The translations under genes were made by a program, and so were the position numbers. DNA of 64,000 nucleotides from Pseudomonas sp. ADAK13 (GTDB lineage: Bacteria; Pseudomonadota; Gammaproteobacteria; Pseudomonadales; Pseudomonadaceae), in NCBI RefSeq assembly GCF_012935715.1, contig NZ_CP052860.1, positions 7,068,001 through 7,132,000 of the forward strand, given 5' to 3'. Positions 1 to 64,000 of this stretch are shown here, piece by piece; position 1 is the stretch's first letter; the number at the start of each line of letters is the position of its first letter. The notes beneath the pieces were generated by a model. The model ran no database searches, was not told the origin of the DNA, and saw only the letters and a program-made list of their open reading frames with translations.

Positions 1-383
1 ACCAGGCCGTGGTGGTGATGGGCGATGTGAATATTTCCCCGGAAGACTGCGACATCGGCATCGGTGCCGACAATGCCAAGCGTTGGCTTAAAACCGGCAA
101 GTGCAGCTTCCTGCCGGAAGAGCGCGAGTGGATGGCCCGCCTGAAGAACTGGGGCCTGGTGGACAGCTTCCGTCACCTCAACCCGGACGTCGCCGACCGC
201 TTCAGCTGGTTCGATTACCGCAGCCGCGGTTTTGAAGACGAGCCCAAGCGCGGGCTGCGGATCGACGTGATCATGGCCTCCCAAGGCCTGTTGCCGCGGG
301 TGAAGGACGCCGGTGTGGACTACGACCTGCGCGGTATGGAAAAACCCTCCGATCATGCGCCGATCTGGCTGGAACTGAGCTGA
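1..383 (+). CDS. xthA: Exodeoxyribonuclease III, C-terminal part (cut by window edge)
   Basis: This is the last ~126 codons of an ExoIII-type AP endonuclease/3'-5' exonuclease of base excision repair. The gene runs in from before base 1, in the frame whose codons start at base 3. Visible family motifs are the GDVN motif (catalytic Asp and Asn of the endonuclease/exonuclease/phosphatase fold), a Trp-Phe-Asp-Tyr-Arg substrate-binding stretch, and the terminal SDHAP motif with the catalytic Asp-His. The stop is TGA at 381-383, and a strong hairpin follows ten bases later. The family call is secure; the symbol assumes this is the main xthA copy of the genome. Confidence 0.9.
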
Positions 384-392
384 TCTGGCACA

Positions 393-414
393 GAGGGCCG
401 GGTAACCGGCCCTC
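393..414 (+). terminator. Hairpin after xthA
   Basis: A perfect 9-bp stem (GAGGGCCGG / CCGGCCCTC) with a 4-nt loop starts 10 bases after the xthA stop. The T-tract behind it is weak, so it may be an imperfect intrinsic terminator. Confidence 0.6.
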
Positions 415-480
415 GTCATATTTATGCAACCTGCCTGACTTAATCTCGCGGCACTCCCTTTGGCTTGAGAAGGTGCCGGC

Positions 481-1821
481 ATGATGCTGCGCGTTCTATC
501 CCTGCTGGCCCTGCTCAGCGCATTCCCCCTCACCGCCTTTTCCACCCCGCTGCCCTTCCCCGATCACGGCCCGGCCTTGCGTATCCAGGGTTCCAACACC
601 ATCGGCGCGGCACTGGGCCCGGCGCTGGTCAAGGGACTGATGGAGCAACAAGGTTTGCAAGGCGTGCACAGCGAGCCGTCTGACCAAGCCAACGAACAGC
701 AGATCGTCGGCAAGACTCGCCAGGGCCAACAGGTGACGATAGAAGTGGCCGCCCATGGTTCCAGCACCGGGTTCGCCGCACTGAAAAAAGCCAACGCCGA
801 CCTCGCGGCGTCGTCCCGGCCGATAAAAGACAGTGAGTTGGTGGAGCTGGAGCCCCTGGGCGACCTGAAAAGCCCGGACGCCGAACAAGTCATCGCGATT
901 GATGGCCTGGCGATCATCCTCAACCCGCGCAACCCGCTGAATACATTGAACACTGAGCAACTGGCGCAGATTTTCAGCGGCGACGTCTCGACCTGGGAAC
1001 AACTGGGCGGTATCGGCGGCAAGATTCAGGTGTACGCGCGGGATGATCAATCCGGCACCTACGATACGTTCAAGGAGTTGGTGCTCAGCCGTCGCGGCAA
1101 ATCCCTGGAGGCCAGCGCCAAACGGTTCGAGTCCAGTGAGCAGTTGTCGGATGCGGTCAGCCACGATCCCCAGGGCATCGGCTTTATCGGGCTGCCCTAC
1201 GTGCGCCAGGCCAAGGCAGTGGCCATTGTCGACGGTGACTCGCAGCCCATGCTGCCGTTGAACAGCCTGATTGCCACCGAGGATTACCCGTTGTCACGCC
1301 GGTTGTTTTTCTATCTGCCGCCGGTTGCGCAGAATCCGTGGGCCAAGGCGTTGGTGGACTTTGCGCAAAGCAGCAAGGGCCAGGCGATCGTCGCCGCCAA
1401 CGGGTTTATCGCACAGCAGGTGCAGGCCATGACCGTGGAGCCGCGCGCGCCGATGCCCGAGGATTACCAGGGGATTGCCCGGCAGGCACAACGGCTGACC
1501 GTGAACTTCCGGTTTGAGGAAGGCAGCGCCAGCCTCGACAACAAGGCGCGCCAAGACTTGACGCGTGTGGTGGCTTATATAAAGAGCCACCGCAAGCTGG
1601 ACAAGCAGGTAACGCTGGTGGGGTTTGGGGATGCCAAAAATGATGCGCAGCGAGCGGCGCTGCTGTCGAAACTGCGGGCGATGGCGGTGCGCAGGGAGTT
1701 GGTTAAAAGTGGCGTGGTGCTGAGGGATATCCGCGGCTTTGGCGCCGAGATGCCGGTGGCGGCGAATACGGCGGATGAGGGGCGGATCAAGAACCGGCGG
1801 GTGGAGGTTTGGGTTTACTGA
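481..1821 (+). CDS. PstS-like phosphate-binding domain fused to an OmpA C-terminal domain
   Basis: A 446-aa exported protein. A signal peptide spans about residues 1-22. A PstS-type periplasmic binding domain follows (residues ~33-310), with the GSNTIG phosphate-loop start, HGSSTGF and RDDQSGTYDTF motifs. From ~335 to the end there is an OmpA/MotB peptidoglycan-binding domain, ending in the RIKNRRVEVWVY signature. The fusion suggests a phosphate or anion sensor/binder tethered to the cell wall rather than a soluble ABC receptor, and no pst permease genes are adjacent. A GAAGG ribosome site lies 7 bases before the ATG. The gene stands alone between the xthA hairpin and a REP palindrome. Domain calls are firm; the ligand is inferred. 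Confidence 0.8.
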   Translation: MMLRVLSLLALLSAFPLTAFSTPLPFPDHGPALRIQGSNTIGAALGPALVKGLMEQQGLQGVHSEPSDQANEQQIVGKTRQGQQVTIEVAAHGSSTGFAALKKANADLAASSRPIKDSELVELEPLGDLKSPDAEQVIAIDGLAIILNPRNPLNTLNTEQLAQIFSGDVSTWEQLGGIGGKIQVYARDDQSGTYDTFKELVLSRRGKSLEASAKRFESSEQLSDAVSHDPQGIGFIGLPYVRQAKAVAIVDGDSQPMLPLNSLIATEDYPLSRRLFFYLPPVAQNPWAKALVDFAQSSKGQAIVAANGFIAQQVQAMTVEPRAPMPEDYQGIARQAQRLTVNFRFEEGSASLDNKARQDLTRVVAYIKSHRKLDKQVTLVGFGDAKNDAQRAALLSKLRAMAVRRELVKSGVVLRDIRGFGAEMPVAANTADEGRIKNRRVEVWVY

Positions 1822-1845
1822 GATGCTGAAGTAACAGAAGGTTTC

Positions 1846-1979
1846 TGTGGCGAGGGGGCTTGTCCCCCGTTGGGCTGCGCAGCAGCCCCATAAGTCCACC
1901 CGCATTCTTTCAGGCAGAGTGTGGCGGCAGGTTTGGGGGCTGCTGCGCAGCCCAACGGGGGACAAGCCCCCTCGCCACA
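1846..1979. repeat. REP doublet with perfect 44-bp inverted arms
   Basis: Bases 1846-1889 and 1936-1979 are exact reverse complements (44 bp) separated by 46 bp. The arms begin TGTGGCGAGGGGGCTTG, the GTGGCGAGG-type REP core of fluorescent pseudomonads. They lie between two convergent genes and could also terminate transcription. Confidence 0.9.
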
Positions 1980-2017
1980 AAAGCGCCTCTGCCGCAAAAA
2001 CACTGCGAGCCTCGGTT

Positions 2018-3247
2018 TTACTGCCCGCTGCGCATCATCTCCCGCGGTACATACTTGCCGATCTCGAACTTGCCGATCGCTGCCCGGTGCACTTCGTCCG
2101 GGCCGTCGGCCAGGCGCAGGGTGCGCTGCATGGCGTACATGTAGGCCAGCGGGAAGTCGTTGGAAACACCCGCCCCGCCGTGGATCTGGATCGCCCGGTC
2201 GATCACCTTCAACGCCACGTTCGGCGCCACCACCTTGATCTGCGCGATTTCGCTTTTCGCGACCTTGTTGCCCACGGTGTCCATCATGTAGGCGGCCTTC
2301 AGGGTCAGCAGGCGCGCCATGTCGATTTCCATCCGCGAGTCGGCGATCTTGTCGATGTTGCCTCCAAGACGGGCCAACGGCTTGCCGAAGGCGGTACGGC
2401 TGACAGAGCGCTTGCACATCAGCTCCAGGGCACGCTCGGCCATGCCGATGGAGCGCATGCAGTGGTGGATACGGCCCGGGCCAAGGCGGCCCTGGGCAAT
2501 TTCAAAGCCCCGGCCCTCGCCCAGCAGCACGTTTTCGTACGGCACACGGACGTTCTCAAACAGCACTTCGGCGTGGCCGTGGGGCGCGTCGTCGTAGCCG
2601 AACACCGGCAGCGGGCGCACGATCTTCACACCGGGCGCATCCACCGGTACCAGAATCATTGAGTGCTGTTGGTGGCGCGGTGCATCCGGGTTGCTCAGGC
2701 CCATGAAGATCAGGATCTTGCAGCGCGGGTCGCAGGCGCCGGAGGTCCACCATTTTTTGCCGTTGATCACCCACTCGTCGCCGTCACGTACCGCACGGGC
2801 AGCCATGTTGGTGGCATCGGAAGAAGCCACGTCCGGCTCGGTCATGGCGAACGCCGAACGAATCTCGCCCCGCAGCAACGGTTCGAGCCAGCGTTGTTTC
2901 TGCTCTTCGTTGGCGTAGCGCACCAGCACTTCCATGTTGCCGGTGTCGGGTGCGGAGCAGTTGAACGGCTCCGGCCCCAGCAAGGAGCGGCCCATGATTT
3001 CGGCCAGGGGGGCGTATTCGAGGTTGGTCAGGCCGGCACCCAGCTCGGACTCCGGCAGGAACAGGTTCCACAGGCCTTCGGCTTTAGCCTTGGCTTTCAA
3101 CTCTTCCATGATTGCGGTGGGCTGCCAGCGATCTCCTTCGCTGACCTGGCGTTCAAACACCGGCTCGGCCGGGTAGACGTAAGCGTCCATGAAGGCGGTG
3201 ACGCGTTCACGCAGTTCCTGAACCTTGGGCGAATAGGCGAAATCCAT
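2018..3247 (-). CDS. Acyl-CoA dehydrogenase
   Basis: A 409-aa FAD-dependent acyl-CoA dehydrogenase that would oxidise an acyl-CoA to the trans-2-enoyl-CoA. The N-terminal helical domain, the [16 protein letters not shown] flavin/substrate motif of the middle domain, and the C-terminal [18 protein letters not shown] segment are all visible. Its length is close to the long-chain/ACAD10-11-like group rather than the ~380 aa of short-chain enzymes. It is divergent from a LysR gene 150 bp away, which probably controls it. The substrate cannot be read from sequence. The gene lies outside the LiuR palindromes and is probably not part of the leucine operon. Confidence 0.88.
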
Positions 3248-3297
3248 GAGCAGCTCCCTTTTTGGAAGGTTGTTTAGGTCATGAAATTGATGCTAGA

Positions 3298-3309
3298 TCA
3301 GCGCTGATA
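3298..3309. promoter_or_regulatory. Palindrome in the acyl-CoA dehydrogenase/LysR divergent region
   Basis: ATCAGCGCTGAT is a perfect 12-bp palindrome about 50 bp upstream of the dehydrogenase start and 90 bp upstream of the divergent LysR gene. It is a candidate operator for that regulator; assignment is by position only. Confidence 0.4.
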
Positions 3310-3397
3310 ATTTACCTAACCTATTCTCGGCGTGTATTAACATTCATCACCGATATATGATCGGCGTATGGACACCTAACAATAAGAGCGCAGCGAA

Positions 3398-4333
3398 ATG
3401 AATCTGAGCAAGGTCGACCTCAACCTTTTCATCGTCTTTGACGCGATCTACACCGAAGCCAACCTGACCCGCGCCGGGCAGATTGTCGGGATTACCCAGC
3501 CAGCGGTGTCGAACGCTCTGGCACGCCTGCGGGAGACGTTCAACGACCCGCTGTTCGTGCGCACTGCCCAGGGCATGGTGCCCACCCCCATGGCCCAGAA
3601 CATCATCGGCCCGGTGCGCAATGCGCTGTCGCTGCTGCGGGTGTCGGTGCAGGAAAGCCGGATTTTCAACCCGCAGCAGGCCGCCAAGACCTACCGCATC
3701 AGCATGACCGACCTTACCGAAGCGGTGATTCTGCCGCCGCTGTTCCAGCGCCTGCGCCGCCTGGCGCCGACGGTGGTGATCGAGAGCTTCCTGTCCAAAC
3801 GCCGGGAAACCACCAAGGAACTGGCCGCCGGTCGCCTGGATTTTGCCGTGGATGCGCCGCTCAACACCGACCCGCAAGTGCGCCACGTCAAGCTGATGGA
3901 AGACCGCTACGTGTGTGCCATGCGCAAGGGCCATCCGATGGCGGGCAAGGAAAAGCTCACCCTCGATGACTACTTGTCCCTGACGCACATTCATATCTCC
4001 AGCCGGCGCAATGGCCTGGGCCACGTGGACCTGGCGTTGGGCAAGATGGGCCTGCAACGCAAGATCGCCCTGCGCTCCCAACATTATTTGATGGCCTCGC
4101 AAGTGCTGCAGCAGACCGACATGGTCATGACCGTGCCGGAGCGCTTTGCCCGGCGCCATGAACTGCACTGGTTCAACCTGCCGGTGAACGATGTGCCGAT
4201 GGTGGAAACCCATTTGTACTGGCACGAAAGCACCGACCAAGACCCCGCCAACCGCTGGATGCGCGAGCAAATGATCGAGTTGTGCCAGCAGGTGACGGCT
4301 CATGAGAAGAAGCTGGATAAGCAGCAGGCGTGA
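3398..4333 (+). CDS. LysR-family transcriptional regulator
   Basis: A 311-aa LysR-type regulator. The N-terminal winged helix-turn-helix (residues ~6-65) contains NLTRAGQIVGITQPAVSNAL and DPLFVRTAQGMVPT. The rest is a substrate-binding co-inducer domain. It starts with MNLSKVDLNLFIVFDAIY, typical of the NodD/NahR-like subgroup. It is divergent from the acyl-CoA dehydrogenase and likely regulates it and itself. The stop codon is only 4 bases before the LiuR palindrome of the next gene. The inducer is unknown. Confidence 0.9.
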   Translation: MNLSKVDLNLFIVFDAIYTEANLTRAGQIVGITQPAVSNALARLRETFNDPLFVRTAQGMVPTPMAQNIIGPVRNALSLLRVSVQESRIFNPQQAAKTYRISMTDLTEAVILPPLFQRLRRLAPTVVIESFLSKRRETTKELAAGRLDFAVDAPLNTDPQVRHVKLMEDRYVCAMRKGHPMAGKEKLTLDDYLSLTHIHISSRRNGLGHVDLALGKMGLQRKIALRSQHYLMASQVLQQTDMVMTVPERFARRHELHWFNLPVNDVPMVETHLYWHESTDQDPANRWMREQMIELCQQVTAHEKKLDKQQA

Positions 4334-4337
4334 TGTG

Positions 4338-4361
4338 TTGCTTGACGTTAACGTCAAGCAA
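4338..4361. promoter_or_regulatory. LiuR operator upstream of liuR
   Basis: A 24-bp perfect palindrome with core TTGACGTTAACGTCAA, centred between 4349 and 4350, 40 bp before the liuR start. Two close relatives occur in the acyl-CoA synthetase/liuA divergent promoter. The shared pattern TKACGTWAACGTMAA-like matches what is known of MerR-type LiuR sites in proteobacteria, so autoregulation is likely. Confidence 0.8.
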
Positions 4362-4373
4362 CCTTTAGCTTAA

Positions 4374-4395
4374 CGCTCAAGACACTCCTTGAGCG
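4374..4395 (+). promoter_or_regulatory. Hairpin immediately before the liuR start codon
   Basis: CGCTCAAG (4374-4381) and CTTGAGCG (4388-4395) form a perfect 8-bp stem with a 6-nt loop ending 5 nt before the ATG at 4401. No good Shine-Dalgarno sequence is visible. The structure sits where the ribosome would bind and may limit translation. Confidence 0.45.
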
Positions 4396-4400
4396 CCCCC

Positions 4401-4799
4401 ATGAGCACGACCTACAGCATCTCCGACCTCGCCCGCGAGCTCGATATCACCACCCGCGCCATTCGCTTCTATGAAGAACAAGGCCTGCTGTCCCCGGAAC
4501 GCCGGGGCCAGGAGCGTATTTATTCGCCGCGTGACAAGGTCAGCCTGAAGCTCATCCTGCGGGGCAAACGCATCGGGTTCTCCCTGGCCGAGTGCCGGGA
4601 GCTGATCGAACTCTACGACCCCACCAGCGGCAATCAGAAACAGCTGCACAGCATGCTGGCGAAAATCGCCGAGCGTCGCGAACAGCTGGAGCAACAGTTG
4701 CTGGACATCGAACAGATGAAACTGGAACTGGACACCGCCGAAGAGCGTTGCACCCAGGCGCTGGAACAGACCATTCAGAGCCAGGTTGGCCATTCATAA
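4401..4799 (+). CDS. liuR: MerR-family regulator of leucine/isovalerate catabolism
   Basis: A 132-aa MerR-type activator/repressor. The N-terminal winged helix has the family signature TRAIRFYEEQGLLSPERRG followed by RIYSPRD. A C-terminal coiled coil (residues ~80-130, Leu/Glu/Gln rich) serves dimerisation. Calling it LiuR rests on three things: the HMG-CoA lyase gene starts 12 bp downstream, the liuABCD operon is nearby, and matching palindromes lie upstream of its own gene and of liuA. A TTG start at 4389 is possible, but the ATG gives the usual MSTTYSISDLARELDITTR start. Family knowledge says such regulators respond to a branched-chain acyl-CoA intermediate. Confidence 0.87.
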   Translation: MSTTYSISDLARELDITTRAIRFYEEQGLLSPERRGQERIYSPRDKVSLKLILRGKRIGFSLAECRELIELYDPTSGNQKQLHSMLAKIAERREQLEQQLLDIEQMKLELDTAEERCTQALEQTIQSQVGHS

Positions 4800-4811
4800 A
4801 AGGTAGCTGCC

Positions 4812-5711
4812 ATGTCCCTCCCCTCTCATGTGCGCCTGGTGGAAGTCGGCCCCCGCGACGGCCTGCAGAATGAAGCGCAACCCATCAGCGTCGCCGACAA
4901 GGTGCAATTGGTGGACGCCCTGAGCGCCGCCGGCCTGGGCTACATCGAAGTCGGCAGTTTTGTGTCGCCCAAGTGGGTGCCGCAAATGGCCGGGTCCGCC
5001 GAGGTGTTTGCGCAGATCCAGCGCAAGCCCGGGGTGACCTACGGTGCGCTGGCGCCAAACCTGCGGGGCTTTGAAGATGCCCTGGCCGCCGGTGTGAAGG
5101 AAGTCGCGGTGTTTGCGGCAGCGTCCGAGGCGTTCTCCCAACGCAACATCAATTGTTCCATCAGCGAAAGCCTGGAGCGCTTCGCGCCGATCATGGACGC
5201 GGCCCGGCAGCATGGCGTGAGCGTGCGGGGTTATGTGTCGTGCGTGTTGGGGTGCCCGTACGAAGGCCAGGTCGCGCCGGAGCAAGTGGCGGCGGTAGCC
5301 CGGGAGCTGTTTGCGATGGGCTGCTATGAAGTGTCCCTGGGCGACACCATCGGCACCGGTACGGCGGGCGCCACCCGGCGGATGTTCGAGGTGGTCGGCG
5401 CGCAGGTGCCACGGGACAAGCTGGCCGGGCATTTTCACGACACCTATGGCCAGGCCATCGCCAATATCTACGCCAGCCTTGAGGAAGGTATCCAGGTATT
5501 CGACAGCTCTATCGCGGGCCTCGGCGGCTGCCCCTATGCCAAGGGTGCCAGCGGTAACGTCGCCACTGAAGATGTGTTGTACCTGCTCAATGGCCTGGGC
5601 ATCGAGACGGGTATCGACATGGACAAGCTGATTCTGGCGGGCCAGCAGATCTGTACGGTATTGGGCCGCCCCACCGGTTCACGCGTGGCCAAAGCCCGTA
5701 ACGCCACCTGA
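4812..5711 (+). CDS. liuE: Hydroxymethylglutaryl-CoA lyase
   Basis: A 299-aa TIM-barrel lyase that splits HMG-CoA into acetoacetate and acetyl-CoA, the last step of leucine degradation. Seen are the VGPRDGLQNE motif carrying the catalytic Arg-Asp pair, the metal-binding HFHDTYGQA motif, and the HMG-CoA lyase signature GLGGCPYAKGASGN with the active-site Cys. It follows liuR by 12 bp with an AGGT-type ribosome site and is probably cotranscribed with it. The P. putida equivalent is usually called mvaB. The CrcY sRNA promoter begins about 130 bp after the stop. Confidence 0.93.
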   Translation: MSLPSHVRLVEVGPRDGLQNEAQPISVADKVQLVDALSAAGLGYIEVGSFVSPKWVPQMAGSAEVFAQIQRKPGVTYGALAPNLRGFEDALAAGVKEVAVFAAASEAFSQRNINCSISESLERFAPIMDAARQHGVSVRGYVSCVLGCPYEGQVAPEQVAAVARELFAMGCYEVSLGDTIGTGTAGATRRMFEVVGAQVPRDKLAGHFHDTYGQAIANIYASLEEGIQVFDSSIAGLGGCPYAKGASGNVATEDVLYLLNGLGIETGIDMDKLILAGQQICTVLGRPTGSRVAKARNAT

Positions 5712-5731
5712 GTACCGCGCCCGTGACGATG

Positions 5732-5761
5732 TGTTACCTCGCGGCTACACATCGGGTAACA
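5732..5761. promoter_or_regulatory. Candidate CbrB upstream activating site for crcY
   Basis: An inverted repeat TGTTAC-N18-GTAACA lies ~110 bp upstream of the sigma-54 promoter. CbrB is known to bind TGTTAC/GTAACA half-sites upstream of the Crc sRNAs. The spacer is longer than the one I recall for crcZ, so the exact site architecture is uncertain. Confidence 0.55.
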
Positions 5762-5808
5762 CGGGAACATATTTTGTCGCATTTCCTGAAAGAAATTTCC
5801 CACCAAAA

Positions 5809-5821
5809 AATCAAACCATTG
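5809..5821. promoter_or_regulatory. IHF site between the UAS and the sigma-54 promoter
   Basis: AATCAAACCATTG fits the IHF consensus WATCAANNNNTTR exactly. It lies between the upstream inverted repeat and the -24/-12 promoter, where DNA bending would bring the activator to the polymerase. Confidence 0.6.
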
Positions 5822-5842
5822 ATTTTAAAGGACTTTATAAAG

Positions 5843-5860
5843 TTGGCACGGCTCCTGCTA
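5843..5860 (+). promoter_or_regulatory. Sigma-54 promoter of crcY
   Basis: TTGGCACGGCTCCTGCTA has the -24 GG (5845-5846) and the -12 GC (5857-5858) at exactly the required 12-base spacing. The expected transcription start is about 5870. Confidence 0.85.
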
Positions 5861-5869
5861 TCTCCATTG

Positions 5870-6243
5870 CATAACAAGAATAAAAAGCACCAAACCTAAT
5901 AAAAATAAGACGTAACGACTCTGACATAACAAAAACAACACGGCAGAGACGCAGCTAACAGATTTTTTTGGAGAAGATGTGCTTTGCAGGGTACGGCTAG
6001 CCGAAACCCGCAACCGGATAGAGAAGAACAAAAAACTACCTCAAGGTAGCTACCCTCTGGTTGGATCGCGTGCGAAGAAGCAGATCAGCGTTCAAAAAAA
6101 TACGTTTGCTCTTGACCCCGGATGGGGGTCGCCAAAAACAGCGGTAAAGGGCCACGGTTGCCAAAAACAACAACAGACCGCCCCTCAATAATAAAAAAAG
6201 AGCACGCAACGACAAATTAAAGGGGACCCTCGGGTCCCCTTTG
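5870..6243 (+). ncRNA. crcY: CrcY-type sRNA that sequesters Hfq/Crc
   Basis: About 374 nt from the predicted sigma-54 start to an intrinsic terminator. The RNA is studded with A-rich/CA motifs bound by Hfq-Crc: AACAAGAATAA (5873), CTAATAAAAATAAG (5896), AACAAAAACAAC (5928), GAACAAAAAACTACC (6025), CAAAAAAATACG (6093), CCAAAAACAGC (6132), CCAAAAACAACAACAG (6161) and AATAATAAAAAAAG (6187), with small hairpins between. Its position right after the HMG-CoA lyase gene matches crcY of P. putida as I recall it. The role, by homology, is to relieve carbon catabolite repression when CbrAB is active. Short ORFs inside it have no sensible start site and are not genes. Confidence 0.85.
6219..6242 (+). 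terminator. crcY terminator
   Basis: An 11-bp perfect stem (AAAGGGGACCC / GGGTCCCCTTT) with a 2-nt gap and a T-rich end closes the sRNA. Confidence 0.85.
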
Positions 6244-6270
6244 TGCTTTCTCGTGGAAGGTGATTTGCGT

Positions 6271-7114
6271 GTATATCCGTTTTTTGGGTAACGGCTGGTA
6301 CGGGTTCCGCTCTTACAGCGGGTCACTTTTGAAAAGAGCCCAAAAGTAACCAAAAGGCTCTTGCCCCACCACTCGGCACCTCGCCTAGGCTCGGTGTGCC
6401 CTCACTCCGGCATTACTCCGCGGGCCGCCGCGACGGGGCGTCCCTGCCCCGTCGCGGCTAAACCGGCGTCCTGCCGGTTTACCCGCTCCGTACTACCTGC
6501 GTTCGGCCAGCGTGGTTTAACGGGGCGCCTAAGATCAAGATCAACAGCAGATCAAGAACACAGCGGCCTACAGGCCGGCTTGAGTGGTGTGAAGCAAAGG
6601 CAACATCAAGATCAAAATCTACAGCGGCCACGGTCAAATGTGGGAGCTGGCTTGCCTGCGATGGCATCGCCTCAGTGCATCTGAAAAAACGAGGTGTCTG
6701 CATCGCAGGCAAGCCAGCTCCCACAGAAAAGCAGAGCTGCATCCGTTTCAGATTTGGTTTTCGCTTTGGCTTTTGCTGTGGCTTTTGATCTGGCTTCTAC
6801 CACTCAAGCCGGCCTGTAGGCCGCTGTGCTCTTGCTTTTGATTTTGATCTGGCTCTGACTGCCCCAATAAGCCCGAGGCCGAACGCAGGGATTGAGGAGC
6901 GGGTAAACCGGCAGGACGCCGGTTTAGCCGCGACGGGGCAGGGACGCCCCGTCGCGGCGGCCCGCGGAGCAATGCCGGAGTGAGGGAACACCGAGCCTGG
7001 GCGAGGTGCCGACAGGCGGGGCAGAGCGTTTTGGTTACTTTGCCGCTTTTGCAAAGTGACCCGCTGTAAGAGCGGAACCCTAAGTAGCCGTTACCGCAGC
7101 AACGGATATGTACA
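6271..7114. repeat. ~840-bp composite long inverted repeat, copy 1, with nested REPIN
   Basis: The two ~300-bp arms (about 6271-6600 and 6780-7114) are inverted copies of each other. They start with ATATCCGTT and end with AACGGATAT. Each arm holds a stable hairpin (GCCGCGACGGGGC / GCCCCGTCGCGGC) and a second one (AAACCGG / CCGGTTT). A 25-bp perfect REPIN (6639-6663 / 6701-6725) sits in the middle. A second copy with the same layout is at 44054-44851. ORFs read through the arms on both strands are near-identical because of the inversion and are not convincing genes. There is no transposase, so this resembles a non-autonomous element of the long repeat families known in P. fluorescens genomes. 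Confidence 0.85.
6639..6725. repeat. REPIN (GTGGGAGC type) inside the composite repeat
   Basis: TGTGGGAGCTGGCTTGCC... (6639-6663) and its exact complement (6701-6725) form a 25-bp inverted pair with a 37-bp spacer. Confidence 0.88.
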
Positions 7115-7117
7115 CCA

Positions 7118-8755
7118 TCAATCCCCCCCCTCCCCCAACTCCTCAATCATAATCTCCCGCATCCGAAACTTCTGAATCTTCCCCGTCACCGTCATCGGAA
7201 ACTCATCCACAAATTTGAAATGCTTCGGCATCTTGAAGTGCGCAATCCGCCCCTTGCACCATGTCTGCAGCTCAAGCTCGTTGGCGACATGCCCGGGGTG
7301 GAACTTGATCCACGCGACGATCGCCTCGCCATAGCGCTCATCGGGAATGCCGATCACCTGCACATCCGCCACCGCCGGGTGGGTAAAGAAAAACTCCTCC
7401 AGCTCCCGCGGGTACACGTTCTCGCCGCCGCGAATGATCATGTCCTTGTTGCGCCCGGCGATGCACACGTAACCGTGCTCATCCATGGTCGCCAGGTCGC
7501 CGGTGTGCATCCAGCCCGCCTCATCAATGGCCCCGCGGGTGGCCTCAGGATTGTTCCAGTAACCAAGCATCACGCTGTAGCCACGGGTGCACAGCTCGCC
7601 TATCTGGCCCCGGGCCACAGTGTTGCCTGCCTCATCGATAATCTTGCTTTCCAGTTGCGGCTGGGTACGCCCAACGGTGGTCACCCGCCGCTCCAGGTCG
7701 TCATCCGGCCCGGTCTGTAATGACACCGGGCTGGTTTCGGTCATGCCGTAGGCAATCTGTACCTCGCTCATGTGCATCTCGCTGATGACCCGGCGCATCA
7801 CCTCGATCGGGCAGGTGGCGCCCGCCATGATCCCGGTGCGCAGGCGCGACAGGTCGAATTCGCCGCGGCGCGGGTGATCGAGCATGGCAATAAACATGGT
7901 GGGCACGCCGTAGAGCCCGGTGGCCTGTTCTTCGGCGACGGCGGTCAGGGTCAGCAGCGGGTCGAAGCCGTCATTCGGGTAGATCATGGTCGTGCCGTGG
8001 GTGATGCAGCCCAGGTTGCCCATCACCATGCCGAAGCAGTGATACAGCGGCACCGGAATCACCAGGCGGTCTTGCGCCGTCAGGCCGAGGCTTTCGCCGA
8101 CCATATAGCCGTTATTGAGGATGTTGTGGTGACTGAGGGTGGCCCCCTTGGGGAAGCCGGTGGTGCCGGAGGTGTACTGGATGTTGACGGGTTGATCGAA
8201 GTGCAGGCTGGCCTGGCGGGTGTGCAGTTGCTCGGGCGCGACGCCTGCGCCGAGCGCCGCCAATTGAGACCAGGGCGTGAACCCCGGGGGCGGGTTGGCA
8301 TCGAGGCTGATGATGCCGCGCAGGTCGGGTTTCAGTTCCTGCAACATGCCGTGGTAATCGGAGGTCTTGAATGACCCGGCGCACACCAGCCACTGGCAAC
8401 CGGATTGCTTGAGGACGTACTCCAGCTCACTGCTGCGATACGCCGGGTTGATATTGACCAGAATCACGCCGAGCTTGGCGCTGGCAATTTGGCTGATGCA
8501 CCACTCCGCGCAGTTGGGAGCCCAGATGCCCAGGCGGTCGCCGGTTTGCATGCCCATGGCCAGGAACGCACGCGCATGCAAATCAACCGTCTCTGCCAGT
8601 TGCCGCCAGGTGTAGCGACGCGGTTGATGGCGTACCACCAGCGCTTCGCCGTCAGGGTACTGCGCAACCGTGTTATCGAAGGCTTGGCCAATGGTCATGG
8701 CCAGCAAGGTCTTGTCCTGCCTGCCACGGCTGTAACTCTGATTCGTCTGATCCAT
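7118..8755 (-). CDS. AMP-forming acyl-CoA synthetase of the liu locus
   Basis: A 545-aa ANL-superfamily ligase that activates a carboxylic acid to its CoA thioester. Signature motifs are [12 protein letters not shown] (ATP/P-loop), [37 protein letters not shown] and the C-terminal catalytic Lys motif TVTGKIQK. The frame is open upstream to 8902, but ATG 8755 has AGGGG 7 bases before it, and the upstream part would overlap the operators and liuA. It is divergent from liuA, with one LiuR palindrome close to each gene. The likely substrate is therefore isovalerate or another leucine-pathway acid; this is inference from context. Confidence 0.87.
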
Positions 8756-8781
8756 AACGACCCCTGTTGTCTTTTTTGTAG

Positions 8782-8799
8782 GTTGACGTAAACGTAAAC
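8782..8799. promoter_or_regulatory. LiuR operator, acyl-CoA synthetase side
   Basis: GTTGACGTAAACGTAAAC is an imperfect palindrome matching the liuR upstream site, 27 bp from the acyl-CoA synthetase start. Confidence 0.75.
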
Positions 8800-8826
8800 T
8801 ACGATTGACAGTCCTGCAACGCAAGC

Positions 8827-8840
8827 TTACGTTAACGTAA
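8827..8840. promoter_or_regulatory. LiuR operator, liuA side
   Basis: TTACGTTAACGTAA is a perfect 14-bp palindrome 60 bp before liuA and 45 bp from the other operator of this divergent region. Confidence 0.8.
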
Positions 8841-8900
8841 AGGTGATCGCCCTCCCCGGCGCATCGGCCACACAAAAACAACGTTAAAAGGTGCCCGTCC

Positions 8901-10064
8901 ATGAGTTACCCCTCCCTGAACTTCGCCCTCGGTGAAACCATCGACATGCTGCGTGACCAGGTGCAGTCCTTCGTGGCCAAGGAACTGGCGCCGCGCGCTG
9001 CGCAGATCGACATCGACAACCTGTTCCCCGCCGACATGTGGCGCAAGTTCGGCGACATGGGCCTGCTGGGCATCACCGTGCCGGAAGAATACGGCGGCGC
9101 CGGCCTGGGCTACCTGGCCCACGTGGTGGCCATGGAAGAGATCAGTCGGGGTTCGGCTTCGGTGGCGTTGTCCTACGGCGCGCACTCCAACCTCTGCGTC
9201 AACCAGATCAACCGCAACGGCACCCACGAACAAAAACTCAAGTACCTGCCCAAGCTGATCAGCGGCGAACACATCGGCGCCCTGGCCATGAGCGAGCCGA
9301 ATGCCGGCTCCGACGTAGTCTCGATGAAGCTGCGCGCCGATAAACGCGGCAGTGTGTACGTGCTCAACGGCAGCAAGACCTGGATCACCAACGGCCCCGA
9401 CGCCAACACCTACGTGATCTACGCCAAGACCGACCTGGAAAAGGCTGCCCACGGCATCACCGCGTTTATCGTCGAGCGTGATTCCAAGGGCTTCAGCCGC
9501 AGCAACAAGTTCGACAAGCTCGGCATGCGCGGCTCCAACACCTGCGAGCTGTTCTTCGATGACGTCGAAGTGCCGGAAGAAAACATCCTCGGCGTGCTGA
9601 ATGGCGGCGTGAAGGTGCTGATGAGCGGCCTCGATTACGAACGCGTGGTGCTGTCCGGCGGCCCCACCGGGATCATGCAGGCCTGCATGGACCTGATCGT
9701 GCCCTACATCCACGACCGCAAACAGTTCGGCCAGAGCATCGGCGAGTTCCAGTTGATCCAGGGCAAGGTCGCCGACATGTACACCCAACTCAACGCCAGC
9801 CGTGCCTACCTGTATGCGGTGGCCCAGGCCTGCGAGCGCGGCGAAACCACGCGCAAGGACGCCGCCGGGGTGATCCTCTACAGCGCCGAGCGCGCCACCC
9901 AGATGGCCCTCGACGCGATCCAGATTCTCGGCGGCAATGGCTATATCAATGAATTCCCGGCGGGTCGTCTGCTGCGTGACGCCAAGCTGTATGAAATCGG
10001 TGCGGGTACCAGTGAGATCCGGCGCATGTTGATCGGTCGCGAACTGTTTAACGAAACCCGCTGA
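8901..10064 (+). CDS. liuA: Isovaleryl-CoA dehydrogenase
   Basis: A 387-aa flavoprotein that oxidises isovaleryl-CoA to 3-methylcrotonyl-CoA, passing electrons to ETF. It has the [15 protein letters not shown] flavin motif and the [13 protein letters not shown] tail. In the [10 protein letters not shown] segment the Glu sits where isovaleryl-CoA dehydrogenases carry their catalytic base, rather than at the later position used by most acyl-CoA dehydrogenases. An AAGGTG ribosome site precedes the ATG. It is the first gene of a tight four-gene operon followed by both subunits of methylcrotonyl-CoA carboxylase, which supports the substrate assignment. Confidence 0.94.
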
Positions 10065-10078
10065 ACGGAGCGCGCCCC

Positions 10079-11686
10079 ATGGCAACCCTGCACACCCAGC
10101 TCAACCCGCGCTCGACGGAATTCGCCGCCAACAGTGCGGCGATGCTCCAACAGGTCGACGCCCTGCACAGCCTGCTCGCCCAGGTGCAGCAAGGCGGCGG
10201 CGCCAAGGCCCAGGAACGCCACACGTCCCGGGGCAAGCTGTTGCCGCGGGAGCGGATCAATCGTTTGCTCGACCCGGGCTCGCCGTTTCTGGAACTCAGC
10301 CAACTGGCGGCGTATCAGGTGTATGGCGAAGACGTGCCCGCGGCCGGCGTGATTGCCGGGATCGGCCGTGTGGAGGGCGTCGAATGCATGATCGTCGCCA
10401 ACGACGCCACGGTGAAAGGCGGCTCGTACTACCCGCTGACCGTCAAGAAACACCTGCGCGCCCAGACCATCGCCGAGCAGAACCGCCTGCCGTGCATCTA
10501 CCTGGTGGACTCCGGCGGCGCCAACCTGCCGCGCCAGGATGAAGTGTTCCCGGACCGCGAGCACTTCGGGCGGATCTTCTTCAACCAGGCCAACATGAGT
10601 GCCCAGGGCATTCCGCAAATCGCGGTGGTGATGGGTTCCTGCACCGCCGGTGGCGCCTACGTGCCGGCGATGGCGGACGAAGCGATCATGGTCCGCCAGC
10701 AAGCCACCATCTTCCTCGCCGGCCCGCCGCTGGTGAAGGCGGCGACCGGCGAAGTGGTGAGTGCCGAAGACCTGGGCGGTGCCGATGTGCACTGCAAGAT
10801 CTCCGGGGTGGCCGACCACTACGCCGACAGCGATGAGCACGCCCTGGCCCTGGCCCGCCGCAGTGTGGCCAACCTCAATTGGCGCAAACTGGGCCAACTT
10901 CAACAGCGCACGCCGGTGGCGCCGTTATACGGCAGCGAAGAGCTGTACGGCGTGATCCCGGCCGACGCCAAGCAACCGTTCGATGTGCGCGAAGTCATCG
11001 CGCGGCTGGTGGACGGTTCGGTGTTCGATGAGTTCAAGGCGCTGTTCGGCACTACGCTGGTGTGCGGCTTTGCGCACCTGCACGGCTACCCGATTGCGAT
11101 CCTGGCCAACAACGGCATCCTCTTCGCCGAAGCCGCGCAGAAAGGCGCGCACTTTATCGAGCTGGCCTGCCAGCGCGGGATTCCGCTGCTGTTCCTGCAA
11201 AACATCACCGGCTTTATGGTCGGCCAGAAATACGAGGCCGGCGGTATCGCCAAGCACGGCGCCAAGCTGGTGACGGCCGTGGCCTGTGCCAAGGTGCCGA
11301 AGTTCACCGTGATCATCGGTGGCAGCTTCGGCGCCGGTAACTACGGCATGTGCGGCCGCGCCTACGACCCGCGCTTCTTGTGGATGTGGCCCAACGCACG
11401 CATCGGCGTGATGGGTGCCGAACAGGCCGCCGGCGTGCTGGTGCAGGTCAAGCGCGAACAGGCCGAGCGCGCAGGCCAGGGTTTCAGCAGCGAAGAGGAA
11501 GCCGCGATCAAACAGCCGATCCTCGACCAGTACGAAACCCAGGGCCACCCCTACTACTCCAGCGCACGGTTGTGGGACGACGGCGTCATCGACCCGTTGC
11601 AGACCCGCGACGTGCTGGCCCTGGCCTTGTCCGCCGCACTGAACGCCCCCATCGAGCCGAGCCGCTTCGGCGTGTTCCGCATGTAA
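10079..11686 (+). CDS. liuB: Methylcrotonyl-CoA carboxylase beta subunit (carboxyltransferase)
   Basis: A 535-aa biotin-dependent carboxyltransferase that moves CO2 from carboxybiotin to 3-methylcrotonyl-CoA. The crotonase-fold N and C domains are visible, with [15 protein letters not shown] and [20 protein letters not shown] glycine-rich CoA/biotin motifs. The C-terminal segment [19 protein letters not shown] is typical of MCC-beta. It starts 14 bp after liuA with GGAGCG before the ATG. It forms a complex with LiuD, encoded two genes downstream. Confidence 0.95.
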
Positions 11687-11701
11687 ATGGAGCTGCACCC
11701 C

Positions 11702-12508
11702 ATGAGCGATTTCAACACCCTCGAACTGGTCACCGATCCGCGTGGCTTTGCCACCCTGTGGCTCAGTCGTGAAGCCAAGAACAACGCGTTCAACGCCGAA
11801 ATGATCCGCGAACTGATCATCGCCCTCGACCAGGTCCAGGGCGATCCAGCCCTGCGTTTTTTGGTACTGCGCGGGCGCGGCAAACACTTCAGCGCCGGCG
11901 CCGACCTGGCCTGGATGCAGCAGTCGGCCGAGCTGGATTACCACACCAACCTGGACGACGCCCGGGAACTGGCGGAGTTGATGTACAACCTGGCCAAGCT
12001 GAAGATTCCGACGCTGGCCGTGGTTCAGGGCGCGGCCTATGGCGGTGCCCTGGGGTTGATCAGTTGCTGCGACATGGCCATCGGCACCGATGAGGCGCAG
12101 TTCTGCCTGTCGGAAGTGCGCATCGGCCTGGCGCCTGCAGTGATCAGCCCGTTCGTGGTGCAGGCGATCGGCGAGCGCGCAGCCCGTCGATATGCCCTCA
12201 CGGCTGATCGCTTTGGGGGCCAGCGCGCACGGGAAATCGGGCTGCTGGCGGAGAGTTATCCGACGGCCGATCTGGATGTGCAGGTTGAACGGTGGGTTAC
12301 CAACCTGCTGCTCAACAGCCCGGCAGCCATGCGCGCCAGCAAGGATTTGCTGCGTGAGGTCGGCCATGGGGCGCTCACCCCGGCACTGCGTCGCTACTGC
12401 GAAAACTCCATCGCGCGGATCCGCGTCAGCGCCGAAGGCCAGGAAGGCTTGCGCGCCTTTTTGCAAAAACGCTCGCCCAACTGGCAGTCCCAGGAGCCGC
12501 GTTCATGA
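11702..12508 (+). CDS. liuC: 3-Methylglutaconyl-CoA hydratase
   Basis: A 268-aa enoyl-CoA hydratase/isomerase family enzyme that hydrates 3-methylglutaconyl-CoA to HMG-CoA. The oxyanion-hole segments GRGKHFSAGADLAWM and VVQGAAYGGALGLISCCDMA are intact, including the acidic residue region around SEVRIGL. The ATG at 11702 is preferred over an earlier ATG at 11687, because the earlier codon overlaps the GGAG ribosome site that serves 11702. Its stop overlaps the liuD start (ATGA-type, 4 nt), indicating translational coupling. Confidence 0.92.
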   Translation: MSDFNTLELVTDPRGFATLWLSREAKNNAFNAEMIRELIIALDQVQGDPALRFLVLRGRGKHFSAGADLAWMQQSAELDYHTNLDDARELAELMYNLAKLKIPTLAVVQGAAYGGALGLISCCDMAIGTDEAQFCLSEVRIGLAPAVISPFVVQAIGERAARRYALTADRFGGQRAREIGLLAESYPTADLDVQVERWVTNLLLNSPAAMRASKDLLREVGHGALTPALRRYCENSIARIRVSAEGQEGLRAFLQKRSPNWQSQEPRS

Positions 12509-14442
12509 AGACGCTTACCACTGTATTGGTGGCCAACCGCGGCGAAATCGCCTGCCGGGTGATGCGCACCGCCAAGGCCATGGGCCTGACTACCGTGGCC
12601 GTACACAGCGCCACGGACCGTGACGCACGGCATTCCCGCGAGGCGGATATTCGTGTGGACCTGGGCGGCAGCAAGGCCGCCGACAGTTACCTGCAAATCG
12701 ACAAGCTGATCGCCGCGGCCCAGGCCAGCGGCGCCCAGGCCATTCACCCGGGTTACGGGTTTCTGTCAGAGAACGCCGGGTTCGCCCGCGCCATTGAAGC
12801 CGCCGGGTTGATCTTCCTCGGCCCGCCCGCCTCGGCCATTGATGCCATGGGCAGCAAGTCGGCGGCCAAGGCATTGATGGAAACTGCCGGCGTGCCGCTG
12901 GTGCCGGGTTACCACGGCGACGCCCAGGACCTGGAGACCTTTCGCCAGGCGGCCGAGCGCATCGGTTACCCGGTGCTGCTCAAGGCCACGGCGGGCGGTG
13001 GCGGCAAGGGCATGAAAGTGGTCGAGGACGTCAGCCAGCTGGCCGAAGCCCTGGCCTCGGCCCAGCGTGAAGCGCTGTCCTCGTTTGGCAATGCGCAGAT
13101 GCTGGTGGAGAAGTATTTGCTCAAGCCGCGTCACGTGGAAATCCAGGTGTTCGCCGACCAGCATGGGCATTGCCTGTACCTCAACGAGCGCGATTGCTCG
13201 ATCCAGCGGCGCCACCAGAAAGTCGTCGAGGAAGCACCGGCACCGGGCCTGAGTGCCGAGCAACGCAAGGCCATGGGCGAGGCGGCAGTTCGTGCGGCCC
13301 AGGCAATCGGTTATGTGGGTGCGGGCACGGTGGAGTTTCTGCTGGACGCACGGGGCGAGTTTTTCTTCATGGAGATGAACACCCGGCTGCAGGTGGAACA
13401 CCCGGTGACCGAAGCCATCACCGGCCTGGACCTGGTGGCCTGGCAGATTCGTGTGGCCCAGGGCGAGCCACTGCCGATGACTCAGGAGCAGGTGCCACTG
13501 CGGGGGCATGCGATTGAAGTGCGGCTGTACGCCGAGGACCCGGCCAATGATTTCCTGCCGGCCACCGGGCACCTGGCGCTGTACCGCGAGTCCACGCCTG
13601 GGCCGGGGCGCCGGGTGGACAGCGGCGTCGAACAAGGCGACAACGTGTCACCGTTCTACGACCCGATGCTGGGCAAGCTGATTGCCTGGGGCGAAGACCG
13701 CGAGCAGGCGCGACTGCGGCTGCTGGGTATGCTGGATGAATTTGCCGTGGGTGGCTTGAAGACCAACCTGGGCTTTTTGCGGCGCATCATCGGCCATCCG
13801 GCGTTTGCGGCTGCCGAGCTGGATACCGGGTTTATCCCGCGTTATCAGGATGAGCTGCTACCGGCCCCCGGCGAGTTGAGTGATGAGTTCTGGCAGGCCG
13901 CGGGCCAGGCGTTCATGCAAACCCGGCCGAGCGCTGATTCCAGTTCACCCTGGGCCGACACCCATGGCTTTCGCGCCGGGTTGCCCGCCGAGGTTTCCCT
14001 GCATTTGAGCTGCAACGGCCAGGATCGCCTGGTCACCCTGCAAGCCGGCGTCAACCCGCCCCGGTTGCACGGCGAGCAGTTGCTGATCGACCGGCAAGGT
14101 GTGCGCCGCTCTCATCTGGCGGTGCGCGAGGGCGCCAGCCTGTTTCTGCGTTGGGACGGCGAAGTGCACAGCGTCAGCCTGTTCGACCCGATCGCCGCCG
14201 TCGACGCCAGCCAGTCCCATCAGGGCGGCCTGACCGCACCGATGAACGGCAGCATCGTGCGGGTGCTGGTGGACGTCGGCCAAACGGTGGAAGCCGGTAC
14301 GCAACTGGTGGTGCTGGAAGCCATGAAGATGGAACACAGCATTCGCGCGCCCCATGCCGGGGTGGTCAAGGCGCTGTATTGCCAGGAAGGTGAAATGGTC
14401 AATGAAGGCAGCGCACTCGTGGAACTGGAAGCCGCGAGCTAA
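12505..14442 (+). CDS. liuD: Methylcrotonyl-CoA carboxylase alpha subunit (biotin carboxylase + BCCP)
   Basis: A 645-aa biotin-containing subunit. It contains biotin carboxylase (residues ~5-450) with VANRGEIACRVMRTAK, the ATP-grasp loop KATAGGGGKGMK, FFMEMNTRLQVEHPVTE and a BT linker domain. The C-terminal biotinyl domain carries the EAMKMEH motif, whose Lys608 is the biotinylation site. It carboxylates biotin with ATP and bicarbonate for LiuB. It is the last gene of liuABCD. Its TAA overlaps by 4 bp the stop of the convergent XRE regulator, leaving no room for a separate terminator. Confidence 0.95.
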   Translation: MKTLTTVLVANRGEIACRVMRTAKAMGLTTVAVHSATDRDARHSREADIRVDLGGSKAADSYLQIDKLIAAAQASGAQAIHPGYGFLSENAGFARAIEAAGLIFLGPPASAIDAMGSKSAAKALMETAGVPLVPGYHGDAQDLETFRQAAERIGYPVLLKATAGGGGKGMKVVEDVSQLAEALASAQREALSSFGNAQMLVEKYLLKPRHVEIQVFADQHGHCLYLNERDCSIQRRHQKVVEEAPAPGLSAEQRKAMGEAAVRAAQAIGYVGAGTVEFLLDARGEFFFMEMNTRLQVEHPVTEAITGLDLVAWQIRVAQGEPLPMTQEQVPLRGHAIEVRLYAEDPANDFLPATGHLALYRESTPGPGRRVDSGVEQGDNVSPFYDPMLGKLIAWGEDREQARLRLLGMLDEFAVGGLKTNLGFLRRIIGHPAFAAAELDTGFIPRYQDELLPAPGELSDEFWQAAGQAFMQTRPSADSSSPWADTHGFRAGLPAEVSLHLSCNGQDRLVTLQAGVNPPRLHGEQLLIDRQGVRRSHLAVREGASLFLRWDGEVHSVSLFDPIAAVDASQSHQGGLTAPMNGSIVRVLVDVGQTVEAGTQLVVLEAMKMEHSIRAPHAGVVKALYCQEGEMVNEGSALVELEAAS

Positions 14443-15086
14443 AACCTTGTGACCGCCTGTACCACCACACCGATGATGCGGCACTCCTCGCTGAACAGCA
14501 TTTTCGGGTAAGTCGAGTTGAGCGGTACCAGGTAAAGCTGACCGCTGTCCTTCACCAGTTTGCGCAAGGTGGCCTGGGGATTAAATGCCCATTGGGCCAC
14601 CACCAGTTTGCCCGGCTCAGGCCGGATGGCCGGGTCCACCAACACCATCATGCCTTCGGTGATACTCAAGCCGGCGGGGGCGGTCATGGCATCGCCGATC
14701 ACCCTCAGCCAGAACGCCTTGCCACGGGCCTGATAGTCGCTCATCCGGAAACGTGCAGCACCGTAAGGCCGGGATTCTTCCTGCAATGGGTACCCTCCTT
14801 TCCCTTCGCTCACCGGGTAACGGTAATGGGGGTTGTAGTGCGGCGTTGGCTCCAACTCTTCTTCCACCGGTGCGACCGCTTTTTCGCGAACCACCAACGC
14901 GACCTCAAGGTCGCCAAGGCCCAGTTCGTCCATCACCCGATTCATGTCGGCAAGGCTCGGCACCCGGCGCTTGTTCAGCCAATGGCCGACTCCGCCCTGG
15001 GACATGCCCAGGCGTGAGGCCAATTGATCCTGCGTGACCTTGAGATCTTTCATGCTGGCCTTGACCAGCGCTATCCATTTATCCAT
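14439..15086 (-). CDS. XRE-family regulator with S24/LexA-like domain lacking the catalytic Ser
   Basis: A 215-aa phage-repressor-like protein similar in layout to PrtR/C2 repressors. The N-terminal HTH (residues ~17-40) includes TQDQLASRLGMSQGGVGHW. The C-terminal S24 fold begins at ~125 and has KLVVAQWAFNPQATLRKL with the usual Lys. The nucleophile motif normally reads GDSM, but here it is GDAM, with Ala133 in place of Ser. Self-cleavage is therefore not expected. The start ATG at 15086 gives the typical MDKWIALVKASMKDL beginning; the frame is open further upstream. It is divergent from a small DUF3077-like gene with a palindrome between. No phage or pyocin genes are in view. Confidence 0.85.
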   Translation of the reverse strand: MDKWIALVKASMKDLKVTQDQLASRLGMSQGGVGHWLNKRRVPSLADMNRVMDELGLGDLEVALVVREKAVAPVEEELEPTPHYNPHYRYPVSEGKGGYPLQEESRPYGAARFRMSDYQARGKAFWLRVIGDAMTAPAGLSITEGMMVLVDPAIRPEPGKLVVAQWAFNPQATLRKLVKDSGQLYLVPLNSTYPKMLFSEECRIIGVVVQAVTRF

Positions 15087-15161
15087 GGGGCCTGACAATA
15101 CGTTGTGTACTCGCAGCGACAATAAACAGTTTGTAGTAATCAATAAAACGCCATAAATACG

Positions 15162-15173
15162 ATTAGTACTAAT
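15162..15173. promoter_or_regulatory. Candidate operator of the XRE/S24 regulator
   Basis: ATTAGTACTAAT is a perfect 12-bp palindrome in the divergent promoter region, 43 bp before the small gene. A related half-site, TTGTAGTAAT, lies at about 15131. Confidence 0.5.
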
Positions 15174-15215
15174 ATCGGTTGCAGGCTTTCGACATCCACC
15201 CAGAGCACCGACTTC

Positions 15216-15578
15216 ATGACGACAACCCCCTATCCACTGCCCGAAACCTGCGACGAAGACGAGCTGCTGTTCATGCGCAGCAGCGGCGCTGCCCAACGCG
15301 CGCTGGACTATTACTTGAAAGAGGATCTCGCCACGCCGTCCGTTGACGACACCTTGTTTGCAGTCAAACCGGGCATCAGTGATGAGGAAGCGCTGGTGCA
15401 CGCCTCCGACCTGCTGCGCAGTGCCGCAGCCACTGCCTACGAATCGGCAAACAGCAGCCACGGCAACAGCCGGGACCTGGCGTTTTCAGTGGTCTATTTG
15501 ATTGATATGGCGAAGGTGATGGTGGAGCGGTCGCTACGGCTTTCGACCCGGGAGGCCGAACACTCGGCGAGGATGTAA
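15216..15578 (+). CDS. Small acidic protein, DUF3077/DUF6124-like
   Basis: A 120-aa soluble acidic protein. A variable N-terminus is followed by LFAVKPGISDEEALVHASDLLRSAAATAYESA and an Ala-rich helical end with VVYLIDMAKVMVERSL. This pattern is common to a Pseudomonas-specific family of unknown function. No catalytic motif is evident. It is divergent from the XRE regulator and may be its target. The product is most likely a small helical bundle; I cannot name a role. Confidence 0.7.
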   Translation: MTTTPYPLPETCDEDELLFMRSSGAAQRALDYYLKEDLATPSVDDTLFAVKPGISDEEALVHASDLLRSAAATAYESANSSHGNSRDLAFSVVYLIDMAKVMVERSLRLSTREAEHSARM

Positions 15579-15621
15579 CAGACGCGAAGGAAAAATATTT
15601 CTATCTGGCGGATAAAAACAT

Positions 15622-15650
15622 TTGACTTGCAAATGATAATGATTATTATT
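15622..15650 (+). promoter_or_regulatory. Fur-controlled promoter of prrF
   Basis: TTGACT (15622-15627) and TATTAT (15644-15649) form a sigma-70 promoter. The spacer and -10 region (AATGATAATGATTATTATT) are a textbook Fur box, so iron-loaded Fur would block polymerase. Confidence 0.88.
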
Positions 15651-15656
15651 GGACCT

Positions 15657-15770
15657 AGCTGATCGCGAGATCAGTCGATAGACCAAGAGACCTTAGGTCG
15701 GACTCTTGGAATATCTCCTCATCAGGCTAATCACGGTTTTTGACCCGGCTCTTTGGCCGGGTCTTTTTTT
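15657..15770 (+). ncRNA. prrF: PrrF iron-responsive sRNA
   Basis: About 114 nt, starting roughly 8 nt after the -10 box and ending at a strong terminator. The segments GATCGCGAGATCAG, TCGGACTCTTGG, TATCTCCTCATCAGGCTAAT and CACGGTTTTTGACCCGG match the conserved PrrF core as I remember it. The CTCCTCATCAGGCT region is the seed that pairs with mRNAs of iron-containing proteins. In iron-limited cells such RNAs spare iron by repressing those genes. Only one copy is present here, consistent with non-aeruginosa pseudomonads, where PrrF copies are unlinked. Confidence 0.9.
15742..15770 (+). terminator. prrF terminator
   Basis: GACCCGGC-TCTTT-GGCCGGGTC stem followed by seven T residues. Confidence 0.9.
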
Positions 15771-15902
15771 GCCAGTTTTTCCTGGCGTGGCTTCAGGCTA
15801 ATGAAGACTGTGTGTTGCTTGATGGCGCGCATGGTAGCAAAAGACTATCGCCAAAAGAAAGTCGATCCGGCGCTCTGGCCCGGTTCTTTCAAAAATAGCA
15901 CT

Positions 15903-15917
15903 TGAGAATCAATCTCA
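15903..15917. promoter_or_regulatory. Second Fur-like palindrome
   Basis: TGAGAATCAATCTCA resembles Fur boxes of iron-uptake promoters. It lies ~130 bp before the M14 carboxypeptidase and is not associated with an obvious iron gene. The 15771-16044 gap otherwise shows nothing I can support. Confidence 0.35.
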
Positions 15918-16044
15918 TAGATTCTAAGCTGCTGCGGCGTCATGGACGACGCCCCCCTCTTCCCCCACAAAAAATTGCATCCAGGCTTTACCCCGCTCCG
16001 GTGTAAAATGCCCGCCACAACACTCATATTCAGGCAACCAGACT

Positions 16045-17196
16045 ATGACCGTGGCCTTGACCTCCATCAAGATCAGCACCGACTTCGACAGTGGCAACAT
16101 CCAGGTGCTCGACGCCAGTGATGCCCACCAGTTGCTGCTGGCCATCAAGCCCGATACACGCAGCCAACACTTCCAGTGGTTCCACTTCAAGGCCGAAGGC
16201 ATGCACGTGGGCCACAGCCACACCTTTCGCTTGAGCAACGCCGGCCACTCTTCCTACAAGCACGCCTGGAGTGGTTACAACGCCGTGGCGTCCTACGACC
16301 ATATCAACTGGTTTCGGGTACCCACCCGCTTTGATGGCGAGACGCTGCACATCACCCTCGAAACCCGGGAAAAACAGGCCTGGTTCGCCTACTTCGAACC
16401 CTACAGCCGCGAACGCCATGCCTGGCTGATCGACCAGGCGCTGAACCGCGCCGGCACGCAATTGCTGGCCACCGGCAAGAGTGTCGAAGGGCGTGATATC
16501 CCGCTGCTGCGCCGGGGCAAAGGCGAGTCCAACAAGCGCAAGGTCTGGATCATCGCCCAGCAGCATCCCGGCGAGCACATGGCCGAATGGTTTATGGAAG
16601 GCATCATCGAACGCCTGCAACAGGACGGTGACGCCGAGCTGAAAAAACTGCTGGCCGCCGCCGACCTGTACCTGGTGCCCAACATGAACCCCGATGGCGC
16701 GTTCCATGGCCATCTGCGCACCAACGCCATGGGCCAGGACCTTAACCGGGCCTGGCAAAGCGCGAGCCAGGAGATCAGCCCGGAAGTGCTGTTCGTCCAG
16801 CAGCAAATGGAAAAGTATGGCGTTGACCTGTTCCTGGATATCCACGGCGACGAAGAAATCCCCTACGTGTTCACCGCCGGCTGCGAAGGCAACCCCGGCT
16901 ACACGCCGCGCATCGAGCAATTGGAAAAACACTTCCGCAGCCACCTGAGCGGCCTCACCCGCGACTTCCAGACCGTGCACGGCTACACCCGCGACCTGCC
17001 GGGGGAAGCCAACATGACGCTGGCGTGCAACAGCGTCGGCGAGAAGTTCGACTGCCTGTCCCTGACCCTGGAAATGCCCTTCAAGGACAACGACGACGCG
17101 CCCAACCCGCACACCGGCTGGTCGGGCAAACGCTCGATGCAGTTGGGCAAGGATGTGCTGAGCACCGTGGCGGACATCGTCGGCGTACTGCGCTGA
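16045..17196 (+). CDS. M14-type zinc carboxypeptidase
   Basis: A 383-aa cytosolic-type metallocarboxypeptidase. The N-terminal ~110 residues form the beta-rich domain seen in the cytosolic carboxypeptidase (AGBL/CCP) subgroup. The catalytic domain shows QQHPGEHMAEW (zinc His and Glu), YLVPNMNPDGAFHGHLRTNAMGQDLNRAW (substrate Arg/Asn region; only part quoted) and DIHGDEEIPYVF with the third zinc ligand His. LTLEMPFKDN near the C-terminus carries the catalytic Glu. No signal peptide is visible. The physiological substrate is unknown. The next gene converges on it. Confidence 0.85.
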   Translation: MTVALTSIKISTDFDSGNIQVLDASDAHQLLLAIKPDTRSQHFQWFHFKAEGMHVGHSHTFRLSNAGHSSYKHAWSGYNAVASYDHINWFRVPTRFDGETLHITLETREKQAWFAYFEPYSRERHAWLIDQALNRAGTQLLATGKSVEGRDIPLLRRGKGESNKRKVWIIAQQHPGEHMAEWFMEGIIERLQQDGDAELKKLLAAADLYLVPNMNPDGAFHGHLRTNAMGQDLNRAWQSASQEISPEVLFVQQQMEKYGVDLFLDIHGDEEIPYVFTAGCEGNPGYTPRIEQLEKHFRSHLSGLTRDFQTVHGYTRDLPGEANMTLACNSVGEKFDCLSLTLEMPFKDNDDAPNPHTGWSGKRSMQLGKDVLSTVADIVGVLR

Positions 17197-17247
17197 TCCC
17201 TGCACCCGGCGACCGCTGCGCAATCGCAGCGGTTGCCGGGCAAGGTG

Positions 17248-17787
17248 TCAGTCCTTGGTTCCAGTCATGCTTTGCAGCACGCCGTCACGCCGGATCAAAC
17301 CGTGGAACAGCGCCGCCGCCAAGTGCAACAGCACCGTCAGAAACAGCAAATACGCCAGATACCCGTGAGCTTTGCGCAACACCGCAAACAACGGCGCATT
17401 CGCCCCGACCAGCGCCGGCAGCTGCACCGAACTGCTGAGCATCACCGGATCGCCGGCCGCCGAAATCATCGCCCAACCCAGCAGCGGCAACACCAGCATC
17501 AGGGCGTACAGCACCACATGGGACGCCTTGGCCGCCAGCGCTTGCCACAGCGGCAAGTCCGCGGGAAGCGGCGGCTGACGCGTGGAAAAACGCACGACCA
17601 AGCGCACGATCACCAGCGCCAGGATCGCAATACCCAACGGCTTGTGCAGATGGATCAGCCACTCATGGCGCTCCGACACCGACGCCACCATGCCCGCGCC
17701 AATAAACAGCATGGCGATGATCATCAACGCCATGAGCCAATGCAGCAGCCGCGCCAGCGGGGCGAAAAACCGGGGTTGAGCATTCAT
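17248..17787 (-). CDS. Cytochrome b561
   Basis: A 179-aa four-helix membrane cytochrome b. Hydrophobic helices are visible at ~10-32, ~48-66, ~88-108 and ~140-162. Candidate haem His ligands sit in RLLHWLMA, HEWLIHLHKPLG, KASHVVLYALM and VLLHLAAALFHGL. Its start overlaps the stop of the upstream catalase-like gene by 4 nt, so the two are coupled. Together they suggest electron delivery to, or peroxide handling by, the periplasmic haem protein. A second b561 gene occurs at 35813. Confidence 0.88.
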   Translation of the reverse strand: MNAQPRFFAPLARLLHWLMALMIIAMLFIGAGMVASVSERHEWLIHLHKPLGIAILALVIVRLVVRFSTRQPPLPADLPLWQALAAKASHVVLYALMLVLPLLGWAMISAAGDPVMLSSSVQLPALVGANAPLFAVLRKAHGYLAYLLFLTVLLHLAAALFHGLIRRDGVLQSMTGTKD

Positions 17788-18866
17788 GGCTTCGACTCCT
17801 GTGGGGCGCTGTGCAACTGGCTGACTTCGCTGGTGCGACGCAGGTAAGAACTGGCGTACGCCGCCGAACGGGCGGCCAGCAGTGGGTCATTCGAGGCTTC
17901 GATACCGCTCGGCAGAATCAGTGGATCAAAGTTGATGTCGCGGCAGTCGCCGTCCATTTGCGGCTGGCTGCTTTCCAGCACCAGCGTGCCCGCGTTCAGC
18001 ACTTTGTGCTCGCCGCTCCAGGTCTTGCTGGCGTCGTCCACCGGGTCGCCCGGGTTGGCCAGTGTGACGTTCAACTGCCAGCGCAACGGGCCGGCTCCCA
18101 GGCGCTGCGCCAGGTCTTTTTCAAGGAAATCGCTGCCGGCTGGCGCCGTGGCACCCGGTGCATCCTGGCTTTGTGGCACGACGCCCCAACGCACGGCCTG
18201 GCGCTGGCCACTGGCGTTCACCAGGTAAAACGCGTTGATACCGTTATAGGTTTCGGTGGCATAGCTGGCGGACGGCTTGGCGGTCTTGACCCAGGCCAGG
18301 AACGGCACGGTCTCGGGATGCGCCGCGAAAAACGCCGGCATGGCAGTCGGATTCGGCTTGCCGGTGGCCGGGTCTGGTGCACCGGCCTTGAGCATTGCAA
18401 AGAAGGCCTCGGGCGTGCCCACCGGGAACACCGGCATGCTGTTCATCCCGGTGCGCCATTGCTGGCCGTTAGCCAAGCTGAATTGCAGGGCAAAACTGCG
18501 GATCGGTACGCTGCTGTCCGGCGCATAAGGGTTGCCGCTGGGCAGCGCAAAACGCCCGATAACCGGCGTGCGCGCTTCACTGAAGACCTGGGCACTGGAG
18601 TACTGGCGCGCCTCGGGGCTGCTCTCGAAATAACCGGCCACGCACACGCCCTTGGCATGGTTGCGACGGTAACCAGGGTGCAAACCGTTGTTGGTTTCCA
18701 GGGCATTGACCAGGGTTTTGGGACGCAACCGTTGTGGGTCGAGGCTGCCATTGACGTAGGCGAACGCCCCGGCCACGACGGCAACCACCACGCCGATGCT
18801 GGCCAACCGAATTATCAGGCTTGCGGTGCTCAGCGGCGGACGGGGCGGTGATGAGTGATCTACCAT
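17784..18866 (-). CDS. Catalase-family haem peroxidase (SrpA-like)
   Basis: A 360-aa protein with an N-terminal membrane anchor or signal (residues ~17-38). It has a reduced catalase fold, with active-site His in NHAKGVCVAGYF, the distal segment RSFALQFSLANGQQWRTGMN, and the haem-ligand Tyr region AARSAAYASSYLRR. It is much shorter than true catalases and resembles periplasmic SrpA-type catalase-related peroxidases. Start ATG 18866 has GGAG 8 bases upstream; the frame extends further without support. The gene is divergent from an ECF sigma factor, and a matching ECF-type promoter lies upstream, so it is a likely member of that sigmulon. Confidence 0.87.
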   Translation of the reverse strand: MVDHSSPPRPPLSTASLIIRLASIGVVVAVVAGAFAYVNGSLDPQRLRPKTLVNALETNNGLHPGYRRNHAKGVCVAGYFESSPEARQYSSAQVFSEARTPVIGRFALPSGNPYAPDSSVPIRSFALQFSLANGQQWRTGMNSMPVFPVGTPEAFFAMLKAGAPDPATGKPNPTAMPAFFAAHPETVPFLAWVKTAKPSASYATETYNGINAFYLVNASGQRQAVRWGVVPQSQDAPGATAPAGSDFLEKDLAQRLGAGPLRWQLNVTLANPGDPVDDASKTWSGEHKVLNAGTLVLESSQPQMDGDCRDINFDPLILPSGIEASNDPLLAARSAAYASSYLRRTSEVSQLHSAPQESKP

Positions 18867-18924
18867 GAAATAACTCCAGGGCCCAAGGCCTTGAGTGGGT
18901 GAAACATAAGGTCGGAACACTTGG

Positions 18925-18949
18925 GACGTACGCCAGCGCACTCTATTCC
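18925..18949 (-). promoter_or_regulatory. ECF-type promoter of the catalase/b561 genes
   Basis: On the minus strand GGAATA (18949-18944), 16 bases, then GTC (18927-18925). This is the same layout and spacing as the sigma gene promoter on the other strand. Confidence 0.65.
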
Positions 18950-18977
18950 CTGGCCGGCTGTTTATTTTTATTGGCCT

Positions 18978-19002
18978 GGAATAACCTTCAACGCCGGACG
19001 TC
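18978..19002 (+). promoter_or_regulatory. ECF-type autoregulatory promoter of the sigma gene
   Basis: GGAATA (18978-18983), 16 bases, then GTC (19000-19002), 36 bp before the sigma start. GGAATAAC is a common ECF -35 element. Confidence 0.65.
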
Positions 19003-19037
19003 TTCCTAGTCCCAGCGTAGTGACTAGCCAGAATCCC

Positions 19038-19544
19038 ATGCACGAACTCGACGAACAGTTACGTGAACTCATCCCCAGGTTGCGGCGTTTTGCCGTGTCC
19101 CTGACGCGTAACAGCAGCAGTGCCGACGACCTGGTACAGGCCAGCCTTGAACGCGCGATCATCAGTTGGGCCGACAAACGCCTCGAAGGCGACTTGCGCG
19201 CCTGGCTGTTCTCGATCCTGTACCGGCAGTTTCTCGACGCCCACCGGCGTTCCCGGCGGTACACGCGCATGTTGGAGTTTTTCACCGGCCGCGATGATTC
19301 GCAGCCGTCGGTCGAGCGCACGGTCATCGCGCAATCGACCCTGCAAGCCTTCGATAAATTGAACACCGAACAACGTGCCCTGCTGCTGTGGGTGTCGGTG
19401 GAAGGCTTGAGCTACAAAGAAGTCGCCGACATCCTCGAGGTGCCTGTGGGCACCGTGATGTCGCGCCTGTCCCGTGCGCGCCAGGCCCTGCGCCAGCTCA
19501 GCGACGGCGAAATCACCAGCCCTGCCCTGCGGATACTCAAATGA
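19038..19544 (+). CDS. ECF RNA polymerase sigma factor
   Basis: A 168-aa group 4 sigma factor with only regions 2 and 4. Region 2 includes SADDLVQASLERAI and the DLRAWLFSILYRQFLD -10 recognition helix. Region 4 carries LLLWVSVEGLSYKEVADILE and PVGTVMSRLSRARQALRQL, the -35 helix-turn-helix. ATG 19038 gives the normal N-terminus; an upstream in-frame start at 18921 would run through the promoter. It is translationally coupled (ATGA) to a membrane anti-sigma factor. Likely targets are its own operon and the divergent catalase/b561 pair. Confidence 0.92.
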   Translation: MHELDEQLRELIPRLRRFAVSLTRNSSSADDLVQASLERAIISWADKRLEGDLRAWLFSILYRQFLDAHRRSRRYTRMLEFFTGRDDSQPSVERTVIAQSTLQAFDKLNTEQRALLLWVSVEGLSYKEVADILEVPVGTVMSRLSRARQALRQLSDGEITSPALRILK

Positions 19545-20293
19545 TCAGCCTGCCTCCCAGCGAACGCGATTTGCATGCCTACGTCGATCACCAGCTCCTG
19601 GACGCCGACCGCCGTCAGCTCGAAACCTGGCTGGCGGCCCACCCGGAGGTCGCCGCCCAGGTGCATGCCTGGCAGCAGGATGCACAGCACCTGCGGGCAT
19701 CCCTGAGCGGCGCACTGCAACAGCCGGCCAACCCCGAGCTGGACCCGGCCCTGATTCGCCAGCGGGTCAAACGCCAGTCACGCCGTCACCTCGCGACCGC
19801 TGCCGTGCTGTTGATCGCCGTGAGCGTGGGCGGCCTCGGCGGCTGGCAGGCCCGCCAGGCAACCCTGGCCGACAACGTGTTGCCCATGACCGACGCGATG
19901 CAGGCCTACCGCCTGTTCGCCCAGGACGGCATCCTGCCCGCCGACTACCACGTGCAAAGCGATGGCGACATGCAAGGCTGGCTCGACCGTTACTTCAACC
20001 AGGCCTACCGCCTGCCAGACCTGAGCCAGGCCGGGTTCAAGGCGGTCAGCGGGCGCCTGCTCAGCACCGAACAAGGCGCGGCGGCCATGGTGCTGTATGA
20101 AGACCCCCAAGGGCGGCGCATCAGTTTCTACATTCGCCCGCCAGGCCCGGAAAACAAATTCCTGCCCCGGGGCAGCCGCAGTGCCGACGGTCTGCAGGCC
20201 GAGTACTGGTCGGGCGCGGGCTACAACTATGCGATGGTCAGCCCGCAAGACCCGTCGACCACACAATTGCTCAAGCAGACGATGCGCTTCTAG
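19541..20293 (+). CDS. Membrane anti-sigma factor
   Basis: A 250-aa protein with a cytoplasmic N-terminal domain (residues 1-80, starting SERDLHAYVDHQLLDADRR as in many ECF anti-sigmas). A single transmembrane helix spans ~85-102 (LATAAVLLIAVSVGGLGG), followed by a ~145-residue periplasmic sensor domain. The zinc His-Cys-Cys set of ZAS proteins is not complete. The start overlaps the sigma stop by 4 nt, and its own stop overlaps the convergent fimbrial adhesin stop. It presumably holds the ECF sigma inactive until an envelope redox signal arrives; the signal is inferred from the peroxidase neighbour. Confidence 0.88.
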   Translation: MISLPPSERDLHAYVDHQLLDADRRQLETWLAAHPEVAAQVHAWQQDAQHLRASLSGALQQPANPELDPALIRQRVKRQSRRHLATAAVLLIAVSVGGLGGWQARQATLADNVLPMTDAMQAYRLFAQDGILPADYHVQSDGDMQGWLDRYFNQAYRLPDLSQAGFKAVSGRLLSTEQGAAAMVLYEDPQGRRISFYIRPPGPENKFLPRGSRSADGLQAEYWSGAGYNYAMVSPQDPSTTQLLKQTMRF

Positions 20294-21273
20294 AAGCCCA
20301 CATCCAGCACCACGTTGTCGGTGTAGGTGCCGGCCGGTGGTGTGGCCTGGTTGGGATAGATCGCAGCGTTGTAGTTGAACACCTGGCTGCCGGTGCCCAG
20401 GCCATTTCCGGGATTCACCTCCGCCGTGGAGCTGGCGCGCCGGGCGGTGGTCACGCTGCCCCAGCGGGTGGTGGTGGCGCTTTTGAAGATGTCGTAAGTC
20501 AGGAAGTTGCTCCCCGAGACCATCCGCCGCTGCCCCCCCACACTCACCGGGTTCAGTCCGTCGCTGATACCCACGGTGTACGCACTGCCCTTGGTGCAGG
20601 TAATAGTGGCCTGCCCGTTCACGCTGGAAAAACCACTGATCACTGGCGCGCTGCCAAAACTGATATTGGGCGCGGTGATCTGGCAGTCGTTGCTCACCGT
20701 CATGCTGACCGTCAGATTAGCCGTACCCGTGCCGGAATCCCGGAAGACACACAGCGTCCCAACCCCCAGGACCGAGCAATAGTTCCAGACCCAGGCGATG
20801 CTGAGTGTCTCGGTGTAGAGGCCGGCAGCCACATTGCTTCCCGTGATCGAGCTCAGGTAAAGCGGCAAGGTTTTGGTGCCCGGCCCGGAAACCAGGCCAA
20901 CGCTTTGAGCAATGCCGGTAGCACCGAAATCGAATTGGACGCCACGGGTAATCGGGTAACTGGTGCTGTTATTGCCGTAAATCGTATAGCCGATGACATC
21001 CCCGGTAGGCCCCACCATGCCGCTGGTCGCCGAGGTGATGGTTGCATAGAAGTGATCACTGGCCGCCAGCAGCGAGATCAGCGTGGCCCCGCAGTTCAAG
21101 CCGGCATTGGTGGTAGAACTGGTCTGGGCGGCGGTGCGTACCGTCATCGAACTGATCGAGCCAAAGCTGGCCGGCGAGGTGGTTCCCGGCACCGTACACG
21201 CGGCCATGGCCGGGGTCGAAACCCCCAGGCCCACCAGCACCAGCCATCCAACTATCCATCCCTTGCCCCGCAC
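20290..21273 (-). CDS. Fimbrial tip adhesin, two spore-coat-U domains (CsuE/CupE6-like)
   Basis: A 327-aa exported protein. The signal peptide ends at about STPAMA. Two tandem SCPU (spore coat U) domains follow, each with paired Cys and the closing beta-strand pattern PAGTYTDNVVLDVGF in the second. Two-domain members are the tip adhesins of archaic chaperone-usher pili. It is the last gene of the operon, after the usher. The GTG at 21273 has AAGGAG 7 bases upstream and is preferred over the GTG at 21279, which is too close to that site. Ligand unknown. Confidence 0.85.
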   Translation of the reverse strand: MRGKGWIVGWLVLVGLGVSTPAMAACTVPGTTSPASFGSISSMTVRTAAQTSSTTNAGLNCGATLISLLAASDHFYATITSATSGMVGPTGDVIGYTIYGNNSTSYPITRGVQFDFGATGIAQSVGLVSGPGTKTLPLYLSSITGSNVAAGLYTETLSIAWVWNYCSVLGVGTLCVFRDSGTGTANLTVSMTVSNDCQITAPNISFGSAPVISGFSSVNGQATITCTKGSAYTVGISDGLNPVSVGGQRRMVSGSNFLTYDIFKSATTTRWGSVTTARRASSTAEVNPGNGLGTGSQVFNYNAAIYPNQATPPAGTYTDNVVLDVGF

Positions 21274-21289
21274 ACTCACACTCCTTATG

Positions 21290-23683
21290 TCATTGGCAAA
21301 CCAGCGGCCCGATCAGCGGCACCTGCTCCTCGTTGATATCCAGGTCGAACGTCGCCTGGCAGGTACGGCCCTCGCCCACAGTGACCTGCAAGGTGTTGTG
21401 GGCCGCCAGGTTCTCCAGGTACACCAGGCCATCCCAACCCACCACCGCCCGCGCCCCGGTTTGTTCATGGCGCACCTGACTGCCCAGCGGCAGGTCCTGA
21501 TGCTGTGCATCCACCAGGGTGATACTGGCCGCTACCACCCGGCGCAGCGGGAACTCCAACAAGTAGCCACTGCCGCGCCGTACCGCCACGCGCTGCTCGA
21601 CGTTGGGGGTCTGCACATTGACCGGCAGGTTCAGCGGGTCGATTTCATATTTGCCGCGGTAGTAAGCGCTGCTCCACGGCACCAGCAGATGCCCGTTGCG
21701 ATCGGTTTCACCCACCAACTGGTTTTCGTAGAGCACCGGCACCCCGGCATAACCGTCGGTGCTCACCACCACAAACGCGTCATTGACCCGGTTGGCCGTG
21801 AACACTTGCTTGTCCATCCACACCAGCGAGCCGCTGGCGTCCGCCCAACGGGTCTCGGCGTCGCTGCTGCCGTACACGCCCGCCTGCAATTGCACCGACT
21901 GCATGCGCCAGGTCAGGTCGGCCTGGCGATACGCCGGCCCGTCGCCGCTGGCGTAACCCAGGTTGTAGCCCACGCCGCCCTCGGAGGGCACCGCACGGCT
22001 GTAGTTGACCCGCTGGCGACTCTCGCCGGCCTGGCTGCGCTCGTTGCTCAGGGCCAGGCTGCCGTAGATGTCGAACGGGATCACCAACTGCGCCTGCATG
22101 GCCCAGTTGCTGTCGCCCACCTCGCGGTTGGCCGACAGATAGAAGCTGGTGTTGCGCCACAGCTGCTTGCTCCAGGTCAGGTTCAACAACCGGGTGCGTG
22201 AATCATCGGCGGCCTGCACATCGAAATAGCCGGCGCCGATGCTGCCGTAATCGTTGAGGTTCAGGCTCAGGGTCACCTGTTCGCTGCGTTTGCTGAGGCT
22301 GGCGTAAGGGGTGTCGACCAGGGTCAGGTCGGCGTACTGGTCGCGGCGCTCCACCCGCTGGTACGACAGGCTGTAGCGCTGGTTGCTGTATTGATAACCG
22401 AAGCTCAGTTGCTGGCCGGTCTCGCCGTCAAACTGGCTTTGGCTGAGGGCCGTGTTGAGTACGCCGAAGTTGCCCAGCCTTACGTTACCGCCCAGCCCGC
22501 CCAGGGTCAGGTCGCCTGAGGCTTCGGCATGGCTTTCCAGGGTGACGTAGTTCGAGACCCCGTAACGGAACGTGCCGCTGGCCACGCCGGGTCCGTAGCC
22601 AAAATCCCGAAGGGTGTAGTCCCGACGTAAATTACCGGCCGCCACCGAAAAATCCGACAAGCCTTTTTGCAGCAGGGTGCTGGTGACGTAGAACGGCACC
22701 GTGGTCGACACTTGCCGGCCCAGGGCATCGGTGGTGACCACCACGGCTTCCCCCGCACCGTTGATAAACGGTACGTTGGTCAAGGTGTAAGGGCCCGGCT
22801 GCAAGTCGGCGCTGCTGGATTTGTAGCCGTTGATAAACAGGTCCACCGACGACGGCACCGCCGCCTCCCCGGCAAACTGTGGCAAGGGATAGGTCACCAG
22901 GTCGGGCCGTACGCCGAAGTCCCGCGACACTTGCACCCCGCCCAGGCGCACCGAACTGCTCCACGGCAACGCGCCGCTGATCACGTCGCCTGCTTCGTAG
23001 GTCAGCAGGCGCTCATCGTCGGAAAAGCGCCAGGTGGTGTCATAGCGCCGATAGCCATTGTTCAGGGCGCTGCCATTCGTCTGGCTGCCAAACGTGGTGC
23101 GGTATTGGCCGGTATTGGACAGGGTGCCCCACGTGTCGAACAGCCGCAGTTCGTTGAAGACGCCCAGGTAAGTGCCGGCATCATCGGTGTCATTCAGGTA
23201 GGCATCGTAGTTGAGCAACGCACCAAAACTGGTGAGCGCCTCGCTGCGCGGATAGTTATTGCGGTTGCCGATAAACTGCTCCGGCAGCCACGCCGGCGGC
23301 ACCGTCAGCATCAGGCGCTGGCCCTGGCTGTCATAGTCGGTGTGCAGGCCGGGCACGTGGTCCAGCGCGACCTCGCTGGTGATCTCAGCCGGCAGTTTCA
23401 TGCCGACATCCCGCAACGTCGCCGCCGGCAGAAACAACCCGCCGGCACGCTGATCCACAGCGACCACCCGGCCGGTGTCCATCTGGTTGACCACCAGTTC
23501 GAGGAACAACTGTGCATCGGCAACAGCCTCCATACTGCTGGGGGGCGGTGGCAACGGAGCGGCCACGCCAAGCGGCGCAAGCGCCAGGCCAGACAGGCCT
23601 CCCACCACCCACACCGATCGCCATAGACTGCGAGCCCGATCATGGCTCACCAAGGCTTTGTGTCCATCAATGGACATCTCCAT
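21290..23683 (-). CDS. Outer-membrane fimbrial usher (CsuD/CupE5-like)
   Basis: A 797-aa usher forming the outer-membrane pore for pilus subunits. The N-terminal chaperone-binding domain, the long beta-barrel with the plug domain (segment GGVQVSRDFGVRPDLVTYPL and VDLFINGYKSSSADLQPGPYTLTNVPF; parts quoted) and the two C-terminal plug-like domains are recognisable. The final Cys pair is TCQATFDL and GPLVCQ. The length fits archaic (Csu/Cup-E) ushers. It lies 41 bp after the chaperone gene. A weak ribosome site leaves the start uncertain (23683 or 23677). Confidence 0.9.
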   Translation of the reverse strand: MEMSIDGHKALVSHDRARSLWRSVWVVGGLSGLALAPLGVAAPLPPPPSSMEAVADAQLFLELVVNQMDTGRVVAVDQRAGGLFLPAATLRDVGMKLPAEITSEVALDHVPGLHTDYDSQGQRLMLTVPPAWLPEQFIGNRNNYPRSEALTSFGALLNYDAYLNDTDDAGTYLGVFNELRLFDTWGTLSNTGQYRTTFGSQTNGSALNNGYRRYDTTWRFSDDERLLTYEAGDVISGALPWSSSVRLGGVQVSRDFGVRPDLVTYPLPQFAGEAAVPSSVDLFINGYKSSSADLQPGPYTLTNVPFINGAGEAVVVTTDALGRQVSTTVPFYVTSTLLQKGLSDFSVAAGNLRRDYTLRDFGYGPGVASGTFRYGVSNYVTLESHAEASGDLTLGGLGGNVRLGNFGVLNTALSQSQFDGETGQQLSFGYQYSNQRYSLSYQRVERRDQYADLTLVDTPYASLSKRSEQVTLSLNLNDYGSIGAGYFDVQAADDSRTRLLNLTWSKQLWRNTSFYLSANREVGDSNWAMQAQLVIPFDIYGSLALSNERSQAGESRQRVNYSRAVPSEGGVGYNLGYASGDGPAYRQADLTWRMQSVQLQAGVYGSSDAETRWADASGSLVWMDKQVFTANRVNDAFVVVSTDGYAGVPVLYENQLVGETDRNGHLLVPWSSAYYRGKYEIDPLNLPVNVQTPNVEQRVAVRRGSGYLLEFPLRRVVAASITLVDAQHQDLPLGSQVRHEQTGARAVVGWDGLVYLENLAAHNTLQVTVGEGRTCQATFDLDINEEQVPLIGPLVCQ

Positions 23684-23724
23684 CCGTTAAGACCAAGGGC
23701 TGCTCCATGCCCTATTCCATCGCG

Positions 23725-24510
23725 TTACCGTCCCGGTGCAAGACTCTCCAGTTGCGTTGCGCCATTGACCCGCACCTGCAACGGCTGATCGCCAGCGACC
23801 CCTTCCGGCACCAGCCAGCGCATGGTCGCCCCCGGCAGCACATAGCCCAGCAGGCCGTCCACCAGCGGCCGGGTTTGCCCGCCCTGCTTGAACGCCACAT
23901 CGGTCAGCCGCGCGTGCACCGCGCCCTGGTTGCGCATCTCCACATAGTTGCGCCCGCCGACGCTGACTTTTTTCCAGCTCAAGTCAGGTTTGCCCGCGCC
24001 CTTGGGGTCGCGTTGGCGGGTGGCGTCTTCCTTGCTCCACAGGCCTGCGCCGTAGGCGAACAAGGGTACCGAATAGCGCATCTGAAAGCGGATCGCGGCG
24101 GCTGTCTTGCCGTCAGCGGCGGGCGTTTCAGGGGCGGCGGCAGGAATTTCGTCGATGATGATCCGATACGCCAGCTCCTGGCCCGGCGGCACTTCGCGGG
24201 TACGGGTCAGGCGCACCAGTTGTTTTTGCCCCGGCTCGATCTTCGCCACCGGCGGGCTGCCAATCACGTCGCGCTGGTTCTGGTACTGCTCGTCAAACCC
24301 GCCCTGGCTCCAGGCAAACACTCGAATCTGCAGGTTGGCGGTCTCTGTACCGCGGTTCTCCAACCACAAGGCGCTGGCCTGTTGATCGGCCTCCAGCACC
24401 GGGTCGATGGGCCAGATCAGCACTGAGCTGGCGGCCTGGGCCTGCCCCGCACCCAACGCCACCAAACCGATAAAACCCGCAACCCAATACCGCCGGGAAG
24501 CTGCAAACAT
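23725..24510 (-). CDS. Periplasmic pilus chaperone (CsuC/CupE4-like)
   Basis: A 261-aa PapD-fold chaperone. A signal peptide ends near GAGQAQA. The first Ig-like domain shows SVLIWPIDPVLEADQQASALWLENRG and the subunit-donor strand region QLVRLTRTREVPPGQELAYRI (parts quoted). It delivers SCPU-domain subunits to the usher. ATG 24510 has AAGGAG 8 bases upstream, so the GTG at 24519 is not needed. It sits between the pilin genes and the usher, the normal order for this family. Confidence 0.9.
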   Translation of the reverse strand: MFAASRRYWVAGFIGLVALGAGQAQAASSVLIWPIDPVLEADQQASALWLENRGTETANLQIRVFAWSQGGFDEQYQNQRDVIGSPPVAKIEPGQKQLVRLTRTREVPPGQELAYRIIIDEIPAAAPETPAADGKTAAAIRFQMRYSVPLFAYGAGLWSKEDATRQRDPKGAGKPDLSWKKVSVGGRNYVEMRNQGAVHARLTDVAFKQGGQTRPLVDGLLGYVLPGATMRWLVPEGVAGDQPLQVRVNGATQLESLAPGR

Positions 24511-24536
24511 AGATTTCACTCCTTATGCCAATCGCC

Positions 24537-25037
24537 TTACCAGGACAGCTGCACCTGCAGCACGTCGCTGTACGTCCCCCCAGGCTGATTACCCGGTAAC
24601 ACCACCCGGCCGTAAATCGGCAGGGTTATAGCGTTTGCGTTGCTGTAGCTCACGCTGACGCTTTGGCTGATCCCCAGGCTTTGGCTAAATGCCGCGTCCC
24701 GAAACAGCTGATACGCCACTTGGGCACTGCCACTATTGAGCTGCATGCGCCGGCCACCGACGTTGTGCAAACCGCCATCCACGGTCATGTTCAAGGTGAC
24801 GCCCGGCGTGCACTGCAGCGTTACCCCGCCGCTCAGCGCCACCGAGACCGTACTGGTCGACAACGACGAATAGCTGCCGAACGCCAGGCTGCCGTAATTC
24901 GTGCCGCCGCCCACCACCAGGCAGCCCGCGGCAATCGTCGCGCTGACCTGGATTGTCTGGCTGGTCACCGCCAGCAACGACAACGGCATCCCCCAACCGG
25001 TGATGACCGCCAGCGTCGCCCAGCAGGCCCGCTTCAT
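24537..25037 (-). CDS. SCPU-domain pilus subunit 4
   Basis: A 166-aa exported single-domain spore-coat-U protein with a signal peptide to about residue 23. It has the strand pairs AAGCLVVGGGTNYGSLAFG, GGVTLQCTPGVTLNMTVDGG and the closing GGTYSDVLQVQLSW. The two conserved Cys form the domain disulphide. It lies directly before the chaperone gene and is a minor or adaptor pilin by position. Confidence 0.85.
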   Translation of the reverse strand: MKRACWATLAVITGWGMPLSLLAVTSQTIQVSATIAAGCLVVGGGTNYGSLAFGSYSSLSTSTVSVALSGGVTLQCTPGVTLNMTVDGGLHNVGGRRMQLNSGSAQVAYQLFRDAAFSQSLGISQSVSVSYSNANAITLPIYGRVVLPGNQPGGTYSDVLQVQLSW

Positions 25038-25041
25038 GGCA

Positions 25042-25578
25042 CTAGAACGTCAGTTGCACGGACACCGTGTCGGTATAGGTACCGGCCGGCAGCCCCGTCT
25101 TGCCCACGGCCTGGCCGTAGATATTCACGGTTTGCGCAACGCCGGTGCTCGGGGCGAGGTTGATGGTGCCGTTGATCGCCAGGATCGATGAATGCCCGGT
25201 GTCGGTGTAGAAGTCGTACGGCACGTAATTGGCGACGCCGTCGTACAGCGCCCGGGTGCCGCCGGTGGATTGGCCGTCATGGGACCCGGCCCCCACAGTG
25301 ATCACCGGCGAGGTGCCCGATGAACACTGAATCGACAACGCGCCCCCGCCGCCGCCCAGCACCTGGCCGGACTGCGTGGTGAACTGGCTGTTGGTGGTAC
25401 CGAAATTGATCGTACCGAAGTTCAACCCGGTGGTGCCGCCGACGCCGTTGACCAGGCAACTGTTGGTCAGGATCAGGGTCGAGCTGATCTGCCCGGTGAC
25501 CGTGGTGGCCGTCTGGGCACTCGACACCCAGACCAGTGCCATCAGTGGAAAAACTGCTTTCGAAACAAGTGCATGCAT
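25042..25578 (-). CDS. SCPU-domain pilus subunit 3, probable major pilin
   Basis: A 178-aa exported subunit. The signal peptide ends near SSAQTA, and the mature part starts with TGQISSTLILTNSCLVNG, the pattern seen in CsuA/B and CupE1 major pilins. It ends PAGTYTDTVSVQLTF. ATG 25578 has AGGA 8 bases before it; an upstream ATG at 25593 is possible. Calling it the major pilin is by resemblance, not by expression data. Confidence 0.82.
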   Translation of the reverse strand: MHALVSKAVFPLMALVWVSSAQTATTVTGQISSTLILTNSCLVNGVGGTTGLNFGTINFGTTNSQFTTQSGQVLGGGGGALSIQCSSGTSPVITVGAGSHDGQSTGGTRALYDGVANYVPYDFYTDTGHSSILAINGTINLAPSTGVAQTVNIYGQAVGKTGLPAGTYTDTVSVQLTF

Positions 25579-25596
25579 GATGTCCATCCTCATGGT

Positions 25597-26142
25597 TTAC
25601 CAATCCAGAGTCACCGTCAGGGTGTCTGTGTAGATGCCGGCCGGTAGGGCCCTGGTATTCGCCACCACCGAGCCGAATACCGGGATCGGTACTTGTGCGC
25701 CCTTGGTCACGACGAAATTGCGTTGCTGGCCGATGCTGTAGGTGTTCCGGCCTGCGGGGTCGGCCGACAGCCGATACGGTATGGTTTGGCGGCCATTGCT
25801 CAGGCGCCGGGTGGTGCCGTCGCCATGAGCGCCGCCGTCGATGGTCACGGTGAAGCTGCTCACCACCGACGGGTTGCAGGAGACCGCCAGCGCCGCCTTG
25901 TCGCCGTCACTGACACTGGCACCCAGGCGGTTGTCCCAGGTGGGCCCGTGGCTGCCAAAGTCCAGCAAGGCCGAGCCTCCGTCGGGGCTGACCGGCGCGC
26001 TGTCGGCGCCTTTGCTCACCTGGCAACTGGCAGTAATCACCAGCCGCGCGTGAATCTGACCGGTGACCGCCGCCGCCTGGGCGTCCTCCGCCAGGAGCAA
26101 CAGGCCGCCCAGCACGATGCAGGCCAGGGCCCGGCTTACCAT
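25597..26142 (-). CDS. SCPU-domain pilus subunit 2
   Basis: A 181-aa exported subunit with a signal peptide ending around EDAQA, a TGQIHARLVITASCQVSKG first strand, VDGGAHGDGTTRRL-type middle and PAGIYTDTLTVTLDW end. Its start overlaps the stop of the previous pilin gene by 7 nt, which implies coupling. Minor pilin by position. Confidence 0.83.
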   Translation of the reverse strand: MVSRALACIVLGGLLLLAEDAQAAAVTGQIHARLVITASCQVSKGADSAPVSPDGGSALLDFGSHGPTWDNRLGASVSDGDKAALAVSCNPSVVSSFTVTIDGGAHGDGTTRRLSNGRQTIPYRLSADPAGRNTYSIGQQRNFVVTKGAQVPIPVFGSVVANTRALPAGIYTDTLTVTLDW

Positions 26143-26663
26143 GTCACCGTCACTTTGAGCAGGTCGGAATAACGCCCCACCGCCGGGACTTCCTTGAGCG
26201 GCTCAATGCGCCCATAGAGCGGCAGGTCCACCGTGCCGGAATCAGGCACGCGGCCACTCACCGGTACGTCCACGGCCAAGGGGATACGACGCGCCGCGTC
26301 GGCATAAATGCGGTAAGGAATGGGTTTGATCGAAGGGGCGGCGGCGCCCAGGTAACGCACGTCACCCACGCCGCCATGCAGGCCGCCGTCGACACGCACC
26401 TGATACGGCGTATCCGGGTTGCACTCCAGGCGTGGCTGGCGCTGGCTGATCAAGGCAGCACTCAACGGGCCCGCCGGGTCATCCAGACGGGAACTGCTGC
26501 CAAAATCCAGCACGCCGAGTTGCTCGATGCCGGCCTCGCGGGCGGTGCCCACCAGTTGGCAACCGCGCTGCACGTCGATGCGCACTTCAACCTGGAGCTG
26601 AGCGCCATAAACCGTGTTGCAGAGCATCGCGCTCATGATTGCCAAGACTGCGTGTCCCTTCAC
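26136..26663 (-). CDS. SCPU-domain pilus subunit 1 (first gene of the fimbrial operon)
   Basis: A 175-aa exported subunit starting at GTG 26663, signal peptide to about VYGA. It shows the SCPU pattern VEVRIDVQRGCQLVG, a Cys in PRLECNPDTPYQVRVDGG, and GRYSDLLKVTVTW at the end. It makes a fourth single-domain subunit in an operon type that usually has three. A 6-bp inverted repeat GTGACT/AGTCAC (26686-26712) lies just upstream and is a possible regulator site. Confidence 0.82.
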   Translation of the reverse strand: MKGHAVLAIMSAMLCNTVYGAQLQVEVRIDVQRGCQLVGTAREAGIEQLGVLDFGSSSRLDDPAGPLSAALISQRQPRLECNPDTPYQVRVDGGLHGGVGDVRYLGAAAPSIKPIPYRIYADAARRIPLAVDVPVSGRVPDSGTVDLPLYGRIEPLKEVPAVGRYSDLLKVTVTW

Positions 26664-26685
26664 TGCCCCAAATCCTTATACAGGG

Positions 26686-26712
26686 GTGACTGCTTTGTAT
26701 GAGGGTAGTCAC
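26686..26712. promoter_or_regulatory. Inverted repeat upstream of the fimbrial operon
   Basis: GTGACT-N15-AGTCAC, 23 bp before the first pilin gene. Spacing of about two helical turns centre-to-centre fits a dimeric regulator. Nothing else was recognised in 26664-26857. Confidence 0.35.
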
Positions 26713-26857
26713 TCAAGGGGATTCCGCCAGTCAGGTCACTGGTTTGGATCCCATTGAGCCATGCCTTTTCCAGATAGCTCGCGCCGCGCTTCCCTATTGG
26801 TCAAACCGCAACCGGCGCTCTAAAGTGGGCGACCACCGAAACACAGAGTGACTGACA

Positions 26858-27973
26858 TTGGCTGCGTTACCGCCCCTGCTCAAACGGTTGCTGGGTAAAC
26901 CTGCGGCGCCTGATTCCGCCCCCGGCATTACGACTTTTTTCCAGGACAAGGCCCGGCAACAGGGCTACACCCTCAGCGCCAGCCAGCTGCAGGTCATCGC
27001 GTGCATGGCCCGGCAAACCGCCCACCTGCTGGCCGGCCGTCCAACCCGCAGCCTGTACCTGCACGGTGCCGTGGGCCGGGGCAAAAGCTGGTTGCTGGAC
27101 GGTTTTTTCCAGGCGCTGCCGATTGCCGAGAAGCAGCGCGTGCACTTTCACGATTTTTTCGCCCGCCTGCACCGCGGCATGTTTACCCATCGCCAGCAGC
27201 GCGACGCCCTGGCCGTGACCCTGGACGAACTGCTCGAAAGCTGCCGCGTGCTGTGCTTCGACGAGTTTCACGTGCATGACATCGGCGACGCGATGCTGAT
27301 CAGCCGTCTGTTCAAGGCCCTGTTCCGGCGCGGGGTGTGGGTGCTGGTTACCTCCAATTACCCGCCCGCCGGGTTGTTGCCGAACCCGCTGTACCACCAG
27401 CGCTTCAAGCCGGTGATCGAGCTGATCAGTGCGCGCATGGACGTGATGGAAGTCAGCGCGCCCCAGGATTATCGCGGCCTGGCCCAGGCTCACGGTGAGC
27501 AGCGTTTCACCACCGGCCAGTTCGTCTGGCCGGGTACACCCGCGCAACGCGAGGCTCTGGATCTGCCGTCAGCGGATCACGCCCCGATCAGCCTGGCCGT
27601 CGGTGCCCGGAAACTGATTGCCCGCAGGCACCAGGGCCGCAGCATCGCCTTCACCTTCAGCGACCTGTGCGAGCAACCGACCGCCGTCATGGACTATCTG
27701 CAACTGTGCCGCGACTACGACCGCTGGATCATCGATGGCCTGCCACACCTGGCGGATTGCCCGATTGCCGCCCAACAACGCTTTATCAACCTGGTGGACG
27801 TACTTTACGACCAGGACAAGCAACTGACGCTGATCGGCGAGCAGCCGCTGGAGCAATCCCTGGGTGGCCAGGCCATCGACCTGGCGCGCACCGCCAGCCG
27901 CCTGGGGCAGTTGCAGAAGATCGGGCCACAACCCGCTATCATGAGCGCCATTCACGCCCCTATTGCCGAGTGA
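26858..27973 (+). CDS. ZapE/AFG1-like P-loop ATPase
   Basis: A 371-aa AAA+-type ATPase of the ZapE (cell division)/AFG1 family. The Walker A is LHGAVGRGKSWLLDGFF, the Walker B VLCFDEFHVHDIGDAM, and sensor-1 is VLVTSNYPPAGLLPNPLYHQRF, in the usual order. The N-terminal ~35 residues do not match the canonical ZapE start. This may be a paralogue rather than the main zapE. The TTG at 26858 is the only reasonable start near the conserved region, and its ribosome site is weak. The downstream LRR-kinase gene starts 10 bp after the stop. Confidence 0.82.
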   Translation: MAALPPLLKRLLGKPAAPDSAPGITTFFQDKARQQGYTLSASQLQVIACMARQTAHLLAGRPTRSLYLHGAVGRGKSWLLDGFFQALPIAEKQRVHFHDFFARLHRGMFTHRQQRDALAVTLDELLESCRVLCFDEFHVHDIGDAMLISRLFKALFRRGVWVLVTSNYPPAGLLPNPLYHQRFKPVIELISARMDVMEVSAPQDYRGLAQAHGEQRFTTGQFVWPGTPAQREALDLPSADHAPISLAVGARKLIARRHQGRSIAFTFSDLCEQPTAVMDYLQLCRDYDRWIIDGLPHLADCPIAAQQRFINLVDVLYDQDKQLTLIGEQPLEQSLGGQAIDLARTASRLGQLQKIGPQPAIMSAIHAPIAE

Positions 27974-27983
27974 CGCGCTGTTC

Positions 27984-29297
27984 ATGGATACCCTTGCCCA
28001 ACTCAAGGCCGGCCAATTGGCCGGTATCAAACGCCTGGACCTGCGCTGCGGGCTGACCGAGTTCCCCCGGGAAATCTTCGACCTGGCCGACTCCCTGGAA
28101 ATCCTCAACCTCACCGGCAACGCCCTCAGCAGCCTGCCGGATGACCTGCACCGCCTGCCCCATTTACGCGTGCTGTTCTGTTCGGAAAACGCCTTTACCG
28201 AGCTGCCGGAATGCCTGGGCCAATGCGCACAGCTGAGCATGATCGGCTTCAAGTCGAACCAGATCAGCAGCGTCCCGGCGGCCGCCTTGCCGCCCCTGCT
28301 GCGCTGGCTGATCCTCACCGACAACCGCATCAGCCAGTTGCCGAGCGAACTGGGTGAACGGCCATTGCTGCAAAAACTGATGCTGGCCGGCAACCACCTG
28401 GAGCACCTGCCGCCAAGCCTGGCCCAGTGCAAAAACCTCGAACTGATCCGCATCGCCTCCAACCGCATGACCCGCCTGCCGGACTGGTTGCTGACCCTGC
28501 CGAGCCTGACCTGGCTGGCCTACGCCGGCAACCCGGTGGAAATGGCCGTGGAAGTGGCTCGCGATGACGCGACGCCGAACATTCCCTGGTCAGAGTTGGC
28601 ACTGGGCGAGGTGCTCGGCGAAGGCGCTTCGGGGATCATCCGCAAGGCGTCCTGGACCCCGCCCACCGGGCCGGCCAAGGCGGTCGCGGTCAAACTGTAT
28701 AAAGGCAGCATCACCAGCGACGGCTCGCCGTTACACGAAATGCACGCCTGCATCGCCGCCGGGTTGCATGCCAATTTGATCAAGGTAGAAGGCCGGGTCG
28801 TCGGCCATCCCGAAGGCCAGGCGGCGCTGGTGATGCAACTGATCGAGCCGAGCTACCGCAACCTCGCGGCCCTGCCGAGCCTGGCGTCGTGCACCCGTGA
28901 TATCTACGAACCCAGCACCCGCTTCAGCGCGGACGTGGCGTTGCGCATGGCGCGAGGCATTGCTTCAGTGGCGGCGCACCTGCACGAGCAAGGCATCACC
29001 CACGGCGATCTGTACGGCCATAACATTCTGTGGAATGAAGCCGGCGAGTGCCTGCTTGGGGACTTTGGTGCCGCGTCGTTTCACGCCAGGGTCGACAGCC
29101 TGGAAACCCGGGCGTTGCAGCGTATCGAAGTGCGGGCGTTCGGGGTGTTGCTGGGGGAGTTGCTGGAACGGATTGATGCGGGGTTGAGCGAGGAGAAACG
29201 CGTGGCACTGGAAAGCTTGCGGGATAACTGCTGCCAGCCGGAGGTGCTTGCCCGGCCTGGGTTCGAGGAAATCACAACTCTGTTGCGGTCTTCCTAA
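27984..29297 (+). CDS. Leucine-rich-repeat protein fused to a protein kinase domain
   Basis: A 437-aa protein. Residues ~15-190 hold seven or eight LRRs of the LxxLxLxxNxLxxLP type. Residues ~200-430 resemble a eukaryotic-type protein kinase, with the glycine loop GEGASGIIRKA, the ATP-binding Lys in AVAVKLYKG, the catalytic loop HGDLYGHNIL (HGD instead of HRD) and the metal-binding GDFGAAS. There is no clear APE motif, so the activation segment is reduced. No signal peptide or membrane helix is visible, so it is cytoplasmic. It is probably cotranscribed with the ATPase upstream. The substrate is unknown. Confidence 0.85.
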   Translation: MDTLAQLKAGQLAGIKRLDLRCGLTEFPREIFDLADSLEILNLTGNALSSLPDDLHRLPHLRVLFCSENAFTELPECLGQCAQLSMIGFKSNQISSVPAAALPPLLRWLILTDNRISQLPSELGERPLLQKLMLAGNHLEHLPPSLAQCKNLELIRIASNRMTRLPDWLLTLPSLTWLAYAGNPVEMAVEVARDDATPNIPWSELALGEVLGEGASGIIRKASWTPPTGPAKAVAVKLYKGSITSDGSPLHEMHACIAAGLHANLIKVEGRVVGHPEGQAALVMQLIEPSYRNLAALPSLASCTRDIYEPSTRFSADVALRMARGIASVAAHLHEQGITHGDLYGHNILWNEAGECLLGDFGAASFHARVDSLETRALQRIEVRAFGVLLGELLERIDAGLSEEKRVALESLRDNCCQPEVLARPGFEEITTLLRSS

Positions 29298-29309
29298 CTC
29301 CGCTAAACC

Positions 29310-29339
29310 AAATGTGGGAGCAAGCCCGCTCCCACATTT
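29310..29339. terminator. Bidirectional hairpin between LRR-kinase and yebC-like genes
   Basis: A 12-bp perfect stem AAATGTGGGAGC / GCTCCCACATTT with a 6-nt loop separates two convergent genes. Its sequence is a compact REP doublet, so a repeat appears to serve as terminator. Confidence 0.75.
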
Positions 29340-29366
29340 AGATCGGGTTCTCACATCAAATGAGCG

Positions 29367-30074
29367 TTAACCCGCCAACCCGACAAACATATCCTGCACA
29401 TCGTCATGGTTGTCCAGACCTTCCAGGAAGGCTTCGACTTCGGCCATCTGCTCATCGCTCAAACCGCTCACCGGGTTTTTCGAGATGTAGCCCAGCTTGG
29501 CCGACAATACGGTGAAGCCCTGCTCCGGCAACGCTTTCTGTACGGCGTCCAGGTCGGTGGTTTCGGTGATGAACAAGGTGGTGCCTTCTTCCTCGCCTTC
29601 CTCGAAATCCTGCGCACCGGCTTCAATCGCAGCCATTTCCGGATCGGCGTCCGGGCTGTCCGGCGAGGCTTCGATCAGGCCCACATGGTTGAAGTCCCAG
29701 GCCACGGAGCCGGAAGCGCCGAGCTGGCCCTTGCGGAACGCCACGCGGATTTCCGCCACGGTGCGGTTGATGTTGTCGGTCACGCATTCAACGATCAGCG
29801 GCACCTGGTGCGGGGCAAACCCTTCGTAGGTCACGCGGTGGTATTGCACGGTCTCACCGAGCAGACCGGCGCCTTTCTTGATCGCGCGTTCCAGGGTTTC
29901 CTTGGGCATCGAGGCCTTTTTGGCCTGCTCCACCACCAGGCGCAAATGTGCGTTGGTGGCAGTGTCGGCACCGTTGCGGGCGGCAATGGTGATCTCTTTC
30001 ACCAGCTTGCCGAAGATCTTGCCCTTGGCATTGGATGCCGCTTCTTTATGTTTGACTTTCCACTGTGCGCCCAT
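29367..30074 (-). CDS. YebC/PmpR-family protein
   Basis: A 235-aa member of the YebC family (DNA-binding regulators; more recently linked to translation of proline-rich stretches). It starts [19 protein letters not shown] and shows [32 protein letters not shown] and [14 protein letters not shown], the three-domain family pattern. It is monocistronic, separated from the LRR-kinase gene by a hairpin. Most genomes also have a yebC next to ruvC, so this is likely the second (YeeN-like) paralogue. Confidence 0.88.
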
Positions 30075-30183
30075 GACTCACTCTCTTCTGTCCATCGCGC
30101 CGAGACGTCTACTGGCCGGCGCTTTGGGGGCAGAGTTTATAGCGCTGAAACACTCTAATCCACCAAAAAACCGGCCATGCCCC

Positions 30184-31497
30184 TCAGGTGCGCAAGGGAT
30201 TGATTGCGCGCTCACGGTCCGGCACAAAGTCGCCCACCTGCGCCAGCACTGCGGGCCTGGCATTCCAGTAGGGCATCAACACCAGCGAGGAAAACAGCGC
30301 GGCGCCGGCAAACACGATAAACACCGTGACCGTGTCAAAGTAGCCCGGCAGCAAGCCGCCGAGGATCGCCCCCACCGAACCGCAACCGTTGACGAACCCC
30401 GCCGCCGTCGCGCCGGCCTTGGCGGTGCCGAAGTCAATGGCGGCGGTGCTGCTGATCATCGAGTCCGGCCCGTACAGGGTCAGGCCCATCACAAACAGCA
30501 GCGCCATCACCAGCGCCACGCTGCCAGTGTGCAAGGCGCCCATGAACAGTGCCAGGGCCACGGTCAGCGCCAGCAGGCTGAGGACACAGGCCGGCATGCG
30601 CCGCGCACCGAACAACTTGTCGGAAGCCATGCCGATCATGATCGGCCCCAGCAATCCCGCCAGCTCGAACGCCGTCGGCACAATCGCCGCGCCGACCTTG
30701 CCCACCGACGGCATCTGCTCATACACAATCACCGGCCCCCACAGCAGGATGGCGTAACGCGCCGGTTTCAACAGAAAGTACGCCAGCCCCAGGGTCAACA
30801 CGGTGCGGTTGCGCAAGATGGCCCGCAGCGGTTCCAGCACGCTGGCGTTCTTCTCGGCGGCCGTCTGTTCCGGTTCGGGTTCCACTGCCGGCAACCCCAC
30901 ATCCTGTGGCGTGTTGCGCTGGAAGATGAAGAACAGCGCCGCCACCACGAAGACCACGGCGGCACTGGAGATAAACGCCGCATGCCAGGTGCCGATCAGC
31001 GTATAGGCCCACCATCCGGCAAACGGCGACGCCACCAGGCCACCAAAGGCGTAACACGAACTCCACAGGCCCAGCACCCGCCCCCGCTGCTGTGCCGGGA
31101 AGAAGCTGCCAAGGTTCTTGCACAGCCCCGACCAGCCGGTGGACTGCGCCAGGCCTTGAATCAGCATGCAACTGATAAAGATCGGCAACGTGGCGAACGT
31201 GCCCATCACCAAGGCGGCAGCGGCGGAAATCAACAACCCGCCGAGCACCACCACACGCGGCCCGAAACGGTCGGCGAGCATGCCCCAGGTGAACTGGCCG
31301 ACGGCATAGGCCGCGAGGTAGATGCCATCCAGGTTGGCCATCATCATCTTGTCCAGCGGGAAACTCGGGTCGTCGACGATCCCCGGTTTGGCCACCGAAA
31401 AGGCTTTGCGGGTGAAATAGAAGGCCGCGTACGCCAGCCAGGTGATAGCGAAAATCTGCACGCGCCAACGCTTGATGCTACTCAAGGGAGTATTCAT
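30184..31497 (-). CDS. MFS transporter, organophosphate:phosphate antiporter type
   Basis: A 437-aa twelve-helix transporter of the OPA (GlpT/UhpT/PgtP) subgroup. It shows WLAYAAFYFTRKAFSVAKPG at the first helix, GMLADRFGPRV in loop 2-3 and GLCKNLGSFFPAQQRGRVLG in the region typical for OPA members. ATG 31497 gives the normal N-terminus, and the frame is open upstream without support. It is divergent from a LysR gene and near phnWX. Uptake of 2-aminoethylphosphonate or another organophosphorus compound is a reasonable inference but not shown by sequence. Confidence 0.82.
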   Translation of the reverse strand: MNTPLSSIKRWRVQIFAITWLAYAAFYFTRKAFSVAKPGIVDDPSFPLDKMMMANLDGIYLAAYAVGQFTWGMLADRFGPRVVVLGGLLISAAAALVMGTFATLPIFISCMLIQGLAQSTGWSGLCKNLGSFFPAQQRGRVLGLWSSCYAFGGLVASPFAGWWAYTLIGTWHAAFISSAAVVFVVAALFFIFQRNTPQDVGLPAVEPEPEQTAAEKNASVLEPLRAILRNRTVLTLGLAYFLLKPARYAILLWGPVIVYEQMPSVGKVGAAIVPTAFELAGLLGPIMIGMASDKLFGARRMPACVLSLLALTVALALFMGALHTGSVALVMALLFVMGLTLYGPDSMISSTAAIDFGTAKAGATAAGFVNGCGSVGAILGGLLPGYFDTVTVFIVFAGAALFSSLVLMPYWNARPAVLAQVGDFVPDRERAINPLRT

Positions 31498-31763
31498 GGT
31501 GGTTCTGACCTCGGGTGTGAGTGTGCCGGCAGAATGAAAAGCAGACGCCTGTATTTTTATTGTTGAGCACTGCAATACCGACGCCTCGGAGGGCGCGGTA
31601 CTGGTCAGATGAGCCCTGCTGGTAAGCACGCAAAGACCCATGGCCGCCTTAGGTGCAGGACTCGACCCGCGGCGACTGAGGGCTATCAAAGCAATGGCTG
31701 ACTAATAGGTAAAATCGATTTATCGTATTTCAAATATAAGCTGAGCTTGTAAGAGGATTCGCG

Positions 31764-32636
31764 ATGTCGGTGTCCCACGCCCAACTCAAAGCCTTCCATG
31801 CGGTGGCCGTGCACGGCAGTTTTACCCAGGCCGCCGAGCGCTTGTTCCTCAGCCAGCCGGCCATTTCCGACCAGGTGCGCAAGCTCGAAGAGCGCTTCGG
31901 CGTACTGCTGTTTCATCGCAACAAACGTTCAGTGCGGTTGACCGACCTGGGGGAGCGGCTGTTAAGCGTCACCCAGCGCCTGTTTGCGGTCGCCGCCGAA
32001 GCCGAGGAGCTGCTGCAGGATTCCCGCGCCTTGCAAACCGGCACCCTGACCCTGGCGGTGGATGCCCCCGTGCATGTGTTGCCGCAGATCGCGCGCTTCT
32101 GCCAGTTGTATCCGGGCATCAGCGTGAAGATCGAAACCGGCAACACCGATGAATCGCTGTTTCGCCTGTACCACTACCAGGCCGACCTCGCGCTGCTGGG
32201 CCGCGATGTGGACGACGAGCGGCTGCTGTCACTGCCGTTGCCCGATGATCAACTGCTCGCGTTTGTTTCCCGTAACCATCCGTGGGCGGGCCGCGAATCC
32301 ATCTGCCTGGCGGACCTGGACGATACGCCGCTGGTGTTGCGGGAAATCGGCTCGGTCACCCGCCAGACCCTGGAGCAGGAAATGCACCAGGCCGGGCTGC
32401 GGATTCGCCCCGCCATTCAGGTAGAAGGCCGGGAAGCCGCGCGGGAGGCGGTGGTGGTGGGGATTGGCGTGGGGGTGGTGTCGGCCGCGGAATTTGGCGC
32501 GGACTCGCGGGTGTATGCGATGCCGATCCGCGACTGCACCCAGCGGATGAAGGAAACCCTGGTGTGCTTGAAAGAGCAGAGCTCGCGGCGGGTGGTGGCG
32601 ACGTTTCTGGAGATTGTGCGGGAGAGTTTGCGGTGA
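31764..32636 (+). CDS. LysR-family regulator, phn locus (1)
   Basis: A 290-aa LysR regulator with HTH FTQAAERLFLSQPAISDQVRKLE and an effector domain. It resembles the second LysR at 32755 throughout (for example SFTRAAERLFISQPAV). The two are likely paralogues that control the divergent MFS gene and phnW respectively. The 266-bp region between the MFS and this gene holds AT-rich ATCGATTTATCGTAT-like sequence near 31718, a possible operator. Confidence 0.88.
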   Translation: MSVSHAQLKAFHAVAVHGSFTQAAERLFLSQPAISDQVRKLEERFGVLLFHRNKRSVRLTDLGERLLSVTQRLFAVAAEAEELLQDSRALQTGTLTLAVDAPVHVLPQIARFCQLYPGISVKIETGNTDESLFRLYHYQADLALLGRDVDDERLLSLPLPDDQLLAFVSRNHPWAGRESICLADLDDTPLVLREIGSVTRQTLEQEMHQAGLRIRPAIQVEGREAAREAVVVGIGVGVVSAAEFGADSRVYAMPIRDCTQRMKETLVCLKEQSSRRVVATFLEIVRESLR

Positions 32637-32648
32637 ACTCACGGGCCT

Positions 32649-32724
32649 CATCGCGGGCAAGCCCGGCTCCCACATGTTGATTTGTGAACATCGGTCCACT
32701 GTGGGAGCGGGCTTGCCCGCGATG
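32649..32724. repeat. REPIN between the two LysR genes
   Basis: CATCGCGGGCAAGCCCGG... (32649-32674) is inverted against ...CGGGCTTGCCCGCGATG (32700-32724), with one extra base in the left arm. Confidence 0.88.
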
Positions 32725-32754
32725 GCGCCAACTCGATCTTCAGCCAACCCCCAC

Positions 32755-33612
32755 TCAGGGCGCCAATTCGAAAAACGCCTGAATCAACCGCAACTCCCGG
32801 CGCCGCTCCATGCACCCGATCACATGCCGGTTCACCAGCCCCTCCCCGTGGATCGGAATCGCATGCACCCGTGGGTCCCGGCTGACCTCCATCGACGACA
32901 CCACGCCCACCCCCAATTCAGCCGCCACCGCTTCCGTCACCGCCTCACGGCTGTCCAGTTCCAGCAACACCTTGGGCTGCACGCTCGCCAGGGCGCAGGC
33001 ATCGTCAAAGGTGCGGCGGGTAATCGAGCTGGGCTCACGCAGCACCATGATCACCTGATCCAACTGCTCCAGCCGAATCCCCGCAGGCTCCGCCAGCCAT
33101 GGATGCCCGGCCGGCACCAGCGCGCAAATCCGTGACTCGATCAATGGCTGCAGGTGCAGGCCCTTGCGCGGTTCCACCTCCGTCAACACCGCCACATCGG
33201 CCCGCTCCGACAGCAGCGCGGCGAGGGTTTCCTGAGCGTTGCCCAGGCGCAGATTCACGGTAATCCCCGGGTACCGCTCCCGCAGGCGGGCCAGCATCGG
33301 CATGACCATGTGCGGTCCGTCCGCCGCCACTTCCAGGCGCCCAGTGAGCAGTTGCCGGTTGGCTTCCAGCAAGGTCTGCGCCTCTTCCACCAGGCCGAAG
33401 ATCGCCCGGGTGATGGCCGCCAGCTTGGTGCCCTCCTCGGTCAACGCCACCTGCCGTGCGGTACGTCGGAACAGCGCGATCTGGTAGTGCTCCTCCAGCG
33501 CCTTGATATGCCCGGTCACCGCCGGCTGGCTGATGAACAGCCGCTCGGCCGCCCGGGTAAAACTGCCCTCGCGGGCCACGGCATCAAACGCACGCAGTTG
33601 AAACAGGTTCAT
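32755..33612 (-). CDS. LysR-family regulator, phn locus (2)
   Basis: A 285-aa LysR regulator starting MNLFQLRAFDAVAREGS (ATG 33612; the frame runs on upstream into the phnW promoter and is not used). HTH is FTRAAERLFISQPAVTGHIK. It is divergent from phnW with 112 bp between starts, the arrangement of known LysR activators of 2-aminoethylphosphonate genes. Confidence 0.9.
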   Translation of the reverse strand: MNLFQLRAFDAVAREGSFTRAAERLFISQPAVTGHIKALEEHYQIALFRRTARQVALTEEGTKLAAITRAIFGLVEEAQTLLEANRQLLTGRLEVAADGPHMVMPMLARLRERYPGITVNLRLGNAQETLAALLSERADVAVLTEVEPRKGLHLQPLIESRICALVPAGHPWLAEPAGIRLEQLDQVIMVLREPSSITRRTFDDACALASVQPKVLLELDSREAVTEAVAAELGVGVVSSMEVSRDPRVHAIPIHGEGLVNRHVIGCMERRRELRLIQAFFELAP

Positions 33613-33724
33613 AGTTATCGGCCTCACTGATAGCTCGCATAACAACAAACAATTTGATTGATGACAAGCCAAACTGCAATTTATGCCCCGTAGCTTCATC
33701 CCAACGTTTTGCGAGGACATGAGA

Positions 33725-34834
33725 ATGAGTACTGCCGCGCCGATCCTGCTGACCCCCGGGCCCTTGACCACTTCGGCCCGCACCCGCCAGGCCATGATGG
33801 TCGATTGGGGTTCATGGGATGACCGCTTCAATCAACTGACCGCCAGCCTGTGCGAGCAACTGCTGGCGATCGTCAACGGCACCGACAGCCACCATTGCGT
33901 GCCGTTGCAAGGCAGCGGCACCTTCGCGGTAGAAGCGGCCATCGGCACCCTCGTCCCGCGTGACGGCAAGGTATTGGTGCTGATCAATGGCGCCTACGGC
34001 AAGCGCCTGGCGAAGATTTGCGAAGTGCTCGGCCGCGCGTTCAGCACCTTTGAAACCGCCGAAGACGAACCCACCACCGCCGCCGACGTCGACCGCCTGT
34101 TGCACGCTGACAAGAGCATCACCCACGTCGCGCTGATCCACTGCGAAACCAGCACCGGGATTCTCAACCCGCTGCCCGAGATCGCCCAGGTCATTGCCCG
34201 TCACGGCAAGCGCCTGATCATCGACGCCATGAGTTCCTTCGGCGCGCTGCCGATCAACGCTCGTGAAGTGCCGTTCGACGCACTGATCGCCGCCTCCGGC
34301 AAGTGCCTGGAAGGCGTACCGGGCATGGGTTTTGTGTTCGCTGAGAAACAGGCACTGGCCGCTGCCCAAGGCAACAGCCATTCACTGGCGATGGACCTCT
34401 TCGACCAGCACAGCTACATGGCCAAGACCGGCCAATGGCGCTTTACCCCGCCGACCCACGTGGTGGCGGCGCTGCACGAAGCCCTGCTGCAATACAACGA
34501 AGAAGGCGGCCTGCCCGCCCGCCACCAGCGCTACGCCGACAACTGCCAGGCGCTGCTGGACGGCATGGCCGAACTGGGCCTGCGCAGCTTCCTGCCCGCC
34601 GCGATCCAGGCGCCGATCATCGTCACCTTCCACGCGCCGAAAGACCCGCGCTACCAGTTCAAGGAATTCTACGAGCGGGTCAAGGCCAAGGGTTTCATCC
34701 TCTATCCCGGCAAATTGACCCAGGTGGAAACCTTCCGCGTGGGCTGCATCGGCCATGTGAACCAGGCCGAAATGCAAGCAGCTGTCGCGGCAGTCGCCGA
34801 GGTGCTGCAAGAAATGAACGTGCTCGACATCTGA
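33725..34834 (+). CDS. phnW: 2-Aminoethylphosphonate--pyruvate transaminase
   Basis: A 369-aa PLP-dependent fold-type I aminotransferase that converts 2-aminoethylphosphonate and pyruvate to phosphonoacetaldehyde and alanine. Typical features are [18 protein letters not shown] at the start, [12 protein letters not shown] with the PLP Asp, and [17 protein letters not shown] with the Schiff-base Lys. ATG 33725 has GAGG 8 bases upstream, whereas ATG 33719 is too close to it. It is cotranscribed with phnX 27 bp downstream. Confidence 0.95.
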
Positions 34835-34861
34835 TTGCCAACTTCCAACAGGATCTGAACC

Positions 34862-35689
34862 ATGAACTACGCAAACCCAACCAAGCTTCAAGCCGCGATC
34901 CTCGACTGGGCCGGCACCGTGGTCGATTTCGGCTCGTTCGCACCGACGCAGATCTTTGTCGAAGCCTTCGCCGAGTTCGACGTACAGGTCTCCATCGAAG
35001 AAGCCCGCGGCCCGATGGGCATGGGCAAGTGGGACCACATCCGCACCCTGTGCGACCAGCCGCAGGTAGCCGAGCGTTACCGCAAAGCCTTTGGCCGCAC
35101 GCCCACCGATGATGACGTCACCGCCATCTACCAGCGCTTCATGCCGCTGCAGATCGAGAAAATCGCCGAGCACTCGGCCCTGATCCCCGGCGCCCTGGAC
35201 ACCATCGCCAACCTGCGCCGGCAAGGGATCAAGATCGGCTCGTGCTCCGGCTACCCCAAGCAGGTGATGGACAAGGTCGTCGAACTGGCCGCCACCAACG
35301 GCTACGTGGCCGACCACGTGGTGGCAACCGACGAAGTGCCCAACGGCCGCCCATGGCCGGCCCAGGCCCTGGCCAACGTGATCGCCCTGGGTATCGATGA
35401 TGTGGCGGCCTGCGTGAAGATCGACGACACCGTGCCGGGCATCCTCGAAGGCCGTCGCGCCGGGATGTGGACCGTGGCGCTGACCTGTTCGGGCAACGCC
35501 CTGGGCCTGACCTACGAACAGTTCCGCGCCCTGGACGCCGGCACACTCGCCAGCGAACGCAAGCGCATCCAGGCCCTGTTCGAAGGCTCGCGCCCGCACT
35601 ACATGATCGACACCATCACCGACCTGCCGGCAGTGATCGACGACATCAACCAGCGCCTGGCACGGGGCGAAATGCCGCAGGGCAACTGA
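34862..35689 (+). CDS. phnX: Phosphonoacetaldehyde hydrolase (phosphonatase)
   Basis: A 275-aa HAD-superfamily C-P bond hydrolase that splits phosphonoacetaldehyde into acetaldehyde and phosphate via a Lys Schiff base. HAD motif 1 is [11 protein letters not shown]. The cap domain has GMGKWDHI with the Schiff-base Lys. Motif 2 is [10 protein letters not shown], and motif 3 includes [18 protein letters not shown]. It directly follows phnW, so the pair gives a complete phosphonatase route to use 2-aminoethylphosphonate as N, P and C source. Confidence 0.95.
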
Positions 35690-35726
35690 TCGAGATCAAA
35701 AGATCGCCTCTGCACCCTCCTCCCAC

Positions 35727-35791
35727 GGGCAAACCTCGTAAAACAGGCTTACATTGAAAGGACTCCGTCGCGAAAGAACGGAGGTTTGCCC
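35727..35791 (+). promoter_or_regulatory. Overlapping inverted repeats ahead of cytochrome b561
   Basis: An outer perfect 10-bp repeat GGGCAAACCT (35727-35736) / AGGTTTGCCC (35782-35791) encloses an inner stem CTCCGT (35763-35768) / ACGGAG (35778-35783). The two stems share bases 35782-35783, so they cannot both form fully. The structure ends 22 bases before the b561 start; it may be a phnX terminator or a leader structure. Confidence 0.4.
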
Positions 35792-35812
35792 TGATGAGTG
35801 AGGAAGAAAGCG

Positions 35813-36373
35813 ATGCCCTGGAAAAATTCCGATACGCGTTACAGCACCATGTCGATTGCGTTGCACTGGCTGATGGTGGTGCTGCTGGCGGTGGTTTACG
35901 CCTGCATTGAGTTACGCGGGCAGTTTCCCAAAGGCAGCGGCGGCCGTACGTTGATCGTGGAAATGCACTTCATGTTCGGCCTGACCGTGTTTGTGCTGGT
36001 GTGGCTACGGTTGTTCGCCCGCAGCCTGGGCGTGGCGCCGAAGATCGTGCCGGCGCCGCCACAATGGCAAACCCTCCTCGCCACCCTGATGCACATGGCG
36101 CTGTATGCCTTGATGATCGGCATGCCCATCGCCGGCTGGCTGATTGTCAGCGCCGAGGGGCATTCGGTGATGTTCTACGGTATCGAGTTGCCGCCGCTGA
36201 TTGCCGAAAACAAGGCCCTGGCCAAGGAGATTGAGCACTGGCACGTGCTGTTCGGCAAGATCGGTTACTGGCTGATCGGGCTGCACGCGTTGGCGGCGAT
36301 CGTTCACCATTACATCCTGCGCGACAACACGGCGCTGCGGATGATGCCTGGCAAGAGAGGGAGCATTCAGTAA
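35813..36373 (+). CDS. Cytochrome b561
   Basis: A 186-aa membrane cytochrome b with four hydrophobic helices and candidate haem-ligating His in MSIALHWLMV, VEMHFMFGL, LMHMALYALM and LIGLHALAAIVHHYI. The ATG at 35813 has GAGGAAG in front of it; a GTG at 35798 is less likely. It is a paralogue of the b561 at 17248 but is not next to a peroxidase. Its partner is unknown. Confidence 0.86.
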   Translation: MPWKNSDTRYSTMSIALHWLMVVLLAVVYACIELRGQFPKGSGGRTLIVEMHFMFGLTVFVLVWLRLFARSLGVAPKIVPAPPQWQTLLATLMHMALYALMIGMPIAGWLIVSAEGHSVMFYGIELPPLIAENKALAKEIEHWHVLFGKIGYWLIGLHALAAIVHHYILRDNTALRMMPGKRGSIQ

Positions 36374-36398
36374 CCCCCCCAGGAGCGACACAGCTCCA

Positions 36399-36594
36399 AT
36401 GTGGTCGGCTTGCTGTGGTGAGCGGGCTTGCTGTGGTGAGCGGGCTTGCCCCGCGCTGGGCTGCGAAGCAGCCCCATCAATCTGTGGTGAACCCGACGGG
36501 GGGCAAGCCCCCTCACCACAGGGCAAGCCCCCTCACCACAGGGCAAGCCCCCTCACCACAGGACAAGCCCCTCACCACAGCAAGCCAGCGCCTA
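36399..36594. repeat. REP doublet with tandemly amplified core on both sides
   Basis: The left side repeats an 18-bp unit (AGCGGGCTTGCTGTGGTG) about 2.5 times. The right side repeats a 20-bp unit (GGGCAAGCCCCCTCACCACA) three times, then a fourth degenerate copy. The two sides are inverted relative to each other around the GCTGGGCTGCGAAGCAGCCCC centre. It lies between two convergent genes. Confidence 0.88.
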
Positions 36595-36596
36595 CA

Positions 36597-37496
36597 TTAA
36601 CCGGGCGCAACAGGGAATCCCCGGCGGCCCTGCAAGCCGCCGGTATGAACGAAGATCAGGCGGGTGCCGGGAGCGAAGTACCCCGCCTCAATCCGCTGCT
36701 TCAACGCCAACAACGCCTTGCCGGTGTACAGCGGCTCCAGCGGCAGGCCACAGGCTTGCTCGGTGGCGGCGATAAATTCCAGCAACTCTGGATCCACCTT
36801 GGCGAAGCCGCCCCGGCTGGCGTCCAGCAATTCATAACCCTCCTGCACCAGCGCCTGTACCTGCTGCGCCACCCCGTGGTCATCGGGCACTGCCAGCGCG
36901 CCGTACACCGGATGCGCGCCCGCTTCGGCCAGCACCAGTCCCGCCAGCGTGGTGCCCGTGCCGGCTGCCAGCCACCAACCGTGATAGTCCGTCCAGCCCA
37001 GGCCCTTCAATTGCGCCTGCGCATGACTCACCAACACCCCGCAGCCCAACGCCCCCGCCAGGCCACCGCCACCTTCGGGCACCGGATGCAGGTGTGGATA
37101 CTGCTCGCGCCACGGCAGCCAGAAACCCGGCTCATGGCGCGCGCGATAGCCGCCATAACCCAACCAGTGCAGTTGCATGCCAAAGGCTTTGAGGTCGAGC
37201 ACTGTGGGGGTGTCTTGCGGATGGCCACGCAGCAGGCCAACGGTAGGAAAGCCGAAGCGTTTCCCGGCTGCCGCCAGTGCATGCAGGTGATTGGAGTAAG
37301 CGCCGCCCAGGCTGATGATCCCGCGGGCACCCGCAGCCCGGCCTCGGGCCAGGTGCTCGGTGAGCTTGAACCATTTGTTGCCGCTGATCAGCGGGTCGAT
37401 GCGGTCCAGGCGCAGCACGGCGACCTCCACCGGCCCCATCCACTCCAGCTTCAGGGGTTCAAGGGGCGCGTGGGGAAGCCAGTCGAAAGGACCCAT
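36597..37496 (-). CDS. PLP-dependent ACC deaminase/D-cysteine desulfhydrase family enzyme
   Basis: A 299-aa fold-type II PLP enzyme. The PLP Lys is in SGNKWFKLTEHL, the Asn-containing loop is SLGGAYSNHLHAL, and the phosphate-binding loop is AAGTGTTLAGL. This family includes 1-aminocyclopropane-1-carboxylate deaminase and D-cysteine desulfhydrase. The diagnostic residues for true ACC deaminase cannot be settled by eye, so the substrate is left open. The start is ATG 37496, although a TTG at 37514 is in frame. The gene ends at the border of the REP array. Confidence 0.82.
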   Translation of the reverse strand: MGPFDWLPHAPLEPLKLEWMGPVEVAVLRLDRIDPLISGNKWFKLTEHLARGRAAGARGIISLGGAYSNHLHALAAAGKRFGFPTVGLLRGHPQDTPTVLDLKAFGMQLHWLGYGGYRARHEPGFWLPWREQYPHLHPVPEGGGGLAGALGCGVLVSHAQAQLKGLGWTDYHGWWLAAGTGTTLAGLVLAEAGAHPVYGALAVPDDHGVAQQVQALVQEGYELLDASRGGFAKVDPELLEFIAATEQACGLPLEPLYTGKALLALKQRIEAGYFAPGTRLIFVHTGGLQGRRGFPVAPG

Positions 37497-37514
37497 GAGG
37501 GCAGTTCTGCACAA

Positions 37515-37550
37515 GAAAAGGGGCGGTAGTCTACCACCGCCCCTTGGGGC
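37515..37550 (-). terminator. fadH terminator
   Basis: GGGGCGGT (37520-37527) / ACCGCCCC (37536-37543) with an 8-nt loop, followed on the minus strand by TTTTC, just after the fadH stop. Confidence 0.75.
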
Positions 37551-37553
37551 TTT

Positions 37554-39653
<2,100 letters not shown>

Positions 39654-39710
39654 TTATGTCCCACAGACTAAGAGTCCGCCGGCTGACGCTCAATGACCGT
39701 AAGTGACAAC

Positions 39711-40649
39711 TTAATGATCAAAGTGCGCAGCAGAAAGCATGGCAGCGGTAATCTTCTCCTGTTTTTGCCCCTGCCCGATCATCCAGCGTTGAAACCCGCG
39801 GCACTGTTGTTTATGCAGCGTATTGGGGTGCCAACTCAGGTAGTACGGCGCCGCCAGCGGCACGGCGAACCGCCAGGGAATCACCAGCCGACCGGCCCGC
39901 AGGTCCCCGGCGATCATTGAGAACTGCGCCAGCACGATGCCTTGCCCATCGATGGCCGCCTGGATCGCGGTAATCGATGACGAATAATTACGGCGGATCA
40001 CGATGGGCTGGCCGGTTTGCCCTTCCAGCTCGCTGAACCATTGGGTCCACGAAGGCGGCGAATCGAATTTGGGCCGCGAGTCGATGCCGATCAGCCGGTA
40101 ATCGAGCAAGTCCCGCGCGGACGCAACCCGTTCCAGCAACTGCGGTGAACAGGTGGGCACCACACAATCGCGGAACAGCGGCACGCTATGCCCGGCATGC
40201 TCGGGGTGCTCGCCATAACCGATGCGAAAGTCGGCACTTTCCTCCCCCGATGCATCATCGAGGGTGCTGTCCAGGTAGATGTCCAGATCAGTTTCGTCCT
40301 GCCCCCATTCGTCGATCAGCGGCGACAGCCATTTGGTCATCAGCGAAGGCAGGCAACTGACATACAGGTTGTTGGGATTTTTCGCCCGCTCAGCCTCGGC
40401 CACCGCCAGCCTGAGTTCTTCGAACGCCGCGGTGCAACGGGCATGCAGGCGTTCGCCGACGCTGTTCAAGCGCAGGCGCTGGCCGTCCTTGAGCGTCAGC
40501 TTCATGCCCAGAGCCTCTTCGAGCAGTTTCATTTGCTGGCTGACAGCGCCCACCGAGATCTCCAGGCGAATCGCCGCCTGGGAGATACCGGCGCAGTGGC
40601 CCACCACTTCAAACACTTGCAACGCGCGCAACGGCGGTAAACGGCTCAT
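39711..40649 (-). CDS. LysR-family regulator (GcvA-like) of the ammonia-lyase-like gene
   Basis: A 312-aa LysR regulator of the GcvA subgroup, with LPPLRALQVFEVVGH at the start and HTH ISQAAIRLEISVGAVSQQMKL. It is divergent from the ammonia-lyase-like gene, 137 bp from its start, and likely controls it. TTTAG-N8-CTAAA (40675-40692) between them is a candidate binding site. It may also read into fadH downstream. Confidence 0.88.
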   Translation of the reverse strand: MSRLPPLRALQVFEVVGHCAGISQAAIRLEISVGAVSQQMKLLEEALGMKLTLKDGQRLRLNSVGERLHARCTAAFEELRLAVAEAERAKNPNNLYVSCLPSLMTKWLSPLIDEWGQDETDLDIYLDSTLDDASGEESADFRIGYGEHPEHAGHSVPLFRDCVVPTCSPQLLERVASARDLLDYRLIGIDSRPKFDSPPSWTQWFSELEGQTGQPIVIRRNYSSSITAIQAAIDGQGIVLAQFSMIAGDLRAGRLVIPWRFAVPLAAPYYLSWHPNTLHKQQCRGFQRWMIGQGQKQEKITAAMLSAAHFDH

Positions 40650-40674
40650 GGGGGGAATCTCGCGACTTCAGTAG

Positions 40675-40692
40675 TTTAGATTTTCTACTAAA
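40675..40692. promoter_or_regulatory. Candidate LysR site before the ammonia-lyase-like gene
   Basis: TTTAG-N8-CTAAA, a T-rich/A-rich inverted repeat 26 bp from the LysR start and 95 bp from the lyase start. Confidence 0.4.
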
Positions 40693-40786
40693 AGTAACAG
40701 AAAACCCCATATTTTCTTCAGTCAGTGCAACCCGTAGAGTGAAACCACTTTCCAACCCATTGCGTTGCGCCCAGCTGGAGTCACTG

Positions 40787-42328
40787 ATGAAAACCCTGCC
40801 TGAACAAATCACCCATGTCGTGTTAGGCGACAGAGAACCCAGCATCGAAGAGTTCGTGGCGATCGCCCGCTATTCAGCCACTGTTTCGTTTGCCGACAGT
40901 TACAAGAATCGGGTTAAAAAGTCCCGTGGGTTGATCGAGCGATTCCTCGATGAAAACCGTTTGGTGTACGGCGTGACCACAGGCTTTGGCGACAACGTGC
41001 GGCACGTCATCTCGCCGGAAAACGCCAAGGAACTGCAGGTCAATATCGTGCGTTCCCACGCTGTTTCCGTCGGTGAGCCGCTGGTGCGTGAACAGGTGCG
41101 TGCGATCCAGTTGATGGTGTTGATCAGCCTGGGCAAAGGCTACTCCGGGGTGCGCCTGGAACTGCTGGAACTGATCGCCGGCCTGCTAAACCACGACGTG
41201 GTGCCCTTTGCGCCGGGCGAAGGCTCGGTAGGTTACCTCGCGGTAGAAGGCCACCTGGCCCTGGTGCTGCTCGGCGAAGGCCGGGCCAGCGTCAAGGGCG
41301 GTGCACTGGTGGATGGCGCAACCGCCCTGCAACAGGTCGGCCTGCAACCGACCGACCTGCAGTGCAAGGAAGGCCTGGCGATGTTGAACGGCACCACGTC
41401 GGTGACCGCCATCGCGACGCTGGCGCTGTACAACGCCATGCAGGCCGCCGACCTCGCGGACGTGGCGGCGGCCATGTCGCTGGAGGCGCTCAAGGGCACC
41501 ATCCGCGCGTTCGACCCGCGCTACCACTCGATCAAGGCCCACCCTGAACAGGCCGCAACCGCCGCCAACATCAAGGCCATCCTGCACGACAGCCAGCTCA
41601 TCGAAGAAAATATCGATTATCGCCTGCAGGACGTCTACAGCCTGCGTGCCATCCCCCAAGTGCACGGTGCTTCCCGGCAGTTCATCAATTACGCGCGGGA
41701 AACCATCGAGCGCGAAATCAATTCCTCGGGCGACAACCCGGTGATTTTCCCGCTGGACGACGGTGATGGTATCGCGATTTCCGGCGCCAACTTCGACGGC
41801 ACTTACATCGGTATTTCGGCCGACACTCTGTGTGTGGCGCTGACCAACCTGGCGAAGATTTCCGAGCGCCGCACCGACCGCATGATCAACTCGCACTTCA
41901 GCGAAATGCCGGCCTTCCTGGTGCGCAACCCGGGCCTGAACAGCGGCTACATGATTGTCCAGTACACCGCCGCCGGGCTGTACGCCGAGATGAAAACCCT
42001 GTCGATGCCGTCGTCGATCGACAGCGTCTCGACCTGCGGCAACCAGGAAGACCCGGTCAGCCTGGCCTACAACGCGGTGATCAAGGCCTACAAAGTCTCG
42101 CAAAAACTCCAGTCGGTGGTGGCCATCGAAGTGCTGGTCGCGTGCCAGGCCCTGGATTTCCACGACGTGAACAAGGCATCGACCGCCACCAAGGCTGTCT
42201 ATGACCTGGTGCGCAGTGAAGTGCCGGTGGCGGACAACGACCGCGCGTTTTACGCTGACATGGCCAGTGTGATTGACCAGGTGCGCAGCGGGAAAATCAA
42301 CGACCTGGTGGCCCATCACCTGAACTGA
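40787..42328 (+). CDS. Histidine-ammonia-lyase homologue without MIO triad; probable ergothionase-type lyase
   Basis: A 513-aa member of the HAL/PAL fold. Several conserved elements are present: YGVTTGFG (Tyr61), EGLAMLNGT (Asn201), QDVYSLRAIPQVHG (Gln281, Tyr284, Arg287), NSSGDNPVIF, and CGNQEDPVS (Glu421). HutH normally reads GSVG-Ala-Ser-Gly to build the MIO electrophile. This protein reads GSVG-Tyr-Leu-Ala (residues 150-152), with a short deletion after it, so MIO cannot form. Ergothionase, which eliminates trimethylamine from ergothioneine, is a known MIO-free relative. Neighbouring amino-acid ABC genes and a urocanate hydratase fit that pathway. ATG 40787 has GGAG 6-7 bases upstream; GTG 40739 is the alternative. 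Substrate is inference. Confidence 0.8.
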   Translation: MKTLPEQITHVVLGDREPSIEEFVAIARYSATVSFADSYKNRVKKSRGLIERFLDENRLVYGVTTGFGDNVRHVISPENAKELQVNIVRSHAVSVGEPLVREQVRAIQLMVLISLGKGYSGVRLELLELIAGLLNHDVVPFAPGEGSVGYLAVEGHLALVLLGEGRASVKGGALVDGATALQQVGLQPTDLQCKEGLAMLNGTTSVTAIATLALYNAMQAADLADVAAAMSLEALKGTIRAFDPRYHSIKAHPEQAATAANIKAILHDSQLIEENIDYRLQDVYSLRAIPQVHGASRQFINYARETIEREINSSGDNPVIFPLDDGDGIAISGANFDGTYIGISADTLCVALTNLAKISERRTDRMINSHFSEMPAFLVRNPGLNSGYMIVQYTAAGLYAEMKTLSMPSSIDSVSTCGNQEDPVSLAYNAVIKAYKVSQKLQSVVAIEVLVACQALDFHDVNKASTATKAVYDLVRSEVPVADNDRAFYADMASVIDQVRSGKINDLVAHHLN

Positions 42329-42419
42329 CAACCACGCCGTCAAACGGCCTGCCCTCCTTTTTGGACGGCGGGCCTTTGGCATTTTCGGCGCAGACAACGC
42401 GATACCGGGGACCTTGCCG

Positions 42420-42911
42420 ATGCTTCAACCCACAGACGTTCTACACCTGCTCGACACCTGCTCCATTACCTACGAATACGTGGAACACAGCGCCGTGCGC
42501 ACCTGCGAAGAAGCCGACAAACTGGACATCGGGATTAGCGGGCAGGCGGTCAAGAACATCTTCCTGTGCGATGCCAAAGGCTTGAATCCCACCCTGGTGG
42601 TGCTCAAGAGCGACCAGCGCCTGGACCTGCGCGCACTCTCGCAGACCCTTGGCCTCAAGGGCTTGAGATTCGCCTCGCCGCGCCGCCTGATGGAAACCCT
42701 GGGCGTGGAGCCGGGGGCGGTGTCATTGCTGGGGTTGTGCAATGACGTGCAGCGCGCCACCCAGGTTGTGATCGCCGAAGAGGTGTGGAACGGGGACAGG
42801 ATTCTCTGCCATCCGCTGGTGAATACCGCGACTCTGTCGATCGCAGTCCGCGATATGGCGCGACTGCTAGATCATCTGGGCTTCACGCCGATACTCACCG
42901 CCGACGCCTGA
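42420..42911 (+). CDS. YbaK/ProX-type aminoacyl-tRNA deacylase
   Basis: A 163-aa single-domain trans-editing protein of the YbaK/PrdX (ProXp) family, which hydrolyses mischarged aminoacyl-tRNA. Visible are ITYEYVEHSAVRTCEEA, the Lys in SGQAVKNIFLCD (needed for tRNA binding/catalysis), and GVEPGAVSLLGLCND. It starts 91 bp after the lyase gene, in the same direction. It may simply hitch-hike in the operon, or protect against mischarging by the imported amino-acid analogue; the latter is speculation. Confidence 0.85.
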   Translation: MLQPTDVLHLLDTCSITYEYVEHSAVRTCEEADKLDIGISGQAVKNIFLCDAKGLNPTLVVLKSDQRLDLRALSQTLGLKGLRFASPRRLMETLGVEPGAVSLLGLCNDVQRATQVVIAEEVWNGDRILCHPLVNTATLSIAVRDMARLLDHLGFTPILTADA

Positions 42912-43051
42912 CAGCGCACGGGCGGGTGCAAAACGCTACCTATCGACCCAAAACAGGGCGACAAAATAGCGCGGAGTTTCTACCTCTGTTTAATTTCTTT
43001 TAAAAATCAACAGGTTATTTATTTGTAAAAGCTGGCAAATATTTTGCAATG

Positions 43052-43067
43052 ACATGTATGTACATGT
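43052..43067. promoter_or_regulatory. HutC-type operator upstream of the binding-protein gene
   Basis: ACATGTATGTACATGT has 7-bp arms and a 2-bp spacer and contains TGTA-N2-TACA, the core recognised by the GntR-type histidine-utilisation repressor HutC. It lies ~100 bp before the substrate-binding protein gene. Confidence 0.6.
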
Positions 43068-43169
43068 GGAGTCATGTGCAGACTGGAGAGCGAATCGACC
43101 AGTCCCCAAACCTGTATGCGTTCGAGAAAAAGTCCTAAGCCCACATCAAAACATTGGTAGGAAATAGAA

Positions 43170-44030
43170 ATGACCGCTAAAAAATCGAATTGGTTAGGCT
43201 CTGTTGCTGTAGCGACCTTAGTGATGGCAAGTGCTTCCGGACTGCAGGCAAAGGACTGGACGTCCGTGAACATCGCGACCGAGGGCGCGTACGAGCCCTG
43301 GAACCTGACATTGCCAGGCGGGAAGATCAGTGGTTTCGAGCCTGAGCTGATGGACTACCTGTGCGCCAAGATGAAGCTGCAGTGCAAGATCACCGTGCAG
43401 AACTGGGATGGCATGATTGCCAGTCTCAACGCAGGGAAGTTTGATGTGTTGATGGATGCGATCGTTATCACTGACGACCGTAAGCAGGTCATGGATTTCT
43501 CGATTCCCTACGCGCAGACGCCGGCCAACTTTGTCGCGCAGGATGCGGCGTTGCTGCCGGGTAAAACCGGGGCGGCGAATGCGATTACGCTGAGTGCTGA
43601 TCCGAAGGCGATTCACGATGCGATTGAGCCGTTGCGTCAGGCGCTGAAGGGTAAAACCATCGGGATCGCTTCAGGCATCATTTACACCAAGTTCATTGAT
43701 GAGAACTTCAAGGACGTGGCGACGATTCGTGAGTACAACACGTCCGCTGATGCAATTCTTGATCTGCAATCGGGCCGTATTGACGCGATTTTTGATGACG
43801 TTACGTTCCTTGATTCGATCATGTCCAAGCCTGAGAACAAGGGGCTGGCGTATACCGGGCCGCAGATCAAAGGCCCTATCTGGGGTGATGGCGAGGGCCT
43901 GGGTTTTCGCAAGAGCGATCCGGAGTTGAAGGCCAAGTTCGATGCGGCGTTGAAAGAAGCGATTGCTGATGGGACTGTTAAGAAACTCAGCGAAAAATGG
44001 TTCAAGGTGGATCTGACGCCTAAGTCCTGA
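43170..44030 (+). CDS. Periplasmic amino-acid-binding protein (ABC, family 3)
   Basis: A 286-aa substrate-binding protein with a signal peptide ending near SGLQA. It shows the family-3 pattern ATEGAYEPWNLTLPGGKISGFEPELM, AIVITDDRKQVMDFSIPY and GRIDAIFDD (parts quoted). This subgroup binds basic or histidine-like amino acids and opines. It starts 258 bp after the YbaK gene, with its own HutC-type palindrome. It converges on the ABC ATPase gene, with a repeat element between. It is presumed to serve the permeases at 45685-47161. Confidence 0.9.
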   Translation: MTAKKSNWLGSVAVATLVMASASGLQAKDWTSVNIATEGAYEPWNLTLPGGKISGFEPELMDYLCAKMKLQCKITVQNWDGMIASLNAGKFDVLMDAIVITDDRKQVMDFSIPYAQTPANFVAQDAALLPGKTGAANAITLSADPKAIHDAIEPLRQALKGKTIGIASGIIYTKFIDENFKDVATIREYNTSADAILDLQSGRIDAIFDDVTFLDSIMSKPENKGLAYTGPQIKGPIWGDGEGLGFRKSDPELKAKFDAALKEAIADGTVKKLSEKWFKVDLTPKS

Positions 44031-44053
44031 GGCGCTCTTGGTTGGGGTGGGGG

Positions 44054-44851
44054 CATATCCGTTATTTGGGTGATGGCTGAGATTGGTTCCGCTCTTACAG
44101 CGGGTCACTTTTGAAAAGAGCCCAAAAGTAACCAAAAGGCTCTTGCCCCACCACTCGGCACCTCGCTAAGGCTCGGTGTGCCCTCACTCCGGCTTTGGAC
44201 CGTGGGCCGCCGCGATGGGCCATCCTTGGCCCAGCGCGGCTAACCCGGCGTCCTGCCGGGTTACCCACGCTCCAAAGCCTGCGTTCGGCCAGCGTGGTTT
44301 AACGGGGCGCCTAAGATCAAGATCAAAAGCAGATCAAGAACACAGCGGCCTACAGGCCGGCTTGAGTGGTAGAAGCAAATCAAAATCTAAAGCGGGCACG
44401 GTCCACTGTAGGAGCTGGCTTGCCTGCGATGGCATCTACTGGGTGTACCTGACGCACCGAGGTGTCTGCATCGCCGGCAAGCCAGCTCCTACAGAAAAGC
44501 AGCTCTGCTTTCGCTCTGGTTTTTGATCTGGCTTTTAACACTCAGGTCGGCTTTCAGGCCGCCGTGCTCTTGCTTTTGATTTTGATTTTGATCTGACTGC
44601 CCCAATAAGCCCGAGGCCGAACGCAGGTATTGCGGAGCGGGTAAACCGGCAGGACGCCGGTTTAGCCGCGACGGGGCAGGGACGCCCCGTCGCGGCGGCC
44701 CGCGGAGCAATGCCGGAGTGAGGGAACACCGAGCCTAGGCGAGGTGCCGACAGGCGGGGCAGAGCGTTTTGGTTACTTTGCCGCTTTTGCAAAGTGACTC
44801 GCTGTAAGAGCGAAACCATAAGCGGCCGTTACCGCAGCAACGGATATGTAC
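44054..44851. repeat. ~800-bp composite long inverted repeat, copy 2, with nested REPIN
   Basis: This has the same architecture as 6271-7114: terminal CATATCCGTT and AACGGATATG, two inverted arms, and a REPIN in the centre (44406-44431 / 44469-44494, one mismatch). The right arm is almost identical to the right arm of copy 1. The left arm has diverged, but its hairpins keep pairing through compensatory changes. It separates the binding-protein gene from the convergent ATPase gene. Confidence 0.85.
44406..44494. repeat. REPIN inside composite repeat copy 2
   Basis: CTGTAGGAGCTGGCTTGCC... is inverted against its complement with one mismatch and a 37-bp spacer, the same position and spacing as in copy 1. 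Confidence 0.85.
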
Positions 44852-44875
44852 TCAAACCCAACCAACACCCAACCA

Positions 44876-45667
44876 CTACTCCGCACTACGCTGCGTATGA
44901 CTCGATACAAACTGCCGAAACCGCTCCGTCGGCAACCCCTCAAACAACTCCGCCGGCGTGCCCTGGGCATCAATCAACCCATTGGCCATAAACACCACCC
45001 GATTCGACACATGCCGCGCAAACCCCATCTCATGGGTCACCACCAACATGGTCCGCCCTTCCTCGGCCAGCGACCGCATCACCCGCAACACCTCCCCTAC
45101 CAACTCCGGGTCCAGCGCCGACGTCGGCTCATCAAACAACATCACTTGCGGGTTCATCGCCAACGCCCGGGCAATCGCCACCCGCTGCTGCTGCCCACCC
45201 GACAAATGCGCTGGGTAATAATCACGGCGGTCATAAAGCCCCACCTTGTGCAGCAGTTGCTCAGCTTCCTCCACACACTCGGCCTTCGAACGCTTGAGCA
45301 CCCGCATCGGGCCCTCGATGACATTTTGCAAAACCGTCATATGCGACCACAGGTTAAAGCTCTGGAACACCATGCCCAACTTGCTGCGCATGGTCTCCAC
45401 CTGCCGCGTACTGCCAGGCAACAACCGACCATTGCGCTGACGCTTGAGCTCGATGGTTTCGCCGTCGAGCACGATACTGCCCTCGTCCGGGGTTTCCAGC
45501 AGGTTGATACAGCGCAGGAAGGTACTCTTGCCCGAACCGCTGGCGCCGAGGATGGAAATCACGTCACCTTTGTGAGCCTCCAGCGAGATCCCCTTGAGAA
45601 CCTGTGCCGAACCGAAAGCCTTGTGAATGTTGTTAACCGAAAGGGCGCTCTGAATGTGAGTACTCAT
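44876..45667 (-). CDS. Amino-acid ABC transporter ATPase (HisP/OccP type)
   Basis: A 263-aa polar-amino-acid ABC ATPase. Walker A is [19 protein letters not shown], the signature is [17 protein letters not shown], the Walker B is [16 protein letters not shown], and the His switch is [11 protein letters not shown]. It is the last gene of the minus-strand hutU-permease-permease-ATPase series. It powers import together with the two permeases and the binding protein at 43170. Confidence 0.93.
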
Positions 45668-45684
45668 GACAAGCTCCGCTGCAA

Positions 45685-46422
45685 TCAGGAATGAGAAATA
45701 GGTTCGGGGGTTTGCTTGACCGGTACGTCGTTCGGCCGCTCACGCAGGTGGGGCGACAGACGATGTTCAATCCAGGCCACCACACGCACCACCAGGAAAT
45801 TCAGGATCAGGTAGATCAGCGCCGCACAAATGAACACTTCCATGGTGCGGTAGGTACGCTGGATGATTTGTTGCGCCACGCCGGTGACGTCCCATACGGT
45901 GACCAGGCTGGCCAGTGCGGTGGACTTGACCAGCAAGATGGCCTCGGTGGAATAGGCCGGAAGCGCCTGGCGCAAGGTGACCGGGCCGATCACTCGCCAC
46001 AACAGGGTCCAACGCCCCATGCCCACTGCCTGCCCCGCTTCGATCTGCCCTTGAGGCACGCTCAGCAGGCCACCGCGAATGATTTCAGCGGTGTAGCCGG
46101 CGGTGCACATCGCCAAGGAGACCACGGCGCAGCCATAAGGCGACCTCAACACCACCCACAGGAAGCTGTCGCGAATCGCCGGGAACTGGCCCAGGCCGTA
46201 GTAGATCAGGAACATCTGGATCATCAGCGGCGTGCCGCGAAACAGCATGATGTAGAAACGCGCCGGGTAGCTGAGGAATGGCCAGCGGCTGACGCGCATG
46301 GACACCACGCCCAGCGACAGCAGCAACCCCAGGGTCAGGGACGAAAAAAACAAGGCCAGGGTGATGGGCAAGGCACCCAGCAACTTGAGCATGGTGTCGG
46401 CAAGAAAGGCGAAATCGATCAT
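45685..46422 (-). CDS. Amino-acid ABC transporter permease (2)
   Basis: A 245-aa HisM/OccM-type inner-membrane permease with about five helices and the EAA loop motif [23 protein letters not shown] 46422 has AAGGGA upstream; the frame extends to 46491 but overlaps the upstream gene. It forms a heterodimer with the permease encoded just before it. Confidence 0.9.
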
Positions 46423-46438
46423 GGCAAACGGTCCCTTC

Positions 46439-47161
46439 TCACGACTGTGCAGGATTGCGCCGCTGCGTACGCTGTACGCGCGCTTCGGCAATATTGAAAA
46501 GACGGCCAGAAAGCCCGGTCAGAATCAGGTAGCACACGCCGCCGACGATGTAGAACGTGAAGTATTGGCGCGTGGAACCCGCCGCCACCTGGCTGGCTCG
46601 CATCAGTTCCACCAGGCCAATCACCGAAATCAGCGCGGAGTCTTTGAGGCTCATTTGCCAGACGTTGCCCAGGCCCGGCAGCGCATACCGCCAGATCTGC
46701 GGGATCAGCACCCGGCGAATCCGCGTTGCGCGGTTCATGCCGATCGCCAGTGCCGCCTCAAGCTCACCCTTGGCCACCGCGATAAAGGCACCGCGATAGA
46801 CCTCAGCCTGATACGACGCCGAGATCAATCCGACGGCGATGGCCCCCACCATGAACGGTGGGACATCGACATAGCCTTCGCCGCCAAACCAGTGATTGAC
46901 GGCCGTCACCACACTGGCACCGCCGAAATAGAACAGGTAGATCACCAACAGCTCCGGGATCCCCCGGAACAGGATGGAATACGCATCACCCAGGTATCGC
47001 AAGGCACGCTTTTTGGAAAGTTTGGCCATGGCCACCAGGCTGCCGACCAGCGCACCGACCACCAGCGCCGCAAGGGTCAACAACACGGTCATGAGGGCGG
47101 CCTTGAGCAAGGCCATCCCCCAACCCGTGTCGCCAAAACTGAGCATCTGCATGAGACTCAT
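46439..47161 (-). CDS. Amino-acid ABC transporter permease (1)
   Basis: A 240-aa HisQ/OccQ-type permease. It has LFRGIPELLVIYLFYFG and the EAA motif EAALAIGMNRATRIRRVLIP. The ATG at 47161 has AGGAG 7 bases upstream. It follows the urocanate hydratase gene by 119 bp on the same strand, so a common transcript is likely. That physical link ties uptake to urocanate-type chemistry. Confidence 0.9.
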   Translation of the reverse strand: MSLMQMLSFGDTGWGMALLKAALMTVLLTLAALVVGALVGSLVAMAKLSKKRALRYLGDAYSILFRGIPELLVIYLFYFGGASVVTAVNHWFGGEGYVDVPPFMVGAIAVGLISASYQAEVYRGAFIAVAKGELEAALAIGMNRATRIRRVLIPQIWRYALPGLGNVWQMSLKDSALISVIGLVELMRASQVAAGSTRQYFTFYIVGGVCYLILTGLSGRLFNIAEARVQRTQRRNPAQS

Positions 47162-47252
47162 CAAGTCACTCCTACCGAAAACACATAAAGCACCGGAACC
47201 TTGAAATCCGTCTCAACCTGCCCGACGTCCATGAAGCAAAGGGTGCAACTGC

Positions 47253-47279
47253 CTGACTCTTTCGCGAGCAAGCTCGGCT
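47253..47279. repeat. Single REP-like sequence
   Basis: CGAGCAAGCTCGGCTCCTAC resembles half of the GTAGGAGC-type REP, between permease 1 and the hydratase gene. Confidence 0.55.
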
Positions 47280-47280
47280 C

Positions 47281-48948
47281 CTACAACATCGGCAGGTTCA
47301 ACCCCTGCTCCTTGGCGCAATCGATCGCGATCTGGTAACCGGCATCCGCATGACGCATCACGCCGGTCGCCGGGTCGTTGTGCAGCACGCGGGCGATACG
47401 CTCGGCGGCTTCGTCGGTACCGTCGCAGACAATCACCATGCCCGAGTGCTGGGAGAAGCCCATGCCCACGCCGCCGCCGTGGTGCAACGAAACCCAGGTC
47501 GCGCCGCTGGCGGTGTTGAGCAAGGCGTTGAGCAGTGGCCAGTCGGACACGGCGTCGGAACCGTCCTGCATCGATTCGGTTTCACGGTTGGGGCTGGCCA
47601 CCGAGCCGGAGTCCAGGTGGTCGCGGCCGATCACCACCGGTGCCGACAGCTCGCCGCTGCGCACCATTTCGTTGAACGCCAGGCCGAGCTTGGCGCGCTG
47701 GCCCAGGCCAACCCAGCAGATACGCGCCGGCAGGCCCTGGAAGCTGATGCGCTCGCGGGCCATGTCCAGCCAGTTGTGCAGGTGGGCGTCGTCCGGGATC
47801 AGCTCTTTGACTTTGGCGTCGGTCTTGTAGATGTCTTGCGGGTCGCCCGACAGCGCAGCCCAACGGAACGGGCCGATGCCACGGCAGAACAGCGGACGGA
47901 TGTAGGCCGGTACGAAACCCGGGAAGTCGAAGGCGTTTTCCACGCCCACTTCTTGCGCCATCTGACGGATGTTGTTGCCGTAGTCGAACGTCGGGATGCC
48001 TTGTTTCTGGAACTCAAGCATGGCCTTGACGTGCACCGCCATCGACTGCTTGGCGGCCTTGATCACTTCGGCCGGTTCGGTCTTGGCGCGGGCGCGGTAC
48101 TCGTCCCAGGTCCAGCCGGCGGGCAGGTAGCCGTTAAGCGGGTCGTGAGCGCTGGTCTGGTCGGTGACCATGTCCGGGCGCACGCCGCGCTTGACCAGTT
48201 CCGGCAGGATTTCCGCCGCGTTGCCCAGCAGGGCGATGGAGATCGCGCGGCCTTCCCTGGTGTATTTGGCGATGCGCGCCAGGGCGTCGTCGAGGTCGGT
48301 GGCTTGCTCGTCGACATAACGGCTGTTCAAGCGGAAGTCGATGCTGACCTGCTGGCATTCGATGTTCAGCGAGCAGGCACCGGCCAGGGTCGCGGCCAGT
48401 GGCTGGGCGCCGCCCATGCCGCCGAGGCCGGCAGTCAGGACCCAACGGCCCTTGAGGTCATCGTTGTAATGCTGGCGACCGGCTTCGACGAAGGTTTCGT
48501 AGGTGCCCTGCACGATGCCCTGGCTGCCGATGTAGATCCAGCTGCCGGCGGTCATCTGGCCGTACATGGCCAGGCCCTTGGCATCCAGTTCGTTGAAATG
48601 CTCCCAGCTCGCCCAGTGCGGTACCAGGTTGGAGTTGGCGATCAGCACGCGCGGCGCGTTGCTGTGGGTCTTGAACACGCCGACGGGTTTGCCGGACTGC
48701 ACCAGCAGGGTTTCGTCGTCATTGAGGTGAGTCAGGCTTTCGACGATCTGGTCGTAGCATTCCCAGTTGCGCGCGGCACGGCCAATGCCGCCGTACACCA
48801 CCAGTTCTTTCGGATTTTCGGCAACCTGCGGGTCAAGGTTGTTCATCAGCATGCGCAGCGGCGCTTCAGTCAGCCAGCTTTTGGCGGTCAGCGTGTTGCC
48901 GCGTGCGGCACGGATTTCAACGTCACGGTACTTCGTAGGCTTGGTCAC
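47281..48948 (-). CDS. hutU: Urocanate hydratase family enzyme
   Basis: A 555-aa NAD+-dependent hydratase closely resembling Pseudomonas HutU. It shows [17 protein letters not shown], the NAD-binding [18 protein letters not shown] and [13 protein letters not shown] with the essential Cys. The GTG at 48948 has AGGA 7 bases upstream; the frame is open to 49320 without support. HutU converts urocanate to imidazolonepropionate. In this setting it may instead act on thiourocanate, since known ergothioneine degraders use a HutU homologue for that step. No hutH, hutI or hutG is adjacent. A HutC-type palindrome lies 80 bp upstream. Confidence 0.9.
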
Positions 48949-49027
48949 AAAAAAATCCTCAACGATCAATGCGCGAACATGATGGGTGCGAAGAAGATGT
49001 CCATGGACTCTTACGCACACATCTTTA

Positions 49028-49041
49028 CTTGTACATACAAG
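49028..49041. promoter_or_regulatory. HutC-type operator upstream of hutU
   Basis: CTTGTACATACAAG is a near-perfect palindrome with the TGTA-N2-TACA core, 80 bp before the hydratase start. It shares the core with the site at 43052. Confidence 0.65.
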
Positions 49042-49424
49042 CATATGCAAGGTTGTTGCCAACTCGACGCGTCGTTGTACAGAGAGGCCTGTAAAGCGCT
49101 GAAACACTTGAGTTACGCGGCCAGCCCTCCGCGAACCCATCGCACGAATCAACTTCGGCGAGGAACTTGCGCACGGTATTGAGGCACAAAGTAACAATCT
49201 GCCAGAAGCTGGTGCGCGCACGAGTAACATCCCACGGCGTTGACCAGCGCGCGTGCACCTGTGGCCACAACCCGTTACTGTCGACCCTGGAAAGATCCGG
49301 CCCGCGGCGAAAACACGCACTCAAGGCTTTTGAGATTTTCGTGCCAAACCACGGTTTTTCGTACCCTGCCCAGAAATTTGAGAGAAAATGCAAACCCAGC
49401 ACACGGTCCGTTGTCATTTGCCCC
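49042..49424. other. Intergenic stretch between hutU and the nitrilase-like gene
   Basis: About 380 bp without a gene I can support. A minus-strand frame (49025-49456) has no recognisable family and overlaps the HutC-type operator and the next gene. No terminator or repeat is evident. Confidence 0.5.
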
Positions 49425-50555
49425 ATGCGTAAACTTCTTGCCTTCACCCTCATCATGGCCCTGGTCGCCGCCGTTTCCGCCTATCTGGTCTGGACCCAGG
49501 AGCGCCCCGTGGGCCATTACCTGTCCGACCTGCGGATCAACCTGGCTGTCGACGAAGGCGTGCCCGCCGACCGCGGCAACCTGCTGGGTATCCAGCCGGA
49601 ACTGTTCCCCGCCGACTATCAGAGCCTGGAACGCCTGCACCTGAAACTCGCGGCCTATCTGCAAAAGGCCCGGGACCAGGGCCTGGTCAACGACAAGACC
49701 ATCGTGGTACTGCCGGAACATATCGGCACCTGGCTGATGGTCGGCGGGGAAAAGAACGAGCTGTATCAGGCCACCAATCTCAAGGAGGCGATGAACTGGT
49801 TGTCGGCGAGCAACCCGCTGCTGTTCCTGCGGGCGCTGATCAGCGCCAAGGGTGATGACCGCATCGACGACGCCTACCTGCGCATGAAAGCCCCGACCAT
49901 GGCCCGTGACTATCAGGTGCTGTTTGGCGGCCTGGCCAAGGAGTTCGGCGTGACCCTGGTGGCCGGCTCCATTGCCCTGCCCAACCCGAGCGTGAGCCAG
50001 GGCCAACTGCAAATCGGCCATGGCGCGCTGTACAACACCAGCGTGGTGTTTGATCGCGATGGCTTGCCGGTGGGCCAGCCGCAACGCCAGCTGTATCCGA
50101 TTTTCGACGAGCGCGGCTTTATCGAACCGGGTGACGAAAACACCGTCAGCGTGGTCGACACGCCAGCCGGGCGCCTGGGCATCCTGATCGGCAGCGACAG
50201 CTGGTACCCCGACAACTACCGCAAGCTCAACGAGCAAGGGGCGCAATTGGTCGCGGTGCCGGCGTTCGTGATTGGCCGCGAGACCTGGGACAAGCCGTGG
50301 CGCGGCTTCAAAAGCGTGTCGACCCCGCCGGAGATCAGCCTCAAGCCCGAAGAACTCAGCGAAGGCGAAGCCTGGCACCGCTTGACCCTGATCAGCCAGC
50401 AACCCATCAGCCAGGCCACCGCCGGCATGAGCGTGTTCCTGCGCGGGCAGTTCTTTGACATGGGCAGCGCCGGGCAAAGTTTCCTCAGCAGCAACGGCCA
50501 GGTGTTTGCCGACGGCAATGCCCATGGCGCGCGCCTGCTGAACGTGTGGCTGTAA
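49425..50555 (+). CDS. Nitrilase-fold protein lacking the catalytic Cys, membrane-anchored
   Basis: A 376-aa carbon-nitrogen-hydrolase-fold protein with an N-terminal membrane anchor (residues ~4-23). The catalytic Glu is present (VVLPEHIG, Glu98). The usual Lys position before the LxPxFxE-like segment is Gln/Arg (QPQRQLYPIFDE). The nucleophile site that reads G-I-L-I-Cys in active enzymes reads GILIGSDSWYP, with Gly256. Amidase activity by the normal mechanism is therefore not expected. It may be a binding or sensing protein. It sits 4 bp upstream of an AraC regulator, hinting at a shared signal. Confidence 0.75.
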   Translation: MRKLLAFTLIMALVAAVSAYLVWTQERPVGHYLSDLRINLAVDEGVPADRGNLLGIQPELFPADYQSLERLHLKLAAYLQKARDQGLVNDKTIVVLPEHIGTWLMVGGEKNELYQATNLKEAMNWLSASNPLLFLRALISAKGDDRIDDAYLRMKAPTMARDYQVLFGGLAKEFGVTLVAGSIALPNPSVSQGQLQIGHGALYNTSVVFDRDGLPVGQPQRQLYPIFDERGFIEPGDENTVSVVDTPAGRLGILIGSDSWYPDNYRKLNEQGAQLVAVPAFVIGRETWDKPWRGFKSVSTPPEISLKPEELSEGEAWHRLTLISQQPISQATAGMSVFLRGQFFDMGSAGQSFLSSNGQVFADGNAHGARLLNVWL

Positions 50556-50559
50556 GACG

Positions 50560-51594
50560 ATGAAGCCGGTGCGGCTGGGGGATTTGTCGGTGGGCTTCGT
50601 CCACACCTTGGCCGATGCGATCCACAGCCATGGCCTGGACCCGCAACCGTTGCTGCTGCAATACGGCCTTGACCCGGCACGCCTGGCCGAGGCTGGTGCG
50701 CGCTTGTCGATCCCGCGCTATATGCGCCTTGGCTTTGCGGCCATCCAGTTGACCGGCGACGCCAGCCTGGGCCTGCGCATGGGCCAACTCAGCCGCTTGA
50801 GCCAGGCGGGTCTCGCCGGTGTTACCGCGGCCCAGGCGCCCACCGTGCGCGAAGCCGCCCGCACCCTGACGCGCTTCGAAGCCTTGTACGGCTCCAACTA
50901 TCGCGGCCAATCAAGCTTTCACGAGGATGCCGACGGCGCCTGGTTGCGCTTCTATTCCATCAGCCCGTACAACGCGTACAACCGGTTTGTGGTGGACTCG
51001 ATCATCGCCGGCTGGCTGCATCAATTGTCGAGCCTGAGTGCGCAACCGGTGCAGGCGCAGCGTATCGAAATCGAGTTCCAGGCCCCCGACTACAGCGAGC
51101 GCTACAGCGTGCTGGGGGACTGCCCGATCCAGTTCGGCGCCGAGCACAATCAACTGCGCCTGAGCCAGCAGACCCTGGCGCTGCGCAACCCGGAACATTG
51201 CCCGAGTACCTGGCAATTGCTGGTGCAGTTGTGTGAACGGGAATTGGAGCAGTTGACGCGCACCCGCAGCCTGCGCGAGCGCATTACCCGGTTGCTCGGG
51301 CCGATGCTCAACGGTGGCCGGGAACCCGACCTGGAAGAAGTGGCGGCTCGTTTGAAACTGCCGACCTGGACCTTGCGGCGCAAGCTGGCGGAAGAAGGGA
51401 CTCAGTTCCGGGCGATTCTCAACGACACTCGCCGCGACCTGGCCATGACCTACATTCGCGATACCGAACTGGCGTTCGGTGAAATTGCCTATTTGCTCGG
51501 TTTTGCTTCAGCGGAAGCCTTTCAACGGGCCTTCAAGCGCTGGAACAGCCAGACCCCAGGGGAATTTCGCCGCAGTCAGCGGCATTCCGCCTGA
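50560..51594 (+). CDS. AraC-family transcriptional regulator
   Basis: A 344-aa regulator. The N-terminal ~220 residues resemble the arabinose-binding-domain-like region of the OruR/ArgR-type Pseudomonas AraC proteins. The C-terminal double HTH (residues ~245-340) contains LEEVAARLKLPTWTLRRKLAEEG and FGEIAYLLGFASAEAFQRAFKRW (part quoted). It starts 4 bp after the nitrilase-like gene and is certainly cotranscribed. Targets unknown. Confidence 0.9.
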   Translation: MKPVRLGDLSVGFVHTLADAIHSHGLDPQPLLLQYGLDPARLAEAGARLSIPRYMRLGFAAIQLTGDASLGLRMGQLSRLSQAGLAGVTAAQAPTVREAARTLTRFEALYGSNYRGQSSFHEDADGAWLRFYSISPYNAYNRFVVDSIIAGWLHQLSSLSAQPVQAQRIEIEFQAPDYSERYSVLGDCPIQFGAEHNQLRLSQQTLALRNPEHCPSTWQLLVQLCERELEQLTRTRSLRERITRLLGPMLNGGREPDLEEVAARLKLPTWTLRRKLAEEGTQFRAILNDTRRDLAMTYIRDTELAFGEIAYLLGFASAEAFQRAFKRWNSQTPGEFRRSQRHSA

Positions 51595-51602
51595 CGTCTG
51601 TC

Positions 51603-51689
51603 TTACAGCTCGGTGGCATCATCGGCCGGATCCAGCGGATCCAGTTCAAAGGCGTGGTACTCGAGCAGTTCTTCCTGGTAATCGTCCAT
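51603..51689 (-). CDS. 28-aa acidic small protein
   Basis: A short ORF MDDYQEELLEYHAFELDP... ending ATEL, with strong negative charge and no Cys. It has a perfect AAGGAG ribosome site 6 bases before the ATG. That and the biased composition argue that it is translated. It converges on the AraC gene, whose stop is 9 bp away. I recall similar short acidic ORFs in other pseudomonads but cannot assign a function. Confidence 0.6.
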   Translation of the reverse strand: MDDYQEELLEYHAFELDPLDPADDATEL

Positions 51690-51844
51690 TGTTGACTCCT
51701 TGTTTTATGAAAAGGGGTTGCCTAGTGACCTGCACAACCAGCCTAAAGTGCCGTCATGACGAAAAAATGTCCGGGGCATGACGTTCCTGCACTTCAAGAT
51801 TAAACGTAGCAGTGTTGGCTGGATTTAGCCGGAGGAATTTTAGA

Positions 51845-51874
51845 TGCAACTGCAATCATTGCAATTGCAATCAT
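51845..51874. promoter_or_regulatory. Tandem MarR-type operators before the E1-like gene
   Basis: Two 15-bp direct repeats, TGCAACTGCAATCAT and TGCAATTGCAATCAT. The second lies within the perfect 14-bp palindrome ATTGCAATTGCAAT (51858-51871). The core is shared with the palindrome in front of the aceE-like gene. The 51690-51923 stretch otherwise shows only the small-ORF leader. Confidence 0.65.
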
Positions 51875-51923
51875 AAGCAAGAATACATTAGGGTGGGGCA
51901 TCCGTTGCCAAGCGACCCAGCCC

Positions 51924-52913
51924 ATGACTGCCGCCACCGAACGCTCCGCCCTGATCTGTATCGACGCCTTGAACGCCGCGCAGCAGCCCCGCTGCTCACC
52001 CCTCTACAGCGTGATGAGCATGGCCAACACCCTGGAGTCCAGCCGGCAGGCGTGGGTGATTCGCGGTCAGTCGCGCTCCCGCCGCGTGGTGAGTTGGCCC
52101 ACCTGGTTCGCGCGCAATACCGGGGAAAAACCGCTGCTGTATCTGCACACGGCCGCTTCGTCGGCGCAGTTGCGGGCGCTGTCCGGCGAGACCCGCCAGC
52201 GGGGCATCCTCTGCAACGACAATGCAACCCAGCCCTCCCCTTCACTGCCCTTATGGCTGGCCAGCAATCCTCACTGCACACCTTATGACCCGGCCTCCGG
52301 CGAGGAGGCCCGGGCAATTGTGCTGGCGGGTTTGCAGGCGCTCTATGTCGACGGCGAGCCGGGGTTTTACTACCTGGCACTGCACGATCAACACGAAGGG
52401 CCAGGGTTGAGCCCGCAGGAGAGTGACCATGCGCTCAGGGGCATGTACCGGGTCCGGCGCTCATACACGAGTGAATTGAGGGTGCGGTTGCTGGGGGCGG
52501 GTCGAGCGTTTGAAGAAGTCGTGCACGCCGCGCAGTTGCTCGAGACGGATTGGGGCGTCGAGGCGCAACTGTGGAGTTGCCCCAGCTATACACGGCTGGC
52601 CCGCGAGGCGCAGGCGGTGCAGCGCTGGAACCGCCTGCACCCGTTGGCACCGAAGCGCAGCTGCCATCTGCGGGATTACCTTGGAGGCAATGACGCGCCG
52701 GTGATCGCGGTCACGGGCTACCCGCAGCCAATCGTCGATCAGCTGGCGGCGCATGTGGATGCACGCTTTGTGGCGTTGGGTGCGGGCTCGGTGGAGGCGT
52801 CAGCACCGAGTCGTTACTGGATTGCCACGCTGGCGTTGAAGGCACTGGCGGATGACGGGTGTATCGAAGCAGAACACGTCGAAACCGCCCTGCATCGATA
52901 TCACCTGAAATGA
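51924..52913 (+). CDS. Stand-alone protein matching the C-terminal part of AceE-type E1
   Basis: A 329-aa protein. From about residue 110 it follows the C-terminal third of homodimeric pyruvate-dehydrogenase E1. Examples are ALRGMYRVRRSY versus LKGMYRLQAAED of the neighbour, VQRWNRLHP versus VERWNLLHP, RFVALGAGS versus RFVALGTDG, and ALKALADDG in both. The ThDP-binding GDGE...N motif and most of the middle domain are absent, so it cannot be an E1 by itself. The frame is clean and has its own operator, so it is not an obvious pseudogene. It may modulate or pair with the full-length E1 encoded at 53531. Confidence 0.78.
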   Translation: MTAATERSALICIDALNAAQQPRCSPLYSVMSMANTLESSRQAWVIRGQSRSRRVVSWPTWFARNTGEKPLLYLHTAASSAQLRALSGETRQRGILCNDNATQPSPSLPLWLASNPHCTPYDPASGEEARAIVLAGLQALYVDGEPGFYYLALHDQHEGPGLSPQESDHALRGMYRVRRSYTSELRVRLLGAGRAFEEVVHAAQLLETDWGVEAQLWSCPSYTRLAREAQAVQRWNRLHPLAPKRSCHLRDYLGGNDAPVIAVTGYPQPIVDQLAAHVDARFVALGAGSVEASAPSRYWIATLALKALADDGCIEAEHVETALHRYHLK

Positions 52914-52914
52914 A

Positions 52915-53385
52915 TCAGGTCTTGCGCCGCCCCCGGGTCTGCACACCCGCCTCCATCGCCAGCCCTGCGGTGCGTTCCAGCGCCTCGGCAAAGCCCCGGC
53001 GCTGCTCGCTGTCGAGCTGGGACAAAAACAACTCATCCACGCTGCTTTCGTAGATTTTCCACATTTTTTTACGCAACACGCGGCCCTCTTCGGTGATCGA
53101 GACAAAGGCTGCCCGCCCGTCACCATCGGAGCGCGAACGCACCACCAGGCCGTCCTTTTCCAGGCGGTCGACCAGGCGCGTCAGGTTGTAGCGTTCGATG
53201 GCCAGCACATCGGCCAATTCGTGCATGCGCCGGGTGCCGTCAGGGCCGCTTTCCAGGCCCCACAAGGCGTCGTACCAGGCGTAAGGCGGCAGACCGGCAT
53301 CGGCCAGGCGCCGTTCGATTTCACGGATGACCGTCCTGTGGGCCCGAACAAAACGGAACCAGACATCAGGCTCTTTCGACGACAT
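52915..53385 (-). CDS. MarR-family repressor
   Basis: A 156-aa MarR-type regulator with winged HTH MHELADVLAIERYNLTRLVDRLEKDGLV (part quoted) and the wing RSRSDGDGRAAFVSITEEG. ATG 53385 gives MSSKEPDVWFRFVRAHR; a TTG at 53409 is less likely. It converges on the partial E1 gene and is divergent from the aceE-like gene. The TTGCAATTGCAA palindromes at 51858 and 53451 probably bind it. Confidence 0.9.
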   Translation of the reverse strand: MSSKEPDVWFRFVRAHRTVIREIERRLADAGLPPYAWYDALWGLESGPDGTRRMHELADVLAIERYNLTRLVDRLEKDGLVVRSRSDGDGRAAFVSITEEGRVLRKKMWKIYESSVDELFLSQLDSEQRRGFAEALERTAGLAMEAGVQTRGRRKT

Positions 53386-53450
53386 GCAACACCATCCGGG
53401 GAATTTCAAGAAGGTTGCAATAGTAGCTCATCCCGCGCTAGATTCAGCCA

Positions 53451-53472
53451 TGTAGTTGCAATTGCAACTACA
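53451..53472. promoter_or_regulatory. MarR operator in the marR/aceE-like divergent region
   Basis: A 22-bp perfect palindrome whose core is GTTGCAATTGCAAC, centred between 53461 and 53462. It is 66 bp from the marR start and 58 bp from the aceE-like start. Confidence 0.78.
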
Positions 53473-53530
53473 TTCGCAAAGCTCCCACAAAGAGCCCACA
53501 CGTTGAAACCCGTCCACCCTGGAGCCTGAC

Positions 53531-56200
53531 ATGACCCCGAACACTGCAGTACGCCTCGACGACGACCCACAGGAAACCCGCGAATGGCTGGAGTCCATCG
53601 AATCGGTGTTGTCCACCGAAGGCCGCCCGCGCGCGCATTACCTGATCGATCAGTTGCTGGATTTCGACGTGGCGCGGCATGGCGACTTCTACGGGCGGGT
53701 GACCACGCCTTACGTCAACACCATTCCGGTTGATCGCCAGTTGCCCTACCCCGGCAACCTGGCCACCGAGCGCCGGCTGAATGCGTTTATCCGCTGGAAC
53801 GCCATGGCCATGGTATTGCGGGCCGGCAAGCACTCAGGCGTAGGTGGGCATATCGCGACGTACGCGTCGGCCGCCGTGCTGTATGACGTAGGCTTCGACC
53901 ACTTCTTCCGTGGCCGCACCGACAGCTTCGATGGCGACCTGGTGTACATCCAGGGCCACTCCGCGCCGGGCATTTACGGGCGCGCCTACCTCGAAGGCCG
54001 GATCAGCGAGGCGCAGCTGGACAACTTCCGTCGGGAAGCCGGTGGCGACGGTTTGTCGTCCTATCCGCATCCACGGCTGATGCCGGACTTCTGGCAATTT
54101 CCTACGGTGTCCATGGGCCTTGGGCCGATTACCGCCGCGTATCAGGCGCGCTTCATGCGCTACCTGGAATTCCGCGACCTCAAGCGACACCAGGGTCGCA
54201 AGGTGTGGGCGTTCCTCGGTGATGGCGAGATGGACCAGCCGGAATCCCTGGCGGCCATTTCCCTGGCCGGACGCGAGAAACTCGACAACCTGATCTTCGT
54301 GGTCAACTGCAACCTGCAACGCCTGGACGGCCCGGTGCGCGGCAATGCCAAGGTGATCCAGGAATTCGAAAGCCTGTACCGCGCCGCTGGCTGGAACGTG
54401 ATCAAAGTGATTTGGGGCGGCGGCTGGGATGCGCTGCTGGAAAAGGACAACAGCGGTTTGCTGCGCCAACGCATGATGGAGTGCGTGGACGGCGACTATC
54501 AGAACTACAAATCGCAAAACGGCGCCTACGTGCGGGAACACTTCTTCGGCAAATACCCGGAGTTGCTGGCACTGGTGGCGGACATGTCCGACGACGATAT
54601 CTGGAAACTCTCACGGGGCGGCCATGACCCGGACAAGGTCTACAACGCCTATGCCGCCGCCGTGCGCCACAGCGGGCAGCCGACGGTGATCCTGGCAAAA
54701 ACCGTCAAGGGCTTCGGCATGGGCGAAGCCGGCGAAGGACAGAACATCAACCACCAACTGAAAAAGATGGGCGCGGAGGCCGTCAAGGCCTTCCGCGATC
54801 GCTTCGGGCTGGAAGTGGCCGACGATCAACTCGCCGAAATCCCCTACCTCAAGCCCGCCGCCGACAGCGAAGAAGCCCGCTATTTCGCCGCCCGCCGTCA
54901 ATCATTAGGCGGTTACGTACCGGCCCGCCACAGCGCGGTCGAGTCGTTGAAGATCCCGGAACTGGACGCCTTCGCCACCCAGCTCAAGGACACCGGCGAA
55001 CGCGCTATCTCCACCACCATGGCCTTTGTGCGCATCCTCGGCACGCTGCTCAAGGACCCGAACCTGGGCAAACTGATCGTGCCCATCGTGCCAGACGAGT
55101 CCCGCACCTTCGGCATGGAAAGCCTGTTCCGCCAGATCGGCATTCACTCCGCCGTCGGCCAGCTCTACACCCCACAGGATGCCGGCCAGCTTTCCTACTA
55201 CAAGGAGAGCAAGGACGGACAGATCATGCAGGAAGGCCTGAATGAATCCGGCGCCATTTCCTCGTGGATCGCGGCGAGCACCTCCTACGCCAACCACGGC
55301 GTGATGACCGTGCCGTTCTACATCTTCTATTCGATGTTCGGCTTCCAGCGGGTCGGCGACCTGGCCTGGGCCGCAGGCGATGCACGGGCGCGGGGCTTCC
55401 TGCTGGGGGCGACCGCCGGGCGCACGACGCTGATGGGTGAAGGCCTGCAGCATGACGATGGCCACAGCCATGTGCTGTCGTCGGTGATTCCGTGCTGCAT
55501 TTCCTATGACCCGACCTTTGCCTTCGAGCTGGCGGTAATCATTCGCGAGGGCATGCGCCGGATGTACGTCGAGCAAGAGGACATTTACTACTACATCACC
55601 CTGCTCAACGAAAACTACCCGCACCCGGCAATGCCCGAAGGCGTCGAGGACGGGATTCTCAAGGGCATGTATCGGTTACAGGCGGCTGAGGACGCCGCAC
55701 AACCAAGGGTGCAATTGATGGGCAGCGGTTCGATCCTGCGGGAAGTGATCGCCGCCGCTGACTTGCTGCGCGATGACTTTGCCGTGGCCAGCGATGTGTG
55801 GAGTGTCACCAGCCTGACCGAGCTGCGCCGTGAAGGCCATGCCGTGGAACGCTGGAACCTGCTGCACCCGGAGAGCGAACCGCGTACCAGCTATGTCGAG
55901 CAGTGCCTTGAGGGCCAGGCTGGCCCCGTGGTGGTCGCCACCGATTACATGAAGATCCTTGCTGACCAGATCCGCCCGTTCGTGCCGGGCCGGCGCTTTG
56001 TGGCGCTGGGCACTGATGGCTTCGGGCAATCGGATACCCGCGAAACCTTGCGTGAGTTTTTTGAGGTGGACCGCTACTTCATCGCGCTGGCGGCCCTGAA
56101 GGCGCTGGCGGACGACGGCCTGATCAGTCGCGCCAGGGTGGCGGAGGCGATCAGCCGCTACGGGATCAACGTCGACAAGGCCAACCCCGTAGCGGTGTAG
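53531..56200 (+). CDS. Homodimeric 2-oxo-acid dehydrogenase E1 (AceE/MdeB-like)
   Basis: An 889-aa ThDP-dependent E1, full length for the family. It has GDGEMDQPESLAAISLAG with the ThDP/Mg motif ending at NCNLQRLDGPVRGN. The active-site segments HSAVGQLYTPQDAGQLSYYK and EGLQHDDGHSHVLSS are present, and it ends DKANPVAV. It decarboxylates pyruvate or a related 2-oxo acid for transfer to an E2. There is no E2 or E3 gene beside it. With a MarR repressor and an extra E1 fragment, it is probably not the housekeeping aceE; 2-oxobutyrate, as for MdeB, is one alternative. Confidence 0.88.
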   Translation: MTPNTAVRLDDDPQETREWLESIESVLSTEGRPRAHYLIDQLLDFDVARHGDFYGRVTTPYVNTIPVDRQLPYPGNLATERRLNAFIRWNAMAMVLRAGKHSGVGGHIATYASAAVLYDVGFDHFFRGRTDSFDGDLVYIQGHSAPGIYGRAYLEGRISEAQLDNFRREAGGDGLSSYPHPRLMPDFWQFPTVSMGLGPITAAYQARFMRYLEFRDLKRHQGRKVWAFLGDGEMDQPESLAAISLAGREKLDNLIFVVNCNLQRLDGPVRGNAKVIQEFESLYRAAGWNVIKVIWGGGWDALLEKDNSGLLRQRMMECVDGDYQNYKSQNGAYVREHFFGKYPELLALVADMSDDDIWKLSRGGHDPDKVYNAYAAAVRHSGQPTVILAKTVKGFGMGEAGEGQNINHQLKKMGAEAVKAFRDRFGLEVADDQLAEIPYLKPAADSEEARYFAARRQSLGGYVPARHSAVESLKIPELDAFATQLKDTGERAISTTMAFVRILGTLLKDPNLGKLIVPIVPDESRTFGMESLFRQIGIHSAVGQLYTPQDAGQLSYYKESKDGQIMQEGLNESGAISSWIAASTSYANHGVMTVPFYIFYSMFGFQRVGDLAWAAGDARARGFLLGATAGRTTLMGEGLQHDDGHSHVLSSVIPCCISYDPTFAFELAVIIREGMRRMYVEQEDIYYYITLLNENYPHPAMPEGVEDGILKGMYRLQAAEDAAQPRVQLMGSGSILREVIAAADLLRDDFAVASDVWSVTSLTELRREGHAVERWNLLHPESEPRTSYVEQCLEGQAGPVVVATDYMKILADQIRPFVPGRRFVALGTDGFGQSDTRETLREFFEVDRYFIALAALKALADDGLISRARVAEAISRYGINVDKANPVAV

Positions 56201-57031
56201 TTACTGCACAGGCGTCGGCAGGGGCGGAATCGCTTCGGTCGGCGCCGGCAGCGTCGGCTGGGTAGCCTGCGGCGCAGGTGCCGGGGTTTCCTTGGGAGCA
56301 ATCGGCGCGGGTTCTGCCGGCGGTGCAACCGGCTCCGATGCCGCAGGCTCTACCGCTGGCGTCACCGGGGCTGCCGGTGTGGCGGGCACTTCTTTCGGCG
56401 CTTCTTTAGGCGCCTCGACCTTGTCAGCCGCCGGAGCTGCCTTGGGTTCCGGGATGCCCAGGTCAGCCTTGGGCTTCTCTGGAATATGCGCAGCCTTTTT
56501 CACTTCCTGGGGCAGGAAAACGTCCACCAGCGCGAAATAACGCTCATAAAATTTCGGCGCAGACACGGTCTCGCTGGCCACCTTGACCATGGAGTCGTCG
56601 GTGGAGCCAATCGGCATCGACACCGAGCCCAACACACCCACGCCGAGGCTGGCGGAGTTGTTGACCTTCTTCAGCGCATAGCGGTCCTGCAAGGCGTTGG
56701 CGAACATCGTCGAGTGATGATCACCGCTGCCATCGTCGGCACACACCACGTTGAAACTGATTTGCAGGTGAGTCTCGCCGGTCTGCTGGAAACTCTTGTT
56801 ACCCACCACCAGCTTCGGATCGCTGCTGGTGATGATGTAACCCTGGCTCAACAGCGCACGCCGCGCCGCTTCACAGGCCGCGGTGTCACTGACCGGGTAA
56901 TCACGGGAAAACGTACCGGAGTCGTCGAAATTCTCATGTTCATAAATAGCGGTCTTGGGTGACGAGCAGCCCGCAGCGCCCGCCAGCACCAGCGCCAACC
57001 CGAGGCTACGCAAGTGAAATGATGTCGACAT
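56201..57031 (-). CDS. Lipoprotein with Pro/Ala/Glu-rich tail (DUF2242-like)
   Basis: A 276-aa predicted lipoprotein with the lipobox LAGAAGCSS (Cys22). A compact domain (residues ~30-185) resembles DUF2242. A low-complexity tail rich in Pro, Ala, Glu and Lys (~190-276) probably spans the periplasm. Its stop codon directly abuts the aceE-like stop from the other strand. The function is unknown. Confidence 0.78.
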   Translation of the reverse strand: MSTSFHLRSLGLALVLAGAAGCSSPKTAIYEHENFDDSGTFSRDYPVSDTAACEAARRALLSQGYIITSSDPKLVVGNKSFQQTGETHLQISFNVVCADDGSGDHHSTMFANALQDRYALKKVNNSASLGVGVLGSVSMPIGSTDDSMVKVASETVSAPKFYERYFALVDVFLPQEVKKAAHIPEKPKADLGIPEPKAAPAADKVEAPKEAPKEVPATPAAPVTPAVEPAASEPVAPPAEPAPIAPKETPAPAPQATQPTLPAPTEAIPPLPTPVQ

Positions 57032-57120
57032 CGAAAATCCTGAGGAAAACAGTCAGGGCGGTATTGTGCAACAGAACGTGGCCTTGGCGCGCGAATTCCT
57101 GTCGGTAAAACGTCACAGCC

Positions 57121-58020
57121 TTACGGGACGGTGTCTGCAGGAAAAAGCCGCTCGCCCATATGGTCGATAAACACGCGCAGTTTCGCCGAGGCATGGCGAC
57201 TTGATGGCCAGAGCATCCAGAAGCTGCCGCTGTGTTCCAGGTAATAGTCCAGCACCCGTTGCAGCCGGCCCTGCTCCACCGACTCCCGGACCATAAAGTC
57301 CGGCAGGCAGGCAATCCCCAGGCCTTCGTGGGCCACGTGCATCAGCGATTCGATGGTGGTGGAGACCAGTGGTGCACGCAGGACCGGCTCCGGCATGCCC
57401 GGCTCCGGGCGCAGCGGCCAGGCTTCCAGCTTGCCGGTGGCGCAGAACTTGTGGCGCAGGCAGGCGTGGTTGTTCAAGTCCCGGGGCTGACGCGGCGTTC
57501 CGTGCAGGCGCAGGTACTCGGGGGAAGCCACCAGCACCAGGCGGTAATTCCCGAGGTGGCGTGCCATCAAGCGTGAATCCTCGGGCTTGCCGGTGCGAAT
57601 CACAGCGTCGAAACCTTCTTCGATCACGTCCACCATGCGGTCGGAGAAGTCCACGTCCAGCTCGATCTCGGGGTAGGCCCGCATGAAATCGGTGAGCACC
57701 GGCATCAACAGCCCGCGCACTTGCGGCAGACTAATGCGCAGCTTGCCCCGGGGCGTGGCGGATGCCTGGCTCAGCTCCTGTTCTGCAGCCTCGACCTCGG
57801 CCAGGATGCGCCGGGAACGTTCCAGAAACAGCGCGCCCTCGCTGGTCAACGTGATGCTGCGGGTGCTGCGATGGAACAGCCGCACACCCAGGCGCTCTTC
57901 GATGCGCGCAATGCTTTTGCCAATCGCCGAGGACGACACCCCCAGCAGGCGCCCGGCCTCGGTAAAGCTGCGGGTTTCCGCCACCTGCACAAACACTGAA
58001 ATACTGCCGAGGCTGTCCAT
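57121..58020 (-). CDS. LysR-family regulator of the MFS exporter
   Basis: A 299-aa CrgA/DsdC-like LysR regulator starting MDSLGSISVFVQVAETRSF, with HTH FTEAGRLLGVSSSAIGKSIARIE. ATG 58020 is the normal start; the longer frame to 58263 would enter the MFS gene. It is divergent from an MFS gene (127 bp between), a common repressor/efflux pairing. Confidence 0.9.
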   Translation of the reverse strand: MDSLGSISVFVQVAETRSFTEAGRLLGVSSSAIGKSIARIEERLGVRLFHRSTRSITLTSEGALFLERSRRILAEVEAAEQELSQASATPRGKLRISLPQVRGLLMPVLTDFMRAYPEIELDVDFSDRMVDVIEEGFDAVIRTGKPEDSRLMARHLGNYRLVLVASPEYLRLHGTPRQPRDLNNHACLRHKFCATGKLEAWPLRPEPGMPEPVLRAPLVSTTIESLMHVAHEGLGIACLPDFMVRESVEQGRLQRVLDYYLEHSGSFWMLWPSSRHASAKLRVFIDHMGERLFPADTVP

Positions 58021-58147
58021 CGTCTCGCTCCCGAGGATTGCGGACGTTGGCGTCCGATAAGTTCGGAACCTTAGCCTGTTTTTCTCCACCGCGCAGCACC
58101 CTACTCTGGCTCCCTGCCCTTTCGTCTGAAACCCGGAGCCACGAAAC

Positions 58148-59326
58148 ATGAGCGACAGCGCCTTATCTTCCCCGAGCCTTGCGGCGAGCCGTGAGCGACT
58201 GCCCCTGGGCGGCTTGCTGGCACTGGCAACCGCCGGCTTTATCACCATCCTCACCGAGGCCATGCCGGCGGGCCTGCTGCCGCAAATGGGCGCCGGTCTT
58301 GGAGTGCCCGACGCCCTGGTGGGCCAGTTGGTAACCCTCTACGCCCTCGGCTCGTTGCTGGCGGCCATTCCCCTGACCATCGCCACCCGTGGCTGGCGCC
58401 GGCGGCCGTTACTGATGATTGCCATCGGCGGGTTTGCATTGGTCAACAGCGTAACGGCGTTCTCCAGCGACTACCTGTTGACCCTGGTGGCCAGGTTCTT
58501 CGCCGGGGTGTTCGCGGGGTTGCTCTGGGCGCTGCTGGCCGGTTACGCCAGCCGCATGGTTGCACCGCACCTGCAAGGGAGGGCGATTGCCGTGGCCATG
58601 CTTGGCGCGCCACTGGCGTTGTCACTGGGCGTGCCTGCCGGGACATTCCTGGGCACCACGGTGGGCTGGCGCCTGAGCTTCGCGATCATGAGCGGCCTTA
58701 CGGTACTGCTGCTGGCGTGGGTGCGCTGGCAGGTTCCGGACTTTGCCGGGCAGCGAGCGGAAAAACGCCTGGGGCTGCGCCAGGTATTGGCATTGCCGGG
58801 GATTCGTCCGGTGCTGTTTGTGACCTTCACCTACGTGCTGGCCCACAACATTCTCTACACCTATATCGCGCCGTTCCTGGTGCCCGCCGGACTGGCCGCA
58901 GACATCGACCAAGTGTTGCTGGTATTTGGCCTGGCAGCGCTGCTGGGCATCTGGATTGTGGGTGCGCTGATTGATCAGCGGCTGCGCGCCTTACTGGTGA
59001 TCAGTTGCGGGATGTTCGCGTTGTCGGCCCTGGCACTGGCGTTCTGGATCACCTCGGCGGCCGTCATCTACACCACGGTGGCGTTGTGGGGGCTGGCGTT
59101 TGGCGGACTGCCCGCATTGCTGCAGACGGCGCTGGCCAAGTCGGCCGGGGATTCAGCCGATGCGGCGCAGTCGATGCTGGTCACCGTGTGGAACCTGGGC
59201 ATCGCCGGTGGCGGGCTGCTGGGCGGCATGTTGCTGCAGGGTTGGGGCGTGACGTCGTTTCCATGGGCCGTCGTCGCATTGGTCGTACTGGCCCTGCTGG
59301 CGACACTTCGTTTAAGCGATGTTTAA
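58148..59326 (+). CDS. MFS drug/sugar efflux transporter (DHA1 type)
   Basis: A 392-aa twelve-helix MFS protein. It has the proton-coupled antiporter pattern, with TEAMPAGLLPQMGAGLGV in helix 1 (as in arabinose-efflux/SotB relatives) and GYASRMVAPHLQGRAIAVAM. GVPAGTFLGTTVGWRLSF matches motif C of exporters. The substrate is unknown; regulation is probably by the divergent LysR. Confidence 0.87.
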   Translation: MSDSALSSPSLAASRERLPLGGLLALATAGFITILTEAMPAGLLPQMGAGLGVPDALVGQLVTLYALGSLLAAIPLTIATRGWRRRPLLMIAIGGFALVNSVTAFSSDYLLTLVARFFAGVFAGLLWALLAGYASRMVAPHLQGRAIAVAMLGAPLALSLGVPAGTFLGTTVGWRLSFAIMSGLTVLLLAWVRWQVPDFAGQRAEKRLGLRQVLALPGIRPVLFVTFTYVLAHNILYTYIAPFLVPAGLAADIDQVLLVFGLAALLGIWIVGALIDQRLRALLVISCGMFALSALALAFWITSAAVIYTTVALWGLAFGGLPALLQTALAKSAGDSADAAQSMLVTVWNLGIAGGGLLGGMLLQGWGVTSFPWAVVALVVLALLATLRLSDV

Positions 59327-59442
59327 ACAGAAACGTGACGTGATGTTTCTTAACTCTTATGATCGCACCGGGTGCGCTGCTGCATACGCTACAGCGCAGG
59401 TTAAAGGATAAGCATTGGTCGGGCCGCCAATGGAGACTTGTC

Positions 59443-60777
59443 GTGCCTGATAAACACCCTGCTATTCCTCGCCCCCAGGTTTTGGTTGAAGGCGCGCTGT
59501 CTGCGCTGGAACGGTTTTCACGCATCGAAGCGGTCAGTGGCATCGTGTTGCTGCTGGCGGCGATCATCGCGCTGATCTGGGCCAACAGCCCCGTCGCCGA
59601 TTCCTACGAACACTTCTGGAACACCCCACTCACCATCGGGCTGGGGGACTTCACCGTCTCGCGCTCATTGCACTTCCTGGTGAACGACGGGCTGATGACC
59701 ATCTTCTTCCTGGTGGTGGGCGCCGAAATTCGACAGGAGATCAGGGACGGCGCGCTCGCCAACCTGAAACTGGCCACCTTGCCCCTGGGTGCTGCGCTGG
59801 GTGGCGTGCTGATGCCGGCGCTGATTTACACTCTGCTCAACCATGGCACCGTAGCGGCCAGCGGTTGGGCGGTACCCACTGCCACCGACATCGCATTCGC
59901 CGTGGGTGTGCTGGCGCTGTTGGGTAAATCCATCCCCGCCGGCGTGCGCATCCTGCTGCTGGCACTGGCGATCATTGATGACATCGTCGCCATCCTGATC
60001 ATCGCGATTTTCTATACCGCCAGCCTGGACTACATGGGCCTGGTGATTGCGGCCTGCGGGCTGGCGCTGGTGCTGATTTTTCAGCGGATGGGAATTGGCA
60101 AGGCGGTTGTGTACCTGCTGCCGGGGGCGATTGTCTGGTTTGGCCTGCTCAAGACCGGTGTGCATCCTACGCTCGCCGGCGTGATGCTGGGCCTGATGAC
60201 GCCCGTCACGTCCAGGCCCACCCGGGAACGCCCTCTGGACACCATCGGGCGCACGTTCAACGAGCTGATGGAGCGGCTTTCGCAATCGGCTGAAAGTGCC
60301 CATCAAGTCGCCAAACCATTAAAGCAACTGAGACAGGCCCAGCGGGAAATGCTGCCGCCGGTGCAACGTATTCAAGCGGGCTTGCACCCGTGGGTCGCCT
60401 TTGGCGTCATGCCACTGTTTGCCCTGGCGAACGCAGGGGTGAGCCTGCAGGGTTTCAACCTGGACGACCCGCTGCCCCACGGCGTGTTCATGGGCGTGAT
60501 ACTGGCGCTGGTGCTCGGCAAGCCGCTGGGTGTGATGCTGGCGAGCGTGGCGCTGGTGAAACTGAACATCTGCCAATTGCCGGAGGGCGTGACCTGGAAC
60601 GGCGTCGCCCTGGTGGGCCTGCTGGCGGGAATTGGTTTCACCATGTCGATCTTCATCTCGTCGCTGGCCTTCTCCGACCCGACGCTACTGTCGGCCGCCA
60701 AGCTGAGTGTGCTGACGGCGTCGTCCCTCGCCGCAGTGATTGGCCTGAGTTGGGGCAAGCTCAAGTTTGCGCGCTGA
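59443..60777 (+). CDS. nhaA: Na+/H+ antiporter NhaA
   Basis: A 444-aa NhaA-type antiporter. The two transport Asp residues are seen in [19 protein letters not shown], and [14 protein letters not shown] and [20 protein letters not shown] are family motifs. A long Gln/Arg-rich cytoplasmic loop in the middle ([18 protein letters not shown]) is typical of larger Pseudomonas NhaA proteins. GTG 59443 has GGAG 9 bases upstream; an ATG at 59359 would add 28 atypical residues. Confidence 0.92.
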
Positions 60778-60778
60778 C

Positions 60779-61345
60779 TCAATCGTGGGTTGACGGCTGT
60801 TGAGTCAAACCGGAAATCGCGGCGACGACCTTTGTCACACTCTCGGCGACCGCGATTTCCCCGTTTAATCGAATGGCCGGTGTCGTCAGTTGCTTGAGCC
60901 ACCGCTCATGCCTGGGCCGGCTGCGCCCGGCCCGGTTGCCCGCCTCATAGCTCTCGGCCCATATGAGAAACTTCTGATAGTTCTCGTGCATATCCCCGCC
61001 CGGCAAGATCCGCATGCCGAACCGTTGCGACTCGCGCGACTTCAAGCGCTCTATTCGCAGTGCCGTTGGCGTATCGACGAACACCACCAGGTCCGCATCT
61101 TGAATCACCTCGGCGCCCCAGCCGTCCATTGATCCGGACAGCACCCAAGGGCCGTCTGCCAGCGCTTGAGTCAACAGCGCGACCCGTTCTTCAGGGGGGC
61201 GTGATTTCTCAAAGGGAGGATCCGTTGGGTACCAGTAGTAATCATCGACATCCACATGCGGCAGGTTAAGCCTGTCAGCCAAGGCGCCGCCCAACGTGCT
61301 CACGCCTGCGCCCGAAGCCCCGCTGATATAAATCCGTTTGCTCAC
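60779..61345 (-). CDS. P-loop nucleoside/small-molecule kinase-like protein
   Basis: A 188-aa single-domain P-loop protein like the adenylate-kinase/shikimate-kinase-fold FlaR-type ATPases. The Walker A is SGASGAGVSTLGGALA (Val replaces the usual Lys, so the exact P-loop is GASGAGVS). HVDVDDYYWYPTDPP is the substrate-side motif, and VLSGSMDGWG and DADLVVFVDTP follow. The lost P-loop Lys makes ATP hydrolysis doubtful. It faces nhaA convergently with 1 bp between stops. Confidence 0.8.
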   Translation of the reverse strand: MSKRIYISGASGAGVSTLGGALADRLNLPHVDVDDYYWYPTDPPFEKSRPPEERVALLTQALADGPWVLSGSMDGWGAEVIQDADLVVFVDTPTALRIERLKSRESQRFGMRILPGGDMHENYQKFLIWAESYEAGNRAGRSRPRHERWLKQLTTPAIRLNGEIAVAESVTKVVAAISGLTQQPSTHD

Positions 61346-61390
61346 TGTTTGGCCTCCTGGGTTACGTATCTGAATACTACGTAAAAAAAA

Positions 61391-61424
61391 GACCCCGGCC
61401 TCTTCAGGCCGGGGTCTTTTTATT
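61391..61424. terminator. ppiD terminator
   Basis: A 10-bp perfect stem GACCCCGGCC / GGCCGGGGTC with T-runs on both sides. It works for ppiD on the minus strand. Confidence 0.9.
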
Positions 61425-61439
61425 CAGGCGGTAACGAGA

Positions 61440-63314
61440 TCAGAACTTCTTGATCTCAGCCTTGGTTTCCAACTGCTTGCGATAGGCGGCGAAGTCTTGC
61501 TGGCCGACACGGGACGCGAGGAAGCGGCGGTACTGAGCCTTCTCGTCATCGGTCGGTGCAGCCGCTTCGTTGACCGCGTTCAAGCGCACGATCATCAGGC
61601 TACCGTCTGGCAGGGTCACGCTGGTGAAGGTCGGCTTGTCCTTGGCCGCAGGCTTTGGCATGCGGAACAGGGCTTGCAGCACCGCTGGCTCGACGCCTTC
61701 CTGGCCACGGGTGGCCGCTTCGGTGACTTTCCAGGCCTGGCCATCAACCGGCTGGTTGAGCGGTGTCTTGCCATCACGCAGGCTGGCAATCAGCTCGTCC
61801 GCGTGAGTCTTCGCCGCAGCGCTTGCGCGCTCCTTGGTCAACTGGGCGCGGATGGCAGTGGCAACGCTTTCCAGCGGCAGCTGGGTAGGCTTCAAGTGCT
61901 CTTTGGCACGCAGCACCACGATGGTTTCCGGATCCAGCTCGATGGCGGTGCTGTTGGCACCTTCATCCAGTACTTCAGGGCTGAATGCAGCGGTCACCAC
62001 GGCACGGTTTGCCGCGATACCTTCGCCACCTTCACGGCCAAACGGCGCAGAGGTGTGCACGGTCAGCTTCAGGTCCGACGCCGGCTGGGCCAGGTCGGAA
62101 GCTTCGAATGCAGCGTCTTCCAGCTGTTTGGTTGCATCGACGAAACGCTGTTCAACCTGTTGGGTCTTGAGCTCGCGGGTCAGCTTGTCTTTCAGGCTGG
62201 CGAACGATGGCACTTCCGGTGCTTCAACGCCCAACAGCTTGATCAGGTGCCAGCCGAAGCTTGAACGCACCGGTGCCGAGACCTGGTCCTTGTTCAACGC
62301 ATACAGCGCTGTTTCGAAGGCCGGGTCGTAGACGCCAGGACCCGCGAAGCCGAGGTCACCGCCGTTGTTCGCCGAACCCGGATCCTGGGAGAACTCTTTC
62401 GCCAGGGCTTCAAACTTCTCGCCCTTGGCCAGACGTGCCTGGATCTCTTCGATCTTGGCCTTGGCCTGCTCGTCCGTTGTCTTGTCGTTGACTTCAATCA
62501 GGATGTGCGCCGCACGACGCTGTTCAGCGAGGTTGGCGGTTTCTTTCTGATAGAGGGCTTGCAGCTCATCGTCCTTGACCGCGACCTGGTCAAAGAAGGA
62601 AGCCTTCTTCAGCTCCAGATAGTCGATGACCACCTGGTCCGGGGTCATGAACTCTTTGGCGTGCTGGTCGTAGTAAGCCTTGACCTCGTCGTCGGTGAGT
62701 TTCACCGCCGCCGGATCAGCCTTGACGCTGACAGTGGCGAAATCGCGGGTCTGTTTTTCCAGACGGGCAAAAGCCAGCACTTCGGCATCAGTCACAAAAC
62801 CGCTGCCGGCAATGCCTGCACGAACCTGCCCGATCAGCATTTCCTGGCTCAGCATCTGACGGAATTGCATACGGCTGTAGCCCAGCTGACGGATCACCTG
62901 GTCGAAACGCTCGGCGTTGAACTGGCCATCCACCTGGAATTCCGGTGTCTGCAGGATCACTTGATCCAGCGCAGCTTCGGAGAAAGCGAATTTCGAATCG
63001 GCCGCGCCTTGCAGCAGCAGCTTGCGATCGATCAGGCCTTTGAGGGCGGCGTCGCGCAGCAGTTTTTCGTCCAGCAAGGAAGCATCGAAGTCCTTGCCCA
63101 GCTGTTGCATCAGCTGACGACGTTGCATGTCGACGGCCTGGCCCAGTTCGCTTTGGGTGATTTCTTCACCGTTGACCTTGGCCACGTCCTGCTTGTTGTT
63201 GGTCGAAGCCTGAAAAATAGCCTCGATACCGGTGAACGCCATCAATGCGACGATGATCCCGATAATGGTCTTGGCAATCCAGCCTTGTGAATTGTCCCTG
63301 ATATTCTGCAGCAT
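61440..63314 (-). CDS. ppiD: Peptidyl-prolyl cis-trans isomerase D (periplasmic chaperone)
   Basis: A 624-aa membrane-anchored SurA/PpiD-type foldase. An N-terminal anchor lies at residues ~13-35, followed by a SurA-like N domain. One parvulin domain spans ~265-360 ([38 protein letters not shown]). A second degenerate C-terminal region follows. It helps outer-membrane proteins leave the Sec channel. The hupB-ppiD neighbourhood is conserved across gammaproteobacteria. Confidence 0.94.
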
Positions 63315-63384
63315 GCGTCCCCCAGAAACGGTTGAACTTCAAAATTAGGCAACCGTGGAGCGTGGGTAGAGTCCGGATAGAAGA

Positions 63385-63408
63385 AAGGCGCATCCGAGGA
63401 TGCGCCTT
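63385..63408 (-). terminator. Terminator of the hupB transcript
   Basis: An 11-bp perfect stem AAGGCGCATCC / GGATGCGCCTT with a 2-base loop, followed on the minus strand by TTTCTTC. It lies after the tRNA-like element, which would thus be part of the hupB 3' region. Confidence 0.7.
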
Positions 63409-63416
63409 CTCGTAAC

Positions 63417-63492
63417 TGGCGGAGCGGACGGGGGTTTGAACCCACACCCCCGGCGTGGCGACCCGATGGATACTTGGGTCAGCTGCCGCTCC
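63417..63492 (-). pseudogene. Decayed tRNA-Asp-like element
   Basis: Exactly 76 nt on the minus strand, ending CCA. The 7-bp acceptor stem GGAGCGG/CCGCTCC, discriminator G and the 3' half (CACGCCGGGGGT, GGGTTCAAAC, CGTCCGCTCCGCCA) match tRNA-Asp(GUC). The D-arm is lost, the T-loop is shifted by one base and thickened with an extra C, and the anticodon position reads GCC with the conserved U33 changed. It cannot fold as a standard cloverleaf. It can form GACCC/GGGTC and GGGGGT/ACCCCC hairpins instead. Most likely a tRNA relic; possibly a structured 3' end for hupB. Confidence 0.65.
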
Positions 63493-63544
63493 GCTGCCAG
63501 GTCAGACCTGCGTCCGACCCGGATGGGTAAGGCTTGAACGAAGC

Positions 63545-63817
63545 TTAGTTAACGGCTTCTTTCAGGGCTTTACCGGCTTTGAAACCTGGTTTTTTGGCAG
63601 CGGCGATTTGCAGAGCCTTGCCAGTCTGTGGGTTACGGCCAGTGCGAGCTGGACGATCGGTCACAGAGAAAGTACCGAAACCAACCAGTACCACAGAGTC
63701 GCCGGCCTTGAGAGCGCCAGTGACGGATTCGATTACTGCGTCCAGCGCACGGCCAGCAGCGGCTTTCGGGATATCAGCAGATGCAGCGATAGCATCAATC
63801 AGTTCCGACTTGTTCAC
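63545..63817 (-). CDS. hupB: DNA-binding protein HU-beta
   Basis: A 90-aa histone-like nucleoid protein, [21 protein letters not shown] at the start (after the initiator) and the DNA-arm motif [24 protein letters not shown] (part quoted). It starts at GTG 63817 with AGGGGA 7 bases upstream; the longer frame to 63871 is not needed. It is followed by the tRNA-like element and a terminator, then ppiD. Codon use and length are standard. Confidence 0.96.
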
Positions 63818-63911
63818 TCTAAGTCCCCTTATATCTATTGAGTATGATTCTAAGTTTTTTGGTGAAAGCAAAAACCAGTGCTGAATGGCCTACAGACACT
63901 TAAGAGCCGCT

Positions 63912-63940
63912 TTATAACAAGGGCTCTAAAAAGCTGTCAA
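63912..63940 (-). promoter_or_regulatory. Sigma-70 promoter of hupB
   Basis: On the minus strand TTGACA (63940-63935), 17 bases, TTATAA (63917-63912), about 95 bp before the hupB start. It is close to consensus, as expected for an abundant protein. Upstream bases to 64000 show nothing else I can support. Confidence 0.75.
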
Positions 63941-64000
63941 GGAAGCCCCCAGGCTTAAACGTATTAATGCGTGCTAATTCTTTCCTTAGAGTCAGTCTCG

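Follow-up and report, generated by a model that had tools for sequence, protein, structure and literature searches.

A locus in the genome of Pseudomonas sp. ADAK13 probably serves the uptake of a histidine betaine, of which hercynine is the likeliest, and its MIO-free elimination to urocanate and trimethylamine, with urocanate then passing into the Hut pathway under the control of HutC. The locus lies in a window of 64,000 nucleotides (the whole stretch of DNA analysed) from a 7.30 Mb genome assembled as a single contig. In the proposed scheme, an ABC importer would take up an N-alpha-methylated histidine, likeliest hercynine (N,N,N-trimethylhistidine), and a lyase of a group termed here the GYxE family would eliminate the amine without the MIO cofactor, giving urocanate. 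The local HutU would hydrate urocanate, and HutI, HutF and HutG encoded at the hut locus would complete the breakdown. Urocanate would also relieve HutC and thereby induce the importer and hutU. We infer both the elimination chemistry of the GYxE lyase and its substrate: judged from gene content and conserved residues, urocanate is very probably the product, and hercynine is the substrate to which the evidence leans. A MIO-free lyase requires a good leaving group. MIO would be dispensable for the GYxE lyase because trimethylamine, unlike ammonia, is such a group, and the betaine that would yield urocanate is hercynine. MIO-free elimination of a betaine is already known from ergothionase, which, as stated in a passage of PMC13405746, works without MIO and releases trimethylamine; on the best reading, what is new here is the joining of this chemistry to the ordinary Hut pathway.

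The locus is built of two converging arms. In the first, a GcvA-like LysR regulator (39711..40649, minus strand) is divergent from the gene for the lyase (40787..42328, plus strand), the proposed histidine-betaine (hercynine) lyase, a protein of 513 amino acids that matches PF00221 at 552 bits. The lyase gene is followed on the plus strand by a gene for a YbaK/tRNA_edit-domain protein (42414..42911; PF04073, 82 bits), a HutC-type operator, CATGTATGTACATG (43053..43066, plus strand), and the gene for a PAAT-type periplasmic substrate-binding protein (43170..44030). The second arm, on the minus strand, holds the ATPase of an amino-acid ABC importer (44876..45667; HisP the best-scoring model, at 353 bits short of the 466 cut-off), two permeases recognised by profile matches (45685..46422 and 46439..47164) and hutU, encoding urocanate hydratase (47281..48948, GTG start), with a further HutC operator, CTTGTACATACAAG (49028..49041, minus strand), upstream of it. 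A preliminary description of this DNA had reported a MIO-less ammonia-lyase homologue, a complete amino-acid ABC importer and a GcvA-like LysR. All three were recovered, the lyase with a Tyr in place of the MIO tripeptide, the importer with its binding protein, ATPase and two permeases, and the regulator with GcvA as its best NCBIfam model (192 bits, under the cut-off of 288). The YbaK protein that it had placed in the same packed locus is present, but it was rejected as a conserved part and is a probable passenger, found in just 2 of 12 orthologous loci. A flavoprotein at 37554-39644 was considered as a trimethylamine dehydrogenase and not accepted, since the best 25 of its 83 matched models all scored below cut-off; it is presumably FadH.

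The lyase is about 38% identical to the MIO-bearing HutH of its own genome. HutH (PDB 1gkm, which we take to be the P. putida enzyme) reads GSVG-ASGD-LAPLAH at its MIO site, and the aligned stretch of the lyase is GSVG-Y-LAVEGH. The Ala-Ser-Gly tripeptide that forms MIO is missing from the lyase: one Tyr replaces it together with the Asp that follows (D145). At the position of Glu154, HutH carries Leu, Met or Thr. Tyr150 and Glu154, the MIO-site Tyr and the invariant Glu to which the name GYxE refers, were found in all 47 GYxE rows of the alignment, and Glu154 in none of the 30 MIO rows and none of the 7 rows of a second MIO-free group, termed xxD. In what we take to be HAL numbering, Y53, H83, R283 and E414, presumably among the residues that bind the imidazole and carboxylate groups, are retained in 47/47 GYxE rows, a conservation that would favour the proposed pathway. 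The Pseudomonas clade of the family additionally keeps N195, Q277, Y280 and F329 of HutH.

The hydratase encoded at the locus is a canonical HutU. It was scored at 1018 bits as HutU (TIGR01228, cut-off 375), at 693 bits as thiourocanate hydratase (cut-off 930) and at 710 bits as S-methylthiourocanate hydratase (cut-off 880). The host genome encodes two urocanases, one in the window and one at the hut locus, where HutI, HutG and HutF (named from their translations) occur with the MIO-bearing HutH. The two hutU copies differ by 4 mismatches over 1764 nt (99.77% DNA identity), and this stretch takes in some 100 bp in front of the gene, along with the HutC operator there, which is identical in the two copies. 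The hydratase had been described as a urocanate hydratase homologue; its place in the urocanase family stands, but its gene nearly duplicates the hutU of the hut locus, and the protein is not of the thiourocanate type, as had been supposed. Copies within one genome were 99.77% and 98.59% identical (G000 and G261), as against 95.2-96.7% for counterparts in different genomes, over unequal aligned lengths. In a further genome (G129), the two copies are 94.8% alike and at most 90% identical to those of the other genomes compared, aligned lengths again differing, and hutU pieces at contig ends in G079 and G095 are consistent with two copies. The greater likeness within than between genomes fits gene conversion and one shared, unchanged function, and the window hutU may have arisen recently as a copy of the hut-locus gene or exchange sequence with it by gene conversion. 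This near-identity of a canonical HutU to the hut-locus copy appears to speak for urocanate as the intermediate of the proposed pathway.

The regulatory sites point the same way. HutC has been described to bind TGTA-N2-TACA (in a passage of PMC12977541). The 64 kb contain this motif exactly two times, at 43055 and at 49030, both within the locus, against an expectation of 0.10 occurrences for the whole window, and two sites were reached in 0 of 100 shuffles of the window. The HutC-type palindrome claimed for both converging arms was therefore confirmed, and by their predicted upstream operators the genes of the locus fit the HutC regulon. Canonical HutU and TGTA-N2-TACA operators are thus held in common with the Hut pathway; the window locus differs in that it is entered by a MIO-free lyase with an adjacent LysR regulator instead of by HutH.

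Orthologous loci in the genus share much of this arrangement. A lyase at least 75% identical was found in 12 of 298 Pseudomonas genomes (drawn from a larger group and including the window genome), and the next-best entries among the matches listed were 36-39% identical. The 12 loci were split into a nearer clade A (8 loci) and a more distant clade B (4 loci). The LysR gene is present in all 12 and the importer binding protein in 11, a contig end cutting the twelfth; hutU is local in 5, two of these being cut. In 8/8 clade A loci, a TGTAYATACA core (either strand) separates the lyase gene from the transporter or hutU gene that comes next, which would argue for HutC control as proposed. Clade B has no perfect HutC core (0/4), with one-mismatch sites only in L050, L051 and L052, and no hutU. 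Its operon instead carries a VanA-type Rieske oxygenase and a reductase, of which Pfam confirmed one each. The nearest solved relatives of the oxygenase are 7qwt and dicamba O-demethylase, and it thus resembles a demethylase. These features of clade B, one third of the loci (4/12), would count against the best explanation.

The wider family was drawn from the best 80 loci in a scan of genome contigs, comprising 33 loci with a GYxE lyase, 46 with MIO lyases only and one with a MIO and an ergothionase-type lyase. GYxE proteins occur in soil Pseudomonas, in Bacillota (Bacillus-type, Paenibacillus and gut lineages) and in some Actinomycetota. Homologues of the window lyase from Brevibacillus (62% identity) and Paenibacillus (61%) are encoded in operons of the order MFS-lyase-AraC-HutG-HutU-HutI (L065 and L066), with canonical HutU proteins (1004 and 1000 bits). 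These operons would support the delivery of urocanate to Hut enzymes. A similar link is suggested by six of ten genomes searched, in which about 10 kb or less separates the only urocanase gene from the GYxE lyase; eight of the ten had been chosen since hutU had already been seen in the stretch. The sole urocanase lies elsewhere in 2 of the 10, and the remaining two, those of L065 and L066, have two urocanases. Moreover, hutU is not commoner with GYxE lyases (13/33 loci) than at MIO-only loci (24/46). The lack of enrichment and the two distant urocanases would weigh against the best explanation. A MIO HutH is absent from the stretch in 11 of the 13 hutU-bearing GYxE loci. One locus, L086, has the order lyase-lyase-BCCT-HutU-x-lyase, and no other PF00221 member was found in its genome, a MAG.

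Some neighbouring genes of the GYxE family suggest a methylated amine as substrate. BCCT betaine transporters occur at 7/33 GYxE loci and MSOX-type N-methyl-amino-acid oxidases at 9/33, against 0/46 MIO-only loci for both, with L064, labelled GY by a motif pattern, counted as GYxE after inspection by eye. At loci with both 10-kb flanks complete, the counts are 3/21 and 8/21 against 0/18, and the contrast across all loci is inflated since complete flanks were available for 21/33 GYxE loci and only 18/46 MIO-only loci; the GYxE loci are also related, so that the counts, which ignore kinship, are not independent. Pfam confirmed the BCCT assignment in three of the seven (L086, L088 and L090). The BCCT and MSOX linkage would argue for a betaine substrate, and the repeated association of the family with Hut enzymes, together with the betaine transporters of some members, supports the part of the preliminary description that had proposed a histidine betaine related to ergothioneine. 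Set against this is the restriction of the BCCT linkage to Bacillota, chiefly gut lineages, and the presence of one further BCCT gene, at L124, beside an ergothionase-type lyase; both would lessen its value for the window locus.

Which substrate other than hercynine could feed urocanate into such a pathway? The histidine might carry another N-substituent, as in mono- or dimethylhistidine or in opine-like conjugates such as histopine, and the lyase would then eliminate a secondary or tertiary amine to give urocanate. Although unlikely, this reading draws on several features of the locus. The importer is of the PAAT type and not of the betaine type, and among solved structures its binding protein comes closest to those that bind octopine (212 bits) and nopaline (197 bits), which would also count against hercynine. 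The amine pocket points in a similar direction. Residues 195 and 280 are Asn and Tyr in the Pseudomonas clade, as in HAL, as against Ser and Leu in ergothionase, while Bacillus-group homologues mostly have Leu at 280 and Ser or Asn at 195; the pocket of the Pseudomonas clade may thus suit something smaller than trimethylamine. No trimethylamine-handling gene was recognised at the locus, and this, with the HAL-like pocket, counts against the best explanation. The demethylase-type Rieske oxygenase of clade B and the MSOX-type oxidases of the Bacillus group would likewise fit such a substrate. However, the binding protein retains acidic residues (DD or ED) at a pair of positions that are AN in OccJ and AS in NocT, which speaks against a carboxyalkyl-substituted amine. 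Secondary amines are poor leaving groups without MIO, and the BCCT transporters beside some gut homologues favour a betaine. Hercynine remains the preferred candidate, at the strength given above.

Ergothioneine itself had been put forward as the substrate in the preliminary description. The lyase would then be an ergothionase forming thiourocanate, the HutU-like protein would hydrate thiourocanate, and desulfuration would be encoded elsewhere in the genome. The two lyases are alike in several respects. Ergothionase (T. denticola, PDB 6s7j) and the window lyase are both HAL-family proteins without MIO that keep the equivalents of Tyr53, His83 and Glu414, and the ert operon, like the window locus as proposed here, pairs a betaine lyase with a urocanase-family hydratase. 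In addition, L079 has an ergothionase-type lyase adjoining two GYxE lyases. The window lyase nevertheless clusters with a different MIO-free family. In a quick tree of 93 rows, the window lyase falls in the GYxE group (SH-aLRT 100) and 6s7j in a separate xxD group of 7 rows (SH-aLRT 100). This tree omitted every second MIO row of the 80 scanned loci and the lyases of L061 and L062, included 26 lyases chosen from earlier loci and retained the MIO-site columns, and its group labels follow a motif pattern by which L074 (SPESH) also counts as GY. Since an AU test did not reject a joint clade of the GYxE and xxD groups (p 0.224), no claim is made that MIO was lost twice independently, and a single loss shared by the two groups is possible from the sequences.

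The active sites also differ. The deletion at the MIO site spans three residues in the window lyase, with loss of D145, as against one residue in ergothionase, with D145 retained. The Lys at chain residue 383 of 6s7j, which we take to be catalytic in ergothionase, is Lys in 4/7 xxD rows and Tyr in 47/47 GYxE rows. The rest of the ergothioneine pathway was sought in the 12 lyase-bearing Pseudomonas genomes. Thiohydantoin desulfurase had no match in 12/12, and thiourocanate hydratase exceeded its cut-off in 0/12, scores for G079 and G095 being partial because contig ends break their hutU copies; the control genomes G666 and G667 were positive for both. A class-wide search for thiourocanate hydratase gave 0/369, but its controls also went without a match, and the result carries little weight. 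In the desulfurase search, G669 and G671, both from Bacillota, reached 282 bits, below the cut-off of 440. A separate ert-type operon is present in the genomes of both L065 and L066 (L161 and L160, respectively), with an xxD lyase (assigned by motif only, outside the tree), thiohydantoin desulfurase, thiourocanate hydratase (1031 and 1023 bits against 930), an ErtD-type protein and ErtE; in L161, the desulfurase scores 614 bits and ErtD falls below its cut-offs. The occurrence of a GYxE operon and a distinct ert-type operon in one genome indicates that ergothioneine and the GYxE substrate are handled separately. Taken together, the tree, the active-site columns, the canonical HutU and the genome searches do not bear out ergothioneine, which is a very improbable substrate. 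Equally improbable is that the lyase is a MIO-free dehydratase converting imidazolelactate or a similar alpha-hydroxy acid to urocanate and water, in the manner of the distantly related fumarase superfamily: this would account for both MIO-free elimination and the link to HutU and agrees with the aromatic-acid-like MFS transporter of Bacillus-group homologues (best model 194 bits, below cut-off), but the BCCT transporters and MSOX-type oxidases indicate a methylated amine, as does an acidic residue retained by the importer at the place expected for a cationic amine.

The proposal of a MIO-free hercynine lyase extends beyond the locus in ADAK13. The same three-residue deletion with Tyr is found in the HutH1-type second lyase of Pseudomonas hut operons and in a lyase of a Klebsiella plasmid hut operon, the latter adjoining an OpuAC betaine-type ABC importer. 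These enzymes have LTHMAH or LIATAH instead of the Glu-bearing motif of the window lyase and lie on separate branches of the tree. In the open-access literature, no paper was found that brings hercynine together with urocanate and either trimethylamine or a lyase. Among the open-access matches listed for ergothionase, hercynase, ergothioneine catabolism, and MIO with trimethylamine, no hercynine-lyase-like enzyme appeared in titles or the openings of abstracts. There is perhaps an even chance that the GYxE proteins are MIO-free hercynine lyases of a family not described before, supplying the Hut pathway with urocanate and releasing trimethylamine, and that HutH1 and the Klebsiella plasmid enzyme are further MIO-free betaine lyases. 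If so, this would account for a considerable set of proteins that score as histidine ammonia-lyases in model searches and yet are unable to form MIO. The breakdown of hercynine, the sulfur-free precursor of ergothioneine, would gain a genetic basis, and a further possible bacterial source of trimethylamine would come to light, one that has been overlooked in the gut. The Hut pathway would then be a general sink for histidine betaines.

MIO-free relatives of the window lyase were also found at other loci of its own genome. The hut operon encodes a second HutH, of the HutH1 type (6076-7617 of locus L009), which lacks the MIO tripeptide as well and carries the motif GSVGYLTHMAH. This motif was present in the HutH1-type lyase of all 19 hut-type Pseudomonas loci examined (19/19). 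The ADAK13 gene adjoins genes for a permease and an ATPase that are both ProU-like, as named by reading. A fifth PF00221 lyase, 464 aa long, is encoded near 546 kb of the same genome (6530-7924 of locus L011). It is of the ergothionase-like xxD type (GSLGESDLAPLAH), yet has Arg at the position of His83 (HAL numbering). Its neighbors, likewise named by reading, are a gene resembling ornithine cyclodeaminase and two that encode substrate-binding proteins.

Within the window importer, the gap between the binding-protein and ATPase genes (44406-44864) contains repeat-like sequence, which has an inverted match in the related locus L043 as well. In another Pseudomonas (G271), three hutU genes were found (4622413, 4632095 and 375419 of contig C1), two of which are separated by about 10 kb and encoded on opposite strands.

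MIO-free lyases are also carried on plasmids. The hut operon of a Klebsiella plasmid (L055, 1455-11328) comprises hutU, hutC, hutD, a formimidoylglutamate deiminase and an OpuAC-type importer, and includes a MIO-free lyase with the motif GSVGYLIATAH. The window lyase is matched to some degree by 226 Klebsiella plasmid records, the motif having been read in L055 only. On a Rhizobium beringeri plasmid (L054, 6962-11424), a related MIO-free lyase stands in a row with genes for a CoA transferase, a 3-hydroxyacyl-CoA dehydrogenase and an enoyl-CoA hydratase. Its substrate is possibly a betaine giving an aryl-acrylate product that is degraded via beta-oxidation.

Some regions hold more than one such lyase. 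A Pseudomonas region with a GYxE operon carries a second MIO-free lyase (L049, 17522-19036; GSVGYISHMAH), followed by a VanB-like reductase (named by reading). In anaerobic or gut-type Bacillota, two to three MIO-free lyases are clustered (L079, 802-5511; L083, L086, L089 and L090), and their amine-pocket residues (195 and 280, HAL numbering) differ in most of these loci. Together, the clustering and these residue differences suggest that several betaines are dealt with as a set in these Bacillota.
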